Shown here piece after piece: positions 1 through 64,000 of a stretch of 64,000 nt of DNA (positions are counted from its first letter, which is position 1; every line of letters starts with the position of its first letter). Source of the stretch: Halobacteriovoraceae bacterium (lineage in GTDB: Bacteria > Bdellovibrionota > Bacteriovoracia > Bacteriovoracales > Bacteriovoracaceae); the NCBI GenBank assembly GCA_002712005.1, contig PASP01000014.1:186001-250000 (forward strand). Reading direction: 5' to 3'. The position numbers and the translations under genes are program-made. The notes under the pieces were generated by a model, which saw only the letters and a list, made by a program, of their open reading frames with translations, did not search any database and was not told the DNA's origin.

Positions 1-7
1 GGTGAGA

Positions 8-1282
8 TTATTTGCCGTTAATAAATTTTTCTAGAATAGGATCTGGAAGAATTTGAGTGCCAAGAAACTTGGAAGGAATAAGTCCAAAAGCAGTATTTTC
101 TAAGAAATCAAATCTTCTTTCGTTGACCTCTTCTTTAGAGGCATTGAGGACGCAATCCTCTAATCCTGCGAAGACTTCGTGACAGAGCTTGAGTGGAGGC
201 AATATATAGCTTTTTGAGAAGTCAATTTCATGTTCCTTATCATTGATGACAAGTTTTGCAAGACCTATAAAAGACTGAGGTCTAGGAAGCCCTAAAAGCG
301 GAGTTCCTAATATTTGTCCCGCTGTTCTCTTTAGACTTGGAGTGATGATAAGGTCGATAGTCTTAGGTGGAAGCTTTGAAAGAAGTTGATAGAGTTCATT
401 TTTCTTTTTGTTAGGATCGCAATTAAATTTCGTAATTTCTGATAAGGGAATCGGGGTATCGTATAAGAACTCAGGGCAATTCATTTCTCCGTGGTACATG
501 AGAATATTGAGATGCACATTCTGTGATTTGAGGATATTTCTTGTCCTTAAAACGGCAGTAAGGGGATCTTGAAAGTAGATACCATTCATTTCATTTTTCT
601 GTTCATTGGAGAGTGAGTCGTAGCTTGTAACAGCAATAATCCCAACCGCAGTATCACCCACTTTCTTAATGGCATAAGAGAGGGAATGATCATTGACTAG
701 GGGCTTACCCGTTTTAAGATCAAAAATATTAGAGTTGATCCATTGAGAGTGGGAATTGCCCTCTTTTTGATCAGAGGAGTGAGACTGGGTCCACAGAGCT
801 TCTCTGTAGCCCATATGGTGATAATCAATTTTTAAATGGGCCAGAGTCATCTTAAGTATATCAATCTTTTTTTGGTCAAGAGAACTTATGGATGAACGTG
901 TTGTAAGAGTTTCCGGGAGAGTGGCTCCCATTGCTAAACTGAGTAAGTGGATATCTTTTTCTTGATCAATTTTATTACGAAGAGTTTCTAAGTAACGAGA
1001 AAGAATAGGTAGGCCGCCTACTTTAATCGTTGATGGCATCATCGCTGGAGATTGTGGAGATCTCAACTCTGTCTGAGGATATATTTGTTCCGAAAGATTT
1101 GAAACAAGAGAAATATACAACTCTTGAAGAGAGGGTTCTGTTTCAAGAGTTGAATCTTTTTGTACTTTAAATTTTTTGAGTTGATTACTTTCTGGATAAG
1201 TGAAAAGTCTTTTAATCTGAACTTCGTCGTTACAGCTTAAGGTAAAACCAAGAATTAAAAATATACCAACTAAGCGAACCAT
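8..1282 (-). CDS. Metallophosphoesterase/5'-nucleotidase-like lipoprotein, degenerate
   Basis: About 424 residues. The N-terminus is a hydrophobic signal followed by Cys (LSC), so a lipoprotein is likely although the lipobox is imperfect. I chose the ATG at 1282; a TTG at 1294 lies almost on top of the GGAGA and is less likely. The layout follows UshA-like 5'-nucleotidases: GGLPILSRYLETLR, then MGYREALW where the family has GNHE, then NIFDLKTGKPL, then ILMYHGEMN, then DLIITPSLKRTAG. The DxH, GNHE and GHTH metal-ligand motifs are not recognisable, so catalysis is doubtful. It is the last gene on this minus-strand stretch, separated from the cysteine desulfurase by a perfect hairpin. Confidence 0.6.
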   Translation of the reverse strand: MVRLVGIFLILGFTLSCNDEVQIKRLFTYPESNQLKKFKVQKDSTLETEPSLQELYISLVSNLSEQIYPQTELRSPQSPAMMPSTIKVGGLPILSRYLETLRNKIDQEKDIHLLSLAMGATLPETLTTRSSISSLDQKKIDILKMTLAHLKIDYHHMGYREALWTQSHSSDQKEGNSHSQWINSNIFDLKTGKPLVNDHSLSYAIKKVGDTAVGIIAVTSYDSLSNEQKNEMNGIYFQDPLTAVLRTRNILKSQNVHLNILMYHGEMNCPEFLYDTPIPLSEITKFNCDPNKKKNELYQLLSKLPPKTIDLIITPSLKRTAGQILGTPLLGLPRPQSFIGLAKLVINDKEHEIDFSKSYILPPLKLCHEVFAGLEDCVLNASKEEVNERRFDFLENTAFGLIPSKFLGTQILPDPILEKFINGK

Positions 1283-1331
1283 AAATAAGTTCAATCTCCG
1301 ATAGAATGAGGAAAGTGCTTGTTAGTATTTT

Positions 1332-1356
1332 TTGGAATGATTAAAAATCATTCCAA
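1332..1356. repeat. Perfect hairpin between desulfurase and lipoprotein genes
   Basis: TTGGAATGATT, loop AAA, AATCATTCCAA: an 11-bp perfect stem with a 3-base loop, just downstream of the cysteine desulfurase stop. A T run flanks it on the 5' side of the plus strand only, so neither strand shows a proper stem followed by a U tract. It may be an mRNA-processing or stabilising hairpin, or an operator. Confidence 0.6.
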
Positions 1357-1362
1357 TACTTC

Positions 1363-2519
1363 TCAATAGCTTTTAATCTGCGAGAGTTTATTAAAAGCAC
1401 TTTCTAAAGCGTGGTATATCTTATCGTAGGTCTCTTGGTTTGCACAAGGTCCTAAGCTGATACGGACTGCTCCACGACCAATATCGTCGGTTACTCCCAT
1501 GGCCTTAAGTACTTTAGAAGTCGTAGGTTCATTATCAGAGCACGCACTAGAAGTTGTGACATAGATATCTTGAGACTCAAGTTCAATTTGCACGGCCTGA
1601 CCATGTATTCCAGGATAGGCAAGAAAGGTTGTACCTGACATTCTTGGTGCATCTTCACCCATGATAACAACCTTAGGATAGTTCTCCTTAATTTTCTTCT
1701 CAAACTGGTTACGCATACTTGCTAATTTTTCGAGTTCAGGAAGTTTCTTATCCATTGTATTAAGAGCTACGGCAATGGTTTCGAAACCAATATAGTTCTG
1801 AGTTCCTCCTCTTAAGCCTCTCTCTTGTCCACCACCAATAACTAATGTCTTAAGTAAATTGGGATCACGAGCAAGAACAAATCCTGCTCCAGTCATGGCC
1901 CCTATTTTGTGACCAGAAAGGAGAGCGTAATCGATATTGGATTCAGAGAAGTTAAAAGGAGCTTTTCCAATATATTGAGTTGTATCACAAACAAATGGAG
2001 TGTGGTGCTTGTTACAAAGTTCACCAATTTCTTTAAAAGGTTGAATCACTCCTGTTTCATTATTAGCGGCCATTACAGAAACAAGGGCTACATCTTCTTT
2101 GTGCTTTTCAAGAAGATTTTTCAAAGCATTAAGGTCTGCAACTCCATTTTCTAATGTGGGAAGAACGTGAAGTTCATAGCCTTCATTTTCAGCGTAGAAT
2201 TTAGCATTATTAATGACAGCAGAATGTTCGATTCCAGAAATGATAATATGATTTTTTTGAACTTAGGTTTGTAGAGGAGGCTAAAAAAGATTTGAGAAAT
2301 TCCTTCCGTTGAGCCTGAATTAAAAATGACTTGTTTGGGAAGAGCACCTAATTTCTTTGCCGCTAAAGCTCTGGCATTTTCCATCCCCATTAAAGCTTTT
2401 TGTCCTAGGTGGAGAATAGCATTGGGATTAGCGTAGGGTCCATTATCTAATCTATTCTTAAGGTAATCGATAACATCTTGGCACAAAGGTGCACTACCAT
2501 TGAAGTCGGCGTAAATCAT
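1363..2519 (-). pseudogene. Cysteine desulfurase (NifS/IscS class V), frameshifted
   Basis: PLP enzyme that removes sulfur from cysteine for Fe-S cluster assembly. Two pieces in different frames together give one full-length protein of about 385 residues. The 5' piece (2519 down to about 2258) has YADFNGSAP and FNSGSTEGIS. The 3' piece continues in the other frame as IIISGIEHSAV, then MAANNETGVIQP, the PLP-lysine motif SGHKIGA and the Cys loop SSACSDNEPTTS. The frames break at a run of seven T (2252-2258; A on the coding strand), and one extra A would restore KKNHIIISG. It lies 40 bp after nadA, as nifS genes often do beside nad genes. It is either a real frameshift, a slippage site or a homopolymer sequencing error. 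Confidence 0.85.
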
Positions 2520-2559
2520 AATTTAAAATCCCTCTAATCAATAAATCTAATAGGTCATT

Positions 2560-3669
2560 CTATGACAGAGAAAGCATGGTGTCTAAGGCCTTCTTAGAAC
2601 CAGCAGCTACTTTCTTATCTACTTTAATGACATTTATAGGTTTATCTTCCTTAATTGCTCGGAAACTGGCAAGTAACCATCTTGGCCTTACGCGATACAT
2701 AGTCGTACAGAGGCACTGATAAGGAGATAAAGAGGTTATGGTTTTATCTGGATGAGCAGCAGCTAAACGATTCACAAGATTGATTTCTGTTCCGATAGCA
2801 ATTTTACTTCCCGCAGGGAGCTCATTTACACGATTGATAATATAAGCTGTAGAGCCATCTTCATCAGCGGCTTTAACTACATCAAAGCTACACTCCGGAT
2901 GAACAATGACATGGGTTTCAGGATCTTTTTCTTTGATGGCCCTAACTTGAGCAGCCGTAAAGCCTTGGTGAACAGAGCAATAGCCGTACCATAGAATTAC
3001 TTTTGCTTTTTGAATTTTCTCAGGAGTTAAGCCCCCATTGGGGAGGTTCGGGTTATAAGTAACCATTTCATCGAGACCAATTCCCATTTTGTAACAAGTA
3101 TTTCTTCCGAGGTGTTGATCGGGGAAGAAAAGAAGTTTTTCACCCTGGTCTAGGGCCCAACGAATCACCTTTTCAGCATTCGAAGAAGTACAGATACTTC
3201 CGTCGTGTTGGCCTACAAAATCCTTCAATGTGGCAGCACAATTAATATAAGTCACAGGAACAATTTTCTCTTGAGTGCAGCTGGTGAGATAGTCCCAAGC
3301 GGAGTCGATTTCCTCACGGTCGGCCATATCGGCCATGGAGCAACCTGCAGCTAAGTCAGGGAGAATCACAGTTTTATCATCGGCCGTTAATATATCTGCA
3401 GTTTCTGCCATAAAGTGAACTCCGCAGAAAACGATATAGGGCTTTTCAATACTAGAAGCGTCTTGAGCAAGCTTCAGGGAATCACCTTTTAGGTCAGCAA
3501 ATTGAATGATGTCATCTTGTTGGTAATGGTGACCAAGAACGAGAACTTTGTCTTTAAGTTCTTCTTTGATTCGCCACATTTCCTCTATGACTTGTTCGTC
3601 AGAGAGTTCTTCGTGTGAGATTGGGGGCAGGTGTTCTCTGGCAGCTTCACCTTGGAATAAATCTAGCAT
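2560..3669 (-). CDS. nadA: Quinolinate synthase NadA
   Basis: Condenses iminoaspartate with dihydroxyacetone phosphate to quinolinate in NAD synthesis; a [4Fe-4S] enzyme. The 369 residues match the long Bacillus-type form. Visible motifs are LGHHYQQDDI near the N-terminus, FADLKGDSLKLAQ, AGCSMADM, LWYGYCSVHQGFT, HPECSFDVVKAADE and the C-terminal PYQCLCTTMYR. The start has an upstream GAGGATG at good spacing. The cysteine desulfurase follows 40 bp downstream on the same strand and could supply the cluster sulfur. No nadB or nadC is in the window. Confidence 0.95.
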   Translation of the reverse strand: MLDLFQGEAAREHLPPISHEELSDEQVIEEMWRIKEELKDKVLVLGHHYQQDDIIQFADLKGDSLKLAQDASSIEKPYIVFCGVHFMAETADILTADDKTVILPDLAAGCSMADMADREEIDSAWDYLTSCTQEKIVPVTYINCAATLKDFVGQHDGSICTSSNAEKVIRWALDQGEKLLFFPDQHLGRNTCYKMGIGLDEMVTYNPNLPNGGLTPEKIQKAKVILWYGYCSVHQGFTAAQVRAIKEKDPETHVIVHPECSFDVVKAADEDGSTAYIINRVNELPAGSKIAIGTEINLVNRLAAAHPDKTITSLSPYQCLCTTMYRVRPRWLLASFRAIKEDKPINVIKVDKKVAAGSKKALDTMLSLS

Positions 3670-3768
3670 ATTTACATCCTCGCGTGATCCTCTTGGGATA
3701 TTGCGTTGTCCTTTGTCGAATTGGCGCTCACAATACCCCAGAAATCACGAGAATGCACTTATATTGGA

Positions 3769-4083
3769 TTATACAGTAGGATAACCTGAGTCAATCCAGG
3801 CCAAAATTCCACCTTCAAGATTGTAGAGATTCTCAAAACCTTCGCCTTGGAGCATCATACAAGCTTGAAGACTTCTTTTTCCACTTCTACATTGAAGAAT
3901 CAGAGTCTCTTCTTTGTTCTCTAGTTTACTCATTTCGTCAGCAAAGTTGGATAGAGGCATGAATTCAGCTTTTTCAATATGGGCTTCATCCCACTCACCC
4001 TGTTCGCGACAATCGATTAAGCGGATCGATTCAGAATTATCGAGTTTGTTTTTGAGTTCTTCCACAGTCATATTGCCAATCAT
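3769..4083 (-). CDS. Single-domain rhodanese-like sulfurtransferase
   Basis: 104 residues, one rhodanese domain of GlpE/PspE size and no signal peptide, so cytoplasmic. It has IRLIDCREQGEWDEAHIEKAEFMPL near the N-terminus and an active-site loop CRSGKRS at about residues 65-71, with the catalytic Cys present. An AAGGA lies six bases before the ATG. It is upstream of nadA and the desulfurase on the same strand, with 99 bp between, so a role in handling persulfide sulfur for Fe-S assembly is possible but inferred only from position. Confidence 0.9.
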   Translation of the reverse strand: MIGNMTVEELKNKLDNSESIRLIDCREQGEWDEAHIEKAEFMPLSNFADEMSKLENKEETLILQCRSGKRSLQACMMLQGEGFENLYNLEGGILAWIDSGYPTV

Positions 4084-4176
4084 AAGAGTTCCTTGGTTAA
4101 GAGATATTTCCCTAAGTATACCATTACAATATGAATTGAAAATTGAGCCAGATCAAATCTCATGACTTCAATCTAT

Positions 4177-4233
4177 TTTCTTTTCATGGAAAGAAGTTTT
4201 TGTATAAAATTCATAAGTTATTTCTTTTCATGG
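4177..4233 (+). repeat. Two copies of a 13-bp direct repeat before the 4241 gene
   Basis: TTTCTTTTCATGG occurs at 4177-4189 and at 4221-4233, 44 bp apart (about four helical turns), directly in front of the GTG start at 4241. This could be a paired activator or repressor site. No known consensus was recognised. Confidence 0.45.
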
Positions 4234-4240
4234 TGAAAAA

Positions 4241-5239
4241 GTGATTCTTTTGGCCCTCTATTTTTGGCTTCAACTTGCTATTGAAGACTCCCTTGGATTT
4301 TTAAATTCTCATTTGAATGAGGAAGGGGCTGTTATTTTAAATGGGGATGAGCGCTTCAAAGTATGGGAAAATGCAAATATCCTCTATGCTCTAAGTCTTG
4401 AAGGCGACCTATCAAATCCCTTGATAGACAAGGTTTCTCACTATCTTTTAACGAAGGGGAGAAAGAGAAGTGGAGCCTTTTCCTATAAAGAATGTCCCGA
4501 CTGCTCAAATTGTATAGAAACTTCTAGTGTTGCCTATATAGCCTTAAAGAATACAGGTAAAATTAATGAACTTGAGGATAAGAGAGACAATAGGTATCTC
4601 TATTCACGCCTTCCCTCGAGTGGAAAATGGCAATTAGAATATTTAAAAGAAGATGAGCCTTATTTTCCCTCGGCAACGGGCTTTGGTATGGCCGTTGCTT
4701 CGAGGCTACTTCCTCTGAATCAAGAGGTTAAGTCTAGTTTAGAAAAAAGCTTTTCTTTTCTGGTGCAAGCGCAGAATAAATCTGGAGATTGGGGTATTTC
4801 CGATAATTACTATGGTTCCTATTTCTATGGAATCTATGCCGTATTATGGGGTTTATCGCAGCCTATTGGTTTAAAAGAGAATGAAAAGGAAGAAGAGCTA
4901 TTAAAAATTTCCCTATTTGATCGAGCACTGGACTTTGTAATAGAAAGACAAACTCAGAAAGGAAACTTCATTGGTGATAATGAAAATACGGGCTCTCCGT
5001 TTAAAATTTCCCCTGAGCTTCATACAGCTTTGGCCTTGAATGCTCTCCTTCTCAAGCCGCGTATCAAGGACTCTTGGGCCATTTTAAAAGGAATTTATTG
5101 GCTTTTGAAAAGGCAAACTTCTGAAGGTTCTTGGAAAGGGGGAATCTACCCTTACAAAGAAACAAAAAAGGAAGATCTCTATGCAACGGCAAGTGCTCTT
5201 TCCGCCCTCATAGCTTTTAAAAGCCTTCTTTTTTTATAA
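4241..5239 (+). CDS. Squalene-cyclase/prenyltransferase-fold (alpha/alpha toroid) protein
   Basis: 332 residues starting with GTG; an in-frame stop at 4214 leaves no earlier start. A short hydrophobic N-terminus may be a signal sequence. The body consists of helical-pair repeats with QW-like motifs: QNKSGDWGI near residue 180, QTQKGNFIG near 230 and QTSEGSWKGG near 295, plus LHTALALNALL and ATASALSALIAF helices. This is the toroid fold of squalene cyclases and prenyltransferase beta subunits. The cyclase DxDD acid motif is not visible, and a CxxC (CPDCSNC) sits near residue 85. The true substrate is unknown. Confidence 0.65.
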   Translation: MILLALYFWLQLAIEDSLGFLNSHLNEEGAVILNGDERFKVWENANILYALSLEGDLSNPLIDKVSHYLLTKGRKRSGAFSYKECPDCSNCIETSSVAYIALKNTGKINELEDKRDNRYLYSRLPSSGKWQLEYLKEDEPYFPSATGFGMAVASRLLPLNQEVKSSLEKSFSFLVQAQNKSGDWGISDNYYGSYFYGIYAVLWGLSQPIGLKENEKEEELLKISLFDRALDFVIERQTQKGNFIGDNENTGSPFKISPELHTALALNALLLKPRIKDSWAILKGIYWLLKRQTSEGSWKGGIYPYKETKKEDLYATASALSALIAFKSLLFL

Positions 5240-5340
5240 AAATAGAGTGAACTCAAAGTTGACGATGTGTTCGAAGATTCTCTACAATTTTCATAGGCTT
5301 AACGCATAGTCTGAAACTCATGGAAAGAGTCTTCTGATCA

Positions 5341-5365
5341 TTTTCTAAGGGAGAACCTTAGAAAA
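5341..5365. promoter_or_regulatory. Perfect 10+5+10 inverted repeat upstream of parA
   Basis: TTTTCTAAGG, spacer GAGAA, then CCTTAGAAAA: every base of the 10-bp arms is complementary. It ends 32 bp before the chosen parA ATG at 5398. It could be the ParA/ParB autoregulatory operator, a parS-like centromere site or an mRNA leader hairpin. It does not match the canonical parS palindrome. Confidence 0.6.
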
Positions 5366-5397
5366 GATATATAAAGAAGATGATATATGGAGGAATC

Positions 5398-6171
5398 ATG
5401 GAAGTTATCACCATTGCGAATAATAAAGGTGGAGTTGGTAAAACAATGAATGCATACCAACTTGTATGCCACCTTGCTAATCAAGGTCATAAAGTTCTCG
5501 TTATCGACTTGGACTCTCAGGCCAATCTAAGTTCAACTTTCGGAATTCAAATCCATAGAACTCTTATCCCTGAGTGGCTCATCGGTGATGTTTCTATCGA
5601 AGATGTCGTAGTCCCTTCAGAAGGTGAGGAAGAGTTTCATCACAATATCAGTGTGATCCCAAGTTCTCGTCATCTGGCCAATCTTGCAAAGCTTCTTATT
5701 CTTTCCGAACAAGAAATTAGAAGAAATGCAGGAAGAAAAGAAAGACTTCTTAAAAAGAGATTAGCTGAATGTGAAGCTAATTTTGACTATGTGGTTATTG
5801 ATACACCTCCTATGCTTGGAGATGAATTGATTATGGCCCTTGTTGGAAGTGATAGAATTTTAATTCCAACTCAGGCTCAAGACTACTCGATCGATGGTCT
5901 AGAAGAACTTATGGATACCTTTGAAATTATCCGTGAAACAGAAAATGCCAATCTTGAATTTGCCATTATTCCTTCCATGGTTAATAAGCGTCGTAAGATC
6001 GAACAACAAAGACTATCTGAGCTTGCTCAATCTTTCCAAATCACTCCTCCAATTAGAAATCTCGTTCAGATGCAAGAGTCAATCTCTAATCAGAAACCAG
6101 TTTTTATGATGAGTGAAAAAACAGAGGGACATAAGGACTATAAAGCCTTATGGGAATCTCTCAATTTATAA
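5398..6171 (+). CDS. parA: ParA-family partition ATPase
   Basis: Cytoplasmic Walker-type ATPase that moves ParB-bound DNA during segregation. The N-terminus reads TIANNKGGVGKTMNAYQ, a deviant Walker A with the signature lysine; Met follows the usual KT where most relatives have Thr. Walker A' is VIDLDSQANLSSTFG and the switch motif is YVVIDTPPMLG. I chose the ATG at 5398 because TGGAGG lies just in front; an ATG at 5380 would add six residues and precede that site. parB follows after 31 bp. No gidAB-like neighbours are present, so this may be an accessory or plasmid-like par locus on the chromosome. Confidence 0.88.
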   Translation: MEVITIANNKGGVGKTMNAYQLVCHLANQGHKVLVIDLDSQANLSSTFGIQIHRTLIPEWLIGDVSIEDVVVPSEGEEEFHHNISVIPSSRHLANLAKLLILSEQEIRRNAGRKERLLKKRLAECEANFDYVVIDTPPMLGDELIMALVGSDRILIPTQAQDYSIDGLEELMDTFEIIRETENANLEFAIIPSMVNKRRKIEQQRLSELAQSFQITPPIRNLVQMQESISNQKPVFMMSEKTEGHKDYKALWESLNL

Positions 6172-6202
6172 TTATCGACTAGCAGGACCAAGGATTTAGG
6201 TT

Positions 6203-7096
6203 ATGGCAAAGAAGTTCTCTGCAAGAGTTTCTAAAAAACAAAGAAAGACCCTCGATATGTCTAAGAGTCTCGATAGAGACCTTATGGCCATGATGGATGA
6301 AAGGCTTCTTAAAGGGGCCAAGCTTGAAGAAATTAGATTAAAAGATATTATCGTTAAAGATCAGGTAAGAACGAAATTTAACGATAGTTCAATTAAAGAG
6401 CTAGCTGAAAATATCCTCGTAAATGGACTTATTCAGCCACTCGTTCTTCATCATGATGGAAAAGGTAATTACACTCTGATTTGTGGTGAAAGACGTTTCA
6501 GGGCCATGAGTACATTAGATGAAATGGAAGCTTGTCCCTGTTTCATCCTAGAAGGAAAGTCTCCTGAAGAATTGATGGCGATTCAATTTTCAGAAAACTC
6601 TTCTCGTGAAGCCCTCCATTATATTGATAGAGCTGATGGGATTTTAAATTATCAAAAAGCGACAAAAGCAAGTGAGAGAAAAATCACAGCAGCTCTTGGT
6701 ATTTCTAAGTCTGAAGTTCATCGTTCACTTCTTATTGCTAAACTTCCTAAAAGAATCAAAGAAGCGGCTAAGAAGCATAATATTGAAAAATATGTTCTTC
6801 TCGAAATCGATGCTTTATCTAGAGGTCCACTACGTAAGGAACTTGAAAAGAAAGTTGTTGCTGGAGAGCTAACTAAGAGAAGCCAAGTGAAGAGGCTTAT
6901 TAATAAAGGCTCTGTTGTTGCAGCTAAGAAGAAAATCACTAAGAAGAAGAAACCTGCTCTACCTGCTGGACTAACAGCAAACGCTTTTCTTAAGGCGATG
7001 GAATCTAAAACAAAAGATCTTGAGCTCGATGCAGATACTTTAAAAGCCTTGAAGTCGGTATTAAAAGAGACCAAGGATATGATGTCTGATCAGTAA
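6203..7096 (+). CDS. parB: ParB-family centromere-binding protein
   Basis: Partner of the upstream ParA. The ParB N-terminal CTPase domain is clear: IRLKDIIVKDQVRTKF, LAENILVNGLIQPLVL, the GERRFRAM box near residue 95 and FSENSSREALHYIDRADG. A helix-turn-helix follows (ITAALGISKSEVHRSLLIAKLP, about residues 155-176). Then come a Lys-rich linker (AAKKKITKKKKPALP) and a short C-terminal helix likely used for dimerisation. The length of 297 residues is normal. An intrinsic terminator follows 33 bp after the stop and closes the parAB operon. Confidence 0.88.
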   Translation: MAKKFSARVSKKQRKTLDMSKSLDRDLMAMMDERLLKGAKLEEIRLKDIIVKDQVRTKFNDSSIKELAENILVNGLIQPLVLHHDGKGNYTLICGERRFRAMSTLDEMEACPCFILEGKSPEELMAIQFSENSSREALHYIDRADGILNYQKATKASERKITAALGISKSEVHRSLLIAKLPKRIKEAAKKHNIEKYVLLEIDALSRGPLRKELEKKVVAGELTKRSQVKRLINKGSVVAAKKKITKKKKPALPAGLTANAFLKAMESKTKDLELDADTLKALKSVLKETKDMMSDQ

Positions 7097-7128
7097 TTTT
7101 TATTTAAAATGACTATTCATAAAATAGC

Positions 7129-7153
7129 AAAAGGCCCGTAAAGGGCCTTTTTT
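7129..7153 (+). terminator. Intrinsic terminator after parB
   Basis: AAAGGCCC, loop GTAAA, GGGCCTTT followed by further T. Perfect GC-rich stem with a U tract. Confidence 0.9.
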
Positions 7154-7233
7154 GCGTTAAAATAGAAGGTGCAGAAGGCCACCGGCCAGTAATGTTTACT
7201 CAAATTCCGCTGCTATGCCCCAATTTTGGTATA

Positions 7234-7247
7234 TAAGTTGCAACTTA
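7234..7247. promoter_or_regulatory. 14-bp perfect palindrome upstream of the 7299 gene
   Basis: TAAGTTGCAACTTA is fully self-complementary. It lies between the parAB terminator and the 7299 gene, overlapping an AT-rich TATATAAG that could be a -10 element. It is a candidate repressor operator, or a site for the neighbouring ParB. I found no second copy by eye. Confidence 0.45.
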
Positions 7248-7298
7248 ATAGGCAGAGAGAAAACTAGGGACGTAATTTCCACAGTTTGGGAGAGTTAA

Positions 7299-8192
7299 AT
7301 GAGTACTTTTTTACTACCATGCCTAATCTTTTTACAGTTGGCGGTAACAACATTACTAACAATGGGACTTTGCCCGCAGGCCAAAGCGAAATGGGATCGC
7401 TTTTCTGAATATCCCGTTCGCTATGTCTGGCAAAGCCCACAGTATTTCTATCCGGCGCTAACGGTAGAGGTCACCGCTCAATCAGATACTATTCAAAAGA
7501 AAAGAAGAGCTTCTCGAGGACCGGCTTCAACTGTGCCTAGAGACGATATTCAACCCGAGCCCATTACTCAAGAAATCTGGTTGAATAATGTATGGGTAGA
7601 GGACTCTGCTGGAGTCATGAATCAAATTAAAAATGAATTCTCTAATTGGGAAAAAATAGAAGAATATATAAGAAACTGGGATATTGAATCAACTGGTCTT
7701 TATGAAACTCCTGATCGTGGATCAAAGAGAAACTTCTTCAGTAAAATGATGTTTCGCTATCTGGATAAGAGGGTATCAGGAGAATTGAAAAATGCTGAAG
7801 AAGGTTCAGCTCTACAAAAAGTACGATCGGTCAAACAAGCCTTAAAGCCCAATACCACGGCATCGATTTCCAATAATATCAAACTTAAGTTTCGTGCAAA
7901 GCTTTTAAGAATGAGGGCCTACATGAAAATCGTTAATCCTTGGGTCAATGCAGAGACAGAATTCAACGTAAACGGACGCGTGTTCTCAAGATTACAGAAG
8001 CGCTTTGAGAGCCTTGGCGTAGATACAAGATTTGAATATCGTCTTCATGATAACGACTATACAGCTAGTGTTAGTAAGCCTCTTGGCAATAATATTACAG
8101 CAGTTGTGTCCAGTACTCAGTCAGCGTCAAAGGTGGCGTTTATGGGTGATGCAGATAGTACATTTCAACTGCAATATTACACGTCGTTCTAA
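7299..8192 (+). CDS. Secreted protein of unknown function
   Basis: 297 residues. A signal peptide ends in LCPQAKA, and GGGAGAG precedes the ATG. The mature part has an Arg/Lys-rich segment (KKRRASRGPAS), a Trp-rich middle (NNVWVED, NWEKIEEYIRNW) and a C-terminal third of alternating residues typical of beta strands, ending in YYTSF. A terminal aromatic is common in outer-membrane proteins, so periplasmic or outer-membrane location is plausible. I do not recognise the family. It stands alone between the parAB terminator and glutamate dehydrogenase. Confidence 0.75.
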   Translation: MSTFLLPCLIFLQLAVTTLLTMGLCPQAKAKWDRFSEYPVRYVWQSPQYFYPALTVEVTAQSDTIQKKRRASRGPASTVPRDDIQPEPITQEIWLNNVWVEDSAGVMNQIKNEFSNWEKIEEYIRNWDIESTGLYETPDRGSKRNFFSKMMFRYLDKRVSGELKNAEEGSALQKVRSVKQALKPNTTASISNNIKLKFRAKLLRMRAYMKIVNPWVNAETEFNVNGRVFSRLQKRFESLGVDTRFEYRLHDNDYTASVSKPLGNNITAVVSSTQSASKVAFMGDADSTFQLQYYTSF

Positions 8193-8218
8193 TTTGTAGA
8201 TTGAAAATAATTCGAAAA

Positions 8219-8325
8219 TACCTACTGCAAAATGCCTACCTTTGCGGTAATTTATTGGCCGTTTTATTCTATTAATGAAAAATTAATATACAAGAATACT
8301 CACGGACAAACCAAGGTAGTAGGTA
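8219..8325 (+). promoter_or_regulatory. Leader of gdhA with two segments complementary to its start region
   Basis: TACCTACT at 8219-8226 is complementary to AGTAGGTA at 8318-8325, which runs into the chosen ATG. CTACCTT at 8236-8242 is complementary to AAGGTAG at 8313-8319, the likely ribosome-binding site. The two pairings overlap at the 3' side and exclude each other. This is a candidate translational control leader, not a known riboswitch class. Confidence 0.35.
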
Positions 8326-9584
8326 TGAGTTTATTTTCTAGTCCATTATTTAAAGATTCATTTGAACAATTAGAAGTTGCAGGTTCTGTTGGTGGTCTTG
8401 ATCCCAACATTATCGAAAGATTAAAGTACCCTAAAAGGGCCCTTCAAGTAGCTGTGCCTATTCGTCTTGATGATGGAACAGTTAAAACTTTTATGGGGTA
8501 TCGTGTTCAGCACAATATGACTTTAGGACCTGGTAAGGGGGGGATTCGTTATCACCCAGGAGTAGACCTTTCTGAAACGGCTGCTCTCGCGATGCTTATG
8601 ACTTTTAAGTGTGCTCTCGTAGGTCTTCCTCTCGGAGGAGCAAAAGGTGGGATCTGTGTGGATCCAAATGATCTTTCAAGGCAAGAGCTTCAATCTCTAA
8701 CGAGAAGATTTGCTACGGAAATTTCAATGATTGTTGGACCTTCTATTGATGTTCCTGCTCCAGATATTGGAACAGATGGACAAACAATGGGTTGGTTCAT
8801 GGATACCTATTCCCAGTTAAAAGTATATACAGTACCAGGTGTGGTTACAGGTAAACCGATTGGTATTGGTGGATCTTTAGGTCGTGCAGAATCTACGGGT
8901 AAAGGTGTTGCTTACTGTGTAAACTTCGCCGCTCAAAAGATTGGAATGAAAATCGATAAGAGTACGAAAGTGGCCATTCACGGTTTTGGTAAGGTTGCTA
9001 TTCCTGCTGCAGAAGATCTTATTGCTCAAGGGGCAAAAATTGTATCTTTTGGAGATGTAACAGGAGCGATTTTTAACGGTGATGGAATTGATCTTCCTAA
9101 GCTCATTGAATACGCAAAAGAAAATGGTGGGGTTTCCGGATTCCCTGGAGCTGAGAATATTACTAACGAAGAACTTTTTGGTCTTGATGTTGATGTTCTT
9201 ATTCCTGCTGCCATTGATGGTGTAATTACAGAAAAGAATGCTGGAAATGTAAAAGCAAAAATCATTGCTGAAGGTGCAAACGGTCCTCTTACAAAAGAGG
9301 CCATTGATATTGTAACGAGTAATGGTTCTTTCTTGATTCCCGATATTCTTTGTAATGCCGGTGGTGTTATTGTTTCTTACTTTGAGTGGGTTCAAGGGCT
9401 TCAGAACTTTTTCTGGGGACTTGATGAAATCAATAAGAAGCTTCATGACATCCTTGTTAAGGCCTTCAAAGAATGTGTTGATACTGCTGAAGCCCATAAT
9501 GTTGACATGAAAAAGGCTGCTTTTATCTCAGCTCTCAATAGACTAGATAAAGCGATGAGACTTAGAGGTCTCTTTCCGGCTTAG
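8325..9584 (+). CDS. gdhA: Glutamate dehydrogenase (Glu/Leu/Phe/Val dehydrogenase family)
   Basis: Interconverts glutamate and 2-oxoglutarate with ammonia using NAD(P). The ATG at 8325 gives about 419 residues, the usual length, with AAGGTAG ahead; an in-frame start at 8232 would add 31 unrelated residues. Motifs: GGIRYHPGVDLSE, the catalytic-lysine motif LPLGGAKGGI, PAPDIGTDGQTMGW, the Rossmann IHGFGKVAIPAAE and LIPAAIDGVIT, and a C-terminal NAGGVIVSYFEWVQ. It is a single gene followed by a strong terminator. Confidence 0.95.
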   Translation: MSLFSSPLFKDSFEQLEVAGSVGGLDPNIIERLKYPKRALQVAVPIRLDDGTVKTFMGYRVQHNMTLGPGKGGIRYHPGVDLSETAALAMLMTFKCALVGLPLGGAKGGICVDPNDLSRQELQSLTRRFATEISMIVGPSIDVPAPDIGTDGQTMGWFMDTYSQLKVYTVPGVVTGKPIGIGGSLGRAESTGKGVAYCVNFAAQKIGMKIDKSTKVAIHGFGKVAIPAAEDLIAQGAKIVSFGDVTGAIFNGDGIDLPKLIEYAKENGGVSGFPGAENITNEELFGLDVDVLIPAAIDGVITEKNAGNVKAKIIAEGANGPLTKEAIDIVTSNGSFLIPDILCNAGGVIVSYFEWVQGLQNFFWGLDEINKKLHDILVKAFKECVDTAEAHNVDMKKAAFISALNRLDKAMRLRGLFPA

Positions 9585-9605
9585 GATAAAGAAATTAATG
9601 ACTAG

Positions 9606-9636
9606 AAAGGGCCTATTCTTAGGCCCTTTTTTTTTC
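9606..9636 (+). terminator. Intrinsic terminator after gdhA
   Basis: AAAGGGCCTA, loop TTCT, TAGGCCCTTT plus more T. Ten perfect base pairs and a long U tract. Confidence 0.95.
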
Positions 9637-9688
9637 CTTAAAAGCATTCGTTGCTGCACTCAAAAAATGAACGTGATAAAATAAGAAA

Positions 9689-10252
9689 ATGAAAATCTTA
9701 AAGCTTCTCATCATTCTCATCCTAACCTCGAATCTTTCTAAAGCTGAAGTTTCGAAGTTTGATATAACGGGATATGATCGAACTCTACATACCTATAAAG
9801 AGGTTTGTCGGAAAATGGGTCACAAGGAGCTTTTGTTAGTTGAGCAAATTGATGCCCTTCATTTAGACTGCATGGGCCATAAGGTTAATGTCACTCAATT
9901 TTGTAGTAAGAATAAAGAGAAAACAAATTTATTACGTGGATTTGTAAATGCTCAACTTAAGGAAGTGACTTGTCAGTATGGACAGTCGGCTTTTCTCTCT
10001 GTTGCATGCGACAAGAGAGATAAGCACCTATGTTCATCACCGAGAAAAGGTTGCCAAATACTGAATGAAATTTATGCTCTTGAGCATAATCTCTTTGAGT
10101 ATTCCTTTATCGAAAAGGATGTTGATGACGTTTTGAATTGCATGTTTCAAAAGAAAAACGTTCCTGAACTTCAGAAAGTGACGGAAAAAATTCTCCTGCC
10201 CTTTCAAGAAAAAGAAGTGATTGATCGTGATCTCTTCGCCGATAAAAAGTGA
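9689..10252 (+). CDS. Small secreted Cys-rich protein, unknown
   Basis: 187 residues with a clear signal peptide (KILKLLIILILTSNLSKA). The mature protein holds about eight Cys (for example EVCRKMG, LDCMGHK, TQFCSKN, VTCQYG, VACDKRD, HLCSSPRKGCQI, VLNCMF), consistent with disulfide bonding in the periplasm. No known domain recognised. The ribosome-binding site is weak (AAGAAA). It stands alone after the gdhA terminator. Confidence 0.7.
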   Translation: MKILKLLIILILTSNLSKAEVSKFDITGYDRTLHTYKEVCRKMGHKELLLVEQIDALHLDCMGHKVNVTQFCSKNKEKTNLLRGFVNAQLKEVTCQYGQSAFLSVACDKRDKHLCSSPRKGCQILNEIYALEHNLFEYSFIEKDVDDVLNCMFQKKNVPELQKVTEKILLPFQEKEVIDRDLFADKK

Positions 10253-10311
10253 TAGCTCTCTAAGAAAAAATTGAAAGTACTACTGTTTTAGAGTCAATGA
10301 TTTCAAACCAT

Positions 10312-10331
10312 TAAGGAATATTAGTTCCTTA
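10312..10331. promoter_or_regulatory. Short hairpin or operator before the ComM-like gene
   Basis: TAAGGAA, loop TATTAG, TTCCTTA: seven perfect pairs, 21 bp before the ATG at 10353. It could be an operator or could affect translation. Confidence 0.35.
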
Positions 10332-10352
10332 TAATCATGCAATGAAAATTGT

Positions 10353-10898
10353 ATGGAAATAAAAATAAATGCTCTTGTATTAAATAGAAATAATTATCAA
10401 TGGTGCGAAGTCTTCGGATATACCTCTAAAGGCCAACCTGGAATCGAAATCATAGGTCTAGGGGCAAGGGGAAGGGCCATTAAAGAAAAGCTCACGTATT
10501 TATCTAAGAGAAGAAGGCTTACTTTTCCTGTCTTGAGATTTGTGATTTGTGTAGAGGGGGAAAATTTAGATAAGGCAGATGTTGAATTTCTTGAACTGCC
10601 TATCTTATTAGCCTTTTGGTCGATGGCAACGGTGGTTCCCATAAAGAGATTAGATCATTGTTTCTGTAGTGGTCGGGTTAGTTTAGAAGGTGAGGTAAGC
10701 TATCTCGAAATATCAAATAATATTTGGGAGCATCTTGAAAGTAATCTCCAAAAGAAGAATAAAGAAATTGTTTATTTAGGTAGAGCTGGAGATATCGAAT
10801 CTGAAAGAATCAGAGTTATTGAAGCCCACAATCTTCTCGAAGAGACTGTGGGCGGTTTCTTCTATATGGATAGGACTTTAGCTAAATTCTCCATTTGA
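10353..10898 (+). CDS. Free-standing ComM/YifB N-terminal (ChlI-type) domain protein
   Basis: 181 residues. Residues about 20-120 follow the N-terminal domain of ComM/YifB Mg-chelatase-like proteins: GQPGIEIIGLGARGRAIKEKL matches the family's GLPGFxIVGLPDxAVKE, then a ribosomal S5-like fold, FLELPILLAFWSM and CSGRVSLEGEV. The AAA+ ATPase and C-terminal domains that normally follow are absent, and no frameshifted remainder is present because pfkA begins on the other strand. Its last 37 bp overlap the 3' end of pfkA. In full-length ComM the protein acts in DNA branch migration during transformation; what the lone domain does is unknown. Confidence 0.7.
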   Translation: MEIKINALVLNRNNYQWCEVFGYTSKGQPGIEIIGLGARGRAIKEKLTYLSKRRRLTFPVLRFVICVEGENLDKADVEFLELPILLAFWSMATVVPIKRLDHCFCSGRVSLEGEVSYLEISNNIWEHLESNLQKKNKEIVYLGRAGDIESERIRVIEAHNLLEETVGGFFYMDRTLAKFSI

Positions 10899-11848
10899 GG
10901 ATTGAACTTGTTGTCCTTCTTGAGGCATTCTTCTAGAGGAAGTTCAACAACCTTGCCATTGACGAGACTGGTTGCAATGGCTGAGCGACCTTCAATGAGA
11001 GCTTGTACCGCAACGTGACCCATGTGAGATGCTATTGATCTATCGTGAGCTGTTGGATTTCCACCTCTTTGAATATGCCCGAGAATACAAACATGGGCAT
11101 CGAGCTGATGATCTTCTTTTAGTCGTTCTTGAATTCTATAACTTAAACCAGGGTTTTCGCCTTCTGCGCAGATAATGATAGAAGAAGACTTTCCTCTTTG
11201 AATTCCACGCTTAATATCTTTTGAAATCTGAAGAAAGTCAGGCTCACCCTGATCGGGAAGAACAATATTCTCTGCACCGGTACAGATTCCTACTTGGAGA
11301 GCAATGGCAGAAGACTTCCTTCCCATTACTTCAACAATAAAGGTTCGAGCATGAGAAGAAGCTGTATCACGAATTTTATCGACGGCCTCAACAGCAGTTT
11401 GCACCGCTGTATCAAAACCAATTGTATATTCGGTGCCCTGAATGTCATTGTCGATTGTACCTGGAACGCCTACAACTGGAAAACCATGCTCGCTATATAA
11501 TTCGAAAGCACCATTGTAGCTACCATTTCCTCCGATAACGACTAGAGCATCAATCTTCTTTCTTTTGAGAATATGGAAGGCTTCTTTTCTAATCTCTGGA
11601 TCAAGAAACTCAGGGCATCGAGAGGTTTGAAGAATCGTGCCTCCATGTTGCAAAATATTACCAACTGAAGATGCATTCATTTCTTCAAAGCTTCCATCCA
11701 AGAGACCTGCATAGCCTCTTCTGATTCCGTAAACCTTTAAGCCGGCACCTAAAGCCGTTCTCACAACGGAACGAATCGCACAATTCATTCCAGGAGAGTC
11801 TCCACCACTTGTTAAAACAGCAATACTTTTTAAGTTTGTTTCACTCAT
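10862..11848 (-). CDS. pfkA: 6-phosphofructokinase
   Basis: Phosphorylates fructose 6-phosphate, glycolysis. 328 residues, the size of E. coli PfkA. Motifs: SGGDSPGMN near 14-22, GGTILQTSRCPE, VGVPGTIDND with catalytic Asp at about 133, GFDTAVQTAVE, VEVMGRKSSAIAL and GHIQRGGNPTAHDR. The usual GGDGS reads GGNGS (N108, equivalent to E. coli D103); the Gly linked with ATP use is kept. It follows gpmI by 9 bp, so the two form a glycolytic operon. GAAGG precedes the ATG. Confidence 0.94.
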   Translation of the reverse strand: MSETNLKSIAVLTSGGDSPGMNCAIRSVVRTALGAGLKVYGIRRGYAGLLDGSFEEMNASSVGNILQHGGTILQTSRCPEFLDPEIRKEAFHILKRKKIDALVVIGGNGSYNGAFELYSEHGFPVVGVPGTIDNDIQGTEYTIGFDTAVQTAVEAVDKIRDTASSHARTFIVEVMGRKSSAIALQVGICTGAENIVLPDQGEPDFLQISKDIKRGIQRGKSSSIIICAEGENPGLSYRIQERLKEDHQLDAHVCILGHIQRGGNPTAHDRSIASHMGHVAVQALIEGRSAIATSLVNGKVVELPLEECLKKDNKFNPQMENLAKVLSI

Positions 11849-11857
11849 TACTACCTT

Positions 11858-13393
11858 CTATTTAAAAATAGTCTCACCCTCAAAATTAGGAGGAGAATCA
11901 ATTCCAAGAACATATAAAACGGTAGGGGAGACATCCATAAGCGCATGTCCCTCGCCGTTAACTTCTATTGATGAATCTTTTAATTTGGGATGAAAAACAG
12001 CGAAAGGAACTGGAGCACCTGTGTGACTGGTGTGCGCTTTTCCATCGGGATATTGCATTTGATCACTATTACCATGATCGGCCGTTAGGAGAAGAGTGAC
12101 TTCCTCTTCTTCACATTTCTTCATAAGTTTTCCAACGCAACTATCTAATGTTTCAATGGCCTTAACGGCAGCTTCAAAATTGCCGGTATGTCCAACCATA
12201 TCTGAATTGGCAAAGTTAACGAGATAGAAGGTATAGTCTTTATTTTCTAAGGCTGCTAATAATTTATCTGTGACTTCAAAAGCCGACATCTCGGGCTTTT
12301 CATCATAGGTCTTAACTTCTTTTGGGGAATTAACGAGAACTTGGTCTTCATTCGGAAAAGGCTTCTTTTCACCTCCGTTAAAGAAGAATGTGACATGGGC
12401 ATATTTCTCTGTCTCTGCTATTTTGAATTGAGACTTTCCTTGCTCTGATAAAAATTCAGACAGTCCACCAGGTACTCTTTCTTTATTAAAGAGGATCGGG
12501 AGTTCTACTTCGTCGGGAATATAAGGTGTCATGCAAAGAAAGTAGACGGGCTTAAAAGGACGATTGAATTCTCTAAAATTAGGATCTGTCATCGCCAAGG
12601 TCATTTGAATCGCACGGTCAGGTCGAAAGTTGATCATGAAAACTGAATCGTCTTTTTTCATGGCGTATTTTTCATTAAAGAGGACGGGCTCGATAAATTC
12701 ATCGAAACGACCTTGGTCGTATTCTCTTTGGAGATATTCTTGGGGTGAAATTTCTTCGACATTACCAAAGCCTGTAAACGTGTCATAGGCCTTCTTAATT
12801 TTTTCCCATCTGCGATCTCTATCCATTCCTATACTTCTTCCCTGCATAGAAGCGAATTTGAATCCTGGCTCTTCCATCAGCTCATCAATATACTTTCCTC
12901 CCACATCTTTAGCTGTATCACGTCCATCCATAAAAGCATGGAAGAAAACTTGAATATCTCCTTCCTTATTAAGTGCCTTGAAAACTTCTTTAATATGGTT
13001 AATATGGGAATGGACACCACCATCAGAGAGAAGACCCATAACATGGATTCTGCCCCCATTGCGACGAGCTGTTTCTTTAAGTTCATGAAGGAGGGGGAGG
13101 TCTCCAAATGTTCCATTTTCAATGGACTCATTAATACGAACCAAATCTTGGCGCACAGGTTTACCCGCCCCAAGGTTCATATGGCCAACTTCAGAGTTTC
13201 CAACAACACCTTTAGGGAGTCCGACCTTGACTCCGCCAGCTTCGATTGTAGTCATTGGGTAGTGAGAAAAGAGTTGATCAATATTGGGTTTATGAGCATG
13301 CTTAATCGCATTTTGATAATCATCTGGATTAATTCCAAATCCATCTAAGATAACGAGTAGAGCTCTTTTAGAGAGTTTAGAAATAGAATTCAT
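11858..13393 (-). CDS. gpmI: 2,3-bisphosphoglycerate-independent phosphoglycerate mutase
   Basis: Mn-dependent phosphoglycerate mutase of glycolysis. 511 residues, full length. Metal-binding LVILDGFG (D17), nucleophile Ser in VGNSEVGHMN (S67), LLSDGGVHSHINH, FMDGRDTAKDVG, a RSIGMDRDRRWEK segment and the C-terminal metal site LLTADHGNSDQM followed by HTSHTGAPVPF. GAGGA precedes the ATG. First gene of an operon with pfkA. Confidence 0.96.
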   Translation of the reverse strand: MNSISKLSKRALLVILDGFGINPDDYQNAIKHAHKPNIDQLFSHYPMTTIEAGGVKVGLPKGVVGNSEVGHMNLGAGKPVRQDLVRINESIENGTFGDLPLLHELKETARRNGGRIHVMGLLSDGGVHSHINHIKEVFKALNKEGDIQVFFHAFMDGRDTAKDVGGKYIDELMEEPGFKFASMQGRSIGMDRDRRWEKIKKAYDTFTGFGNVEEISPQEYLQREYDQGRFDEFIEPVLFNEKYAMKKDDSVFMINFRPDRAIQMTLAMTDPNFREFNRPFKPVYFLCMTPYIPDEVELPILFNKERVPGGLSEFLSEQGKSQFKIAETEKYAHVTFFFNGGEKKPFPNEDQVLVNSPKEVKTYDEKPEMSAFEVTDKLLAALENKDYTFYLVNFANSDMVGHTGNFEAAVKAIETLDSCVGKLMKKCEEEEVTLLLTADHGNSDQMQYPDGKAHTSHTGAPVPFAVFHPKLKDSSIEVNGEGHALMDVSPTVLYVLGIDSPPNFEGETIFK

Positions 13394-13404
13394 ATGGGGG
13401 TCCT

Positions 13405-13480
13405 CGATAGGAAAAAAATCATAAATATTTATACTCTTTATACTTAAAGACTAGCACTTTTTCTATCGGTGGCAAAGTGC
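13405..13480 (-). promoter_or_regulatory. gpmI upstream region with overlapping inverted repeats
   Basis: GCACTTT (13454-13460) can pair with AAAGTGC (13474-13480). TTTTTCTATCG (13458-13468) can pair with CGATAGGAAAAA (13405-13416, one bulged base), which abuts the gpmI ribosome-binding site. The pairs share bases 13458-13460, so they compete. An AT-rich TATAAA between them could instead be the promoter, in which case the upstream arms are not transcribed. Confidence 0.3.
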
Positions 13481-13497
13481 GCCAAGGCTGGAAAACC

Positions 13498-15135
13498 TTA
13501 GAAGTTATATTTAAATCCAACGTTGAAATCCATCATTTGATAGGAAGTGCGATTCGAAATGGATCTATTTGTTAATTCAACCCCATAAGAGAGAAGAATG
13601 CTTTTCCAAAAGTCGAGTTCTTGATTGAAATAAAAGCCTGCTGAGAATTGATGATAATTTAAAGGTTCGTGAGAGTTAAATTGTTTATAGAAAGAGAGTA
13701 AAGATACAAGGTCTATTTTCTTTGAGACCTTTGATTGATTGAGAATATGGGTATCTAAATAAAAGGTCGTCCCTAGAGATTCACCTTCTTGTTGAATACC
13801 TAGATCCCCTTGATACTTTAATCGCCACCAGCGACTACTTTCAAAGCTTTCAAAACTAAGACCAGAGGCTATGGCCACAGCATTTCTATTTTTAAATTGT
13901 TTAAGGGCCAAGGGCAGATGGAATTGCCACTTTCCATTTGGGGTCAACCAGAAGCGCTCATATTGAAAGACTTGCTGTGATCTTTTTTGGATCTCTGTTA
14001 AAGAAAGAAGATCACGACCACTTAGAAAATCTAATTTCAAATTAAAAGAGGATAGAGCATTTCCAGATTTATATTTTTTAAGCTTAAAGTCTGCAGAGAG
14101 GGAAGTGAAATTAGCTTCTTCCGTATTTTCAGATAGATTGGACTCATTGATAATATCAAGGCCAGCAACTAAAGAGTATTTTCGATTAATTTGATTTTGA
14201 TAATAGATATTAAAATGATTGTGATGAGCTAGCGCACTTTGGTTTTCTAAACCTCTCTCTTGCTCGAAATCACTTACCTGTAGAATATTATTCTTGAACT
14301 TGAGTTGATAGTCATAAATGACATTAAAAAAAGCTTTTTTAATTGTTTCAGAGTAGGTTTGAATATACTCCCTTAGTTCTGGTGTTATACTGCGATCGAG
14401 ACTTGCTGATTTCATGATCAGTGCGCCCGTTTCTGCAAGACCATCTTTTATTAGGATTTCGGCAAGTACGATTTGTAATTCTGTAGAGGATACCTTGTGA
14501 TCTACAGAGTTCGTTTCTCGAAGATATTCATAAGCTTCTAAAATAGAATGGATTGCTTTTGGAATATCGTTTCGACTAATAGCAATTTTTGCTAATGAGT
14601 AATGAGTATCAACAATTTGATATTTATGTGCATAACAAATAAGGAGATACTTTTCTGCTAGAGAGAGAAGGTAAGGCAGATATTCGGGGGAGATTGTTTT
14701 CTTTAAGTGAAAATCATAGAGCTTATTCGCAACAAATTGAAGAATGGAAAGATCGTTGGGACTTAACTCATTGTAGGTGGCTACTTTCTTAATAAAGCTT
14801 TCTCTATCCTCTAATTTAATATTACCTTTCTTTATTCTGATTTGCAGATCTTTTGGGAGAGCGTGATTGGCCAATACTCGTAGATAGCGATAACTCTTCA
14901 GATAGAATTTTCTTTCATAATAGTATTCAACAAGAAAATGAACGGTATCTAAGTGAAACTTTCCTTTTAAATTTTCGTTTAAGAGTTGGAAAGCGGCTTT
15001 CTTTTGACCTTTATGAATGAGGACACGAGCTTTATTGAAGCGGATGTCTTGAGCTTGTGACTCTTCAAGTGCATAACTTAAAGAGCATACAAAGAATAAG
15101 ATAATAGATAAAAAAACTCTGGTATAGATTTTCAT
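13498..15135 (-). CDS. Outer-membrane protein: TPR-like N-terminus plus C-terminal beta barrel
   Basis: 545 residues. A signal peptide ends LSYA. Residues about 30-270 form helical TPR-like repeats (FNKARVLIHKGQKKAAFQLL, YYYERKFYLKSYRYLRVL, AIHSILEAYEYLRE, ILIKDGLAETGALIM). From about residue 290 the chain turns into alternating beta strands (LQVSDFEQERGLENQ, YSLVAGLDIIN, FNLKLDFLSG) and ends FNVGFKYNF, a typical outer-membrane terminal aromatic. It diverges from a FecR-domain gene across 163 bp containing tandem repeats. A joint envelope function is likely; the exact role is unknown. Confidence 0.7.
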   Translation of the reverse strand: MKIYTRVFLSIILFFVCSLSYALEESQAQDIRFNKARVLIHKGQKKAAFQLLNENLKGKFHLDTVHFLVEYYYERKFYLKSYRYLRVLANHALPKDLQIRIKKGNIKLEDRESFIKKVATYNELSPNDLSILQFVANKLYDFHLKKTISPEYLPYLLSLAEKYLLICYAHKYQIVDTHYSLAKIAISRNDIPKAIHSILEAYEYLRETNSVDHKVSSTELQIVLAEILIKDGLAETGALIMKSASLDRSITPELREYIQTYSETIKKAFFNVIYDYQLKFKNNILQVSDFEQERGLENQSALAHHNHFNIYYQNQINRKYSLVAGLDIINESNLSENTEEANFTSLSADFKLKKYKSGNALSSFNLKLDFLSGRDLLSLTEIQKRSQQVFQYERFWLTPNGKWQFHLPLALKQFKNRNAVAIASGLSFESFESSRWWRLKYQGDLGIQQEGESLGTTFYLDTHILNQSKVSKKIDLVSLLSFYKQFNSHEPLNYHQFSAGFYFNQELDFWKSILLSYGVELTNRSISNRTSYQMMDFNVGFKYNF

Positions 15136-15210
15136 ATATCCCTAATGATTTGAATTGAATCTATTTTAAACTATTGAAACTAGGAACGCTTCAGATGGAA
15201 AACTTCTCCT

Positions 15211-15266
15211 CTTTATAGTTTTCTTTATAGTTTTCCTTGTCCTTTCCTTTGTCCTTTTCTTTTCAC
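15211..15266. repeat. Tandem repeats in the divergent promoter region
   Basis: CTTTATAGTTTT occurs twice back to back (15211-15222 and 15223-15234). Two looser pyrimidine units based on CCTTGTCCTTT follow. The tract lies between two divergent envelope-protein genes, where changes in copy number could alter promoter spacing. Confidence 0.6.
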
Positions 15267-15301
15267 TCATTTAAGAGACTAAATATCCGATAAGAGTAGT
15301 G

Positions 15302-16933
15302 ATGAATAGGTTATTGGCGACACTCCTTATATTTCTTTCTTATTTACCTTTGAGTATCCATGCTCAAAAACAGGTAAGTATTTCGGATATGGAAGTATCC
15401 GATGTCATTAATCAGGGAGTCATTACCGTATCAGAAATTTCAGGAACAGTTCTTCATAAGAAACTTAAAACTAAAGATCAGCTTGAGTTAGGAGATACAT
15501 TCTTTGAGACGAGTTATATAGAAACAGATGAGTCGGGATTTACAAAACTCCTTCTTCCGAATAACTCCATGGTTTATATCGGTCCAATGAGTACAATCAA
15601 GCTGCATGAAATAAAAGGAAAATCTAACTCTGCGAGTATTACTTTTGAAGTCATTAAAGGTCGAATACGTATAATAGGCTACAAGGGTGAGCACTTTATC
15701 AAAACTCCTAAAGGAGCAACTTTCTTTTCTCACGCTGATGTCCAATGGGATGTTTATCGTATGGAAAATACAATTGTTTCCGAAGTGATTAAATATATCG
15801 GTAAAGTGCAAAGTAAAGGGGAGATGATAAAGGAGAGTTCTCCTTCGTCACGGCCAGAAGTAAATATAACGGCTATTGATTCCGTAAATAGGCCTTGGGA
15901 ACATTGGTTGGGTAAAAAGGGAGCAGCCAAGGACTATCGAATTACCTATAGAGAGTCTTATAAAGTACCTAAATTTGATTCTTTCTCTGGAGGAAGGTCT
16001 ATCGCCTCTGTTGATGAAGGAAATAATATAACCAATCAAATATCAGAAGAAGAGTTGGATTCAGAATTCATTCTTATCTCTGATGATCAAAAAGAAGAAG
16101 CATACGATTATCCTAAGGTTAGTAAAGCGATATACGTTCACGAAAACCTCTTTGATCATATTCTCATTCATGTTGAAAAGGCTGCAGAAGCTAAGGCAAA
16201 AGAAATTGCTAAAGTTGCCTATCATACAGGCGCTAAAGAGATTATTTGGGATGTGGCCTCTCGGTCTTTAATACGTTGGGGGGCTCAATATGCTCAACTT
16301 GCTGCTGTAAAGGAGATACCGACTAATCTTGAAGCTATGTACGAAGAAATTGAGAAAAGAGATATCAATTTTAAAAAGTCTAAAATCTATGTTGATTCAG
16401 TGGAGAGGATATCTAAGCTAAAAAGTTACACAACAGCTAAAAACACCATTAAGAATAAGGCGACAATAAAAGCAATTCAAGAGTCTCAAGCTTATCTTTT
16501 ATCACTAACAAAGAAAATTGTGACTCCTCCTATGCAATATCAGGTTTATCAAGCGGCCAGAGAAAGTGCATTTAAAGCCGCTGATGAATTTATGGCTGAA
16601 TCTAAATTAGTTAAAACTAAAGATGTTCAAGATCTTGCTGAATATTTAGCCCAGCTTGCGGCGAAGCGCTTTACGGAACGAGAGCTGAATAAAGTTGAAT
16701 TGGATCAGTCTTATCTGGTCGCTTCTCAGGCAGTCCTTGAGGCCACTCAAAGAGGAGCTGATAAGATTGCGACTTATATATCTACAAAAGTTTCAAAGAG
16801 AACTGCCCAACTTTTTAACAAAATGCTTGATCAAGAGGTCGCAGAACGGGCGGCAAGAAACTTAGCCTCTGAAAATCAGCTCCAATTGGGGCAAAAATAT
16901 AAGAATTCCAAGAGAATTGAGCAATTCCGCTGA
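15302..16933 (+). CDS. FecR-domain secreted protein
   Basis: 543 residues from the ATG at 15302; a GTG one codon earlier is possible. A signal peptide ends SIHA. Residues about 40-160 match a FecR domain: VSEISGTVLHKKLKTKDQLELGDTFFE, ESGFTKLLLPNNSMVYIGPMSTIKL and VIKGRIRIIGYKGEHFIKTPKGA. The rest is Ala/Lys/Glu-rich helix (KAAEAKAKEIAKVA, AQLAAKRFTERE), probably extended or coiled. There is no TonB-signalling context; in predatory and gliding bacteria such FecR proteins are often cell-surface components. It diverges from the TPR/barrel gene, suggesting a functional pair. Confidence 0.8.
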   Translation: MNRLLATLLIFLSYLPLSIHAQKQVSISDMEVSDVINQGVITVSEISGTVLHKKLKTKDQLELGDTFFETSYIETDESGFTKLLLPNNSMVYIGPMSTIKLHEIKGKSNSASITFEVIKGRIRIIGYKGEHFIKTPKGATFFSHADVQWDVYRMENTIVSEVIKYIGKVQSKGEMIKESSPSSRPEVNITAIDSVNRPWEHWLGKKGAAKDYRITYRESYKVPKFDSFSGGRSIASVDEGNNITNQISEEELDSEFILISDDQKEEAYDYPKVSKAIYVHENLFDHILIHVEKAAEAKAKEIAKVAYHTGAKEIIWDVASRSLIRWGAQYAQLAAVKEIPTNLEAMYEEIEKRDINFKKSKIYVDSVERISKLKSYTTAKNTIKNKATIKAIQESQAYLLSLTKKIVTPPMQYQVYQAARESAFKAADEFMAESKLVKTKDVQDLAEYLAQLAAKRFTERELNKVELDQSYLVASQAVLEATQRGADKIATYISTKVSKRTAQLFNKMLDQEVAERAARNLASENQLQLGQKYKNSKRIEQFR

Positions 16934-16950
16934 TTCTTTCAGCCTTTTTT
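16929..16950 (+). terminator. Possible weak intrinsic terminator
   Basis: GCTGA, loop TTCTT, TCAGC, then C and TTTTTT. The stem has only five pairs and overlaps the stop codon of the FecR gene. Confidence 0.4.
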
Positions 16951-17022
16951 CCTATAAGTATTTCTTTCCATTTTGTTTAAATTTTTAACACCCTAAAAAA
17001 AACTAATCAGTTATAAAGCTGT

Positions 17023-17040
17023 AACTCATTAAAATAAGGA
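17023..17040. promoter_or_regulatory. Possible activator site upstream of the sigma-54 promoter
   Basis: AGTTA and TAACT arms separated by eight bases, about 10-30 bp upstream of the -24 element, in AT-rich DNA. It could be an enhancer-binding-protein site, although such sites usually lie further upstream. Coordinates are to within a few bases. Confidence 0.25.
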
Positions 17041-17050
17041 TGCTGATTCT

Positions 17051-17065
17051 TGGCACACTCCTTGC
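17051..17065 (+). promoter_or_regulatory. Sigma-54 (RpoN) -24/-12 promoter
   Basis: TGGCAC, five bases, TTGC: an essentially exact match to the sigma-54 consensus (TGGCAC-N5-TTGC), with correct GG-to-GC spacing. It lies in a 260-bp intergenic region and points to the lipoprotein gene at 17195. The start of transcription should be near 17077, leaving a leader of about 118 nt. Confidence 0.85.
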
Positions 17066-17092
17066 TTCTATATAGGCATAACAAATTTTGGA

Positions 17093-17163
17093 TCTCAAGC
17101 TCATGAAGAAAGATCTAACGCCTACTAAGAAGATAAAGGCCTTACATCTTTGAAAGCTTGAGA
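17093..17163 (+). ncRNA. Structured 5' leader with nested stems
   Basis: TCTCAAGCT (17093-17101) pairs perfectly with AGCTTGAGA (17155-17163). Inside, AAAGAT (17109-17114) pairs with ATCTTT (17146-17151), and AAGGCCTT near 17137 is self-complementary. A 16-codon ORF lies exactly between the outer arms. There is no U tract, so it is a leader rather than a terminated small RNA. It is a candidate translational or attenuation control element for the lipoprotein downstream. Confidence 0.5.
17103..17153 (+). CDS. Candidate leader peptide, 16 residues
   Basis: ATG at 17103 to TGA at 17151-17153 encodes MKKDLTPTKKIKALHL, lysine-rich. It starts two bases after the 5' arm of the outer hairpin and stops one base before the 3' arm. 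The ribosome-binding site is poor (only GGAT about 8 bases ahead). If translated, ribosomes would cover the inner stem. Evidence is positional only. Confidence 0.3.
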   Translation: MKKDLTPTKKIKALHL

Positions 17164-17194
17164 ATCAAAAACCTGACTTTAGGGGAGAAGAGAA

Positions 17195-17770
17195 ATGAAA
17201 GCATTAAAAAAGATGAATAAATTATTAGGACTCTCATTGGTTCTTATGGTTATTGCCTCATGTGGTAGTGATAATAAGGTCCAAGTATCAAATGCGGATA
17301 ATACCAGCAACACGAGTGAGTCCACTGCAACAACGGAAAGCGGAGTCGATTCATGTCAGGCAGCCTCAGATTTTTCTGATTTTAGAAATCGTGTTGCCAA
17401 TATGAATTTTATTAAAGAGTCTTATACCAGAGCCTATTACTATTTCTATACATGTGATGAGAAAGAAGGATGGTTTGGAATAAATTATAATAAATGTAAG
17501 GTTCAAAAGACCGTACGTTATGAAAATAGGGACCTTGGTCGTGTAAATCACGAATATGGAACATCAAAAGCCGAAATTAGAGATAGACTTCTCACGATCA
17601 TTGATGAAGCTGTCGATGTTCAAGGTAACGGAACTTACTATGAGATTGAATCTCCAAACGGTGAAGTACGAGGAATTAGTCTTTGTCATACACTCGTAGG
17701 AAACCCAATCTTTTGGCAAAGTGCTGATGATAAGCAAGCTTATCAGTATGCTTACAAAACGAATTACTAA
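17195..17770 (+). CDS. Lipoprotein of unknown function under sigma-54 control
   Basis: 191 residues. Signal peptide with lipobox VIAS-C (C23), followed by a Ser/Thr/Asn-rich tether (NADNTSNTSESTATTES) and a compact domain with about five Cys (DSCQAAS, YTCDEKEG, YNKCKVQK, SLCHTL) and many aromatics. Ser after the lipid Cys region suggests export to the outer membrane. GGGGAGAAGAG precedes the ATG. It is alone between a sigma-54 promoter and a strong terminator, so it is a one-gene regulon member. Family not recognised. Confidence 0.8.
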   Translation: MKALKKMNKLLGLSLVLMVIASCGSDNKVQVSNADNTSNTSESTATTESGVDSCQAASDFSDFRNRVANMNFIKESYTRAYYYFYTCDEKEGWFGINYNKCKVQKTVRYENRDLGRVNHEYGTSKAEIRDRLLTIIDEAVDVQGNGTYYEIESPNGEVRGISLCHTLVGNPIFWQSADDKQAYQYAYKTNY

Positions 17771-17817
17771 ATATGAATTGGTCTCGAAAGGGACCTGTGT
17801 GTGAAGTGTGTGTGAAT

Positions 17818-17849
17818 GGCCCCCGCTCCCCTTGGGGGCCTTTCTTTTT
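17818..17849 (+). terminator. Intrinsic terminator after the sigma-54 lipoprotein gene
   Basis: GGCCCCC, loop GCTCCCCTT, GGGGGCC then TTTCTTTTT. Seven GC pairs and a U-rich tail. Confidence 0.9.
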
Positions 17850-17866
17850 CTCAAATGGCCAATAAT

Positions 17867-18754
17867 CTAGGTCAGAATAAATCCAGAATAAGATTTGATT
17901 TTAAATAGCAATGGAGTTCTAAGGAAACTTCTTTCTCCTGCAACAAATTCTTGGTCTTGAGTATTTAAGTCCGTCCAGTGTTGAGTTTTAGTTTTATCTT
18001 TAAAGAATGTTAATTCAGATAATGTTTTCTGAACTTGGTCGTGATCGACCTCTAAAGAATGGATCGGGTTTTTATTTTGGTGAGACTTCAGAGAAACTGA
18101 TTGGTCTTTATGAATCGTTAATAGAAATGGAGGAAGCTCTCCTTCTTCCAATGAACTTAAGAATGGATCTTTTAAGCTAAGAAGTAGTGATGGAGCAGCG
18201 AGTGTTTTTAATGGCTCAAATAACTTTTCAGTCACTTTATCTGAGGGAGAGCGGCCAATTCCAATATGGAGCAAGTCTTCCTTTGTTTGGTCAAAATAAT
18301 CGAATTTTAAAGCAATATGAAAGAGCTCATGATTTAAATCAAAATAGAAGTATTTCACTCCTGCTGTTGGAGTCCCTTTGCCTGTTCTTAGAGAAATATT
18401 TTTCTCAAAGGAAGGAGAGGACTTTAAGTCACCTTTAAATCTTCGTAGTTCTCCCAATCCAGATATTCTTAGATCTTTCTTATCAGATGTTTGCCATTGA
18501 ACTTTATAAAATGTTCCATCCTCAGGGGGAGCATTCTCACCTAAGAAATTACCGAGTTTGTCGTAGTAATAAGGGATGGCATCACCTTCATCTCTTAGAA
18601 ACTTGAGGTCATTTTGAACATTTCTTTTGATTTCCGATTCGCTTACACCAAAAATTTGAGCAACATGCTGAGTGACTTCTGAAGTATCGATGGGACCCCA
18701 GCGATCTAGGACTTGCATGATTTTACTTAAGCGTCGATGTTTCGTAATTTTCAT
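17867..18754 (-). CDS. Winged-helix N-terminal protein, probable transcription regulator
   Basis: 295 residues, cytoplasmic. Residues about 1-60 look like the winged HTH seen in DeoR/WYL-type regulators (LSKIMQVLDRWGPIDTSEVTQHVAQIFGVSESEIKRNVQNDLKFLRDEG). The remainder (ISGLGELRRFKGDL, YFYFDLNHELFHIALKFDYF, LHIGIGRSPSDKV, FLLTIHKDQSVSL) is beta-rich, but I cannot assign it to a WYL domain with confidence. It starts 14 bp after a membrane Ser/Thr kinase gene on the same strand, so the kinase may act on it. Confidence 0.6.
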   Translation of the reverse strand: MKITKHRRLSKIMQVLDRWGPIDTSEVTQHVAQIFGVSESEIKRNVQNDLKFLRDEGDAIPYYYDKLGNFLGENAPPEDGTFYKVQWQTSDKKDLRISGLGELRRFKGDLKSSPSFEKNISLRTGKGTPTAGVKYFYFDLNHELFHIALKFDYFDQTKEDLLHIGIGRSPSDKVTEKLFEPLKTLAAPSLLLSLKDPFLSSLEEGELPPFLLTIHKDQSVSLKSHQNKNPIHSLEVDHDQVQKTLSELTFFKDKTKTQHWTDLNTQDQEFVAGERSFLRTPLLFKIKSYSGFILT

Positions 18755-18768
18755 ATTAACTCACCTGC

Positions 18769-20313
18769 CTATAAAATAAGAGATTTTGCAAATTCTTGGT
18801 TTTCTCTATCTTGATTGAGGTCGTTAGCAAAAGTAAAGCTTTGAGTAATCTTTAATTCTTGTCTTGTGGGTGGTTCAGGAAAAACGATATCTGCATAAAG
18901 GGCCATAAGACAACTCTTCGTTAGCTGACTTAAGTTTGGTGAATTTTCAAAAGAGATTTTTTTAGCTCGGCCTTTTTGGGCCTGGAGATAGAAGGATAAA
19001 GAAAGTTTACCTTTAGAGCCCTGTGACTCGTAATTCATACATTCTTGAAGATGAGGCTCTTTATTGGCCATAAGTTTAGCGATTTTGGCCTTAAAGTGAT
19101 TATTCTTCTTAATGAGTTGTGCTTTGGCTTCGTAAAGCTCTTGGGGATTCGCTCTTTGTGTCGTGGGTCTTTGTGTAGTGACCCTTTGGGGAGTCCTCTT
19201 GTGATTCGCTAGCTTTTTGGATTTTTTCTTTTTAGTTTTTTTCTTCGAAGCAGTATGTATGGCCTTCTTAGGGAGAGCTTCTTTCTGAATTACTTTCTTT
19301 ACTCGTTTAGAGGGGAGAGCTTTTTTGATTGGTTGAGTATAGTTAGAGACTCTCTTGGTAGACTGTAAAGTTTGAGTAGGGAAATGAGAATTTCTTCTTT
19401 TCTTGTGCATTTGGGATCGGCCCAAGAGTTCGAGTCCTAATAAAGTTAGTCCGAGGATAATAAAGCTTACGAGAGCAGCAGTGAGATGCTTGCTATTAAA
19501 TTCTGGCCATTTCAATGAATCTAACAACGAATGTACAACGAAAAGAGGATTTTTAAATTCTTTGGGCTCACGAACTTTAGTAGAGCGTACTTTTTTTAGA
19601 TTACGTATTTTCTTTTTAAAAGATAGGCACTTTATTTTTTCAGTCCCTTTAGTCTGTTGGCACAGTTCTTCTAACGTCTTGCCATAGGCGTAGAGGTCCC
19701 ATTTGGGCTCAAAAGAAATTTCTTTTTCTCCGTCATATAGTGCGCTAATTAATTCAGGGCTGAGGTACTGTTCTTTACCTCTAAGTTTCGATTTATCGAG
19801 ATAGCTTCCTGATTTTCTAGAGTCCTCAAAATCAATCAGTTTAACCTTATTGTCTTGAGTGATAATGATATTGTCAGGACTTATATCGAGATGAACAATT
19901 CCCTTTTTATCGTGGAGATATTGGAGAGCATGATCCATCTCCCAGATGAAGTTTTGAATAAAGTGGGAAGTGATCGTTTTCTTTTCAATATGAAGATGGA
20001 GATAATTTCTAAGGGAGATCCCTGCAAAGTATTGGACAATGAGATAGAGGGGAGCTTCCTCTTCTTCGCCTTGTCTACGGATATCGTATACTTTGGGAAA
20101 ATAAGGACTCCAAAACTCTTCAAGTGTTGCCGCTTCTTTTAAGAGGCGTTGTTCGGCTTCTTCCTTTCTTTGGGGATCGAGATCTTCTCGTACTTTCTTG
20201 ATGAGAACTTTGTCATTTTCTTCCGGCCAAAACGCAAGAAACAACTCAAAGCTTACACCTTGAGAAATGCGTTCCAATAACCAAATGTCTTCGTCAAAAC
20301 GAGTACTGCTCAT
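18769..20313 (-). CDS. Membrane Ser/Thr protein kinase with AgmX/TonB-like C-terminal domain
   Basis: 514 residues. The N-terminal kinase domain has ATP Lys in VLIKKV (K39), a catalytic loop HLDISPDN (H141, D143) in place of HRDLKPEN, and DFE (161-163) in place of DFG. One membrane helix lies near residues 280-300 (AALVSFIILGLTLLGLELLG). A long Lys-rich segment follows (KKKTKKKKSKK), then a C-terminal periplasmic domain (LQECMNYESQGSKGKLSLSF to ITQSFTF) of the AgmX/PglI type. The divergent gene at 20422 carries the same C-terminal domain. The DFE change may lower activity or alter metal use. Confidence 0.8.
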   Translation of the reverse strand: MSSTRFDEDIWLLERISQGVSFELFLAFWPEENDKVLIKKVREDLDPQRKEEAEQRLLKEAATLEEFWSPYFPKVYDIRRQGEEEEAPLYLIVQYFAGISLRNYLHLHIEKKTITSHFIQNFIWEMDHALQYLHDKKGIVHLDISPDNIIITQDNKVKLIDFEDSRKSGSYLDKSKLRGKEQYLSPELISALYDGEKEISFEPKWDLYAYGKTLEELCQQTKGTEKIKCLSFKKKIRNLKKVRSTKVREPKEFKNPLFVVHSLLDSLKWPEFNSKHLTAALVSFIILGLTLLGLELLGRSQMHKKRRNSHFPTQTLQSTKRVSNYTQPIKKALPSKRVKKVIQKEALPKKAIHTASKKKTKKKKSKKLANHKRTPQRVTTQRPTTQRANPQELYEAKAQLIKKNNHFKAKIAKLMANKEPHLQECMNYESQGSKGKLSLSFYLQAQKGRAKKISFENSPNLSQLTKSCLMALYADIVFPEPPTRQELKITQSFTFANDLNQDRENQEFAKSLIL

Positions 20314-20343
20314 AGTTTATTGTTGCCGTGTGTCTAAGGGGGC

Positions 20344-20401
20344 CAATAATTTGTATGCCCTTGATATAGGGTACTTCTAGCTTAAAAAACAATAATTTGC
20401 C
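20344..20401. repeat. Direct repeat CAATAATTTG, with an inverted copy beyond the 20422 gene
   Basis: CAATAATTTG occurs at 20344-20353 and 20390-20399, 46 bp apart; the second extends to CAATAATTTGCC (20390-20401). The exact reverse complement GGCAAATTATTG lies at 21230-21241, just after the stop of the gene at 20422. The repeats therefore bracket that gene. Confidence 0.5.
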
Positions 20402-20421
20402 ACTTATGGAGGTTGTAAACC

Positions 20422-21219
20422 ATGAAAACGAGACTTGGATTTTTATTAACATGTATTTCTTTCATCATTTCGTCAAACTGCTTGGCAGTAGCAAAGCAAA
20501 ATCAGCAAAAAGTTAACTCTGCTACTCTGCATGTTGATGGAGAATTTGAACAACAAGATGAAGAATTGAAATTTTTACAGGATGAGCTGAAAAATGTAAG
20601 AGGACTTAAAAGCGGATATAAGCGTAAGGCTAAAGTTTTTCAAAAGCTTACAAATGAGAGTGAAGAGCTAAAAGAGCATTTCGAATCTTATGTTGAAAAT
20701 CGTGTTGATTACGAGGCAGCTATCGGAGACTACAATAAAACTATAGAGTGTTTAAAAAATGGTGATGCTCTTAAATGTCGTCCTGATCTTGCTAAGAAAA
20801 ATCAAAAACGTCGTCCTCAGAGAAGACAACAACCTCAGCCAAGAAGAGAAAGACCTGTTACTCAAAGAGAAGTACAAGACTATGTTGGAACTTCTATGGC
20901 CGTACCTCTAAGAAAGAGCTCGAATAATGATATTCAAAACTTTATTCGCGACGTTGATCTTAGAGTGGCACAAAGAGATGGAGATCTGATTTCTTGCTAT
21001 AGAGAAGGTGGGTTTTCACAAGAAGGTGTTCTTAAGGTTCAAATGAAAATTTCTGGTAACGGAAACCTTGGACATCTAGGATTTGAAGATACAACTCAGG
21101 TAAATGATCCTCGCGTAATCAGATGCCTTTCAAAAGTACTTTACTCCATTCATTACCCTGCAACACCGGATGGACGTACTAAAACGATAAGAAAACCCTT
21201 TATTTTCAACCTGATGTAG
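20422..21219 (+). CDS. Secreted protein with coiled coil and AgmX/PglI C-terminal domain
   Basis: 265 residues. The signal peptide ends CLAVA. Residues about 40-100 are charged helix (EEFQKLTNESEELKEHFESYVENR), likely coiled coil. A Pro/Gln/Arg-rich linker (RRPQRRQQPQPRRERP) follows, then a C-terminal domain of about 95 residues: LISCYREGGFSQEGVLKVQMKISGNG to CLSKVLYSIHYPATPDG and PFIFNL. That pattern (CY, hydrophobic strand, GN-G, second Cys before a helix, final F) is the AgmX/PglI tail also found in the divergent kinase. It probably works in the envelope with the kinase. GGAGG precedes the ATG. Confidence 0.8.
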   Translation: MKTRLGFLLTCISFIISSNCLAVAKQNQQKVNSATLHVDGEFEQQDEELKFLQDELKNVRGLKSGYKRKAKVFQKLTNESEELKEHFESYVENRVDYEAAIGDYNKTIECLKNGDALKCRPDLAKKNQKRRPQRRQQPQPRRERPVTQREVQDYVGTSMAVPLRKSSNNDIQNFIRDVDLRVAQRDGDLISCYREGGFSQEGVLKVQMKISGNGNLGHLGFEDTTQVNDPRVIRCLSKVLYSIHYPATPDGRTKTIRKPFIFNLM

Positions 21220-21268
21220 TCAATAAAGCGGCAAATTATTGATACTTCATTAAAATAATCAAGCAATG

Positions 21269-21295
21269 AGCGCCTGGAATCGGGCGCTTTTTGTA
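21269..21295 (+). terminator. Intrinsic terminator after the AgmX-domain gene
   Basis: AGCGCC, loop TGGAATCG, GGCGCT then TTTTTG. Six GC-rich pairs with a short U tract. Confidence 0.8.
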
Positions 21296-21424
21296 TTTTT
21301 CATACCTTCCATCCCTTAAAATTTTGATCTACAACAATCTCGTCAAATAATTCCTATTAACCGTAACTTGGATATGGCCCTATACTATTAAGGTAAACAT
21401 TATTGACTTAATAAAGGGGTAGTT

Positions 21425-23140
21425 ATGCCAAAGTATAGAAATGATCTTCAAGATATTTACTTCAATCTTTTTAAAGATTTAGAAGTTCAGAACTTGGCCA
21501 AAGACTTCGGAGAAAATGATTTAAAAGATATTATCAATCAGTTTGATAAATTCGCTGAAAACGAAGTTTATTCGTGCCGAGTTGAGGGTGATGAAGAGGG
21601 CGTTAAGATGACCGATAAAGGTGTTATCGCACCTTCATCTTTTAAAAAGGCTTTAGAGCAGTATTATCAAAATGGATGGTATGCCCTTGGTTACCCTGAA
21701 GATATTGGTGGCATGCCTGCTCCTCGAACTGTTGCAAATGCTTGTACATCTATCTATGTAGGATCGAATGTTTCATTGTCCATGTATTCAGGACTTTCTC
21801 AAGGGGCGATGAATGTTATTCACGAAGTAGGTACTCAAGAACAAAAAGATCGTTATATCCCTAAAATGATGGAAGGAACTTGGGGGGGAACAATGTGCTT
21901 AACCGAACCTGGTGCAGGTTCTGATGTTGGTGCGGCCACAACTACAGCGACCCCGAATGACGATGGTTCCTATAATATTAAAGGCGTGAAAATTTTTATT
22001 TCATCTGGTGAAAGTGATTTATACGAAAATAATATTCACTTGGTATTGGCCAGAACTCCCGGTAGTCCTGAAGGGACAAAAGGACTTTCACTTTTTATTG
22101 TTCCTCGCTACAACCTCGACTCTGGTGAGTCTAACCATGTTAAATGTACAAAAATTGAAGAGAAAATGGGGATCCATGGACAGGCTACATGTGAGCTTAC
22201 CTTTGGTGGAGAAGGTGAGTGTCGTGGAGAGATGATTGGAAAAGAGCACGAAGGAATTGTAAATATGTTCATTCTAATGAATGAAGCACGACTTCTTTGT
22301 GGAATTCAAGGGGAATCTCAGGCCAACTTAGCTTATGAACTCTCGGTTCAATACGCTAAAGAAAGAGGGCAGTTCGGTACAGAAATTATTAATCTTCCCG
22401 ATGTTAAAAGAATGCTTTTAAAAATGAGGGCCATGTCTCGTGGTCTTCGTTCCCTAAATCTCTACACAGCAAATCTCTTTGATCTTGAACATGGTGGTGA
22501 TGAATCTGCATCTAAAGAGCTCGCTTTATTAACTCCAATTTGTAAGTCCTTCAGTACTGATGAAGGTTATCAAGTCTGTGTTGATGCTATTCAAGTTCAT
22601 GGCGGATACGGATATTGTACCGAATACGGAATTGAGCAGTTTGCTCGTGATACGAAAATCGCATCTATCTATGAGGGAACCAATGGAATTCAGGCCCTTG
22701 ATTTTGTGATGAGAAAAATTCTTAAAGATAAGGGAGAAACTTTCCAAGCACTAGGGGCTAAAATCCAAGCTACACTTTCTAAGAAAGAAGCGGCAAGTTG
22801 GAAGGAAGAATGCGCTCTTATCGGTAAGTCGATGCAAAAAGCCGTATCTATTTTAGAAAAATATGGACAATGGGCTTCTGAGAAAAAGTTTGATTACATT
22901 ACCGGAACAAGTATGGATTTCCTCAACTACTGTGGAAACCTGATTGTTTCATGGCGTCTACTTCACGGAGCCGTTGTAGCCAAAGAGCTCCTTGAAAAAG
23001 GTGGCTATGAAGATGAAGCCTATTTGAAGAGTAAAATAGTCGACTTTAAGGTTTTCTCTCAACATTTTCTTACGAGAAATGCTGGACTTGCACAAAGTAT
23101 TTTAAATTTCGAGCAAGATTGGACGGCCGTAGAGCTTTAA
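21425..23140 (+). CDS. Acyl-CoA dehydrogenase (long form with C-terminal extension)
   Basis: FAD enzyme that oxidises acyl-CoA to trans-2-enoyl-CoA. 571 residues, longer than the 380-residue classic form and like the AcdB/DmdC group. Motifs: GWYALGYPEDIGG, MCLTEPGAGSDVG, IKGVKIFISSGESD, QVHGGYGYCTEYGIEQFARD and SIYEGTNGIQALDFV, whose Glu is the usual base. The C-terminal 130 residues are an extra helical domain. No other beta-oxidation gene is nearby, so chain-length preference cannot be told. Good Shine-Dalgarno (AAAGGGG). Confidence 0.92.
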   Translation: MPKYRNDLQDIYFNLFKDLEVQNLAKDFGENDLKDIINQFDKFAENEVYSCRVEGDEEGVKMTDKGVIAPSSFKKALEQYYQNGWYALGYPEDIGGMPAPRTVANACTSIYVGSNVSLSMYSGLSQGAMNVIHEVGTQEQKDRYIPKMMEGTWGGTMCLTEPGAGSDVGAATTTATPNDDGSYNIKGVKIFISSGESDLYENNIHLVLARTPGSPEGTKGLSLFIVPRYNLDSGESNHVKCTKIEEKMGIHGQATCELTFGGEGECRGEMIGKEHEGIVNMFILMNEARLLCGIQGESQANLAYELSVQYAKERGQFGTEIINLPDVKRMLLKMRAMSRGLRSLNLYTANLFDLEHGGDESASKELALLTPICKSFSTDEGYQVCVDAIQVHGGYGYCTEYGIEQFARDTKIASIYEGTNGIQALDFVMRKILKDKGETFQALGAKIQATLSKKEAASWKEECALIGKSMQKAVSILEKYGQWASEKKFDYITGTSMDFLNYCGNLIVSWRLLHGAVVAKELLEKGGYEDEAYLKSKIVDFKVFSQHFLTRNAGLAQSILNFEQDWTAVEL

Positions 23141-23199
23141 TAGGAAAAGTGTTAAACTAATCGACGGTTTAATATTTAATTAATAAAGCTAGGTTAAAA

Positions 23200-24018
23200 A
23201 TGAATTTGGAAAGTCTTAATAAAACGATTGAAGATTTTTCAAAGGAAACACATGGGAGCACTGATTATTTTAAAGAGTTGATTTTCGTTCGCGGACAGCA
23301 ACCTGATCAGTTTGCTCCTTTGAAATTTCTTTGTAAAAAGCATGAATCACTCGGCACTAAAGAGAGTTTATTCAAAGTCGGCTATGTATGTGATGCCTTT
23401 GATCTCTATGATCAACCTGCCTTTGAGAAATGGTATGAGCATCAATTCAGTCAAAAGTTAAAAAGAACTCAAGCTAAAGAAGTAACTATTCTTTATATGC
23501 CGGATAATAAAAGAATCTTTGATGCCATTGAATTGGTTAATCAAAGTTACGATGTCTTGAGAAATGAACATATCATTTTGAATAATAAGAACTTACCGAT
23601 TCAATTAGGTGAGTGGTATGCAAAATGTGTTTTTGGCTTAGACCAAGTAAAGTCTACTTCTCAAAGAGGTTTTGATTTTCTCCTACATGGTAAAAGGGCG
23701 GAGATTAAAGTAGAGTGGGGAGATCGTTCTCCACCTAAGGGTGTGAAACTCAGAAAGTCTTTAGCAGATCTAAGTGACTACTGCATTATTATGTATGTGG
23801 CACGAAACTTTAGAATTAGAGAAATATGCTTCCTCGATAGTGACTTTGTTTTGAGAAAGTTCGGAGGCAAGGGACATACTATTTTTCTTAAAGATAGTGA
23901 CGTTGATCAGTATTTCTTTAGCCGATCTCAAAAGCATTTGGATAAAGTAGCGAATCCTTCCGCACTATTGAAGTATTCAACTCCTACCTTTGCAATGAAG
24001 CTTTCAGAATCATTTTAA
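23200..24018 (+). CDS. Putative PD-(D/E)xK-fold protein, function unknown
   Basis: 272 residues, no signal peptide. In the second half the series GEWYAKCVFGLDQVKSTSQRG-FDF-LLHGKRAEIKVEW gives E138, D159, E168 and K170. This is the order of catalytic residues in PD-(D/E)xK nucleases, where D-(x)n-ExK follows an acidic helix. The N-terminal half has no recognisable domain. There is no methyltransferase, helicase or toxin partner next door; it sits between acyl-CoA dehydrogenase and a convergent peptidase. A nuclease role is inferred from motif spacing alone. Confidence 0.5.
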   Translation: MNLESLNKTIEDFSKETHGSTDYFKELIFVRGQQPDQFAPLKFLCKKHESLGTKESLFKVGYVCDAFDLYDQPAFEKWYEHQFSQKLKRTQAKEVTILYMPDNKRIFDAIELVNQSYDVLRNEHIILNNKNLPIQLGEWYAKCVFGLDQVKSTSQRGFDFLLHGKRAEIKVEWGDRSPPKGVKLRKSLADLSDYCIIMYVARNFRIREICFLDSDFVLRKFGGKGHTIFLKDSDVDQYFFSRSQKHLDKVANPSALLKYSTPTFAMKLSESF

Positions 24019-24795
24019 TTAATGGGATTTAAATTCAAGAATTTTCTCTAGGAGAACTTCAAGTTCTCTTAGAGGATGATCAATTTCAAAATTTTCAAAA
24101 GTAAAAGCTTTAAAGCCAAAGTTCTCATGAAGATAATCTTTAAGAGTACCAGGGAAGAAAGTCTTAAAGTGATCTCTCGTATGTTGAACGGGAACCTTCA
24201 TTGCTTCAGGCCCTCTTAGTACAGTAATAAAGGGATAATTATCACTTACATTCATATCTTTAGCTTGTAGAAGTTTTCCACCACAGCAGTGAAGATCAAC
24301 ACTGATTTTTGTTTTAATAGAAAGAGGTGCAATTTCTTCTTTAACAAATTCCGATAAATAATAACTTTCTTGTTGATTGAGTTTTCTCTCTAGAAAGTCT
24401 CTGTTGAGATCATGGCCGTTATATGTAAATCGAGACTTTCTTTCAATACCATCAGGATTGACCTTAGGAAGGATATAAATAACACCCGCTTGTTTTAAAA
24501 AGGCTTTAAGTGGATGAGTTACGGGAAGTTGATGCCAATAATTTACTTGAGTAAGTTTGTTGGTTATCCCCATATATTCATTTCCATGAACTCCTTCAGT
24601 GATCAAGAGAACTTTTGTGAGCTCATTTTGAGCATAGGAATCATCTACAATTTTATAGCTTGTTAGAACTCTATCTTCGTAGGATCTTCCGTAAGAACCT
24701 GATTTAACTATGGTTTTTCCATAAGTAAAGCTAGAGAAACTGGCTGCAATAAGGATGAGTAAAACGTGAAAGTGGGTCAGACGTTTAAGAACCAT
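24019..24795 (-). CDS. Secreted M14-family zinc carboxypeptidase
   Basis: 258 residues with a signal peptide ending FTYG. Zinc ligands: HxxE in GVHGNEYMG and the third His in SVDLHCCGG. Substrate residues lie in PKVNPDGIERKSRF and NGHDLNRDF, and a catalytic Glu candidate in FTFENFE near the C-terminus. All core M14 elements are present in a compact protein. It may trim peptidoglycan stem peptides or prey protein outside the cell. It converges on the 23200 gene with no gap. Confidence 0.88.
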   Translation of the reverse strand: MVLKRLTHFHVLLILIAASFSSFTYGKTIVKSGSYGRSYEDRVLTSYKIVDDSYAQNELTKVLLITEGVHGNEYMGITNKLTQVNYWHQLPVTHPLKAFLKQAGVIYILPKVNPDGIERKSRFTYNGHDLNRDFLERKLNQQESYYLSEFVKEEIAPLSIKTKISVDLHCCGGKLLQAKDMNVSDNYPFITVLRGPEAMKVPVQHTRDHFKTFFPGTLKDYLHENFGFKAFTFENFEIDHPLRELEVLLEKILEFKSH

Positions 24796-24835
24796 TAACC
24801 ATATTTTATCAAATCTACATAATTGAACACAAGAG

Positions 24836-24870
24836 CTAGATTATATTTTCTTCTTTCTTCTCTAATCTAG
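24836..24870 (+). promoter_or_regulatory. Inverted repeat in the leader before the 24932 gene
   Basis: CTAGATTA (24836-24843) and TAATCTAG (24863-24870) are perfectly complementary, with a pyrimidine-rich loop and TTTTG after. It resembles a weak attenuator, or an operator between divergent promoters. Confidence 0.3.
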
Positions 24871-24931
24871 TTTTGTAAACAGGTCTTAACCAAAAAGGCT
24901 AAGCCTGAATTGGCTAACTAACAAGGAGAAC

Positions 24932-25429
24932 ATGATGAATGTTAAAAACACACTAAAAGCCTTAACTATTGTTTCTGCTACTGCACTTACAGCACAAGTA
25001 TTTGCTGGTCACCACGAGTCTTATAATAAGGCCGGAGCAATGGATGAGACTAAGCCTGAGCAAAGAGAAGCAACAACTGTAACTCAAGACCCAGCAGCTC
25101 CAACTGCAAGTGATACGATGGAAAGAAGTCGTATGGCCCGTCAAGATGAAGCTATGAACCAAAATGTAGAACGTTCTAATAAGAAACTTTCTCAATTATC
25201 TAAAAATGAAAAAATTAAAAGAGTTCAGCAAGCTCTTCAAACTGAAGGATATGCTATTACTTCAGTTGACGGAATTATGGGGCCACAAACAAAAAGCGCT
25301 CTTAAGAAATTTCAAGCTGATAATGGCTTAGAAGAGTCTGGACGTTTAAATGAAAAAACGATTTCAGCAATGGATCTGAAGTTTGACGAAGCTTCAAATC
25401 AAGAAACTGATTCTTACTACTCAGAATAA
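24932..25429 (+). CDS. Secreted peptidoglycan-binding (PG_binding_1) protein
   Basis: 165 residues. The signal peptide ends AQVFA-G. The mature N-terminus is acidic and Glu/Thr-rich. Residues about 90-150 are one PG_binding_1 domain: IKRVQQALQTEGYAITSVDGIMGPQTKSALKKFQADNGLEESGRLNEKTISAM, where DGIMGPxT and LKKFQ are characteristic. It probably anchors in the periplasm. AAGGAG sits six bases before the ATG; a second ATG follows immediately. Single-gene unit with its own terminator. Confidence 0.9.
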   Translation: MMNVKNTLKALTIVSATALTAQVFAGHHESYNKAGAMDETKPEQREATTVTQDPAAPTASDTMERSRMARQDEAMNQNVERSNKKLSQLSKNEKIKRVQQALQTEGYAITSVDGIMGPQTKSALKKFQADNGLEESGRLNEKTISAMDLKFDEASNQETDSYYSE

Positions 25430-25453
25430 TCTCTCTGTTTAGTCTAAGATAAG

Positions 25454-25479
25454 AAAGGGACCGCTAGTCGGTCCCTTTT
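25454..25479 (+). terminator. Intrinsic terminator after the peptidoglycan-binding gene
   Basis: AAAGGGACCG, loop CTAGT, CGGTCCCTTT then TG and TTTTT. Ten perfect pairs. Confidence 0.92.
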
Positions 25480-25483
25480 GTTT

Positions 25484-26707
25484 TTAATAAATATTATAAT
25501 TGAGAAGTCGGCATTCTAAAGGGCCATTCCAAAAGGTAAAGCGACTTTCAGTTCGAAGTGAAATTTTCTTTCTTAACGAAGCATCTTCATTAATCAAATA
25601 GCAATCAAATCCACTCCAATTCTTTTTTAGATTTTCTCCCATCTCGTGATACATCTTCTCTAATTCTTCAGACTTTTCTTCTAGCCTTACTCCATAGGGA
25701 GGGGTTGTTATGAGAAAGCCTTTCTTATGTTCTTTTTGTGGATAAACCGTAAGAGCATTGGAGTGAAAGGTTTTAAGTTGTGATTTAGGAAGTCCAAGGA
25801 CGCGCCATGAATGTTCAACGAGAGGGAAGACCCTTCTATCTTTATCTGAGCCTATAAAACTAGCTTCTTTAAAAGACTTTCTACCTTGTTCACTTTTAGT
25901 AATAAGTTCACTTACTAAATTTCTAAAAATTGTGTGAGCTGCTTCATCATTTTGAAACCAACGATGGGCTTGAAAAGCAAAGGCTTTATGTCCTTGTGTA
26001 AGCTGTTTTAACTTAAGGTAAGTAGGAGCCATCTGAAAGGTGATCATAGCGGCTTCTATCAAGAAGGTCCCAGAGCCACAGAAAATATCATAAAGAGGAC
26101 TTTGACTATCCCATTTTGTATTCATGATAAGTCCAGCTGCTAGGTTTTCTTTTATAGGGGCTTCGTGACCAATTTTTCTATAACCTCTTTGGTGAAGAGA
26201 GAAACCGGCCATGTCCAGCATAACAATTCCCTTCAAACCTTTTTTCGGATCAGGCTCTATTCTTAAAAGGAAACTATAATCAGCGTCATCAATATCAACA
26301 TCGGGTCGACTCCCTTCTTCATCTTTGAATCGATCTACAATAGCATCTTTGAGAACAAGAGAGAGGTGATGAGAGTTTTTAAAGCGACTTTTTACTTCAC
26401 GAGAAATAATACATCCTACTTTAAGCGTTTGCTCAAGATGCATAATTTTGGTCCAAGGTATTTGCTTGGCAGCTTCGTAAATTTCCTTTTCACGCATAAA
26501 TTGGAATGACCCAATCTCTTTATAAACTCTACTGGCCACTCTAGATTCAAAGAGAAGGCCTAAAGCACCGGCCGTGTCAGTTTTAAAAGAAATTCCTCCA
26601 CGAGTAATTTCAATATGTTCATATTCGTATTTCTCAATCTCTTTATAAAGAGTTTCTTCCAATCCACGTGGGCAAGAAGCAAAATATTTTTTTAAGGACT
26701 TTTTCAT
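25484..26707 (-). CDS. THUMP-domain RNA methyltransferase, RlmL-like
   Basis: 407 residues. An N-terminal ferredoxin-like plus THUMP region (YFASCPRGLEETLYKEIEKY, AIVDRFKDEEGSRPDVDI) is followed by a Rossmann methyltransferase: APIKENLAAGLI, SAM motif DIFCGSGTFLIEAAM, GSDKDRRV and the catalytic-type motif TTPPYGVRL. Relatives modify guanine N2 of 23S rRNA (RlmL half of RlmKL). The first residue of the usual N/D-PPY motif is Thr here. The start overlaps the stop of the upstream kinase-like gene by 4 bp, implying translational coupling. Confidence 0.88.
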   Translation of the reverse strand: MKKSLKKYFASCPRGLEETLYKEIEKYEYEHIEITRGGISFKTDTAGALGLLFESRVASRVYKEIGSFQFMREKEIYEAAKQIPWTKIMHLEQTLKVGCIISREVKSRFKNSHHLSLVLKDAIVDRFKDEEGSRPDVDIDDADYSFLLRIEPDPKKGLKGIVMLDMAGFSLHQRGYRKIGHEAPIKENLAAGLIMNTKWDSQSPLYDIFCGSGTFLIEAAMITFQMAPTYLKLKQLTQGHKAFAFQAHRWFQNDEAAHTIFRNLVSELITKSEQGRKSFKEASFIGSDKDRRVFPLVEHSWRVLGLPKSQLKTFHSNALTVYPQKEHKKGFLITTPPYGVRLEEKSEELEKMYHEMGENLKKNWSGFDCYLINEDASLRKKISLRTESRFTFWNGPLECRLLNYNIY

Positions 26708-27657
26708 AGTAGAGGCTCCGACTTGAATTGTTCCCTAAAGCAACAGGCCCTAAGAAGAAGCTCTTGGTAGCTATTGGCCATAATAGGATTCATATTCTTG
26801 TCTTTAAAACGTTTAATTCTCCACAATGATATCGACATAAGGCCTAGCAAGATAGAGTCTGCTAAATTCTGCCTTTCATAGGTGGTGAGTTTTCTGTGCT
26901 CTTGATACCCCTTTACTAGAGATTGCACAAGACCTTGATTGATTTGTCCCTTTTCTAAGCAGCAGCCTGAAATGGTGATCCCAAGATCGAGAATAAATTC
27001 CCCGATTCCTCCCTGTTCAAAGTCGAGAATAACCTTAAGCTGATTATCACTAAACATAGAATTATCAATGTAGAGATCGCCATGGATAATTCCTTTGTCC
27101 CATGAGTGGTCGATAAACCAAGTCAATTGGTGAGGAAAAAGGATTTGGAATGTATCTTTGAAGTCTTGAGGACAAGAAGAACTTTTACTATAAGCTAAAA
27201 TTTCTTTAGCCCCAAAACCAACCTTTTCATGATTTCGAAGTGTTTTAAATTCTTCTGTTGTTAGTTCTGTATTGTGAAGACGGGCCAGCCCTTTTCCAAT
27301 TTCAAAACAAGACTGATCACTAGGTCCAGGGGGGATTCCATCAACAAAGGGAAAGATGACCCCATAGAGATCTCCATATTCATAAGTGAGTTCATCCTGC
27401 TTGGTTTTGTAAGGCATGAGTGAATATTGAAAACCTTTATTGCCAAGGAGCTTGAGAAGCTCCATTTCCTCTCTTAATTCATCGAGATTCTTATCATTAG
27501 AGACTTTGAGCAGGAGATTGCCTGAGCTGGTGACCACTTTATAGTTGGAATTCGAAATGCCAAGGGAGAGGGGGTGAAGCTCTTGGAGTCCGCTTCTTCC
27601 ATAAATGGAGAGAATTTCTTGTGTGTCATCGTGCGTTAACTTGGTGTAATCGCCCAT
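26704..27657 (-). CDS. APH-fold kinase, homoserine kinase type II (ThrB2)-like
   Basis: 317 residues, cytoplasmic. The order matches ThrB2-type homoserine kinases and choline/aminoglycoside kinases: GISNSNYKVVTSSGNLLLKV, YGVIFPFVDGIPP, IGKGLARLHN, the catalytic loop GIIHGDLYIDN and the metal site VILDFEQGG. No thrA or thrC is beside it, so substrate assignment is a family guess. It overlaps the RlmL-like gene by 4 bp. AAGGA precedes the ATG. Confidence 0.8.
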   Translation of the reverse strand: MGDYTKLTHDDTQEILSIYGRSGLQELHPLSLGISNSNYKVVTSSGNLLLKVSNDKNLDELREEMELLKLLGNKGFQYSLMPYKTKQDELTYEYGDLYGVIFPFVDGIPPGPSDQSCFEIGKGLARLHNTELTTEEFKTLRNHEKVGFGAKEILAYSKSSSCPQDFKDTFQILFPHQLTWFIDHSWDKGIIHGDLYIDNSMFSDNQLKVILDFEQGGIGEFILDLGITISGCCLEKGQINQGLVQSLVKGYQEHRKLTTYERQNLADSILLGLMSISLWRIKRFKDKNMNPIMANSYQELLLRACCFREQFKSEPLL

Positions 27658-27681
27658 TTCTTTTCCTTCATTTGATCATTC

Positions 27682-27772
27682 TTAACTTTGCCAATTTACA
27701 GATTTCATAAGTCACTATGGGATGTCAAAGTTAATTCCAACTCAAGGGCTTTAAGTTAGCGCATGGCCCTTG
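27682..27772. promoter_or_regulatory. Two inverted repeats in the thrB-like/ahcY divergent region
   Basis: TTAACTTTG (27682-27690) with CAAAGTTAA (27726-27734), and CAAGGGC (27743-27749) with GCCCTTG (27766-27772). Both are perfect. They could be operators for either divergent gene. Confidence 0.35.
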
Positions 27773-27830
27773 TTGCTCTTATACCCTAGTGCTATATTAC
27801 TTTGATATTTAATTTTAATAATACTTAGGA

Positions 27831-27854
27831 CCTAGAGTGCGAGAACACGCTAGG
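27831..27854 (+). promoter_or_regulatory. Hairpin just before the ahcY ribosome-binding site
   Basis: CCTAGAGTG, loop CGAGAA, CACGCTAGG: nine positions with one mismatch, ending 7 bp before GGGAG. It does not match the SAH riboswitch core. Confidence 0.45.
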
Positions 27855-27872
27855 TTTCAATGGGAGTATCAA

Positions 27873-29165
27873 ATGAGTAATGACTATAAAGTAAAAGACA
27901 TGTCTCTTGCCGAGTGGGGGAGAAAAGAAATTGAATTGGCCCAGGTTGAAATGCCAGGTCTAATGGCCCTTAGAGATGAATTTGGTGCTTCTAAGCCTTT
28001 AAAAGGTGCACGTATTGCTGGTTGTCTTCACATGACTATTCAAACAGCAGTTCTCATTGAAACTCTAGTTGAGCTTGGTGCTGAAGTACGTTGGTCTTCA
28101 TGTAATATCTTCTCTACTCAAGATCACGCTGCTGCGGCCATCGCTGCTGCTGGTATTCCTGTATTTGCTTGGAAAGGTCTTTCTGAGGAAGAATATGACT
28201 GGTGTATTGAGCAAACTCTACGTTGGCCAGATGGAAAGGGTCTTAACATGATTCTTGACGATGGTGGTGACCTTACAAATATTATTCTTGATAAGAACCC
28301 TGAGCTTGCTTCTGAAATTAGAGGGATCTCTGAAGAAACAACTACTGGTGTTCATAGACTATATGAAAGAGTTAAGAACGGAACTCTTCCTATGCCAGCG
28401 ATCAATGTTAATGACTCTGTTACTAAGTCTAAATTTGATAACCTATACGGATGTCGTGAATCTCTTATCGACGGAATTAAGCGTGCAACAGATATCATGG
28501 TTGCAGGTAAAGTATGTGTTGTTGCTGGTTACGGTGATGTAGGTAAAGGTTCAGCTCAGTCTCTTCGTGGACAAGGTGGGCGTGTTATCGTTACTGAAAT
28601 TGATCCGATTTGTGCTCTTCAAGCTGCAATGGAAGGTTACGAAGTTATGCCAATGGAAGAAGCTTGTAAGCTTGGTGATATCTTTGTAACGACGACCGGA
28701 AACTTCGGAATTCTTCGTGGCGAGCACATGGAGCAAATGAGAGATTCTGCTATCATCTGTAATATTGGTCACTTTGATAATGAAATTGAAGTTGAATACC
28801 TCAATAAGAATTGGACTAAAGATAATATTAAGCCTCAGGTTGATATGTACACAGCAAAAGACGGACGTCGTATTGTTCTTCTAGCTGAAGGTCGTCTTGT
28901 AAATCTTGGTTGTGCAACTGGTCACCCTTCTTTTGTAATGAGTAACTCTTTTACAAACCAAGTTCTTGCTCAGATGGAGCTTTGGGAGCACTCACAGAAG
29001 TATGAAAACAAAGTTTATATGCTTCCTAAGCACCTAGATGAGAAAGTTGCTCGTCTTCACCTTGAAAGAATTGGGGTTAAGCTTGAAACTCTTACTCCTC
29101 AGCAAGCTGAGTACATCGGTGTAACTGTAGAAGGTCCATATAAGCCAGAGCACTACAGATACTAA
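27873..29165 (+). CDS. ahcY: Adenosylhomocysteinase
   Basis: NAD-dependent hydrolysis of S-adenosylhomocysteine to homocysteine and adenosine. The ATG at 27873 (430 residues) has GGGAG ahead; a GTG at 27837 lies inside the leader hairpin. Motifs: [60 protein letters not shown], the NAD fold [17 protein letters not shown], and [13 protein letters not shown] with C-terminal KPEHYRY. It recycles the methylation product and feeds homocysteine to the CBS/gamma-lyase genes near 60 kb. Confidence 0.97.
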
Positions 29166-29213
29166 TTAAGTACTAATTCATTTTTAATGAACTCTATGTT
29201 CATGCAAAGAGAT

Positions 29214-29244
29214 AGGCCCGCACACTAGCGGGCCTCTTTTTTTT
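29214..29244 (+). terminator. Intrinsic terminator after ahcY
   Basis: AGGCCCGC, loop ACACTA, GCGGGCCT then C and eight T. Eight perfect pairs. Confidence 0.95.
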
Positions 29245-29288
29245 AAGGTATAACATAAGTGTCTAAAATTTAATTAATTGGATTGGCC

Positions 29289-29732
29289 ATGAAATTACAT
29301 ATGGGTAGCGATCACGCTGCATTTGAAGAAAAAGAAACCCTTAAAAATTTCTTAAAAGATTTAGGACATGAAATTATTGATCATGGACCTGAAAATGCAG
29401 AAAGATGTGATTATCCCGATTATGCAGCTAAAGTGGCGAAGGCCGTAGCAAAAGATGATTCATCTATGGGGATTCTTCTCTGTGGAAGTGGAATCGGAGT
29501 TTCTATGGCAGCTAACCGATATCAGAATATCAGAGCAGCTTTGGTTCGCTCTGAAGAAGATGCTCTCTTATCTCGTGGTCACAATAATGCCAATATTCTA
29601 TGTGTAGGAGCAAGACTCACTTCGATTGAAGATATCAAGGTGATTACTAAGAAATGGCTTGAGACTCCTTTTGAGGAAGGCAGGCATACTGGTAGAGTGG
29701 CAAAGTTTAATGATTTAGGAGAAAAGGTATGA
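29289..29732 (+). CDS. rpiB: Ribose-5-phosphate isomerase B
   Basis: Interconverts ribulose and ribose 5-phosphate. 147 residues from the ATG at 29289; a TTG two codons earlier is less likely. Motifs: MGSDHAAFEEKE at the N-terminus, CDYPDYA, catalytic Cys loop GILLCGSGIGVSMAANR, and LSRGHNNANILCVGAR. The ribosome-binding site is weak. Its stop overlaps the ATG of the next gene (ATGA), so the two are coupled. Confidence 0.95.
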   Translation: MKLHMGSDHAAFEEKETLKNFLKDLGHEIIDHGPENAERCDYPDYAAKVAKAVAKDDSSMGILLCGSGIGVSMAANRYQNIRAALVRSEEDALLSRGHNNANILCVGARLTSIEDIKVITKKWLETPFEEGRHTGRVAKFNDLGEKV

Positions 29733-30427
29733 ATATGGTTCCTCGCAAAGCTTTAGAGAGGATTGGATTTATCTTTGTCTTTATCCTCTGTGTGGTTGGT
29801 GTCTACTTTTCTCGAACCGATTTGCTTTACTTTGAAAGCTCCTATGTTGGAGAAGATGGTCCACTTGAATGGCTTACAGTCGTTGCTCTTTTAACGGGTA
29901 TGATAATGTGCATTTATCGAGCAAGAATTTTATCTCCCTTTAGAAATAAACGCTTTGTCTTCTGCCTATATTTCACGGCCTTTGTTTTCTTCTTTGGTCT
30001 AATGGAAGAGATTAGTTGGGGTCAGAGAATTTGGACTGCACTATTTGACTTTAGGGTTCCTGAATTCTTTCAAAAATATAATACTCAAGGGGAAACGAAT
30101 CTTCATAATCTAAAGTTTGGAAACTTCAAAATTAATAAAATTATCTTCGGTACCTTCTTAGGTATCTTCATCGTTTTCTACTTTCTCATTTTACCGGTTC
30201 TTTATAGAAAGGTTGAGTCTGTGAAAGAGAAAGTAAATGACTGGGGCCTACCGCTTCCAAAAAATTATCATATTGTAGCTTATGTTTCTTTGGCCCTTCT
30301 CGCGGAAGCAGTAATGGGGGGAAAGAAAGGGGAGATCTTAGAATTTGGTGGAAGTTGGATCGTCCTTCTTATGCTTTTTGAGCCCTATAATCGCACAATT
30401 TTTAGCCGTAAAATGCTGGATCGCTAG
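29729..30427 (+). CDS. Conserved polytopic membrane protein, unknown
   Basis: 232 residues with about six hydrophobic segments. Between them are conserved-looking polar motifs: EDGPLEWLTVVALL after the first helix, FFGLMEEISWGQRIW at the end of the third, then NTQGETNLHNLKFG. The EEISWGQ plus NxQGExNLHNL combination belongs to a widespread uncharacterised membrane family; the acidic and His residues could form an active site at the membrane surface. Translationally coupled to rpiB by a 4-bp overlap. Confidence 0.7.
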   Translation: MNMVPRKALERIGFIFVFILCVVGVYFSRTDLLYFESSYVGEDGPLEWLTVVALLTGMIMCIYRARILSPFRNKRFVFCLYFTAFVFFFGLMEEISWGQRIWTALFDFRVPEFFQKYNTQGETNLHNLKFGNFKINKIIFGTFLGIFIVFYFLILPVLYRKVESVKEKVNDWGLPLPKNYHIVAYVSLALLAEAVMGGKKGEILEFGGSWIVLLMLFEPYNRTIFSRKMLDR

Positions 30428-31827
30428 AACGTATATCCAGCATTAAAATAGAAAGTATCATTTGTTCGATAAGCACTCCAGTAGGAATTGGCCTTAGGTG
30501 ATTTGATCAACTCTGCTCCAAAGGTAAAGATACTAGAGCGCCATGGAGTGAGGATATACTGAGCATTGAGTAGGTTATCTTTTCTCTTGAAATCGTATCT
30601 TAAAGAGAATCCCAATTGAGACCATTCATTCATTTGATAGAGCCCACCGATTCCAGCTGCGCGAACCCATTTCACGGTCTCACTATAAAAGTCATCACTA
30701 CCTTTCGGGTGTTTGGAAAAATAATAGATTCCATTAAGAGACAGAGTGAGATCCTCCCATTGATGATTGTATCTAAGATGGGCATAAGTTTCTCTCATGT
30801 ATTTAGGCTCTACTTTAAAAAATTCTGTTGAAAGAACATTTCTATTATTTTCATTCCCTTCATCAAGCGAAACCGATAGGGATTCAAAGTCTTTTCCCAA
30901 TTTTGCTGTCGGGTCAACATAAACTAAGCCTGTAGTCATTTCAGACTGACCCCAATGCAGTCTTAGATCATAACCGAGGATGACATGGTGATTAACAATC
31001 GGATTGGCATTAACGGCGACCTTGTTAATATCGGGATCGTAGTAGGCTTCTGCATTTACTCTTAGATTTCTCTCGGGCTTATAAATCGCAAAGAAGCTGG
31101 CTTCTCCACCTGACTGACGATTACCCCAATAAGGAGTAATTTTTAATCCTAAAGACTTTTGAAAAAGAACATCTCTATATTCTGGAACATCGAGAGAGTA
31201 AAAGATATCGACTTCACTTCCCGTGATAATTGTTCGTTTAGGAGGTTGCTTATACCAGTCGACATTACTTGAAACATTTCCATTTTCAACGTCGACACTG
31301 GGATTGAGGGCGGGGATATAAAGATAGCTAAGAAAGAATTCAAGTCTAAAAACAGAATCTTTATGAGCATAATGAAAGCCGGTGATCCCTTCAAGATTGG
31401 TATCCATAAGACGGAAACCTTGAGTATTTTGAAAATGATTGAGCTGCCAGTAGGCTTCATTGGGATGCCAGTCTAGTCGAATACGTCCAAAGGTATAGCG
31501 AGATTCATCGGTACTCTTATATTGAAGATACATTTCAGATAAAGAGGGACTAAAGCTCGTATTGTTTATATAGAATCTTAGGTCTGCATCGACTTTAGAG
31601 CGAACAAAGCTTCTCTTTGATTCGTATTGAAAAGAGAAGTCCAGCCAATCTGAATTCTTTGTTTTATTTTGGGGATTATTTAAGCGAAGAAATTTTTCAT
31701 AACCAACTTTCAACTCGGTATAAGTAATGTCATCAGTTGAGTCGATGATTTGCAATCCTACAGCATTTGCAGATAAGCAGGTGAGTATATAAAAACACAG
31801 TATATTTAGTAACTTATAGGATTTCAT
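30424..31827 (-). CDS. Outer-membrane beta-barrel protein, porin-like
   Basis: 467 residues. The signal peptide ends LSANA. Throughout there are amphipathic strands with aromatic belts (WLDFSFQYESKRSF, YTFGRIRLDWHPNEAYW, AGIGGLYQMNEWSQLGFSLRYDF), ending FYFNAGYTF with a C-terminal Phe. This is the pattern of a 14-18 strand barrel. The family is not recognised. It ends tail to tail with the 29729 gene, overlapping 4 bp. Confidence 0.75.
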   Translation of the reverse strand: MKSYKLLNILCFYILTCLSANAVGLQIIDSTDDITYTELKVGYEKFLRLNNPQNKTKNSDWLDFSFQYESKRSFVRSKVDADLRFYINNTSFSPSLSEMYLQYKSTDESRYTFGRIRLDWHPNEAYWQLNHFQNTQGFRLMDTNLEGITGFHYAHKDSVFRLEFFLSYLYIPALNPSVDVENGNVSSNVDWYKQPPKRTIITGSEVDIFYSLDVPEYRDVLFQKSLGLKITPYWGNRQSGGEASFFAIYKPERNLRVNAEAYYDPDINKVAVNANPIVNHHVILGYDLRLHWGQSEMTTGLVYVDPTAKLGKDFESLSVSLDEGNENNRNVLSTEFFKVEPKYMRETYAHLRYNHQWEDLTLSLNGIYYFSKHPKGSDDFYSETVKWVRAAGIGGLYQMNEWSQLGFSLRYDFKRKDNLLNAQYILTPWRSSIFTFGAELIKSPKANSYWSAYRTNDTFYFNAGYTF

Positions 31828-31994
31828 ACTCTTATTGTGCCACCAAGCCTAGGGAGGAACAATTTCAGAGGAGAGTGCAGATATTTCCACTATTTAGAGT
31901 ACGATTGTGCGCTAAATTTGCTGAAAAAGTGATCAGTTTTTGCACAAAGCTGTAACTACTACACCTTTGAGGCTATTTTATGTCGCAAAGAGTC

Positions 31995-32006
31995 TTAAAC
32001 GTTTAA
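31995..32006. promoter_or_regulatory. 12-bp perfect palindrome before the 32034 gene
   Basis: TTAAACGTTTAA, ending 27 bp before the TTG start. Candidate operator; no known consensus recognised. Confidence 0.35.
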
Positions 32007-32033
32007 AATAGAAGGACATAACGAGGTAACGTA

Positions 32034-34889
32034 TTGAAATTTAGAACAATTCTTATATTTATCATGAGTCTTGGCCTGCTTACAGGTTGTGGATACTTTG
32101 GTGACGATCCCGTAGAGGATAGTGATTTATATACGTCTGAAAACCTCTCTGGTGGTTGTAAGATTGATACGGATGAGCTCGCCCAAATTCTTGAAAAAGA
32201 TGTGGAAGTACAAATTAATTGTTTAGAAGAAAATCTTGATAAATTCGCAAAATATGTAAAACGAGAAGACTCGAATGCTATTACCAATAAGGAGCTTTCA
32301 AGTTTCATCCAGAAATTCTTTTCTAATAACGCTGCTCTTATGGTGGGCTCGATAAAGCTGATGTTTGATATCAGTGGAATTGTTCTCAGTGATAATAGCT
32401 CTTCCTTACAAACCAAGAATATTAAACCTCTATTTGAACTTCTTAGAGTCGTAAATAAGAAGCTCTATCGTATCAATGATAAGATTGAGAACTTTGATGA
32501 GGTAGAAGGAAATCTGCAAGAAACCAGTGAAGCCATCAAAGCAGAGTTAGCTGAACTTGTTGATCAAATGGATCGTCTTATCGAGTATGCTGCTGGTGGA
32601 AATCCAAGTGATTTAAATCTTAAGACCTTCATTATCAATTTAAAAGATCAGTTCGACATTGAAGTGATTAATTTAGAATTAGTTGACTCTCTATTGGCCT
32701 TTAAAAAACTTTTCTTAGGAGGACAGAGAGAGGTATTGACTCAAAGAGAGTTAAAACGTTTTTTAGAAATGGTTCCAGAACTGGGAGCCCTTTCTTTCAG
32801 ATTATTCTTTGCTAATAAAAATACGATAGGAAATAATTCCGAACTCTTTCACTTCTATCAAAGTCAAATCCAAATTTTAGAAGAGTTTATTTTTTCTCAT
32901 AAAAGAGATGAAGACATTATTTCACGAGATGAGATTTTAGCTCTTGTTGAAACCTTTATCGATGAAGAAGGTATTGTATTAGAGACTAATGGCAGTGAGA
33001 AAGTGGTTACTCTTTCTGACATCATGGAAATTAGTGATAGTTTAAAGAGAAATATTTTAGGTCTTGGTGCTAATCCAGAAAATTATAATTTTCAAGAAGT
33101 CTCAAACTTTATAAAAATCGTTGAATCAGGTTTAGGAATTCTTTCCGTTTATGAAACCTATAATGAGGTTGTAGAGGGGGGGGTAAATTCTAAAGAATGG
33201 TATTCAGGTAAGGCCAAATTCATACAAGCGGTCAATATCTTTAAAGAAGAAATGGTCAATATTTGGGCTAATAATAATTTCTTTCCCAATTATATGAGGC
33301 CTGTTCCTTTTATCAATGATGTCGTAGAGCTTATTGTTGAAGATTTTGAATACAAGGATATCTCAAGTGATGTTCTAGGAATTGGAAAGGTTGCATTGGT
33401 TGGAGGTAATCGATATCAGTTGAGCAAAGATCAATTGATTGAAGTTATTTTCAAACTAGATGGTATTGCTGAAATCGTGTTTGATTTCGCAAATGCTGAT
33501 GCTAATAATCACTCCGATCAAGATATTGTGAAGCTACGATTTAAGCAATTAAAAATTGTAAAAGAACTCTTAGATGAAGATCTCTTTATTCACATTGCAA
33601 CTGTAGATGAATTACTTACTATTGCTTCTCACGTCATGAAAGATGAAGTGATTGTTTCCTACAAGCCTACAATTGAAGAGCTTAAAGGGAAGATTCTCGG
33701 AGGCTACCGTTCGACATTAACTTTAAGAGATATCAAGAACACTCTTGATCTCGTTATTGATTTTTATTCACAGAGGTATTTTGCGAGTATTTCCTATGAC
33801 CTTTATAAAAATGAGCTAGAAAGTTCGCAAAAGATATCAAAGAATTTTGAGTATACACGCTCTCATGAGGATTTCGATTTATATACTCCTGCACAACTTA
33901 AAAAGTTAAAGGCTCAGTTTGTAGAGCTTACCTCTAAAATTAGATTGTTTCGCTCAAAGAATGGATATCAATATTATGGAGATGATATTCAAAGAACTAA
34001 ATTTGGATTGCTTGAGCATTATATGATTGATTTCGCTTTCGAACTTTTGGCCGGTGCTATGGGACATGAAAATGAATCAGGTGAGTTGGAATTTACCCTT
34101 GAGGAGTTAAATAATCTACTCTTTACTTTTGAGCCAATATTAAAAGAGTATGGACTTTGGTCTGCGCATCCTGAAACATTTGCAAGAAATACTCTTCTCT
34201 TAGCTGATCTGTTTCAGGCCAATAGTAATGGAAGTGTTACGATAGATGCAATGGAAGTTTCTGAGTATGGAACACTGGCCCTATTCGCTATAAAAGCTGC
34301 TGATGAACTTATTGAAAAAACAAATAACTACTGTGATCAATATACTAAAAATGGTGTGACTGGATTTGCTCCTGAATGTTATAGAGAGCATTTCTTTAAC
34401 GTTCTATTAAATGAGCTTAAACTTAAAGAATATCTACCGAAGTTAAATCGTTATATTACGGAGAGTTCTCAAGACGAAAAAATGGAATTTCTAGTAGCAA
34501 TTGAAGGTTTTGCTAAAGATTATCCAGGTCCTGGTATGCCACAAGCAAGAAGAGATATGGTCCTTCTCATTGGGGCGATCCTCAATATTGAATCAACTTT
34601 TCTTCGTTATGATGCTGATCGTTCGAATCTATTAGAATACAATGAACTCGAAAATGGATTTCCTGTTTACGAGGAAGCCATTATCAATCTTGCTGGATTA
34701 ACTGGTGGTAAGAAGAAATTTGCCAAGACCATTTTTCTCTACATGATTAAAGAAATGAAAGAACCAAGCCAGACGGATGTATTATTTTATCATTACAATC
34801 CATTTTCTGATAAAAAGGTTAATTCAAAAAGACTTAATATCGGTGCACTTCTTTATAATATGGTTCATGCTGCAAGTTCAGATGATTAG
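32034..34889 (+). CDS. Large lipoprotein made of degenerate EF-hand-like modules
   Basis: 951 residues. The TTG start is supported by GAGGTAAC and by a signal peptide beginning at once, with lipobox LLTG-C (C19). Repeating units of a G/N/D/S-rich turn, then [L/I/F]-[T/S/N]-x-x-[E/D]-[L/I], then a helix, occur near residues 77, 120, 188, 229, 290, 319, 345, 457, 557, 679, 729 and 860. The last is a canonical EF-hand loop (DADRSNLLEYNE, 860-871), and 729-740 (NSNGSVTIDAME family) is near canonical; most others have lost ligands. No enzyme domain is seen. It is probably an outer-membrane-attached, calcium-responsive or purely structural repeat protein. It diverges from the porin-like gene. Confidence 0.75.
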   Translation: MKFRTILIFIMSLGLLTGCGYFGDDPVEDSDLYTSENLSGGCKIDTDELAQILEKDVEVQINCLEENLDKFAKYVKREDSNAITNKELSSFIQKFFSNNAALMVGSIKLMFDISGIVLSDNSSSLQTKNIKPLFELLRVVNKKLYRINDKIENFDEVEGNLQETSEAIKAELAELVDQMDRLIEYAAGGNPSDLNLKTFIINLKDQFDIEVINLELVDSLLAFKKLFLGGQREVLTQRELKRFLEMVPELGALSFRLFFANKNTIGNNSELFHFYQSQIQILEEFIFSHKRDEDIISRDEILALVETFIDEEGIVLETNGSEKVVTLSDIMEISDSLKRNILGLGANPENYNFQEVSNFIKIVESGLGILSVYETYNEVVEGGVNSKEWYSGKAKFIQAVNIFKEEMVNIWANNNFFPNYMRPVPFINDVVELIVEDFEYKDISSDVLGIGKVALVGGNRYQLSKDQLIEVIFKLDGIAEIVFDFANADANNHSDQDIVKLRFKQLKIVKELLDEDLFIHIATVDELLTIASHVMKDEVIVSYKPTIEELKGKILGGYRSTLTLRDIKNTLDLVIDFYSQRYFASISYDLYKNELESSQKISKNFEYTRSHEDFDLYTPAQLKKLKAQFVELTSKIRLFRSKNGYQYYGDDIQRTKFGLLEHYMIDFAFELLAGAMGHENESGELEFTLEELNNLLFTFEPILKEYGLWSAHPETFARNTLLLADLFQANSNGSVTIDAMEVSEYGTLALFAIKAADELIEKTNNYCDQYTKNGVTGFAPECYREHFFNVLLNELKLKEYLPKLNRYITESSQDEKMEFLVAIEGFAKDYPGPGMPQARRDMVLLIGAILNIESTFLRYDADRSNLLEYNELENGFPVYEEAIINLAGLTGGKKKFAKTIFLYMIKEMKEPSQTDVLFYHYNPFSDKKVNSKRLNIGALLYNMVHAASSDD

Positions 34890-34891
34890 TG

Positions 34892-35665
34892 CTATTGATT
34901 AAGTTTTCCAAGAAAGGCCAATGCTCTAAGTTTGATGACAGCAAAAAGGGCTTCGAAAATGATTCCACCGGCCATCTTAGATTGTCCATCTCTTCGCTCA
35001 TAGAAAACGATGGGAACTTCCTTAACTTTTAGTCCCATAGACCATACTTTATAATTAAGTTCCAATTGAAAGATATAGCCTTTAGAAATGATGTGGTTCA
35101 AGTTGAGACGGCTTAGCGCTTTTCTGGTGAAGCATTTAAAACCACCTGTCGTATCGTGAACAGGAATACCTGTGACGAGGCGAGTGTAGATGGATGCGAC
35201 ATAGGAGAGAAGAAGTCTTCTAAATGGCCAGTTGATAATTCGAATGCCGCCAATATAGCGCGAGCCAATAACAAGATCATTCGATTGAGCTGCTAAGAGC
35301 AGATTTTTCACTTCATCTGGATCATGTGAGAAGTCACAGTCCATTTCAAAAATAAAGTTATACTCTCTTTCTAGTCCCCATTTGAAACCTGTTATATAGG
35401 CACTTCCGAGTCCAAGTTTTCCTTTTCTCTCAATAATATTGAGATTTTCATAATCAACTTGTAGCTTCTTAACAACATCTGCTGTACCGTCGGGGCTACC
35501 GTCTTCAATGATGAGAAGTGATACCGCTGGATAAAGTCCAAAAAGGGTTTTAATCATGCGTTCGATATTATCGATTTCATTGTAGGTTGGAATAATAATG
35601 AGAGTCTCATGCCAAGGGAGCTGATCATATTTGGGGTGAAAATTTGATTTATGAAGATTAGACAA
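34892..35665 (-). CDS. Polyprenol-phosphate mannosyltransferase-like glycosyltransferase (GT2, DPM1 type)
   Basis: 257 residues, one soluble GT-A domain. ETLIIIPTYNEIDNIERMI, IIEDGSPDGTADVV, KGKLGLGSAYITGFKWG, the DxD-type EMDCDFSHDP, SRYIGG, and HDTTGGFKCFTRKAL followed by FYERRDGQSKM match Dpm1. It transfers a sugar from a nucleotide donor to polyprenyl phosphate at the inner membrane. A TTG start is supported by GAGGAG six bases ahead. It could supply the lipid-linked donor for the Agl23-like protein at 39233, though the genes are 4 kb apart. Confidence 0.9.
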   Translation of the reverse strand: MSNLHKSNFHPKYDQLPWHETLIIIPTYNEIDNIERMIKTLFGLYPAVSLLIIEDGSPDGTADVVKKLQVDYENLNIIERKGKLGLGSAYITGFKWGLEREYNFIFEMDCDFSHDPDEVKNLLLAAQSNDLVIGSRYIGGIRIINWPFRRLLLSYVASIYTRLVTGIPVHDTTGGFKCFTRKALSRLNLNHIISKGYIFQLELNYKVWSMGLKVKEVPIVFYERRDGQSKMAGGIIFEALFAVIKLRALAFLGKLNQ

Positions 35666-35693
35666 TGAAGGCTCCTCTACAACTTGAGCTAAA

Positions 35694-36095
35694 TTACAGT
35701 GAAATTCTTTTTCTATTTTTACATTTTGGACAACGAGCGTGCAATGTTTTACGGCATTTATTTAAGCCTGTGTAAAAGACGTCCATGGCCTTTTGGCCCA
35801 TTTCACTTTCAATGAGCCAAGCAAATTTTTTGACAGCTGGGTTTTCGGAAGCGAGAAATTGAACGGCATGAGAGCCACGCAATACAGCACTTTTGTTCGC
35901 CGCGAGTATCAGATGGACCTCATCAAAGACTTCGTCTTTATTGAGGAAGGGAAGTTGCTTATAAACTTCTTCATTATAGATAGAGTAGTAATGAATTTTT
36001 GTTTTTAAATGAATTCTTTGTAGGGATTGAGCAAATCTCTTACAAAGTGGGCACTGCTCATCATAGAGCAGGCAAGGCGTTTTGATCTCATCCAT
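35694..36095 (-). CDS. DCC-family (DUF393) thiol-disulfide oxidoreductase-like protein
   Basis: 133 residues, no signal peptide. It opens with CLLYDEQCPLCKRF, where the family has a conserved CxxC after a strand. It continues with HLILAANKSAVLRGSHAVQFLAS, matching the family's G-S-x-A-hydrophobic segment, and ends with Cys pairs CRKTLHARCPKCKNRK that could bind zinc. AAGGATGA precedes the ATG. It lies 28 bp upstream of the GT2 gene on the same strand. Confidence 0.82.
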   Translation of the reverse strand: MDEIKTPCLLYDEQCPLCKRFAQSLQRIHLKTKIHYYSIYNEEVYKQLPFLNKDEVFDEVHLILAANKSAVLRGSHAVQFLASENPAVKKFAWLIESEMGQKAMDVFYTGLNKCRKTLHARCPKCKNRKRISL

Positions 36096-36111
36096 GAGTC
36101 ATCCTTATTTA

Positions 36112-37740
36112 TTATTCTATTTCCAATCTTCTCCAACCACTAACTTGATATCGTCGAGATATGATTTCAAAAATAGGGCGATCTTTATTTTTGGTAATCT
36201 GAGCTTCTCTTTCTGCTTTTTGGGCAAACTTAAGAACCTTAGCATTATTACTTTTAGAGGACTTCTTTTTAAACTTGTTTAGCATTGAGTTAAAGTTACT
36301 GCCCGAGCCCCTTTTGCTATCTCTAATATTTGATTTAGGATTGTTAAATCTTAGAACCGCACCAGCTGACTTTTGAGCCGAGTTACTTCTTAATCCTTTA
36401 GAAGCAGCGTAATTGCCACCTTTAAGGGAGGCGACTTTATTTTTTCCAAAACTATTAATTTTTTGCCCAGAAAGAAGAGAGGCTACTGAGCGAGGGACTC
36501 CATAACTTGAAATGGCCTTAGCTTCTTCCATTTGTGATTTCGTTAAATCAGGAAGGTCTTTCACTTTTCCTTCTAGGTCACGTAGAAATTTCTTAGCACT
36601 TGCAGAATTAGAGGCGGTAGCAGAACTTAACTTACCATTGGTGAGTACACCATTGGTTAGATTCTTAAATTGCTTTCCTGCTGAACTATTTCCGAAGCTT
36701 GCTAAACCTGTTCCTTTAAGATCAGAAAAGAATTCATTATCAAAGCAACTCTCTCTTCCCACACATGTACAAGTGGCATCAGACTTTAAATCTTTATCCA
36801 CACAGGGCACACTATAGGAAGTCGTATCACTTATTTTCTTATTGAGAATTTCAAGACAGTGATTGGTGTCGTATTGAGTTTCTGGCTGAGAGCAATAGCA
36901 ATTCTTTTGAGTGTGTGGGTTACAGTCACCCTTTCCTGGTAGAGAGTCTGCGATGGATTCAACCTCGTCTGCGTACTCACTTTGTTTCTTCGATTCATTC
37001 ATCCAAAAGAGGGTAAGAAACCCAGCTCCTGCGGCCTTGGCAATAACCTTCCAGTTAATGACGATTCCACCTGCGGCCATATAGTATCCATAGCATGCTG
37101 TTGTTGCCCCCCAGGTTACACCCTGTATTTTTGCGGATGAAGCTCTTGTTCTGTGGCTTCGAGCCGCTTTATATAACTGAGCTTTTTGAGCACTGTCTTG
37201 GCTTTCGGTATTTTCGATTTCCTCTTGTCCTAGAGTTTGCATCGTGGTCGCTACAAGCTCTCCAGCTGCCGGAATCATGGCACAATAATCTTTCTTCTCT
37301 TCACCTTTAGCTTCATCACCAGCTTTTCCACCTTCACCATTTTGAGCAGCCTCTCCTTCGACTTCTTGGCCTTCGCCTTGATCAGCTAAGTCTGACTCTG
37401 GCTTAGCCTCAAATCCGCCACCTTGCATACCCATGGCACCACTAAAGAGAGAGTAGACTCTCGAAACCATTTGAATGATATCTGAGTCGACACCCATGAA
37501 TTTAGTTTTTCCACGGCCCCTACAGGCATCTGGATCATCGAGCTTGGCGCATTCTTCATCCATCATTCTTTGAGAAAGTCCTTGGTGAACATAGGTCTGA
37601 GCTTCCCAACGATCCTCGTCGGCGAGATCGTAATCTTCGGATTCAACTTCAGCATCAGGAGCTGCAGTGCCCACTACTTGTGCATAGTAAGGAGCATGGA
37701 AGCTGAGAAAAAACATAATTAATAGTAGGGCCTTCTTCAC
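36112..37740 (-). CDS. Large secreted or membrane protein of unknown function
   Basis: About 542 residues from a GTG at 37740. I prefer this start because AGAGGA lies five bases ahead and the signal peptide KKALLLIMFFLSFHAPYYA then begins at residue 2; a TTG at 37761 is upstream. The mature part has an acidic stretch, a Gly/Glu-rich linker (GGFEAKPE, GEGQEVEGEAAQNGEGG), two hydrophobic segments near residues 215-255 (GVTWGATTACYGYYMAAGGIV and IAKAAGAGFLTLFWM) and a Cys-rich region (GDCNPHTQKNCYCSQ, CVDKDLKSDATCTCVGRESC). The C-terminus is basic and Ser/Asn-rich. Family not recognised. Confidence 0.7.
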   Translation of the reverse strand: MKKALLLIMFFLSFHAPYYAQVVGTAAPDAEVESEDYDLADEDRWEAQTYVHQGLSQRMMDEECAKLDDPDACRGRGKTKFMGVDSDIIQMVSRVYSLFSGAMGMQGGGFEAKPESDLADQGEGQEVEGEAAQNGEGGKAGDEAKGEEKKDYCAMIPAAGELVATTMQTLGQEEIENTESQDSAQKAQLYKAARSHRTRASSAKIQGVTWGATTACYGYYMAAGGIVINWKVIAKAAGAGFLTLFWMNESKKQSEYADEVESIADSLPGKGDCNPHTQKNCYCSQPETQYDTNHCLEILNKKISDTTSYSVPCVDKDLKSDATCTCVGRESCFDNEFFSDLKGTGLASFGNSSAGKQFKNLTNGVLTNGKLSSATASNSASAKKFLRDLEGKVKDLPDLTKSQMEEAKAISSYGVPRSVASLLSGQKINSFGKNKVASLKGGNYAASKGLRSNSAQKSAGAVLRFNNPKSNIRDSKRGSGSNFNSMLNKFKKKSSKSNNAKVLKFAQKAEREAQITKNKDRPIFEIISRRYQVSGWRRLEIE

Positions 37741-37895
37741 GATTTCCTCTAATTTTAACAACTTTCCCTATGAATTTATGAGAAATGGGCCAGTATTTAG
37801 AGTATTTTATCATCATGCATTACTTTTCCTGAGAAGTAGGTAAAGTTGCCCCTTGATTGATTTATCTTTTTCTATAATTACAGATACTTGAGCCA

Positions 37896-37916
37896 TTGTT
37901 TGACCATGACTAACAA
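37896..37916. promoter_or_regulatory. Interrupted 21-bp palindrome upstream of the DtxR-family gene
   Basis: Arms TTGTT and AACAA with further matches inside (7 of 10 positions paired around a central A). It overlaps a TTGACC -35-like element at 37900. It has the size and symmetry of DtxR/MntR operators, so it may be an autoregulatory site. Confidence 0.4.
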
Positions 37917-37944
37917 AAAGTTAATAGCAACAAAAAATTGTCGA

Positions 37945-37973
37945 TTGACCTAGTGTTTCATTTACCGTTATAT
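37945..37973 (+). promoter_or_regulatory. Sigma-70 promoter placing the start at the ATG
   Basis: TTGACC (37945-37950), 17-bp spacer, TTATAT (37968-37973). The predicted transcription start is at about 37980, which is the A of the ATG; no Shine-Dalgarno lies upstream. This suggests a leaderless mRNA. Confidence 0.6.
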
Positions 37974-37979
37974 AAGCAC

Positions 37980-38537
37980 ATGGTTAAAAAATCTGAGACA
38001 AGTCACATTCCTGAGGCCGAACTATCCCATTCGATGGTTCATTATCTACTAACTATCCACAAGCTCAAAGAAGGCAAGGGCTATGCCCGCGTTACTGATA
38101 TCGCTAAGGATCTTAACCTAACTAAAGGTTCTGTATCTACAGCAGTCAATAATCTAAAAAAGAGAAATCTTGTGATGGAAGAAGAGGATTCAAAATTCCT
38201 TCTTCTTACCGAAACAGGGCACGATGAAGTTCATCGTATTCTTTCTTCTCGTACTCTTCTTTTTTACTTTCTTAGAGACTTTGTAGGTGTATCTGAAGAA
38301 ATTGCTGAAGTTGATGCCTGTCAAATGGAACATCTCATGAGTCCAGAGACTGGAAGAAAGTTTTTCACTTTTATGAAGGATCTTGCTTGTTCTTGTGACA
38401 GAATAGAAAAAGACGGTGGTAATATTCCAGAGCAGTTTAAATTTCAAACCGCTCTTGATTTATGTTCATTTAGTACTGCCGATGATTTTTTTGAATCACA
38501 AGAAGGAGATACTCATTTACCCGAGGCTGAAAAGTAG
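37980..38537 (+). CDS. DtxR/MntR-family metal-dependent transcription regulator
   Basis: 185 residues from the ATG at 37980. An N-terminal winged HTH (ARVTDIAKDLNLTKGSVSTAVNNLKKRNLVMEEEDSKFLLLTETG) is followed by the dimerisation domain (ACQMEHLMSPET). The DtxR primary site C-x-x-E-H is present (CQMEH). The position of DtxR Met10 appears as His, and the ancillary-site His79 and His98 positions as Arg and Glu, so the metal site is altered. The usual SH3 domain is missing, as in MntR. A downstream secreted-protein gene overlaps its 3' end. The metal sensed (Mn or Fe) cannot be told. Confidence 0.85.
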   Translation: MVKKSETSHIPEAELSHSMVHYLLTIHKLKEGKGYARVTDIAKDLNLTKGSVSTAVNNLKKRNLVMEEEDSKFLLLTETGHDEVHRILSSRTLLFYFLRDFVGVSEEIAEVDACQMEHLMSPETGRKFFTFMKDLACSCDRIEKDGGNIPEQFKFQTALDLCSFSTADDFFESQEGDTHLPEAEK

Positions 38538-39243
38538 AATTATTTTTCTTTTTCTCATAAGCGGCTCCACATCTGGAGCCGTAGTCGATTACTGCTTTAG
38601 TCATAACCAATCCCTATCTACTGTTCATCAACATTTGAAAACTGTTCTCTCTCCTCAGGATGAAGTTATTTTAAATGAATCATCCCACTGCTTGAATGTG
38701 GTTATGAAAAATGATTATAAAGAGGAATTATATCGTAAATGGATTCTAAAAAAGTTCAGTCTTGTGAACTCAACTCGAATTCATCAGTCTGCAATGGTGA
38801 GTAATGCAAAGCCTGTGGCTCAGAAACAGCATTGTCGTCTAGAGGTCGAAAGAGTGAGTCATCTTCAAAGAAGAACAACAAAAGGCTCTCTCTCTAAACA
38901 ATCCGTTGTAAATCAAACGAGTATCAAATCAAATGGATCGCAAAAGTCTTCACTACTATTAGGAATAGGATCTCCTGGAAGTCTTAGGGTCGATGATGAT
39001 TATATAAATGTTATCTGCAAAAGTCGTAATGCGAGTCGAGTCTTTTTAGATATTTCCTTAACAGGGAGAAAGTCCTCAGTATCAACATCTTTAAGTATAG
39101 AGAGAGGACAGAAGGTTAACTTAGCTTCAATTGTAGAAGATCTTAATAATAAATATAAACGTTTGTCCTTAGCTCAAGGGCTTGAAGTAGAAGAGACTAA
39201 AGGCAGTAAGTCTTTTGATTATTTCTTGAGAATCAAAGATTAG
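38515..39243 (+). CDS. Secreted protein, unknown, probably with a non-ATG start
   Basis: About 240 residues. The signal peptide (LKSRIIFLFLISGSTSG-A) begins near 38527, but no ATG, GTG or TTG sits at its front. Options are ATT at 38515, six bases after AAGGAG (38503-38508), or CTG at 38527; an ATG at 38482 would add a poorly fitting N-terminal extension. The mature part is Ser/Gln/Lys-rich (SNAKPVAQKQHCRLEVERV, SIKSNGSQKSSLLLGIGSPGSLRVDDDYINVICKS) with a few Cys and beta-rich ends. It overlaps the DtxR-family gene, so expression is coupled. Convergent with the Agl23-like gene, overlapping 11 bp. Confidence 0.6.
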   Translation: MYPRLKSRIIFLFLISGSTSGAVVDYCFSHNQSLSTVHQHLKTVLSPQDEVILNESSHCLNVVMKNDYKEELYRKWILKKFSLVNSTRIHQSAMVSNAKPVAQKQHCRLEVERVSHLQRRTTKGSLSKQSVVNQTSIKSNGSQKSSLLLGIGSPGSLRVDDDYINVICKSRNASRVFLDISLTGRKSSVSTSLSIERGQKVNLASIVEDLNNKYKRLSLAQGLEVEETKGSKSFDYFLRIKD

Positions 39244-40960
39244 TTTTTATAAATAATCTCAAGTTGGCCTGTCCCATTTTTTGATTTGAGCCAAAGTAAG
39301 TCCAATATTTTAGGTAATCAAATAAGGTAAGGTTCTCGTATTCGGGCAGAAACCAACTTCTGTAAGAGATATCCTTTATGGAATGACTATCTTTAAGTTG
39401 ACTTAGGGCTTCCCTATCAGTTGTCTCCGTTAAGATATACTTGTAGTGGTTAAGTCTATTTTTTGTATAATGAAATTGATACTCATCTCTACCTGTTAAA
39501 TACCAAGTGGTCGGCCATGTGTGTCCATCTTTCGCTAAAAAGAGGGGACCTTGTCCATTGGGAAAGAGATCCATTTCTTCTCTAATACTCTCAAGAGTAC
39601 TTTCAAATTCTCTGGTGGTGTGAACCTGGCTTAATAAGTTTTTAGACTCACTTGGGTATAGATAATTACACCAAACCAAATTAAATATAACCTTTGGGAT
39701 AATGAGATAGAGCAGTGGTACTTTTTTATTTGATAAATGCTCACTGAAATCAATGGCAAAGAATATAAGGGATGTCATCAGAGGATAAAGGGCCAACCAA
39801 GGTACTTTTTCTCCGAGAAAGGAATAAGTGAAAAGGGATGCTGTAAAAAAGAAGAATGTATAGGCATGAACTTTTTTATTTTGAAGTAAATAAGAAGATG
39901 TCCCAATAATCGAGTGATAGATAAGAGGGAAGAACAAATAAAGATCTAAATTTATTTTAACTTTGAGAATTTGAGTCATGAAGAAAGACTCTTTTATTTC
40001 TAAAGAAGTGAGTTGAAATATCAAGGCTGGAATAAAGCAGCAAATAAATCCTAGAATAATCTTTTTTGATTTTTCACGATAAAAGAAGAAGAGGTGCATG
40101 ATGATCGCCGGTAGCCACCAACTTTCATAGAGAGAATTGATAAGGAAAGTATAGATGAAAGGGCCGGGGATTCTTTCTGTTGAATGTTGATTTGCCCAAT
40201 AGGTAAGACTTTTACGATAGAGTCCATCAAGAATACCTTGGGGATAAACATATCCAGAAGAGTAGTAAAATGTTGCTATAAATATAAATACACCTAGTCC
40301 ACATAGAAGAGCGTAGGGATATTTTTTTGTGAAGCTCATCATTTTGCTTATGAGCGTTGGAGAATCACTCTTTTTTAGTTTGAGAAGAAAAAACTCAAAC
40401 AAAGAGAAGGTTATAAAAAAGAGTAGATGCACAAAGAAATTTTCTTTTGAAGTGAAATGAACTCCAGCCGCAGTCGCGAGTAATATCATTTTGAGATAAG
40501 GCTTTTGACGAAAAGAAATAAGAGCTAAAAAGAAAGAGAAGAACACAAAAGTATCATGGCGAATAAATCGTGACCAATAAACAAAGGTGGGGCCCAAAGC
40601 AATAAGAAGGGATGTGAATATCATTAAGTTCTTACTGAGAAAACGTCGAAAAAAGATTGGAGTAATTATAAAAAGAGAACCAAGCATAGCTGCTGGTAGG
40701 CGAAGACTCCACTTAGATATATCAATAATCCAGTAGAACCAGGGAATAATATGGTAGAGAAATGGTCCATGAAGAAGAGGATTATACTTATAGTAGCTAA
40801 GCTTGGGGTTTAGAAGATAATATAGGGAATAGACACCATGTAAAGATTCATCATGATGAAGAGCTCTATCTTCTAGATTGTAGAGTCGTAAAAAAAGACC
40901 AAGTATAAAAATGGCAAAAATGATTAAGCGAGATTTATCTTTAAATAGAGTCGCGATCAT
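39233..40960 (-). CDS. Agl23/TIGR03663-like membrane glycosyltransferase
   Basis: 575 residues with about 11-13 membrane helices. The N-terminal signature is clear: LRLYNLEDRALHHDESLHGVYSLYYLL, YYKYNPLLHGPFLYHI, SLRLPAAMLGSLFI and RFIRHDTFVFFSF. This corresponds to the Agl23 (flippase-activity-associated) family and, more widely, PMT/ArnT-type GT-C enzymes with an acidic residue in the first loop (HHDES). The C-terminal 150 residues form an external domain with Trp/Tyr-rich motifs (GHTWPTTWYLTGRDEYQF). It follows a GT2 gene by 7 bp, so the pair may attach sugars from a lipid carrier to an envelope target. Confidence 0.8.
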   Translation of the reverse strand: MIATLFKDKSRLIIFAIFILGLFLRLYNLEDRALHHDESLHGVYSLYYLLNPKLSYYKYNPLLHGPFLYHIIPWFYWIIDISKWSLRLPAAMLGSLFIITPIFFRRFLSKNLMIFTSLLIALGPTFVYWSRFIRHDTFVFFSFFLALISFRQKPYLKMILLATAAGVHFTSKENFFVHLLFFITFSLFEFFLLKLKKSDSPTLISKMMSFTKKYPYALLCGLGVFIFIATFYYSSGYVYPQGILDGLYRKSLTYWANQHSTERIPGPFIYTFLINSLYESWWLPAIIMHLFFFYREKSKKIILGFICCFIPALIFQLTSLEIKESFFMTQILKVKINLDLYLFFPLIYHSIIGTSSYLLQNKKVHAYTFFFFTASLFTYSFLGEKVPWLALYPLMTSLIFFAIDFSEHLSNKKVPLLYLIIPKVIFNLVWCNYLYPSESKNLLSQVHTTREFESTLESIREEMDLFPNGQGPLFLAKDGHTWPTTWYLTGRDEYQFHYTKNRLNHYKYILTETTDREALSQLKDSHSIKDISYRSWFLPEYENLTLFDYLKYWTYFGSNQKMGQANLRLFIKTNL

Positions 40961-40967
40961 GGAGGAG

Positions 40968-41786
40968 TTAAGCGATCTTTAAATGCGCTTTTTCTTCATT
41001 TTTCTTCATCTTTTCTCTTTCGATGAAATATTGATCCTGCTCATTTTTTGAATTCATAAATTCTAATTTTTCATTAAGAGTGTAAGAGAATTTAAAGACT
41101 TCAAAAAAACTTTGAAAGCAAGCTTTGAGAAGTCCAAGTCTAATGAGTTTAGCTTCTCCGCTCGGACGATCAAAATGTTTAACGGGAATACTTTTGGTTT
41201 TTATATCTGGAGATTTAAAGCAAAGAATAGATAAGAAAATATTAGGAGCAAAGGCTCCTGTTGGTATTACCGCTAATAGATTTCTCAGATGAGTTTTGTG
41301 AAAGAGTCTATAAGGGATATTCGCATCGGGGATATCGATATTGTAAATATCAAATATTATTTTATGAAGAAGACCCGTTATAATTTTTCTCATGGGAGGA
41401 TCTTGACGGTCATAACGTATTCCAAATATGGCCTGATGCTCTTTGCGATCATTCCAGAATTGAATAAAGTCTGCTGGAGTAAATTGATGATCACTATCAG
41501 TTTGGAAAATAAAATCATTGTTAAACTGACAAGCAAGTGAATATCCATATTTTATGGCGGCACCATGACCTGAATTATTTTGTTGATAAGTATGGAGAAA
41601 GGCCCATTGGGTAGAAAGGTTATTGAGAATTTCATTCGTATTATCCGTACTGCCATCATTTATGACAATGATGTCATGAGGAATATCCCACTTCTTCAGT
41701 CTATGATGCCAATCCGTCAAAACATTTTCGATCGTATTCTCTTCGTTGTAGACTGGGATCACTAAAGTGAGAGAGTCGTTTTTCAC
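40968..41786 (-). CDS. Family 2 glycosyltransferase
   Basis: 272 residues with a GTG start preceded by AAAGGAAAT. LTLVIPVYNEENTIENVL, IVINDGSTDNTNEIL, NNSGHGAAIKYGYSLA and the DxD-type QTDSDHQFTPADF are typical of GT2 enzymes acting on polyprenyl phosphate. There is no membrane domain; the C-terminus is a Lys/Glu-rich helix (REKMKKNEEKAHLKIA). First gene of a two-gene unit with the Agl23-like protein. Confidence 0.88.
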   Translation of the reverse strand: MKNDSLTLVIPVYNEENTIENVLTDWHHRLKKWDIPHDIIVINDGSTDNTNEILNNLSTQWAFLHTYQQNNSGHGAAIKYGYSLACQFNNDFIFQTDSDHQFTPADFIQFWNDRKEHQAIFGIRYDRQDPPMRKIITGLLHKIIFDIYNIDIPDANIPYRLFHKTHLRNLLAVIPTGAFAPNIFLSILCFKSPDIKTKSIPVKHFDRPSGEAKLIRLGLLKACFQSFFEVFKFSYTLNEKLEFMNSKNEQDQYFIEREKMKKNEEKAHLKIA

Positions 41787-41945
41787 AATATTTCCTTTCG
41801 CTTTTATTATTTAGTTGGCCATTGAACTCAGCACTATCACTCATTATATATTAAATTTATTTTTAGAGATAATGAGGAAAAATAAGACCCCTACTGAATT
41901 TTTCGTGTTTTCTTATACTTAAGAGAGCTATCTCAAGGAGAGGAT

Positions 41946-43229
41946 GTGTTTTTAATAGAAAAAATTAAATCAATTCATAAACAATTTATGGATTTACCTG
42001 GAGTGGAGAGAAACCGACTCTTTCAAACAGGTTTTGTTCTCTTTTGCTTGCTCTTGTCCTATCCACTTTTTCGAGCGACTACTACAAGTTTACTTTTGAG
42101 TTCCTATGGTGCGAAGGGTTCACCTTATGCTTGGATATTCTCCGTAATCGTTCTGTCATTGGTCGTAAGTCTTATTAATCAGCTTCAAAAAACGAAGACG
42201 ATTCATTTTATATTTTCTTTAACTTCTCTTTTTACCCTCTTTCTCTTTGGTAGCTTTTATTTCTTATTAAAATACCAAGGTGTTTTTTGGACCTATCCTC
42301 TCTATATTTTAAAAGAGGTTTATATCGTCATCCTCGTACACGCTACGATTGGTCAACTCAATGCTTCCGTTTCTCAAAAGACTGCAGAGCTTGCCTATGG
42401 TCCAATTGGAGCGATTGGTAGTTTAGGAGGAATTGTTGGAGCCTTTTTAACCAGTCATATTTCTAAGGTGTGGAGTATCGAAGCAGTCCTTATTTTAGGA
42501 ATGTTTATCATCTCTCTTGCTGTATTTATTTTTAATTATCCTACTGAAGGTTCCGCTACTCATTTTAAACAAAGCAAGAAGAAGGCTTCCCCTATAAGTT
42601 CAGTGAAAGGAGCTGGAAAATATGTATTCTATATTGGACTGGTTGTTGCTCTGAGTCAGTTTGTGATCAATATTGGAAATTATCAATTTAATATTTATTT
42701 GGAGAATCGATTTGCCGCAGCTGGGGATAAGTCCCTGCAAACCAGTTTCTTAGGTGAGGTATATGGATGGATTAATCTCCTTTCTCTACTCATTCAGGTT
42801 GTCTTTATTCCCTTTATCCTTAAATTCATTCCCCATAGGCTTACTCATTCAAGTATTCCAGTGATTTACACTATATTTGCCATGATGACGGCCTTGACTT
42901 TAGGTGGGGGAGCGGGAGCTTCTCTGTTTGTAACACCCGTTGTTATTTCTTTTATAGCTTATAAAGGAATGGATTATTCTATTTTCTCTGCTGCAAAAGA
43001 ACTGCTGTACTTTACTCTCACTGATCTACAAAAGTATGGGGCCAAGTACATTGTAGATATGATAGTGTATCGCCTGTCTAAGGGGATTATATCGGTGATC
43101 TTGATTCTTTTACCCGATTCCCTTATTAATTATTTGATGTTTTTAAGCCTTGGGCTTTGGATCCTTGTTTTGATCCCATTATTTAAGAGATATCAAGCCC
43201 ATCATGATTCTAAAGGAGAAGTCGTATGA
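41946..43229 (+). CDS. MFS/ATP-ADP-translocase (NTT)-like membrane transporter
   Basis: 427 residues with 10-12 hydrophobic segments and a GTG start after AAGGAGAGGAT. The late motif SAAKELLYFTLTDLQKYGAKYIVDMIVYRLSKG follows the NTT (Tlc) family pattern REaLYxxLsxeeKYKAKxxIDxxVYRxGD. The middle loop YNYQFNIYLENRFA and early LLLSSYGAKG region also fit that superfamily. It is shorter than classic translocases (about 500 residues). Substrate unknown; nucleotides are a family-based guess. The stop overlaps the M3 peptidase start by 4 bp. Confidence 0.65.
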   Translation: MFLIEKIKSIHKQFMDLPGVERNRLFQTGFVLFCLLLSYPLFRATTTSLLLSSYGAKGSPYAWIFSVIVLSLVVSLINQLQKTKTIHFIFSLTSLFTLFLFGSFYFLLKYQGVFWTYPLYILKEVYIVILVHATIGQLNASVSQKTAELAYGPIGAIGSLGGIVGAFLTSHISKVWSIEAVLILGMFIISLAVFIFNYPTEGSATHFKQSKKKASPISSVKGAGKYVFYIGLVVALSQFVINIGNYQFNIYLENRFAAAGDKSLQTSFLGEVYGWINLLSLLIQVVFIPFILKFIPHRLTHSSIPVIYTIFAMMTALTLGGGAGASLFVTPVVISFIAYKGMDYSIFSAAKELLYFTLTDLQKYGAKYIVDMIVYRLSKGIISVILILLPDSLINYLMFLSLGLWILVLIPLFKRYQAHHDSKGEVV

Positions 43230-45262
43230 ATCCATTACTCCACAAATTTGAAACTCCGTTTGAAACGGTTCCATTTGATAAAATTAAGCCAGAGCATTTT
43301 CTTCCTGCCTTACAAGAAGCTATTTCTCAAGGTAAGAAAGATATTGAAGCCATTAAAACTAATACAGAAAAAGCAACATTTACTAATGTCTGTGAAGCCT
43401 TAGATAGTGCTGGATCTCTTGTCGGTACAGTTGCTTCTGTATTTTTCAACCTTCACTCTGCAGAATCGAATGATGACATTCAAAATATTGCAAAAGAGTT
43501 TTCTCCTTTGATTACTGAGTATTCAAATGATCTTCAGTTAGATGCAGAACTATTTGCTAGAGTTAAAGAAGTCTATGACCAAAAAGACTCACTTAACTTA
43601 AATAAAGAAGAAATGATGCTTCTAGAAAAGCAATATAAAGGATTTGTTAGAAATGGAGCTCTTTTAAGTGACGCAGATAAAGATAAGCTTCGTAAAATTG
43701 ATCAGGAAATGTCTTCACTAGGCTTAACTTTTGGTGACAATGTTCTTTCTGAAACAAATGATTTTCTACTCGTTCTTGATAATGAATCAGACTTAGATGG
43801 TCTTCCTGAGTCAGCGATTGAAGCCGCTGCAGATCTTGCAAAATCAAAAGATCACGAAGGTAAGTGGGCCGTAAGTCTAGATTACCCAAGCTATATTCCT
43901 TTTATGACTTACGCCAATAAAAGAGAATTAAGAGAAAAAGTGTATAAAGCCTTTGCTTCTAAAGCCTTTAAAGGCAATGACAAAGATAACCAAGAGATTG
44001 TTAAGAAAATTGCAATGCTAAGAAAAGAAAGAGCGAATCTATTAGGTTATACGACCCATGCTAACTTTGTTCTAGAAGAGAGAATGGCCGAGAAACCAGA
44101 GAAGGTTAAAGAGTTTCTAAATAATCTACTCGATAAAGCTCGTCCTCAAGCAGAAGCTGAGATGAAAGAGCTTAGAGAATTTGCAGAAAAAAATGGTGGA
44201 CCCAAAGCTGATGACTTTAGTGCTTGGGACCAAGGATATTGGTCAGAAAAACTTAAAAAAGAAAAATTTGATTTTGATTCAGAAGAGTTGAAGCCATATT
44301 TTAAATTGGAAAATGCAGTTCAAGGTGTATTTGATGTAGCCAATCGTCTTTATGGTCTTAAGTTTAAAGAAAGAAAAGATATTCCTGTATATCATAAAGA
44401 TGTGACTGCATATGAAGTCCTTGATGAGCAAGATCGTCATATTTCTGTATTCTATGCAGACTTCTTTCCTCGTTCTGGTAAGAGAGCAGGTGCCTGGATG
44501 ACTTCATATCGTGATCAGCACAAAGTAGGAAACACAGACGTAAGACCTCATGTTTCTATTGTTTGTAATTTCACTAAGCCAACTTCTACTAAGCCCTCTC
44601 TTCTAACTTTTAATGAGTTAACAACTCTTTTCCATGAGTTTGGACACGCTCTACATGGAATGCTTTCTAAATGTACCTATGAGTCAGTTTCAGGAACCAA
44701 TGTTTACTGGGACTTTGTAGAACTCCCTTCACAAGTGCTAGAGAACTGGGCTTATGAGAAAGAATGCTTAGATCTTTTTGCTAAACACTATGAAACAGGT
44801 GAAGCTATTCCTCAGAAGCTAATTGATAAAATTAAAGAAAGCTCTAGCTTTCATGAAGGTCGTCAAACATTGAGACAACTCTCTTTTGGTCTTCTCGATA
44901 TGGCATGGCATGCAGGAGATCCTGCTGATGTTGAAAATGTTGGAGCCTTCGAAAGAGAAGCTATGTCTCCTTGTGAACTACTCACACCGGTTGATGGAAC
45001 AAATATGAGTGTTAGTTTTGGTCATATCTTTAGAGGGGGCTATTCTGCTGGATACTACTCTTATAAGTGGGCTGAGGTTCTTGATGCAGATGCTTTTGAA
45101 GCCTTTAAAGAAAACGGAATCTTTGATCGTGCCACTGCAGACAAATTCAGAGAGAACGTTCTAGAGAAAGGGGGCAGTGAGCATCCTATGGATCTCTATA
45201 TTGCCTTCAGAGGAAAAGAGCCTACTCCTGATGCCCTTCTTAAAAGAGCGGGATTAGTATAA
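43226..45262 (+). CDS. M3-family zinc oligopeptidase (Dcp/OpdA type)
   Basis: 678 residues, no signal peptide, so cytoplasmic. The zinc motif is LTTLFHEFGHALHGML (HEFGH), with the third ligand in the ENWAYE segment. N-terminal ETVPFDKIKPEHFLPALQEAI and C-terminal FRGGYSAGYYSYKWAEVLDADAFEAF are standard for oligopeptidase A and dipeptidyl carboxypeptidase. It degrades short peptides released by proteolysis or imported. Translation is coupled to the upstream transporter, and another gene starts immediately at its stop. Confidence 0.94.
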   Translation: MNPLLHKFETPFETVPFDKIKPEHFLPALQEAISQGKKDIEAIKTNTEKATFTNVCEALDSAGSLVGTVASVFFNLHSAESNDDIQNIAKEFSPLITEYSNDLQLDAELFARVKEVYDQKDSLNLNKEEMMLLEKQYKGFVRNGALLSDADKDKLRKIDQEMSSLGLTFGDNVLSETNDFLLVLDNESDLDGLPESAIEAAADLAKSKDHEGKWAVSLDYPSYIPFMTYANKRELREKVYKAFASKAFKGNDKDNQEIVKKIAMLRKERANLLGYTTHANFVLEERMAEKPEKVKEFLNNLLDKARPQAEAEMKELREFAEKNGGPKADDFSAWDQGYWSEKLKKEKFDFDSEELKPYFKLENAVQGVFDVANRLYGLKFKERKDIPVYHKDVTAYEVLDEQDRHISVFYADFFPRSGKRAGAWMTSYRDQHKVGNTDVRPHVSIVCNFTKPTSTKPSLLTFNELTTLFHEFGHALHGMLSKCTYESVSGTNVYWDFVELPSQVLENWAYEKECLDLFAKHYETGEAIPQKLIDKIKESSSFHEGRQTLRQLSFGLLDMAWHAGDPADVENVGAFEREAMSPCELLTPVDGTNMSVSFGHIFRGGYSAGYYSYKWAEVLDADAFEAFKENGIFDRATADKFRENVLEKGGSEHPMDLYIAFRGKEPTPDALLKRAGLV

Positions 45263-45772
45263 ATGTTTAGAAAATTAAGGTCAGGGATTATTTCTCTGAC
45301 CTTCTTCTTTTTTTGGGCCACCCAAGTTCAGGCATCTGAATTTTATAATTACCATTGTGGTTATCTCGAAAATGAAGATGGGAGCTTTAGTTATTTCTGG
45401 TCAACAGAGTTAATGGGCCCTCATCGCTACCCCCAATTTGGAGAGTCTGGTGAATTCGGATCCTTCATTTACGGTCAAAATCTGGCCGTGTGTATGATGA
45501 CCGAAGGTAACGAATTGCCTGGAAACTCGATGAACCTATTCGTTAGTTTCTATGAGGGTGATCTTTTAAATTATGCACCTGGGGTATGTTCTTTTTTAGG
45601 GGCTCAAACATATCTGCCCTACGGCGAGCAGATAACCAATGAAGGTCATGTGATTGCTTATCACATTTCTCAATACACAGGAAAAGGCTTCTTAGTTTCT
45701 CATCGAGTGATTACAGAGCCCTCTGATTTTAAAAACGATAAGTGTAAAGAGGACCTTAAAGATTATCTTTAG
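45263..45772 (+). CDS. Small secreted protein, unknown
   Basis: 169 residues. The ATG directly abuts the TAA of the M3 peptidase gene (no gap), so it is part of that operon. Signal peptide ends TQVQA-S. The mature part has four Cys (YHCGYLE, AVCMMTE, GVCSFLG, DKCKED) and is rich in Tyr/Gly/Phe. No family recognised. A bidirectional terminator follows. Confidence 0.75.
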   Translation: MFRKLRSGIISLTFFFFWATQVQASEFYNYHCGYLENEDGSFSYFWSTELMGPHRYPQFGESGEFGSFIYGQNLAVCMMTEGNELPGNSMNLFVSFYEGDLLNYAPGVCSFLGAQTYLPYGEQITNEGHVIAYHISQYTGKGFLVSHRVITEPSDFKNDKCKEDLKDYL

Positions 45773-45779
45773 TCATTTG

Positions 45780-45815
45780 AAGCTATTGGAAATTAAACTT
45801 CCGATAGCTTTTTTT
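45780..45815 (+). terminator. Intrinsic terminator, probably bidirectional
   Basis: AAGCTATTGGAA, loop ATTAAAC, TTCCGATAGCTT plus TTTTT. Twelve pairs including one G-T. The minus-strand gene ends inside it, so it may also serve that strand. Confidence 0.9.
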
Positions 45816-46854
45816 CAAACACATCTCTAGCATTAGCAAATTCGGTGGGAAGCTCGTTTTTTTGAGTTAAAAACTCAATAAGATACTGAGTCAATTGAGA
45901 GCTGAAGTCGATACTACTTTCGCGAGGTAGTGTTGAAGGTAAGTTATCGACACTCATGATCTCTAATTCATTGCTCAGCTCTGTTTTTAAAAAGGGCTTC
46001 TTCCAACTTGTATGTTGATTATAGAGGGGGATAGGGTTGAGATCGCTATTGGGATCGCAACTTACGTCCGCGATTATCTCAAGTTGAGATTGATTATCAT
46101 TGGCCAATTCTTTCGTTAGGAAAGGTTCGATCGGTTTTGTAATCAGGGCAGCATTAACAAAGATATGATGATCAATAATTTCTTTAAAAGGGCCACCAGC
46201 TTTCGTTTCAGGATAATCCCAAAGAGTTGTCTCTACTTGAAACTTATTAAAGAGTTCCTTTGCTCCATTTCCACAACGACCAAGAGCTCCGATGATAATG
46301 GCCCGAGGTTGAACTTTTGGCTCATCTTTGTGGGCCTGAATTCTTTCAAAGAGTGTTTCAATACTTGGATAAGAATCAAGAGCAGGAAATTCAGATGAGT
46401 TTGCCTTTTTATGGTAGAAGCGATCGAGAGCAAATGCAGCACCTGCAAAACCAGCCCAGTGCCCAAAGGCACATACACGTCGTCCTTCTTCATTTGTAAG
46501 GTATTCTAAGTCATAAAGGGTACCGCCTCCTTTTTTATACTGAGAAAGAATTTTATCAGCATGAGACTGTCCTTTAAAAACGTGAGCAAAGTAAATATGA
46601 TGGTGGTAAAAGAGATGATCATCTTCGATTTCTTTCAGCCCTAGGATGACATAGTCCTTTGGTGCATCTTTCCAGCTATGAGCAGGAACAATTTTACAAC
46701 CCAAGCGCTTGTATTCTTCTGTTTTGAAAATTCTATCATTAGATTCTTCAACGACGACTTCGATTCCAGCATCAAGGATTTTTTGTGTGTCCTGAGGCGT
46801 GAGAGGTGTCCTCCTCTCATTTGCTTTTGTTTCGTCTCTTAACCATAACTTCAT
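45793..46854 (-). CDS. Saccharopine dehydrogenase, lysine-forming (Lys1 type)
   Basis: 353 residues. N-terminal alanine-dehydrogenase/PNT-like fold: LWLRDETKANERRTPLTPQDTQKIL, YVILGLKEIEDD (Lys) and HHIYFAHVFKGQ (His), then an NAD-binding half with AIIIGALGRCGNGAKELF and IIADVSCDPNSDLNPIP. This matches the fungal-type LYS1 protein, which converts saccharopine to lysine and 2-oxoglutarate with NAD. No Lys9 or LKR partner is in the window, so the direction of use (synthesis or breakdown of lysine) is unclear. GGAG precedes the ATG. Confidence 0.85.
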   Translation of the reverse strand: MKLWLRDETKANERRTPLTPQDTQKILDAGIEVVVEESNDRIFKTEEYKRLGCKIVPAHSWKDAPKDYVILGLKEIEDDHLFYHHHIYFAHVFKGQSHADKILSQYKKGGGTLYDLEYLTNEEGRRVCAFGHWAGFAGAAFALDRFYHKKANSSEFPALDSYPSIETLFERIQAHKDEPKVQPRAIIIGALGRCGNGAKELFNKFQVETTLWDYPETKAGGPFKEIIDHHIFVNAALITKPIEPFLTKELANDNQSQLEIIADVSCDPNSDLNPIPLYNQHTSWKKPFLKTELSNELEIMSVDNLPSTLPRESSIDFSSQLTQYLIEFLTQKNELPTEFANARDVFEKKLSEV

Positions 46855-46890
46855 AAGATACTCCTAATTTCTCTATTTTAGTGAGAATGA

Positions 46891-48150
46891 CTAGGTTTGA
46901 ATATGCCTTTTCACTTGGGCAGGGTTTACCGTCCATAAATAACGCATGTGTTTTAGAGGTGCTCTTGCGTAAACAAAAATAGCAAATGCGATCATTGAGT
47001 AAATGAGCATCTGTTCTGTTGGATACTTTTCACCAAAAAAGGAGATAAAGAGTCCCCCTATAATATTAGGTGCAATAAAAGAGAGTTCAATGAGGGAGTG
47101 AACTCTTGATAAATATTTAGTTTCTACACTTTGACTAATAAAATTCATTTGAGAAGTGATTCTTAGGAAAACGAAAAAACCCCAAATGAAAAAGAATAAG
47201 ATAGAAGCGTAGTAATTTCTAAATCCAATAAATCCTGCAAATAAGAGAGGCTCTACTAAAATACTTACATAAGGTATTTTTCCATTGGGGAGTTTGATCA
47301 TAATTTTCTTGGTGAAAAGACTTCCAAGAAAGCCTCCTATTCCAAATGCACTCATAAGAAATCCATATTGGGTTTCGGTTCCACCAAGAACTTCGATGAC
47401 ATAAGGAACAAGTAGGGGAATGAGTAATCCGATACAGAGGCCAACAGTGAAGGTGTTAAGGATAATAGCAAAAAGCTCGGCCCTCTTTTTAACGTAATTA
47501 ATTCCGAGGAGGATTTCAGAAAAAAGGTTTTGTTGAGAAGAGCTTTCTGTTTGATCAGAACTATAGGGACGATAGATAATTTTAGAGAGTAGAAAGATTC
47601 CAAGAAAATAAGTGAGAAGATCAAAGATTAAAACTTCTTCTATTCCACCAAAGAAAGAAAATAGAGTAGCTCCTAGAAAGGGGCCCGCTAGATTTAAAAT
47701 GGCATTAGTTGATCCAAAGAGAGAGTTTGCATCCACAATATTTTCACTTGGGACAACTTCGTTAACAAGTGCTTGGCGTGAGGGACGAAAAATTCCTGTA
47801 AAAAGGGCTACAAGAGAGTTACAAAAAATAACCCAGGCAACTTCTCTGTACCAAATAAGAGATAGGATTATAGGAATTCTTAATATTTCACACCAGACTA
47901 AGATTTTTTTGCGATTTACAAATTCACCTAATGGACCGCCTATAAGGCTTCCGATGGTTAAGAAGATAAGAAAGCATGAGCGCAACATACCTAAACTTTC
48001 TTTATTATTATCTGTGATTTTGAAGATAAAGAGCATGATTACGGTTTCCGTAATAAAGCTACCTATCTCTGAGGTTGAGCCGGAGATATAGAGGCGTCTA
48101 AAGTTGGGCAATGTGAGTAGACTCGCTTTATCAGACGCCTTTGAATCCAT
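46891..48150 (-). CDS. MFS transporter
   Basis: 419 residues, about 12 membrane helices. N-terminal LLTLPNFRRLYISGSTSEIGSFI and LFSFFGGIEEVLIFDLLTYFLGIFLLS segments, with a loop-2/3 motif GGPLGEFVNRKKILVWCEILR that fits the MFS GxxxDRxxRR signature loosely. It resembles the EntS/MFS_3 exporter group. Substrate unknown. It lies 14 bp downstream of the NMO-family gene on the same strand, suggesting one transcript. Confidence 0.88.
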   Translation of the reverse strand: MDSKASDKASLLTLPNFRRLYISGSTSEIGSFITETVIMLFIFKITDNNKESLGMLRSCFLIFLTIGSLIGGPLGEFVNRKKILVWCEILRIPIILSLIWYREVAWVIFCNSLVALFTGIFRPSRQALVNEVVPSENIVDANSLFGSTNAILNLAGPFLGATLFSFFGGIEEVLIFDLLTYFLGIFLLSKIIYRPYSSDQTESSSQQNLFSEILLGINYVKKRAELFAIILNTFTVGLCIGLLIPLLVPYVIEVLGGTETQYGFLMSAFGIGGFLGSLFTKKIMIKLPNGKIPYVSILVEPLLFAGFIGFRNYYASILFFFIWGFFVFLRITSQMNFISQSVETKYLSRVHSLIELSFIAPNIIGGLFISFFGEKYPTEQMLIYSMIAFAIFVYARAPLKHMRYLWTVNPAQVKRHIQT

Positions 48151-48164
48151 AATTCCTTATTTGA

Positions 48165-49157
48165 TTAACTTTTATCTTCAGTGAGTAATTTCAGCTTATC
48201 AAACGCTGTAAAATACTCTTTTTCTAGCCTACTGATGATATCGGAAACAGATTCTTTTTGCGAAACAAATTCGATAGTTGGACCAGCGCACCAAATGGAT
48301 TTGTAAGTGGCCGAGAAGGCTGCTTTTTCTAGAAGCTTCATTCCCTTGTAATAAGTTAGCATTTTTGCGTATTTTTTTAGTTTTTTGTTCTTATTAAGAA
48401 ATTCTTCAACGAAATTTTGGTCGGTACCTATTTTTTCAACGAATGGAGTCTTTATGACTGTACAAGGGGTACCTGAAATTTTTGAGGTCATGACAATATC
48501 TTTAGCACCGTAATCAAGTATAGCTTGTTTGTAGTCGTCATTTACACCTGATTCAAGAGTCGCAATAAAAGGAGAGCCCATACTCACTCCTTCTGCACCA
48601 AGAGCTAGCACGCTCAATAGTCCAGCTCCTGTTCCTACACCACCAGCATTTATAATAGGAAGGTTGGTAGCTTCTTGAAGCATAGGAATGAGGATCGAGG
48701 CAGCAACGGGACCGGCGTGTCCACCTGCTCCGCTATTAACAGCAATTAAGGCATCTGCTCCCAAGGCTTCAACTTTTTTTGCATATTCAACGTCAATAAC
48801 ATCACAGAGAACTTTTACCCCAAGAGGCTTCAGTTCTTCGATTATTTTTCGTGGACTTCCAAGTGAAGTAATAATGAAGTCTGGAGTATATTTTTTGCAA
48901 ATTTCAATTTGTTTATCGAGATGAACGTTACTCTTATTAGCAATGAGATTTATACCGAAAGGACCATTGCAATTTTCTTTTAAGTCTTTGAGTCCATTTT
49001 CAAAGTCTTCTATTTCACGCCAATTAAGTGCGGGGATACATCCCATGATTCCTGCATCGGCAGCGGCTTTAAGCATTTCAACATTTGATACGAGAAACAT
49101 TGGAGCCATAATAATAGGAAGTTTAATTCCAAATGTTTCAGTTAACCAAGTTTTCAT
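48165..49157 (-). CDS. Nitronate monooxygenase (NMO/2-nitropropane dioxygenase) family flavoprotein
   Basis: 330 residues, TIM barrel. FGIKLPIIMAPMFLVSNVEMLKAAADAG at the N-terminus, FGINLIANKSN, VNSGAGGHAGP as the FMN phosphate/catalytic loop, INAGGVGTGAGLLSVLALGAEGVSMGSPFIAT, and AGPTIEFVSQ near the end. This family includes NMO, FabK enoyl reductases and trans-acting dioxygenases; FabK cannot be ruled out, but no fab genes are close by. Start supported by GAGG. Confidence 0.88.
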   Translation of the reverse strand: MKTWLTETFGIKLPIIMAPMFLVSNVEMLKAAADAGIMGCIPALNWREIEDFENGLKDLKENCNGPFGINLIANKSNVHLDKQIEICKKYTPDFIITSLGSPRKIIEELKPLGVKVLCDVIDVEYAKKVEALGADALIAVNSGAGGHAGPVAASILIPMLQEATNLPIINAGGVGTGAGLLSVLALGAEGVSMGSPFIATLESGVNDDYKQAILDYGAKDIVMTSKISGTPCTVIKTPFVEKIGTDQNFVEEFLNKNKKLKKYAKMLTYYKGMKLLEKAAFSATYKSIWCAGPTIEFVSQKESVSDIISRLEKEYFTAFDKLKLLTEDKS

Positions 49158-49295
49158 AACAACCTCGTAAAATATTTAAGTAAGTTATTTATCATAACGT
49201 AATTTTATTTCATGTAAGAAGTTAACAGACTATTGATAACGAATCACTAACTTTCCTAGGTTAGAATGATAGATGTCAATTTATATAGCAGAATT

Positions 49296-49309
49296 CGTCA
49301 TGGATGACG
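49296..49309. promoter_or_regulatory. Inverted repeat in the leader of the M28 peptidase gene
   Basis: CGTCAT, GG, ATGACG: six perfect pairs around a two-base centre, 33 bp before the ATG. Candidate operator. Confidence 0.3.
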
Positions 49310-49342
49310 TTTCTTTAATAATCAATACCAAGGAGGGTATCG

Positions 49343-50545
49343 ATGAAAGCGTCTAAAACATTAATCACTTCATTACTTCTTTCTTTAGGCCTAGTATCTC
49401 ACTCAGCTTTTGCGAGTGAATTTGTTTATATTACAACTGGGCAAGATATGACTACAGAGTCTCTTGTTCATATGAAGTCCAATCACCCTATGGAAATAGT
49501 TAAAGAGGAAAATGGTATTTCTCTTATTAAGGTTCATAAAGATTCGTTAGAAGATATTTCTCACGTTGCTCATGAGGAGCACAAAAGATGTGGGGGATAT
49601 ATCTTTCATAATTCTTTAGAAGAAGCTCAGAAAGAAATGAACTCTACTGCAATTAAGGCCTTCGCTAAAGAGGTTGTTTTTGCAGACTACTCACTTGACC
49701 AAGAAGTTACAGTTCAAAATCTTCTTCCTGAAGTTACGGAAATAAAGATTAGAGAAACGATTTTAAAACTTTCTTCATTTAAAAACAGATACTATCAATC
49801 TCGTACAGGTGTAGAATCACAAGATTGGTTGTATGATCTTTGGAAAAGCTTCGCTCCAAATCGTTCAGATTTTACAGTGGAAAAATATGAGCACCCATCT
49901 TGGATGCAGCCAACAGTAATCGCAACGATTAAAGGTAAGAGCGATGAAACAATCGTAATTGGTGGTCACGGTGATTCAATTGCTGGTTTCTGGGGAAGAG
50001 CAAATGCTAAAGCTCCTGGAGCAGACGATAATGCATCTGGAATCGCTACTTTAACAGAAGTTCTTCGTGTTCTTCTCAATTCAAATTATAAGCCAGAAAA
50101 AACAATTCAATTCATGTCCTATGCTGCAGAAGAGGTAGGTCTACGTGGGTCGAAGGAAATGGCAAGAATGTATAAAGGTCAAAATAAAAATGTTATCGGA
50201 GTTCTTCAACTCGATATGACAAACTACAATGGAAGTAGTTTGGATATTCTCTTAGTAAATGACTTTACTAATGAAGCTCAAAATAAGTTTTTAGGCTCTT
50301 TAATTGATAAATATCTACCAGGAGTTTCTTGGGGATATACAAAATGTGGCTACGCATGTTCTGATCATGCCAGCTGGACAGGGGAAGGTTTTCCTGCCTC
50401 AGCTCCTTTTGAAGCAGAAAAGAGAGATATGAACGGGCATATTCATACGAGTAGAGATACGCTTGATCAGTCTGATGGTACAGCAGATCATGCTCAAAAA
50501 TTTGCTAAGCTAGCTCTTGCCTATGCCTTAGAGTTAGACCGATAA
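49343..50545 (+). CDS. Secreted M28-family zinc aminopeptidase
   Basis: 400 residues with a signal peptide ending SAFA-S. The order of zinc ligands matches Vibrio (Aeromonas) proteolytic aminopeptidase: His in GGHGDSI, Asp in GADDNASG, Glu pair in SYAAEEVGLRGS, Asp in QLDMTNY and His in HIHTSRDTL. A Cys pair (TKCGYACSDH) fits the disulfide of that enzyme. Residues 25-110 are an inhibitor-like propeptide. It releases N-terminal residues from external peptides. Start supported by AAGGAGGG. Confidence 0.95.
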   Translation: MKASKTLITSLLLSLGLVSHSAFASEFVYITTGQDMTTESLVHMKSNHPMEIVKEENGISLIKVHKDSLEDISHVAHEEHKRCGGYIFHNSLEEAQKEMNSTAIKAFAKEVVFADYSLDQEVTVQNLLPEVTEIKIRETILKLSSFKNRYYQSRTGVESQDWLYDLWKSFAPNRSDFTVEKYEHPSWMQPTVIATIKGKSDETIVIGGHGDSIAGFWGRANAKAPGADDNASGIATLTEVLRVLLNSNYKPEKTIQFMSYAAEEVGLRGSKEMARMYKGQNKNVIGVLQLDMTNYNGSSLDILLVNDFTNEAQNKFLGSLIDKYLPGVSWGYTKCGYACSDHASWTGEGFPASAPFEAEKRDMNGHIHTSRDTLDQSDGTADHAQKFAKLALAYALELDR

Positions 50546-50628
50546 GAAATCCATAAAAAATTAGTTAATTTTATGCGTTAAAAAGGCTATTCTTGAAGTA
50601 AGTAAACGACTATCAAGGATGGCCTTTA

Positions 50629-53328
50629 GTGTCTCAAAATGAAGTACCCAGTTTAGTAGAATTTACAGAAATTAAAAATTTTCTCGATTCTGAAAGAAAA
50701 ACCATCATAGCGGTTAACGGATTAGGAGAAGATGATCAAGATTATGTTCGATCCAAAGAAGATGCTAAAGTTGTACTCGATTTCCTAGAAGGCCTTCAAA
50801 AAAACCTCCATCACTTTTTCTCTGAATATCCCAGTTTAATACCATTATTTAATAAAGACTTTCTCTCTTTATCAGAATTTCTTAGTCGCGACTATGTACT
50901 CGAGCAGGCTTTTTTAGATGACTGCCTTATACCAGAAAAAGAAATGTTCTTTTATGGCCAAGATGGTGGCTTAAACCCAACCATAATGAAAGTCCACTAT
51001 GATCACTTCGTTGCTTGGACTAAAGAAAAAGAGAAAGAACATAAGGAAACTCAAAAGTTACTTAAAGAAAATTTCTCATTTGATTTAAAGCCAAGCCAGT
51101 TAGATTGTTCCTGTGTTTCATGTAATGGAGACTATAGAACAAAGCTAAGAGAGTATGTCTTTGATCAGTGTAAGTCAGAAATAGAACATGCTGAAGATTC
51201 GATTAGAAAGAACATTGAAACAGCAAATTTAAGAGAAATCAGTGGTTATTTTGTAGAAATGCAAAAAAGTATTGAAAAGATTTTTCATAAAGTACGCTAC
51301 CGATTAAAGAGGTCGACTTTAAATCGCTTAGACTCTCAAATAAAACCGTTGGTAAAAGATAATTTTACTTATCCATCTGAACTGGCTCAAGCGAGAGAGA
51401 AAACGATACGTCCTTTTCTTATGACCATGCTTTATGATGCTGGATTGAACGACGACCTTGTTGGAGATGAAGAATTTAAGAGATTCTTTAATCAACTCGG
51501 AATAAATATTTGGCGTTCAGAAAACTACATAGAGAGAGAATTTAAAAAACTCGTTAAGTCTGTCATGCTATTAAAGCGTAAAGATATTTCGGGGAAAATT
51601 CTTCAAGAATATATCGGAGAGTTTTGGATTCATTCTCAAGCGAGAGAAATAAAGCGCAAGATTGTCTACCATATGGGACCTACAAATTCAGGGAAGACTT
51701 ATCACGCTATTCAGGCGCTTATTAAAGCGGATAAGGGGTGTTATCTTGCTCCTCTCAGGCTATTGGCTGCTGAACTCTATGACACTCTAAATTCGAATGA
51801 AGTTACAACAACGTTATTGACTGGTGAAGAGGTTATAGAAAAAGAAGGAGCCACTCACTATTCTTCGACGATTGAGATGGCACGTTTGAATGAACGTTTT
51901 GATTGTTGTGTGATTGATGAAATCCAAATGATAACTGATCCGCAAAGGGGATGGGCTTGGACAAGGGCCCTTGTGAATATTTTTGCTGATGAAATACATC
52001 TCTGTGGAGATCCTTCGGCTTTCGAGCTTGTTGAAAAAATTGCTGAACTTTGTGGCGATGAAATTGAAGTAAAGAGATATGAAAGAATGACTGAACTCAA
52101 AGTTGAGCCAAACCCAGTTGTTCTAGGTGATTTACAAAAGAATGATGCCCTCATCGTTTTCTCTAGAAGAAATGCTCTTCGCTATAAGAGAGATTTAGAA
52201 AGGCTCAATTTCAAAGTATCCATTGTTTATGGAAGACTTTCTCCTGAGGTGAGACGAGAGCAGGCACGAAAATTTGATGAGGGGGAAACTGATATTATGG
52301 TATCTACGGATGCTATCTCAATGGGGATGAATTTACCCGTGAGAAGAATCGTTTTTTCGACCCTATCAAAATTTATCAATTCACAAGAGTATCCCATAAC
52401 AGAGAGTGAGATAAAGCAAATTGCTGGTCGTGCCGGAAGGTTTAAGCGCTTTCCTGTAGGTTATGCTAACTGTCTAAGTAAAGTTGAAGATGGAACAGAA
52501 ATTATACAAGAGGCTCTTAATACTCAATTAGAGCAGCAAAAGAAATGTATGGTAGGTCCTGACCTTGATATCTTTCGCCAAGTGAATGGAGCACTGGAAG
52601 ATAATGGACTACCTCAGTTGCGCTTAAGTGAGTTTTTGCGACTCTTTAATACAATGACATTCCAAAAACCATTCTATTGTGTAGAACTTAAGGAAATGAT
52701 TGAACTTGCAGAAATGGTTGAAGAAGCTGATGTCGATCAGAACCTTACACAATCTGAAATTTTTGGATTTGCTTGCGCTCCCGTAAATCAAGGACTCTTA
52801 GAGCATATCCAATATTTTAATTGGATCTTAAATCATTATGTAAAAAATCATCCTATCAAGAATGAACCTATTGATCCTCGCTCTAATGATATCGATTATC
52901 TTGAGACATCTATTAAATGTGTTGAACTCTATCAATGGCTTTCAAGGCATTTTGATAACAAAAACTTTGAATATGATGAGCATGAATTATTAGAAAATAA
53001 GTCATTTGCCATTGAAAAGTTGAATACTCTTTTGAGTAATAAAATTGTCCCAACTTGCTCGAGTTGCGGGATTAGGATGCCAGAAAATTCTAAGTTCAAT
53101 ATTTGTGAGTCATGCTTTAAGCAGAGACGTTTTGGAATACGATCAAAAAGCTATGCTAAGAATGGACCTAAAGAAGATCGCAAGGACTTTGGTAGAGGTA
53201 AGAAAAACTCTAAGAAAGGGGGACGTCGCTCTTCTCCTGGTAAAGGAAAAAAAGGGACTTCTGGTGGTAAAACATTTAATCGAAAAAGAAAGAGTACGAG
53301 TAAGTCTTCAGGTAAGGGTAGAAAGTAA
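50629..53328 (+). CDS. SUV3-like DExH RNA helicase
   Basis: 899 residues with a GTG start (AAGGATGG ahead). Residues about 1-335 are a helical domain of unknown type with CSCVSC (160-165). The helicase core opens with YHMGPTNSGKTYHAI (Walker A, 350-357), then LAPLRLLAAELYD, LLTGEE, CVIDEIQMITD (DEIQ, 430-433), IVYGRLSPEVRREQARKFDEGETDIMVSTDAISMGMNLPV and QIAGRAGRF. GPTNSGKT plus DEIQM and the QIAGRAGRF are diagnostic of SUV3, the mitochondrial degradosome helicase. A Cys4 zinc ribbon (CSSCGIRMPENSKFNICESC) and a basic tail end the protein. The DUF455 gene starts at its stop codon. Confidence 0.88.
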   Translation: MSQNEVPSLVEFTEIKNFLDSERKTIIAVNGLGEDDQDYVRSKEDAKVVLDFLEGLQKNLHHFFSEYPSLIPLFNKDFLSLSEFLSRDYVLEQAFLDDCLIPEKEMFFYGQDGGLNPTIMKVHYDHFVAWTKEKEKEHKETQKLLKENFSFDLKPSQLDCSCVSCNGDYRTKLREYVFDQCKSEIEHAEDSIRKNIETANLREISGYFVEMQKSIEKIFHKVRYRLKRSTLNRLDSQIKPLVKDNFTYPSELAQAREKTIRPFLMTMLYDAGLNDDLVGDEEFKRFFNQLGINIWRSENYIEREFKKLVKSVMLLKRKDISGKILQEYIGEFWIHSQAREIKRKIVYHMGPTNSGKTYHAIQALIKADKGCYLAPLRLLAAELYDTLNSNEVTTTLLTGEEVIEKEGATHYSSTIEMARLNERFDCCVIDEIQMITDPQRGWAWTRALVNIFADEIHLCGDPSAFELVEKIAELCGDEIEVKRYERMTELKVEPNPVVLGDLQKNDALIVFSRRNALRYKRDLERLNFKVSIVYGRLSPEVRREQARKFDEGETDIMVSTDAISMGMNLPVRRIVFSTLSKFINSQEYPITESEIKQIAGRAGRFKRFPVGYANCLSKVEDGTEIIQEALNTQLEQQKKCMVGPDLDIFRQVNGALEDNGLPQLRLSEFLRLFNTMTFQKPFYCVELKEMIELAEMVEEADVDQNLTQSEIFGFACAPVNQGLLEHIQYFNWILNHYVKNHPIKNEPIDPRSNDIDYLETSIKCVELYQWLSRHFDNKNFEYDEHELLENKSFAIEKLNTLLSNKIVPTCSSCGIRMPENSKFNICESCFKQRRFGIRSKSYAKNGPKEDRKDFGRGKKNSKKGGRRSSPGKGKKGTSGGKTFNRKRKSTSKSSGKGRK

Positions 53329-54156
53329 TTGAATGTATTTGAATATGCAGAAACTATTTTATTAAAGGGAGATCTCGATAACAAACTAATCGATAAGGAG
53401 ATAATCGATTGGTCCGTTAAGTCACCAAGATCTCCCATCGTTGTTGATTTACCTGTTAGGAATGACTCGATTAGAATATCTTCAGATCAAGTTAAGTTTC
53501 CCAAAAAAGGTGCTTTGAAAGATTCTTATCAAAGAGGAAAAGCACTTCATTTTTTTGCTAATCACGAGTTACTGGCCATTGAAATGATGGCCTATGCAAT
53601 TGTGATGTTTCCCTTTGAAAAAGAGTCGGTATACAAAAGTCTTGTTGAAACCATCTCGGAAGAGCAGAAGCATCTTAAGTTATATATAAAGCGCATGAAT
53701 GAATTTGGTGTAGAATTCGGAGATTTTCCTTTGAATCAATATTTTTGGTATTTTATGGAAAAAATGGAAAATATTGAAATGTTCTTCAGCGTAATTGCTT
53801 TAACTTTTGAACAAGCGAATTTAGACTTTGCCCTCTATTATAAGAATCTTTTTAAAGATCTCGGTGATAGTAAAACAGCTGCTGTTATGGAAGTTATATA
53901 TCAGGATGAAATTAAACATGTTGCAAGAGGCCGATCCCATCTAAGCAAGGTGGTTTCTAAATCAGAGGAATATATTTCGTTTTGGGATTACTTTCTAAGT
54001 TTATTACCAGCTCCACTTACTGCTGATAGGGCCAAGGGGATGATCTTTGATGAAAAAGGCAGACAAAAGGCTGGCCTTGATCAAGCCTTTATTCAAAATC
54101 TAAAAGACTATAAAGGTGACTTTAAAATCACTCAAAGAAAAGAATGGAAGTCATAA
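53329..54156 (+). CDS. DUF455 ferritin-like (probable di-iron) protein
   Basis: 275 residues. A TTG start directly follows the helicase TAA. A four-helix ferritin-like core has a full apparent di-iron set: E80 (FFANHELLAIE), E112 with H115 (SEEQKHLKLY), E161 (TFEQANLDFALYY) and E194 with H197 (QDEIKHVARG). HFFANHELLAIEMMAYAI and EEQKHLKLY are hallmark DUF455 strings. The family is uncharacterised; relatives in fold include the MiaE tRNA hydroxylases and fatty-acid oxygenases. It lies between the SUV3-like helicase and an ATP-grasp protein, overlapping the latter by 13 bp. Confidence 0.85.
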   Translation: MNVFEYAETILLKGDLDNKLIDKEIIDWSVKSPRSPIVVDLPVRNDSIRISSDQVKFPKKGALKDSYQRGKALHFFANHELLAIEMMAYAIVMFPFEKESVYKSLVETISEEQKHLKLYIKRMNEFGVEFGDFPLNQYFWYFMEKMENIEMFFSVIALTFEQANLDFALYYKNLFKDLGDSKTAAVMEVIYQDEIKHVARGRSHLSKVVSKSEEYISFWDYFLSLLPAPLTADRAKGMIFDEKGRQKAGLDQAFIQNLKDYKGDFKITQRKEWKS

Positions 54157-55115
54157 AATTCTATACGAATTTTACTTTTGAAGAGGAACTCTTAAATGGT
54201 TTTAGGAAGGGAATCTACAATAAAAAGAATTACTTCTTTGAATTCCTCTTTCTATGGATAGAAGGGGACGATAAAATTCTTTGGACACCCAAAGGATATG
54301 ATAAACAATATCTAGATCAAATAAGAAGATTGACGGGATCAGTTCCCCACATCTCGGAGAAACTAAAAAAAGAAGACCGTCTTGAATTGTGGTGGGGAGA
54401 TTCTCAGAAAAGAAATGAAGTTGAAATTAACGATAAGTTGACTAGCTTTAGGGCGCGTAATGAACTTGGCTTTGGTCTTGAGAATTCATGTATCATTTCT
54501 CAACAAGAGGAGTTGGCTCAATATAGTGAATTCCCAGAAAAGCACTATCTCTTTAAAAGTCGATTTGGATTTTCCGGAAGAGGGATGAGTTCTGATCCTA
54601 TAAAAGCGAAAAATTTTAATTTACCTCTTCTTGTAGAGCCTCTTCTTTCAGTAGTTGATAACTATGGAATCACATTTTTTAATGAAAATGATTATTTTGT
54701 GATTAAAAACTATAGTGATCATTTAGGACAGTTTAAGGGTGGGGAATTTGTGGATTTTCAAGACAGAGTAATTCTTGAGAAAATGAAAAAGATCTTTGAA
54801 TGGTACAAATTCAACTTTAATGTGGCCCGTTTACAAATAGACTTCTTCTCCTATCTGAAAGAGGGAGAGTTGATGTGGAATTACTTAAGTGAAGTCAATC
54901 ATAGAAAAACAATGGGATATATCCTCAATCAATTAAAAGAAAAATTCGGTGATCGTTACGCATACTTAAAAATTGGAGCTGTAGATACAACTTCACTTAA
55001 GGTCTCTAAAATTAATAAAATAGAACTTTCACCAATAAATCATCCCATGAAAGTGACTTACTTAGGATCAGATCATCCCAATATTAGAGAGCGTTACTTA
55101 CAAAATTTAGTGTGA
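54144..55115 (+). CDS. ATP-grasp-like protein
   Basis: 323 residues, no signal peptide. YLFKSRFGFSGRGMSS (about 132-147) looks like the ATP-binding Lys and Gly-rich loop, LLVEPLLSVVDNYGITFF fits the hinge, and LQIDFFSYL then YLSEVNHRKTMGY gives the Asp and the E-x-N-x-R metal and ATP site. This is the usual order of ATP-grasp ligases. Substrates cannot be predicted. It overlaps the DUF455 gene by 13 bp and so is co-translated; its 3' end overlaps a convergent aldolase-like gene by 22 bp. Confidence 0.75.
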   Translation: MEVIKFYTNFTFEEELLNGFRKGIYNKKNYFFEFLFLWIEGDDKILWTPKGYDKQYLDQIRRLTGSVPHISEKLKKEDRLELWWGDSQKRNEVEINDKLTSFRARNELGFGLENSCIISQQEELAQYSEFPEKHYLFKSRFGFSGRGMSSDPIKAKNFNLPLLVEPLLSVVDNYGITFFNENDYFVIKNYSDHLGQFKGGEFVDFQDRVILEKMKKIFEWYKFNFNVARLQIDFFSYLKEGELMWNYLSEVNHRKTMGYILNQLKEKFGDRYAYLKIGAVDTTSLKVSKINKIELSPINHPMKVTYLGSDHPNIRERYLQNLV

Positions 55116-55732
55116 ACTTCTAAAATCAAATCTGCTGCCTCTTGCATCGTTTTTCCATAGCTGATGACTCCATCTTCATGACCTTTCATTACAATGATAC
55201 CTGAAGTTTTGTTTCCTATGGAGCTTTGAACGGCTTTAGCCATCTCTTCTGTGCCATAGGGAACATCCTCTGGAGTTGAGTCATACTGTTGATCAATCAT
55301 ACCTTTCCATATTTCCTTATTATGGATATGAAAAACACATTTAATATTTTGAGAATCAGCCTCATAAATGGCTGCATGAGTGAGAGCTTCACTCGAAGCC
55401 TGTAATGGACCCATGGCCTTGATAGACCAATTCTTAAAGTTATAATCAAGTACTCTAGTATAGTATTTCCCGTCTAAATGCTCTCTTCCGCCTGTCTGTG
55501 TACCCGTAATGACAAATTGAGAATGATTAGTCTGATGAAAATTTGAATAATCCATTTTTAAGGAAAGATTTCCATACCCGATTTTTTCAGGCAGGTATTC
55601 TCCAATAAGTTTGAGCTGGTAGAGCTGATGGCGCCATTTTTCAAGATCTTCGTACTCTTGTTGCCCTAGAGGCGAAGAGAGGGTAAACCCTGATGTATCG
55701 TATTTTATGACACCGTCATCTATTTCAGACAT
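55094..55732 (-). CDS. Class II aldolase/adducin-family protein
   Basis: 212 residues from the ATG at 55732; an ATG seven codons earlier (55753) is possible. YGNLSLKM (GN-S), FVITGTQTGG, HAAIYEADSQNIKCVFHIHNKEIWKGM (zinc-binding HxH) and GIIVMKGHEDGVISYGKTMQEAAD (second His) match class II aldolase/adducin proteins. It may act on a sugar phosphate or methylthioribulose phosphate, but no pathway neighbour confirms it. Confidence 0.85.
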   Translation of the reverse strand: MSEIDDGVIKYDTSGFTLSSPLGQQEYEDLEKWRHQLYQLKLIGEYLPEKIGYGNLSLKMDYSNFHQTNHSQFVITGTQTGGREHLDGKYYTRVLDYNFKNWSIKAMGPLQASSEALTHAAIYEADSQNIKCVFHIHNKEIWKGMIDQQYDSTPEDVPYGTEEMAKAVQSSIGNKTSGIIVMKGHEDGVISYGKTMQEAADLILEVHTKFCK

Positions 55733-55906
55733 CCTTATTTTCCTTGAAAGCATTTATTTTTTGAATTATTCGGATTTTTAATGAGTTATCCTAAATATTT
55801 TTTACAAGTTTTCGATAAGTTATAAAATGTTTAAATTTGAAACTCTATAAATACCGAGGCTTGTAGTTAAAGTCACGGTTAGATAAGAAAATAGGGATGA
55901 ATTTCG

Positions 55907-57079
55907 ATGTCAAAAGTCGATGAGCTGAAAGAAAAATTTTCAAGATTTATCGAAGATCTTAAAAAGAAAATTCCTTCTAAGAAGGGAGGGGCTGAAGATC
56001 ATGATGATTATGAAGATGATGAACTCATTGACGATGAGTTTGAAGAAGCTACGGGAAAGGTTGAAGTAAACCCCGATGATCTCGAAGGTGAAATTGATGA
56101 TGACTTTGAAGAGTCCACTGAAATTGGTGGAGAAAAAAAGGCATCTCAAGGTTCTCCTGATGGTGAAGAAGATGATGAAGATTTAGACGATGATGAAGAA
56201 GAAGACGAAGAAAGTGAAGAGGCCAAAAAGCAAAAACAAAAAAGTATGCTTATTCGTGGTCTACTTGTCGTTATTATAGTTTACTTATTCTATGATCAAT
56301 TTACGGGTGGTGATGAGCAACCTGTTCCAAATAATCAGGTGCAACAAAAGAAGCCAATTAGAAAGAAAAAGCTTGCTCCAAAGAATCCAAAAAATCTTAA
56401 AAAAGAGAAGAAGACGAAGCCGACTGCTGTGGTAACTCCAAAACCAAAGCCTGAACCGACACCTGAGCCAACGCCAGAGCCGACACCTGAACCAACGCCA
56501 GAGCCTACTCCAGAGCCTACTCCAGAGCCGACACCTGAACCAACGCCAGAGCCTACACCAGAAGCAACTCCAGAACCAAAGGCCGAGGTTAAAAAAGAGA
56601 GTATGACTCTAACTCTTAACGAAGATGAGAATAAATTAGGGGAAAAGAAGGATTCAGAGGAATCATCTTCAGATACAATTGATGCTATGAAGAATGCTAT
56701 TAAAGAGGATCTTATCCAAAAAGCAGAAGATAAGAAGAAGGTAAAGGAATCTTTAGAGCTCATGGAAGAAGATATGGATTATGTCGCTCCTCCAAATTAT
56801 AAACGTTTGGGAAGAGGGTTAGTTTATAATTGTATCGATAAGCATTGGGCTTGTGTCGACAAGTTTGCTTATTTTCAATGTCGAGAAAATTTCAAATACA
56901 ATAAAAATAAGAAGAAGAAATCAGAATGTGTAGTAAGAAATGTCTATGCAAGTGAAGATGATTGTAGCGTTATACAGACATATTATATCAATATGGGAGA
57001 GCCTACTGATTTTTGTGATGATTTGAAATCTTCGGAGAAAAATACAATAAAAACAAAAATTCAACTCAATGGTAACTAG
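55907..57079 (+). CDS. Single-pass membrane protein with acidic cytoplasmic and Pro/Thr/Glu-repeat periplasmic regions
   Basis: 390 residues. Residues 30-105 are strongly acidic (DDEEEDEESEE). One membrane helix (IRGLLVVIIVYLFYDQF) lies near 121-137. A Lys/Pro-rich stretch follows, then a run of PEPT units (about 180-225) made from near-identical 24-bp DNA repeats. The C-terminal 90 residues have six Cys (YNCIDKHWACVDKFAYFQC, SECVVRN, DDCSVI, DFCDDL), so a disulfide domain. The layout suggests a stalk holding a small periplasmic domain off the inner membrane. First gene of a three-gene unit. Confidence 0.78.
   Translation: MSKVDELKEKFSRFIEDLKKKIPSKKGGAEDHDDYEDDELIDDEFEEATGKVEVNPDDLEGEIDDDFEESTEIGGEKKASQGSPDGEEDDEDLDDDEEEDEESEEAKKQKQKSMLIRGLLVVIIVYLFYDQFTGGDEQPVPNNQVQQKKPIRKKKLAPKNPKNLKKEKKTKPTAVVTPKPKPEPTPEPTPEPTPEPTPEPTPEPTPEPTPEPTPEPTPEATPEPKAEVKKESMTLTLNEDENKLGEKKDSEESSSDTIDAMKNAIKEDLIQKAEDKKKVKESLELMEEDMDYVAPPNYKRLGRGLVYNCIDKHWACVDKFAYFQCRENFKYNKNKKKKSECVVRNVYASEDDCSVIQTYYINMGEPTDFCDDLKSSEKNTIKTKIQLNGN
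56456..56551 (+). repeat. Tandem 24-bp and 12-bp repeats encoding PTPE
   Basis: Three 24-bp units (56456-56479, 56480-56503, 56528-56551) differ at only one base, with two identical 12-bp units (CCTACTCCAGAG) between the second and third. All are multiples of three, so copy-number change keeps the frame. Confidence 0.85.
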
Positions 57080-57092
57080 GAAAGTTTAAAAT

Positions 57093-58223
57093 ATGCATAA
57101 GGATAAAATTATATTCTATTTAAGTCCAAATTCTTCAAAAAAGAAATTTGATCAAGAGATTAAGTCTTTATTTGAGAAAGGAAAGTGGGATGCAGAATAT
57201 AAATCCTATTTTGAAGATCCAAGTCGTAAGGGACTTGTCTTTTGTTCAAAAGATGAAGTCGATCACTATAATAGAGCGAGCTTAGCAAGTGGTGTGATTA
57301 TTCTATATAGTGATGGTGAGCTTGGAGAAGAAGTTGAAAGTCTAGATGAGAACTTTGGAGACTTTATTAAAGGTTATCTTGATGACTCTAAGTTGAAAAC
57401 ATTTGGCCCTAGGCTCATTAAATCTCTTATACAAGACAAGTTACTTGACTCTACTGTGGAGGACACTCAAGAGCATTTAGGAAAAGTTTTAGAGCAAAGC
57501 TTACTCGAATTGCAAAGAGTTAAGAAACTTCATGAAAAAGTAGTCCCCATGAGGCAAGAGAAGCTAAAAGGGGTGACTGTATTTTCAAAATTTGCTGCTG
57601 GGTTTAGTTCTGGAGGTGAATTTTTTGATATAAAAAAGTCGGAGAAAGAACTTGTTATTATGCTTACAAGTACTCAGTCTTATGTCGCTTCATCTGTGAT
57701 ACTCGGTCCCTTTGAAGAATTTCAAAAAAATGGAGATTCATCAAAGGAAGGAATAGAAGACTTTTTAGAAAATCTTATCGATGAATGTCGTTCCTTAGAT
57801 CTTATAAGCCGTGAAGACTATGAACTTTTACAATTGGATATAATCCGTCTAGACTTAAGAACATACGAATATGAAGGCTTCCATTTTGGAAAAGGTTGTT
57901 ATTATTCTGACGGTGTAAAAAAGATATCTTCTAATACATTGCCGATAAATGAGAATTCGTTTGAGCAATCATATTTTCACGGCGTGTTAAGAAGAGGTCA
58001 AAAACTAATCTACGTTAGTCCTGGAGCATTTCAAAACTATGCTGAAAAAGGTCAAAAAGATAAAATTGAGACTGTCATCTTAGAACAATTCAAAAATGGT
58101 GCCCGAGAAATTCTTAATGAAGCCTTTTTTCAATTGAAAAAAGATAACGAAGAAGATTTTTTGAAGTATGATGCTTCTATTATCTATCTCGAGGTTGACC
58201 CAAATGCGTTTATTCAAGTTTAG
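57093..58223 (+). CDS. Degenerate SpoIIE/PP2C-type phosphatase-like protein
   Basis: 376 residues, cytoplasmic. The N-terminal 100 residues resemble a worn receiver domain (DKIIFYLSPNSSKKKF, GVIILYSDG). A coiled linker (LEQSLLELQRVKKLHEKVVPMRQEKL) leads to a SpoIIE-like domain: GVTVFSKFAAGFSSGGEFFDI (GGD-FYD is GGE176-FFD179), LVIMLTSTQSYVAS where the active family has a D-x-x-GHG motif, LRRGQKLIYVSPGAFQNYA, and KYDASIIYLEV. Most metal-binding Asp are lost, so a pseudophosphatase is likely. It lies 13 bp after the membrane stalk protein gene. Confidence 0.55.
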   Translation: MHKDKIIFYLSPNSSKKKFDQEIKSLFEKGKWDAEYKSYFEDPSRKGLVFCSKDEVDHYNRASLASGVIILYSDGELGEEVESLDENFGDFIKGYLDDSKLKTFGPRLIKSLIQDKLLDSTVEDTQEHLGKVLEQSLLELQRVKKLHEKVVPMRQEKLKGVTVFSKFAAGFSSGGEFFDIKKSEKELVIMLTSTQSYVASSVILGPFEEFQKNGDSSKEGIEDFLENLIDECRSLDLISREDYELLQLDIIRLDLRTYEYEGFHFGKGCYYSDGVKKISSNTLPINENSFEQSYFHGVLRRGQKLIYVSPGAFQNYAEKGQKDKIETVILEQFKNGAREILNEAFFQLKKDNEEDFLKYDASIIYLEVDPNAFIQV

Positions 58224-58866
58224 CTTAATTGCCCTATCTTTTTTTACTCTAACGTCTTCACTTGCTTTCACTACAAATGAATGCTTAAGAAAAGACTTTG
58301 ATTTACAGGTAAGTCATAAAGGATTTCCTTTTGGTCTCTTAGAAGTAAAGCTAGGCCTTAAGAAGGAAGGTTGTAATCTAACAATTGATCATCAAGAGTT
58401 GAAATATCTTAATTCTGCTTGGCAGGTCGATGTATGTAGGGGACCTGTTCATATTAAAAAAGGTGCCGGAGCTGTAGAGGTCATTAAAAAAGTAAATAAT
58501 TGCACTCAAGCCTCAAAAGATGACTTTTGCTTAGAGTTTAAAGAACTAACTACTTTGATCCAAGATGACGGTCTTATCTTTGCGAGTGGTGTTAAAGAAA
58601 ATATTTCTTCAGATCATGGCCAGGTTTACTGTGGATTTCTTTTATTAAAGAAGTATTTGGATGAATCTCTCGTCTTTAGTGGCTCCAGCGATTACGATGA
58701 TCGACTAGAAACCTTAAAGGGTTCAAAAATTAAAGATAGAACTTCTGCTGACTCAGATCAGAGGTCTATTGCCCCTCGTCCGGTTATGGATGACTCACCT
58801 TTAGAAGTATCAGACTCTAAAGATGAAGAGAGTGACTTGGATGAAAGAGGAGAGGGCTCATTTTAA
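58204..58866 (+). CDS. Secreted protein with acidic C-terminus, unknown
   Basis: 220 residues from the ATG at 58204, overlapping the previous gene by 20 bp; an in-frame ATG at 58168 would add 12 residues and hide the signal peptide (LFKFSLIALSFFTLTSSLA). The mature part has six Cys (NECLRKD, EGCNLTI, DVCRGPV, NNCTQAS, DFCLEF, VYCGFL), a beta-rich core, and an Asp/Ser/Glu-rich tail. Third gene of the 55.9-58.9 kb operon; no family recognised. Confidence 0.72.
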   Translation: MRLFKFSLIALSFFTLTSSLAFTTNECLRKDFDLQVSHKGFPFGLLEVKLGLKKEGCNLTIDHQELKYLNSAWQVDVCRGPVHIKKGAGAVEVIKKVNNCTQASKDDFCLEFKELTTLIQDDGLIFASGVKENISSDHGQVYCGFLLLKKYLDESLVFSGSSDYDDRLETLKGSKIKDRTSADSDQRSIAPRPVMDDSPLEVSDSKDEESDLDERGEGSF

Positions 58867-58867
58867 T

Positions 58868-58896
58868 AAAAAAAAAGGGATCTTGTAGATCCCTTT
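58868..58896 (-). terminator. Intrinsic terminator for the gamma-lyase operon
   Basis: On the minus strand: AAAGGGATC, loop TACAA, GATCCCTTT and a run of further T. Nine perfect pairs. The plus strand has only three T and AG after the stem, so it mainly serves the minus-strand operon. Confidence 0.9.
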
Positions 58897-58911
58897 AGTC
58901 TTAATTGTTTT

Positions 58912-60072
58912 TTAGATAGACTTGAAAGCCTTTTCAAGATCTTCAATAAGATCGTCACAGTCTTCAATTCCAACACTTAATCGAATGAGGTTATCAAAAA
59001 TACCGAGTTCTTCTCTAACCGTTTTAGGAATAGATGCGTGAGTCATGATTGCTGGATGTTCAATTAAACTTTCAACCCCACCAAGAGATTCAGCTAGAGC
59101 AAAGAGCTTAACCTTCTCTAAGAATTTACGAGATTTTTTAATATCTCCCTTAAGAAAGAAAGTAATCATTCCACCAAATCCACTCATTTGGGATTTTGCA
59201 ATTCTGTGCTGAGGGTGTGATTTAAGTCCTGGATAGACAACTCTCTCAACTTTAGGATGTTTCTCAAGATACTGAGCAACTTTCTTTGCATTTTTTTGAT
59301 GAGCTTCCATTCTGATCGCTAGAGTTTTCAGCCCTCTTAGAACAAGCCATGAATCAAATGGAGATTGACTTGGTCCCATTGAGTTTTGAAGAGTCCAAAC
59401 TTTATCATAGAATGACTTTTTATTAGTCATAAGACATCCCCCGACAACATCAGAATGACCATTAAGATATTTTGTCATGGAATGGAATACAACATCTGCA
59501 CCTAGTTCAATTGGTTTTTGAAAGTAAGAACTCATGAATGTGTTGTCGACAATAGACATTGCCTTATATTTCTTAGCAAGTGCCGTCGCTTTTTTGATGT
59601 CTGTGATTTTTAATAGAGGGTTTGTCGGAGACTCAATCCAAAAGAGAGTAGGCTTTAATTCTTTGAGCTTTTCTTCTACTCGTTTAAGGTCTGTCGTATC
59701 TATGAAAACTACATTATGTGTCTTATTAAATACCGTAGTAAGAAGTCTATAAGTTCCTCCGTAAACATCATCACCACATAGAATAGTCGAGCCTTCAGGG
59801 ATAGCGTGAAGAATCAAAGAGGCAATCGCTAAACCACTACTTGCTACTAATGCATATTTTGCACTCTCTAGATCTGCAAGACACTCTTCCAGACGTGATC
59901 TAGTTGGATTATGAGAACGTGTATATTCGTAACCTTTATGCTTACCCGGAGAGGATTGAACATAAGTGGAGGTTTGATAGATAGGCGGCATGATAGCGCC
60001 TGTTTCTTCATCAGGGTGTCCTCCTGAGTGGATTACTTTTGTTGCAAATTTATGTTGTGTTTTCTTGGCCAT
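58912..60072 (-). CDS. Cystathionine gamma-lyase/synthase-type PLP enzyme
   Basis: 386 residues, Cys/Met-metabolism PLP family. FATKVIHSGGHPDEETGAIMPPIYQTSTY, YEYTRSHNPTRSRLEECLADLE, ASSGLAI, DDVYGGTYR, ESPTNPLLKI, the PLP-lysine motif SMTKYLNGHSD, and ESLGGVESLIEHPAIMTH are intact. The family also contains gamma-synthase, but its place 9 bp after cystathionine beta-synthase favours gamma-lyase: cystathionine to cysteine, 2-oxobutyrate and ammonia. AGGA before the ATG. Confidence 0.92.
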   Translation of the reverse strand: MAKKTQHKFATKVIHSGGHPDEETGAIMPPIYQTSTYVQSSPGKHKGYEYTRSHNPTRSRLEECLADLESAKYALVASSGLAIASLILHAIPEGSTILCGDDVYGGTYRLLTTVFNKTHNVVFIDTTDLKRVEEKLKELKPTLFWIESPTNPLLKITDIKKATALAKKYKAMSIVDNTFMSSYFQKPIELGADVVFHSMTKYLNGHSDVVGGCLMTNKKSFYDKVWTLQNSMGPSQSPFDSWLVLRGLKTLAIRMEAHQKNAKKVAQYLEKHPKVERVVYPGLKSHPQHRIAKSQMSGFGGMITFFLKGDIKKSRKFLEKVKLFALAESLGGVESLIEHPAIMTHASIPKTVREELGIFDNLIRLSVGIEDCDDLIEDLEKAFKSI

Positions 60073-60081
60073 AATAAATCC

Positions 60082-61473
60082 TTAATAGCTTCTTGTTTTT
60101 CCGAGGTATTGAAGTACGTCGATATTAGTAAGTATATCTACAAGCTTTCCATCTTTAGTAATGAGAGCAACATCTTTTTGAAGAAGGGCATCGGCTACAG
60201 TTGAAAGCAATTCATTGATATCTACTACCTTATAGTTTTGGTTAAAGGCCAATGAGATATTATCGTCTTTACCAAATTCTCCCATCATAACTGGCTTTAA
60301 AAGATTTTTCTCAGTTACGAGTCCAGTAATATCACCTTTAGAGTTTAGGCAAGGAAGTTGCGAAATACCTTGCTTATCCATTAATGCGATGGCTTCACCA
60401 ATTGTCGAATTATCATTAATAGTTAAAAGTTTTCCTGATGATTTTTCTAGAGAGCTAAGGACATCTTTGATTTGAACATCAAATGAACTGTCGAGATAAC
60501 CATTGTCACTCATCCAATCATCATTATAAATCTTAGAAGCATAGCGATTCCCAGAGTCGTGTAGGAGGACAAGAATTTTCTTACGCTCTGTTTGCTTTTC
60601 TGCATATTTTAAAGCTCCTGCGATAGCAGCTCCAGCAGAACCTCCAGCGTAAATCCCTTCTTCTTTAAGTAGACGTCTCGTCATAAGAAAAGACTCTTTG
60701 TCACCAATCACTTCCCAAGTGTCGATATTTGGAAAATCATAGTTTTCAGGAATGAAGTCTTCTCCAACTCCTTCTAAGACATAAGTTTTCGCTTCGATCA
60801 TTTCACCTGTTTGAGCGTAGTGAGCAACAATTGATCCTTCACAGTCAACACCTACAATTTCTACATTAGGCATCTTTTCTTTAAAGTATCGGCCACAACC
60901 TGAAATCGTTCCTCCGGTTCCAACTGTGGCAAGAAACACATCAAAGTCTCCACTTGTTTGCTCATACATTTCGGGGGCAGTCCATGTGTAGTGAGTATTT
61001 CTATTGTGGAGATTGTCGTATTGATTTACATAGAAAGAATTAGGAATTGTCTCACTAAGTCTCTTTGATACACTATAGTAACTTCTTGGATCCTCTGGAG
61101 CTACATTCGTAGGACAAACTACAACTTTTGCCCCAAACGCTCTAAGGTTATCAATTTTTTCTTTGGACTGTTTGTCAGCTAAAACAAAGATACACTTATA
61201 ACCGTGAACCGCGGCCCACATGGCCAGACCCACACCGGTATTCCCCGATGTTCCTTCTATAATCGTTCCCCCTGGCTTAAGCTTTCCCTCTTTAACAGCT
61301 TGATCAAGCATATAGGCTCCAATTCTGTCTTTAGTTGAGCCACCAGGATTCATGAATTCCATTTTAACGTAGATATCGCAGTTACAGTCTTTAGTGATAT
61401 GGTTGAGTTTTACAATAGGTGTTCCACCGATAGCATCAACTACATTGGCCTTAGCGCCTTTCATAAGTGTCAT
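60082..61473 (-). CDS. Cystathionine beta-synthase with CBS domains
   Basis: 463 residues. The PLP fold type II core has GGTPIVKLNHI, EFMNPGGSTKDRIG (PLP Lys), GTSGNTGVGLAM, ATVGTGGTISGCGRYFKE and GIYAGGSAGAAI. From about residue 345 a CBS-domain pair follows (TIGEAIALMDKQGISQLPCLNSKGDITGLVTEK, VADALLQKDVALITKDGKLVDILTNIDVLQYL), which in relatives binds S-adenosylmethionine. There is no N-terminal heme domain. It joins homocysteine (made by AhcY) to serine. GGGG before the start; part of an operon with gshA and the gamma-lyase. Confidence 0.94.
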   Translation of the reverse strand: MTLMKGAKANVVDAIGGTPIVKLNHITKDCNCDIYVKMEFMNPGGSTKDRIGAYMLDQAVKEGKLKPGGTIIEGTSGNTGVGLAMWAAVHGYKCIFVLADKQSKEKIDNLRAFGAKVVVCPTNVAPEDPRSYYSVSKRLSETIPNSFYVNQYDNLHNRNTHYTWTAPEMYEQTSGDFDVFLATVGTGGTISGCGRYFKEKMPNVEIVGVDCEGSIVAHYAQTGEMIEAKTYVLEGVGEDFIPENYDFPNIDTWEVIGDKESFLMTRRLLKEEGIYAGGSAGAAIAGALKYAEKQTERKKILVLLHDSGNRYASKIYNDDWMSDNGYLDSSFDVQIKDVLSSLEKSSGKLLTINDNSTIGEAIALMDKQGISQLPCLNSKGDITGLVTEKNLLKPVMMGEFGKDDNISLAFNQNYKVVDINELLSTVADALLQKDVALITKDGKLVDILTNIDVLQYLGKTRSY

Positions 61474-61493
61474 TTTTTATCCCCTGATTCTAT

Positions 61494-62714
61494 TTATAAT
61501 ACGTTTTTAATTTCAATCGCCCCTGCCATTGTCGATAAACGAGCAATAACAGAATAGACCGCTTCCTTAGCTTGGAAGTCATTGTCTTGTTTAATTTCAC
61601 TGATACAGTATTTCTTAAAAACCATACCACGACTATTTAAATTTTCCTGAGCATCTTTACTTGAGTTTGCTCTCACAAATCCACCAACGGACTTCCCACC
61701 AACAAGATAAATGGCGACTTCCGCAGCCATATCATCATATTTAAGCATAGAGTCTACGCCTTCTTGTATAATGACAGATGTGAATTTAATCTTGTTCTTA
61801 CCGATATTCATCTTGTCTCTATTTTTACGATTCATTTCGATAATTTCTTTTCCAGATCCCACTACCGAAATACCCATTCCATAAGTACCTTGGCTGGCCT
61901 TAACAAAAACTTTACTCTTCTCTGGAAGTGTGGAAATGAGTTGATCTACTTTTTGGCCAAGTTCTTCTAGTCCTTCTTTCTTAGAAAAATCTACACCTTC
62001 GATGGTTTCAAACTTCGCCATAAGAAGATCGGGATTAATTGAAAATTTATTTGAAAAGTCAGCGACCACCTCAGAATAAATTTTAAAATGTTCATTCTTT
62101 TGTCTTCTGAACCAACCAATTCGAGGGGTGGGTACGACTGGGGTTTTAAGAATATCCCACTCCACATTTAGAGGATTGGATTGATCATTATTTAGAATTG
62201 CAAGATCAAGTTTATGCTCTCCTGCCCAAAGAACTCCTTCTTTAATTTGACCTTTGTAAATTTCAATCTGAAATTTAGAATGACTCATCAAAGTTAGGGC
62301 AGATTCTTCTGCAAAAAGCTCTTCATCTAAACCAATGAAATAGACTTCAAAACCTGAATCGCTTAATGATTTTTGAAGAAATGCTAAGTGATCAAGATAG
62401 AATAAGTTCTTGGTGTGAGACTCATGTATAATTCCTATTTTCTTTACTTCAAGTTGGGAAAACTGAGAATGGATCGTCTCTTTGAAAACACGGCTTGAAT
62501 AATCGAGATCCATAAGACAAAGGTTGTTAAATCCAGCAGGATAAATATTCATATCCACAGGAGCAAACTTCGTTTTACTTTCTCTAATATCGACACTGGA
62601 ATAAATTGGTGTCGGTAGGCTCATCATATTTTGATCAAGGTAATCGTTGACCTCATTCCAATGGGAGCTAATAAAAGCTTCGAGCTCTTCTTTTGTATTG
62701 TATTGGTACTTCAT
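61494..62714 (-). CDS. gshA: Glutamate-cysteine ligase (proteobacterial ATP-grasp type)
   Basis: 406 residues. SSVDIRESKTKFAPVDMNIYPAGFNNLC is the signature of the Acidithiobacillus-type GshA (TIGR02049). KVFVKASQGTYGMGISVV, IIQEGVDSM, AEVAIYLVGGKSVGGFVRAN and ENLNSRGMVF give the ATP-grasp core. It makes gamma-glutamylcysteine, the first step to glutathione, using cysteine from the next two genes. No gshB is in the window. AAGGA before the ATG. Confidence 0.92.
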   Translation of the reverse strand: MKYQYNTKEELEAFISSHWNEVNDYLDQNMMSLPTPIYSSVDIRESKTKFAPVDMNIYPAGFNNLCLMDLDYSSRVFKETIHSQFSQLEVKKIGIIHESHTKNLFYLDHLAFLQKSLSDSGFEVYFIGLDEELFAEESALTLMSHSKFQIEIYKGQIKEGVLWAGEHKLDLAILNNDQSNPLNVEWDILKTPVVPTPRIGWFRRQKNEHFKIYSEVVADFSNKFSINPDLLMAKFETIEGVDFSKKEGLEELGQKVDQLISTLPEKSKVFVKASQGTYGMGISVVGSGKEIIEMNRKNRDKMNIGKNKIKFTSVIIQEGVDSMLKYDDMAAEVAIYLVGGKSVGGFVRANSSKDAQENLNSRGMVFKKYCISEIKQDNDFQAKEAVYSVIARLSTMAGAIEIKNVL

Positions 62715-62759
62715 TTTTAGTCCTTACTTAGATGAAAGGGGAGTAGGAATAGAGGGGGT

Positions 62760-63815
62760 TTATTTCCAATGCTGAGCAAGCTCTTTGACATGCGATTGGG
62801 GCAGTGCGCCCAATACTTCAGGAAAGAAAATCTCTGCCTTATGTCCTACAGTTTTCGATAACTGTTTTATCTTATTTTCCCTATCTTTCATAGACTGTCT
62901 AAGACGAATAAGTTCACTGTTTTGGTCGTTAGGCTGCCACTTTTCGAGGAAAGGACTAAGAGATTTATTGACTAGTAAATACGAGTCCTTATGCATGAAC
63001 TGATTGGCCTCTGTTTGAAGCTCTTTTGCTTCATCATGCTTGAATTGCTCCACGCTTGTCACAAGAAACCAGTTGGAATAAGACTCTTTTTTTAGATTCT
63101 CTTGAAACTCAAGGGCATCAAGGAAAGACTGGCGATTCAGATAAAGACCACTAATGGCCTCTATGAAGTCTTCAACAAAGTCGGCACCGGTTACTTTTTC
63201 TAGGTACTTAAGAAGCTTCTTGATTCCCGAGGTCACAATCAATGAGAGAAAACCCGATTTTTGTCCCTCTTCATTACGGTTAAACTTTTTACCCATATAT
63301 TTAAAGATTTCAACAAAGGACTTATCGAAGAATTGCTTAATCTTTTCACTGGATTGAAGAAAGTCGATGAAGTGTTTTCCTGGGGGAGTATCTAAGATAA
63401 TCGTATCAAATTCTTTTAGCGATAATTGATATTGAACTTCAATGATGGCCATAATTTCATTCATACCTCCATAAGGGCGGGTAAGAATATTAACAATAGG
63501 ATTATCGAGTTCACGCTCATTTTCAGACTTTTGGGCCATTCTTTGAAGAGTGGTTTTAGGGGACATTAATAGTGCACTAAATTCCACATTGGGTTCATCA
63601 AAAATGGCACAGTCAATTTTATGAAGGGCACCAATTTCTTTATCTTCTAATCCAAGAACTTGCTTAAGGCGTCGAGCAGGGTCAATGGTGATAAGAAGAA
63701 CTTTCTTTTTTTGTTTGGCCAGAAATAGGGCTCTACTTGTCGCTAGGGTTGTTTTCCCAACACCACCAGTTCCACAAAAAATCTCTATAGGCTTTAAACT
63801 TATTTCTTGAGTCAT
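62760..63815 (-). CDS. ArsA/Get3-family P-loop ATPase
   Basis: 351 residues. CGTGGVGKTTLATSRALFLA is a P-loop of the ArsA/MinD class, but the signature Lys before GG is Thr. Switch I is LLITIDPARRLKQVLG and switch II is FDTIILDTPPGKHFIDFL. No CxxC dimer motif or arsenite Cys triplet is visible, so arsenite pumping is unlikely; it may chaperone a membrane protein. Starts overlapping the stop of the upstream gene by 4 bp; gshA follows 45 bp downstream. Confidence 0.85.
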   Translation of the reverse strand: MTQEISLKPIEIFCGTGGVGKTTLATSRALFLAKQKKKVLLITIDPARRLKQVLGLEDKEIGALHKIDCAIFDEPNVEFSALLMSPKTTLQRMAQKSENERELDNPIVNILTRPYGGMNEIMAIIEVQYQLSLKEFDTIILDTPPGKHFIDFLQSSEKIKQFFDKSFVEIFKYMGKKFNRNEEGQKSGFLSLIVTSGIKKLLKYLEKVTGADFVEDFIEAISGLYLNRQSFLDALEFQENLKKESYSNWFLVTSVEQFKHDEAKELQTEANQFMHKDSYLLVNKSLSPFLEKWQPNDQNSELIRLRQSMKDRENKIKQLSKTVGHKAEIFFPEVLGALPQSHVKELAQHWK

Positions 63816-64000
63816 GATGGATTACCCCCATGATTAAGATAATGAACAATGGCGGTTACGAGATTTTTATTATTGGTTTCTGAAAAGTGAGCAATAGGAT
63901 TCCATGATTGATCGAGTTCCTTAAGAACTTCTAATTCAAGTTTACACTTCTCTTTTATGAATTGAGGTAGTTCGTCATTATTCTGGGAATGATCTTCATT
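63812..64000 (-). CDS. Partial gene, C-terminal 62 residues only
   Basis: The open frame enters from the window edge and stops at TGA (63812-63814), overlapping the ArsA-like ATG (ATGA). Visible end: LPQFIKEKCKLELEVL, LDQSWNPIAHFS, LVTAIVHYLNHGGNPS. ArsA-family genes often come in tandem, so it could be a second ATPase, but nothing diagnostic is within the window. Confidence 0.6.
   Translation of the reverse strand, partial: NEDHSQNNDELPQFIKEKCKLELEVLKELDQSWNPIAHFSETNNKNLVTAIVHYLNHGGNPS

Follow-up and report, generated by a model that had tools for sequence, protein, structure and literature searches.

A probable enhancer-dependent sigma-54 promoter and a lineage-specific leader hairpin upstream of a Bacteriovoracaceae lipoprotein gene

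What drives the lipoprotein gene that starts at position 17195 of the window (the whole stretch of 64,000 nucleotides analyzed here), and does the folded leader in front of it regulate its expression? A sequence-only reading had placed a sigma-54 promoter ahead of a leader in which complementary arms enclose a 16-codon open reading frame (ORF), and had proposed that translation of this mini-ORF would refold the leader before the lipoprotein start. We favor another reading, to which we give a probability of about 0.8: the locus carries an ordinary enhancer-dependent sigma-54 promoter followed by a lineage-specific 5′ stem-loop that is either neutral or protective of the mRNA. The features on which the argument turns are these.

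16974-16990, plus strand: putative upstream activator element TGTTTAAATTTTTAACA (family consensus TGTCTAAAnTTTAGACA), from a de novo motif and its site score.
17051-17065, plus strand: sigma-54 -24/-12 promoter element TGGCAC-N5-TTGC, from sequence, conservation, and the genome's genes for RpoN and activators.
17075-17078, plus strand: predicted transcription start, about 12 nt past the GC of the -12 element, placed by normal sigma-54 spacing.
17086-17170, plus strand: predicted leader hairpin, with outer stem TTTTGG/TCAAAA plus TCTCAAGCT/AGCTTGAGA and nested stem AAAGAT/ATCTTT, from folding; this genome only.
17103-17153, plus strand: mini-ORF of 16 codons, probably fortuitous (no Shine-Dalgarno sequence, common in shuffles, congeners without it).
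17182-17191, plus strand: lipoprotein ribosome-binding site GGGGAGAAGA, anti-Shine-Dalgarno duplex -7.6 kcal/mol.
17195-17770, plus strand: lipoprotein gene, 191 amino acids, lipobox ASCGSDN, family signature CGxDN...ANPV, no Pfam family.
17797-17855, plus strand: predicted transcript 3′ end, with GTGTGTGAAGTGTGTGTG, then a GC-rich terminator-like hairpin, then a T-rich stretch.

The -24/-12 element claimed earlier is confirmed by direct reading of the sequence, and its spacing is correct for an enhancer-dependent sigma-54 promoter. Comparison with homologues supports its link to the downstream gene. A profile search found the lipoprotein family in 98 of 129 Bacteriovoracaceae genomes, with the weakest matches resting on the lipobox end only. 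We analyzed the homologues with usable upstream DNA, leaving out the weak matches L064 and L065 since neither is this type of lipoprotein, and all 51 have a -24/-12 element 53 to 144 nt before the start codon. The same score threshold is passed by 10 of 89 control gene starts and by 2.4% of shuffled upstream sequences. Since it is conserved, the element is far beyond chance. The cultured relative Bacteriovorax sp. DB6_IX carries both this element and the palindrome described below. Judging from these comparisons, the promoter appears to be part of an enhancer-driven system common to the Bacteriovoracaceae, a family of Bdellovibrio-like predators.

In the DNA ahead of the -24 elements of the 51 promoters, de novo motif discovery recovered a palindrome, TGTCTAAAnTTTAGACA, with a log-likelihood of 440, compared to 62 for shuffled sequences; this partner of the -24/-12 element had been missed by the sequence-only reading. 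Scored with a model trained on these very promoters, 50 of the 51 exceed 11.5, as do 6 of 89 control upstream regions. The copy at 16974-16990 is among the weaker matches to the motif and has a site score of 15.7, against 9.4 for the 99th percentile of shuffles. No other palindrome site in the window has a -24/-12 element as its partner, and the center of this copy lies 69 bp before the -24 element. Among the homologues, this distance clusters near 48, 61, 68, 79, and 91 bp, in steps of one helical turn, and the clusters were found in different genera. The upstream dyad thus keeps a constant helical face (R of 0.68 at a period of 10.5 bp), with an uncorrected Rayleigh P value of about 1e-10 that is overstated because the homologues share ancestry. 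Genome-wide, TGGCAYNNNNNTTGCTT occurs nine times and its reversed control not at all. We know of no activator site that TGTCTAAAnTTTAGACA matches; the nearest is TGT-N10-ACA, the site of NifA, and its spacing differs. The palindrome has the anatomy of a sigma-54 activator site and is probably bound by an enhancer-binding protein.

The machinery for such a promoter is present. The source genome (G000, 3.96 Mb; its congeners are Bacteriovoracaceae MAGs) encodes both RpoN (E value of 2e-66) and AAA+ activators, with eight clear activator-type proteins carrying the sigma-54 interaction domain PF00158. We infer that one AAA+ enhancer-binding protein would bind the palindrome about 70 bp upstream, that DNA looping would let it remodel an RNA polymerase-sigma-54 complex waiting at the -24/-12 element, and that the remodeled polymerase would start transcription near position 17076. 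We considered whether the cognate activator is autoregulated and rejected this, as none of the eight activator genes is adjoined by a good palindrome. The GAFTGA loop contacts sigma-54, and three activator-like proteins (L032, L033, and L034) lack it in their translations, so these may not act on sigma-54.

About 12 other genes of the same genome pair the palindrome with a -24/-12 element, and nearly all encode signal-peptide proteins or lipoproteins. As read from the translations, they include secreted proteins, lipoproteins, a subtilase-like protease, a DAHP-synthase-like gene, two divergent gene pairs, and one short secreted peptide. This set likely represents a sigma-54 regulon with the standard enhancer-dependent anatomy. 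Sigma-54 control of the cell exterior, lipoproteins included, is an established theme (PMC3162934). Published promoter mapping in B. bacteriovorus centered on FliA (PMC3627812), and a literature text search of partial coverage found no account of a sigma-54 regulon in Bacteriovorax. The analysis adds a defined enhancer motif for one lineage of bacterial predators, along with a set of its envelope and secreted genes that are likely under sigma-54 control.

Several other sigma-54-linked leaders and peptides were observed. Short secreted peptides under -24/-12 elements, one in L017 from position 1501 on the minus strand and one in L129, both end in SSSIDG and are possibly members of an exported peptide family. 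A sigma-54 promoter at about 1501-1625 of L018 (minus strand) precedes the gene for a DksA/TraR-like protein, read from its translation, and the leader there has three short hairpins (z of -1.8). The long leader at L019:1501-1680, before a secreted protein gene, contains the complementary blocks TTTCAGTG..GGGGCC and GGCCCC..CACTGAAA, and its overall energy is not unusual (z of -0.1).

The surroundings of the lipoprotein gene were also recorded. Within 15299-20313 of the window, the lipoprotein gene is flanked on one side by a gene that weakly matches a FecR domain, and on the other side by two genes of the opposite strand, one whose protein belongs to an unknown family and one for a Ser/Thr kinase. 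In L006, a homologue of the unknown-family gene again adjoins a lipoprotein homologue. Between the stop codon and the terminator, at 17797-17814, there is a GT motif resembling GTGTGAAGTGTGTGTG; it is conserved in the genus (3′ flanks of L038, L039, L040, and L042) and recalls the 5′-terminal GU repeat of the small RNA described below.

We then consider the leader. The claim that it folds strongly is borne out: a 124-nt segment has a folding energy of -28.8 kcal/mol (z of -3.1), and none of 200 shuffles did as well. The perfect 9-bp arms that had been described, at 17093-17101 and 17155-17163 and 53 bases apart, are present, as is the nested stem (17109-17114 with 17146-17151). The outer stem is longer than that, because pairing of TTTTGG (17086-17091) with TCAAAA (17165-17170) extends it beyond a single A-A mismatch. 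This makes a full stem of 6 plus 9 bp around a loop that contains the nested stem. The region 17086-17171 folds with -25.9 kcal/mol, a value reached by 0.6% of 86-nt windows. The AT-rich window holds 59 perfect 9-bp inverted repeats, compared with 30 to 58 in ten shuffles. The 9-bp arms alone are therefore close to chance expectation, and it is the complete hairpin that stands out. An Rfam scan of the window gave no match above the gathering score, and we set aside a known riboswitch or leader. A terminator was likewise rejected, because no U-run follows the hairpin.

The hairpin was not found elsewhere. At 118 nt, the window's leader is the longest of the 51 homologues, whose median is 43 nt; in six congeners it measures 53 to 70 nt. 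When the leader is aligned with these six, the promoter and ribosome-site ends are common to all and the hairpin region is an insertion with no counterpart. Conservation of the arms and the mini-ORF had been proposed as a check on the regulatory reading, and it fails: both are missing from the six congeners, the arms being absent rather than compensated. Three broader possibilities were also rejected. No DNA match to the leader was found in 129 family genomes, no second copy in the source genome points to a dispersed repeat or mobile element, and structured leaders are not a family-wide feature (median z of 0.05, with 5 of 51 below -2). By these comparisons, the hairpin appears private to this one genome among those examined.

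The 118-nt leader would accordingly have gained a stem-loop of about 85 nt whose start lies some 10 nt downstream of the predicted 5′ end. Given that predicted start, a stable stem-loop lies close to the 5′ end and the ribosome site is free; in the folding, the formed hairpin leaves the lipoprotein ribosome site with moderate to high accessibility. If the stem-loop is active at all, it may passively protect the mRNA against 5′-initiated decay, which its position and stability make the most likely role, if it has any. The chief competitor accepts the promoter as described and holds that the hairpin arose recently, by insertion or expansion, and is neutral and without function. The hairpin's presence in one genome, the short leaders of all relatives, and the resemblance of both leader ends to those of congeners agree with this. 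On the other side, an old stem of 15 bp with a single mismatch should have decayed if no selection maintained it, and the lack of a second genomic copy speaks against a common mobile repeat. We hold neutrality to be a serious contender at somewhat less than even odds. Protection and neutrality are the two live readings, since a hairpin this close to the predicted 5′ end matches the arrangement that guards mRNAs such as ompA and papA against 5′-dependent decay (literature cited in PMC3997798). Selection for some other role could also lie behind a strong hairpin of 85 nt found in a single lineage.

Sigma-54 control in this family appears to extend to a roughly 95-nt small RNA that has its own promoter and an intrinsic terminator (L016:1501-1640 / L095:1582-1703; G000:C2:78660 onward). 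The -24/-12 element is followed by GUGUGUGUGUAGGAG..GAAAAAAGGAUUUUUUC..CUCC..AAAUGUCUCUCGAAAAG and then the terminator, whose stem shows compensatory changes; the segments GUGUGUGUGU and AUGUCUCUC are invariant. A DNA search found it in 76 of 129 family genomes, and a covariance model matched 77 of the family genomes searched, with four others in the phylum matching only marginally. It belongs to no Rfam family, and a literature text search of partial coverage found no description of such an RNA, making it a candidate new RNA family. We found no palindrome upstream of it, so it is presumably driven by another activator. One could imagine a family-wide sigma-54 program, in which one activator acts through TGTCTAAAnTTTAGACA on secreted proteins and lipoproteins, coupled to this small RNA by pairing with lipoprotein ribosome sites. 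As a lead, the pairing would involve the invariant UGUCUCUC and the following GAAAAG; the partner in the window would be CUUU-AG-GGGAGA, just before and in the lipoprotein ribosome site. Predicted binding averages -9.1 kcal/mol at lipoprotein starts and -7.2 kcal/mol at other starts, a difference exceeded by at least 1 of 30 shuffled queries. Pairing of the small RNA with the leader is favorable, yet inseparable from composition, and we regard the coupled program as unlikely.

Could the leader instead be a translation-sensing switch, in which ribosomes on the mini-ORF open the hairpin and alter access to the lipoprotein start in the manner of attenuation? The ATG...TGA frame of 16 codons (MKKDLTPTKKIKALHL) is real, and so is its placement: the ATG begins two bases past one arm, and the TGA stops one base short of the other. 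The hairpin is stable, and an ORF fills the 53-nt loop this well in 0.02% of shuffled loops, by a test framed after the fit was seen. That neat fit depends on choosing the ATG, because the frame is open further upstream, with a TTG inside the 5′ arm. An ATG ORF of at least 16 codons arises in 15% of shuffled leaders, or 30% with any start codon. No Shine-Dalgarno sequence was found for the mini-ORF: its best duplex, -3.1 kcal/mol, is matched by 42% of random positions, and the region upstream of it sits in the stem. Nor does it contain a run of regulatory codons. When a ribosome-blocked hairpin was simulated by constrained folding, the lipoprotein ribosome site kept most of its accessibility and a few G residues shifted, with no switch-like release or burial. 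Along with the absence from congeners and the missing terminator, these results do not support the proposed regulatory leader. The mini-ORF is most likely not translated, and a switch of this kind strikes us as very improbable. Least credible of all is a fortuitous -24/-12 match, with a separate downstream promoter driving the gene and leaving the hairpin out of the transcript: element and palindrome are kept at matched spacing in the 51 homologues, and the remaining leader sequence has diverged. We return to an enhancer-dependent promoter with a private stem-loop as the favored reading; the leader itself is ordinary, and the value of the analysis lies in the regulon and the small RNA.

How does this arrangement compare with known systems? 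Like the leader-peptide attenuators of trp, erm, and tna, the window's leader is folded and has a short ORF inside it. Unlike them, its ORF has neither a ribosome site nor regulatory codons, constrained folding reveals no alternative fold that reaches the ribosome site or a terminator, and neither ORF nor structure is conserved. A closer parallel is found in the ompA, papA, and aprE leaders, cited in PMC3997798 as having 5′-terminal stem-loops that stabilize mRNA. There too a stable stem-loop stands near the 5′ end, here about 10 nt from the predicted one, and the ribosome site downstream is accessible; the window hairpin differs in having a much larger loop with an internal stem and in not being conserved. 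The promoter itself resembles enhancer-dependent promoters of the NtrC/NifA type: it has a -24/-12 GG...GC element and a dyad activator site in the range of roughly 50 to 130 bp upstream on one helix face, in a genome with rpoN and AAA+ activators that carry a Fis-type HTH.
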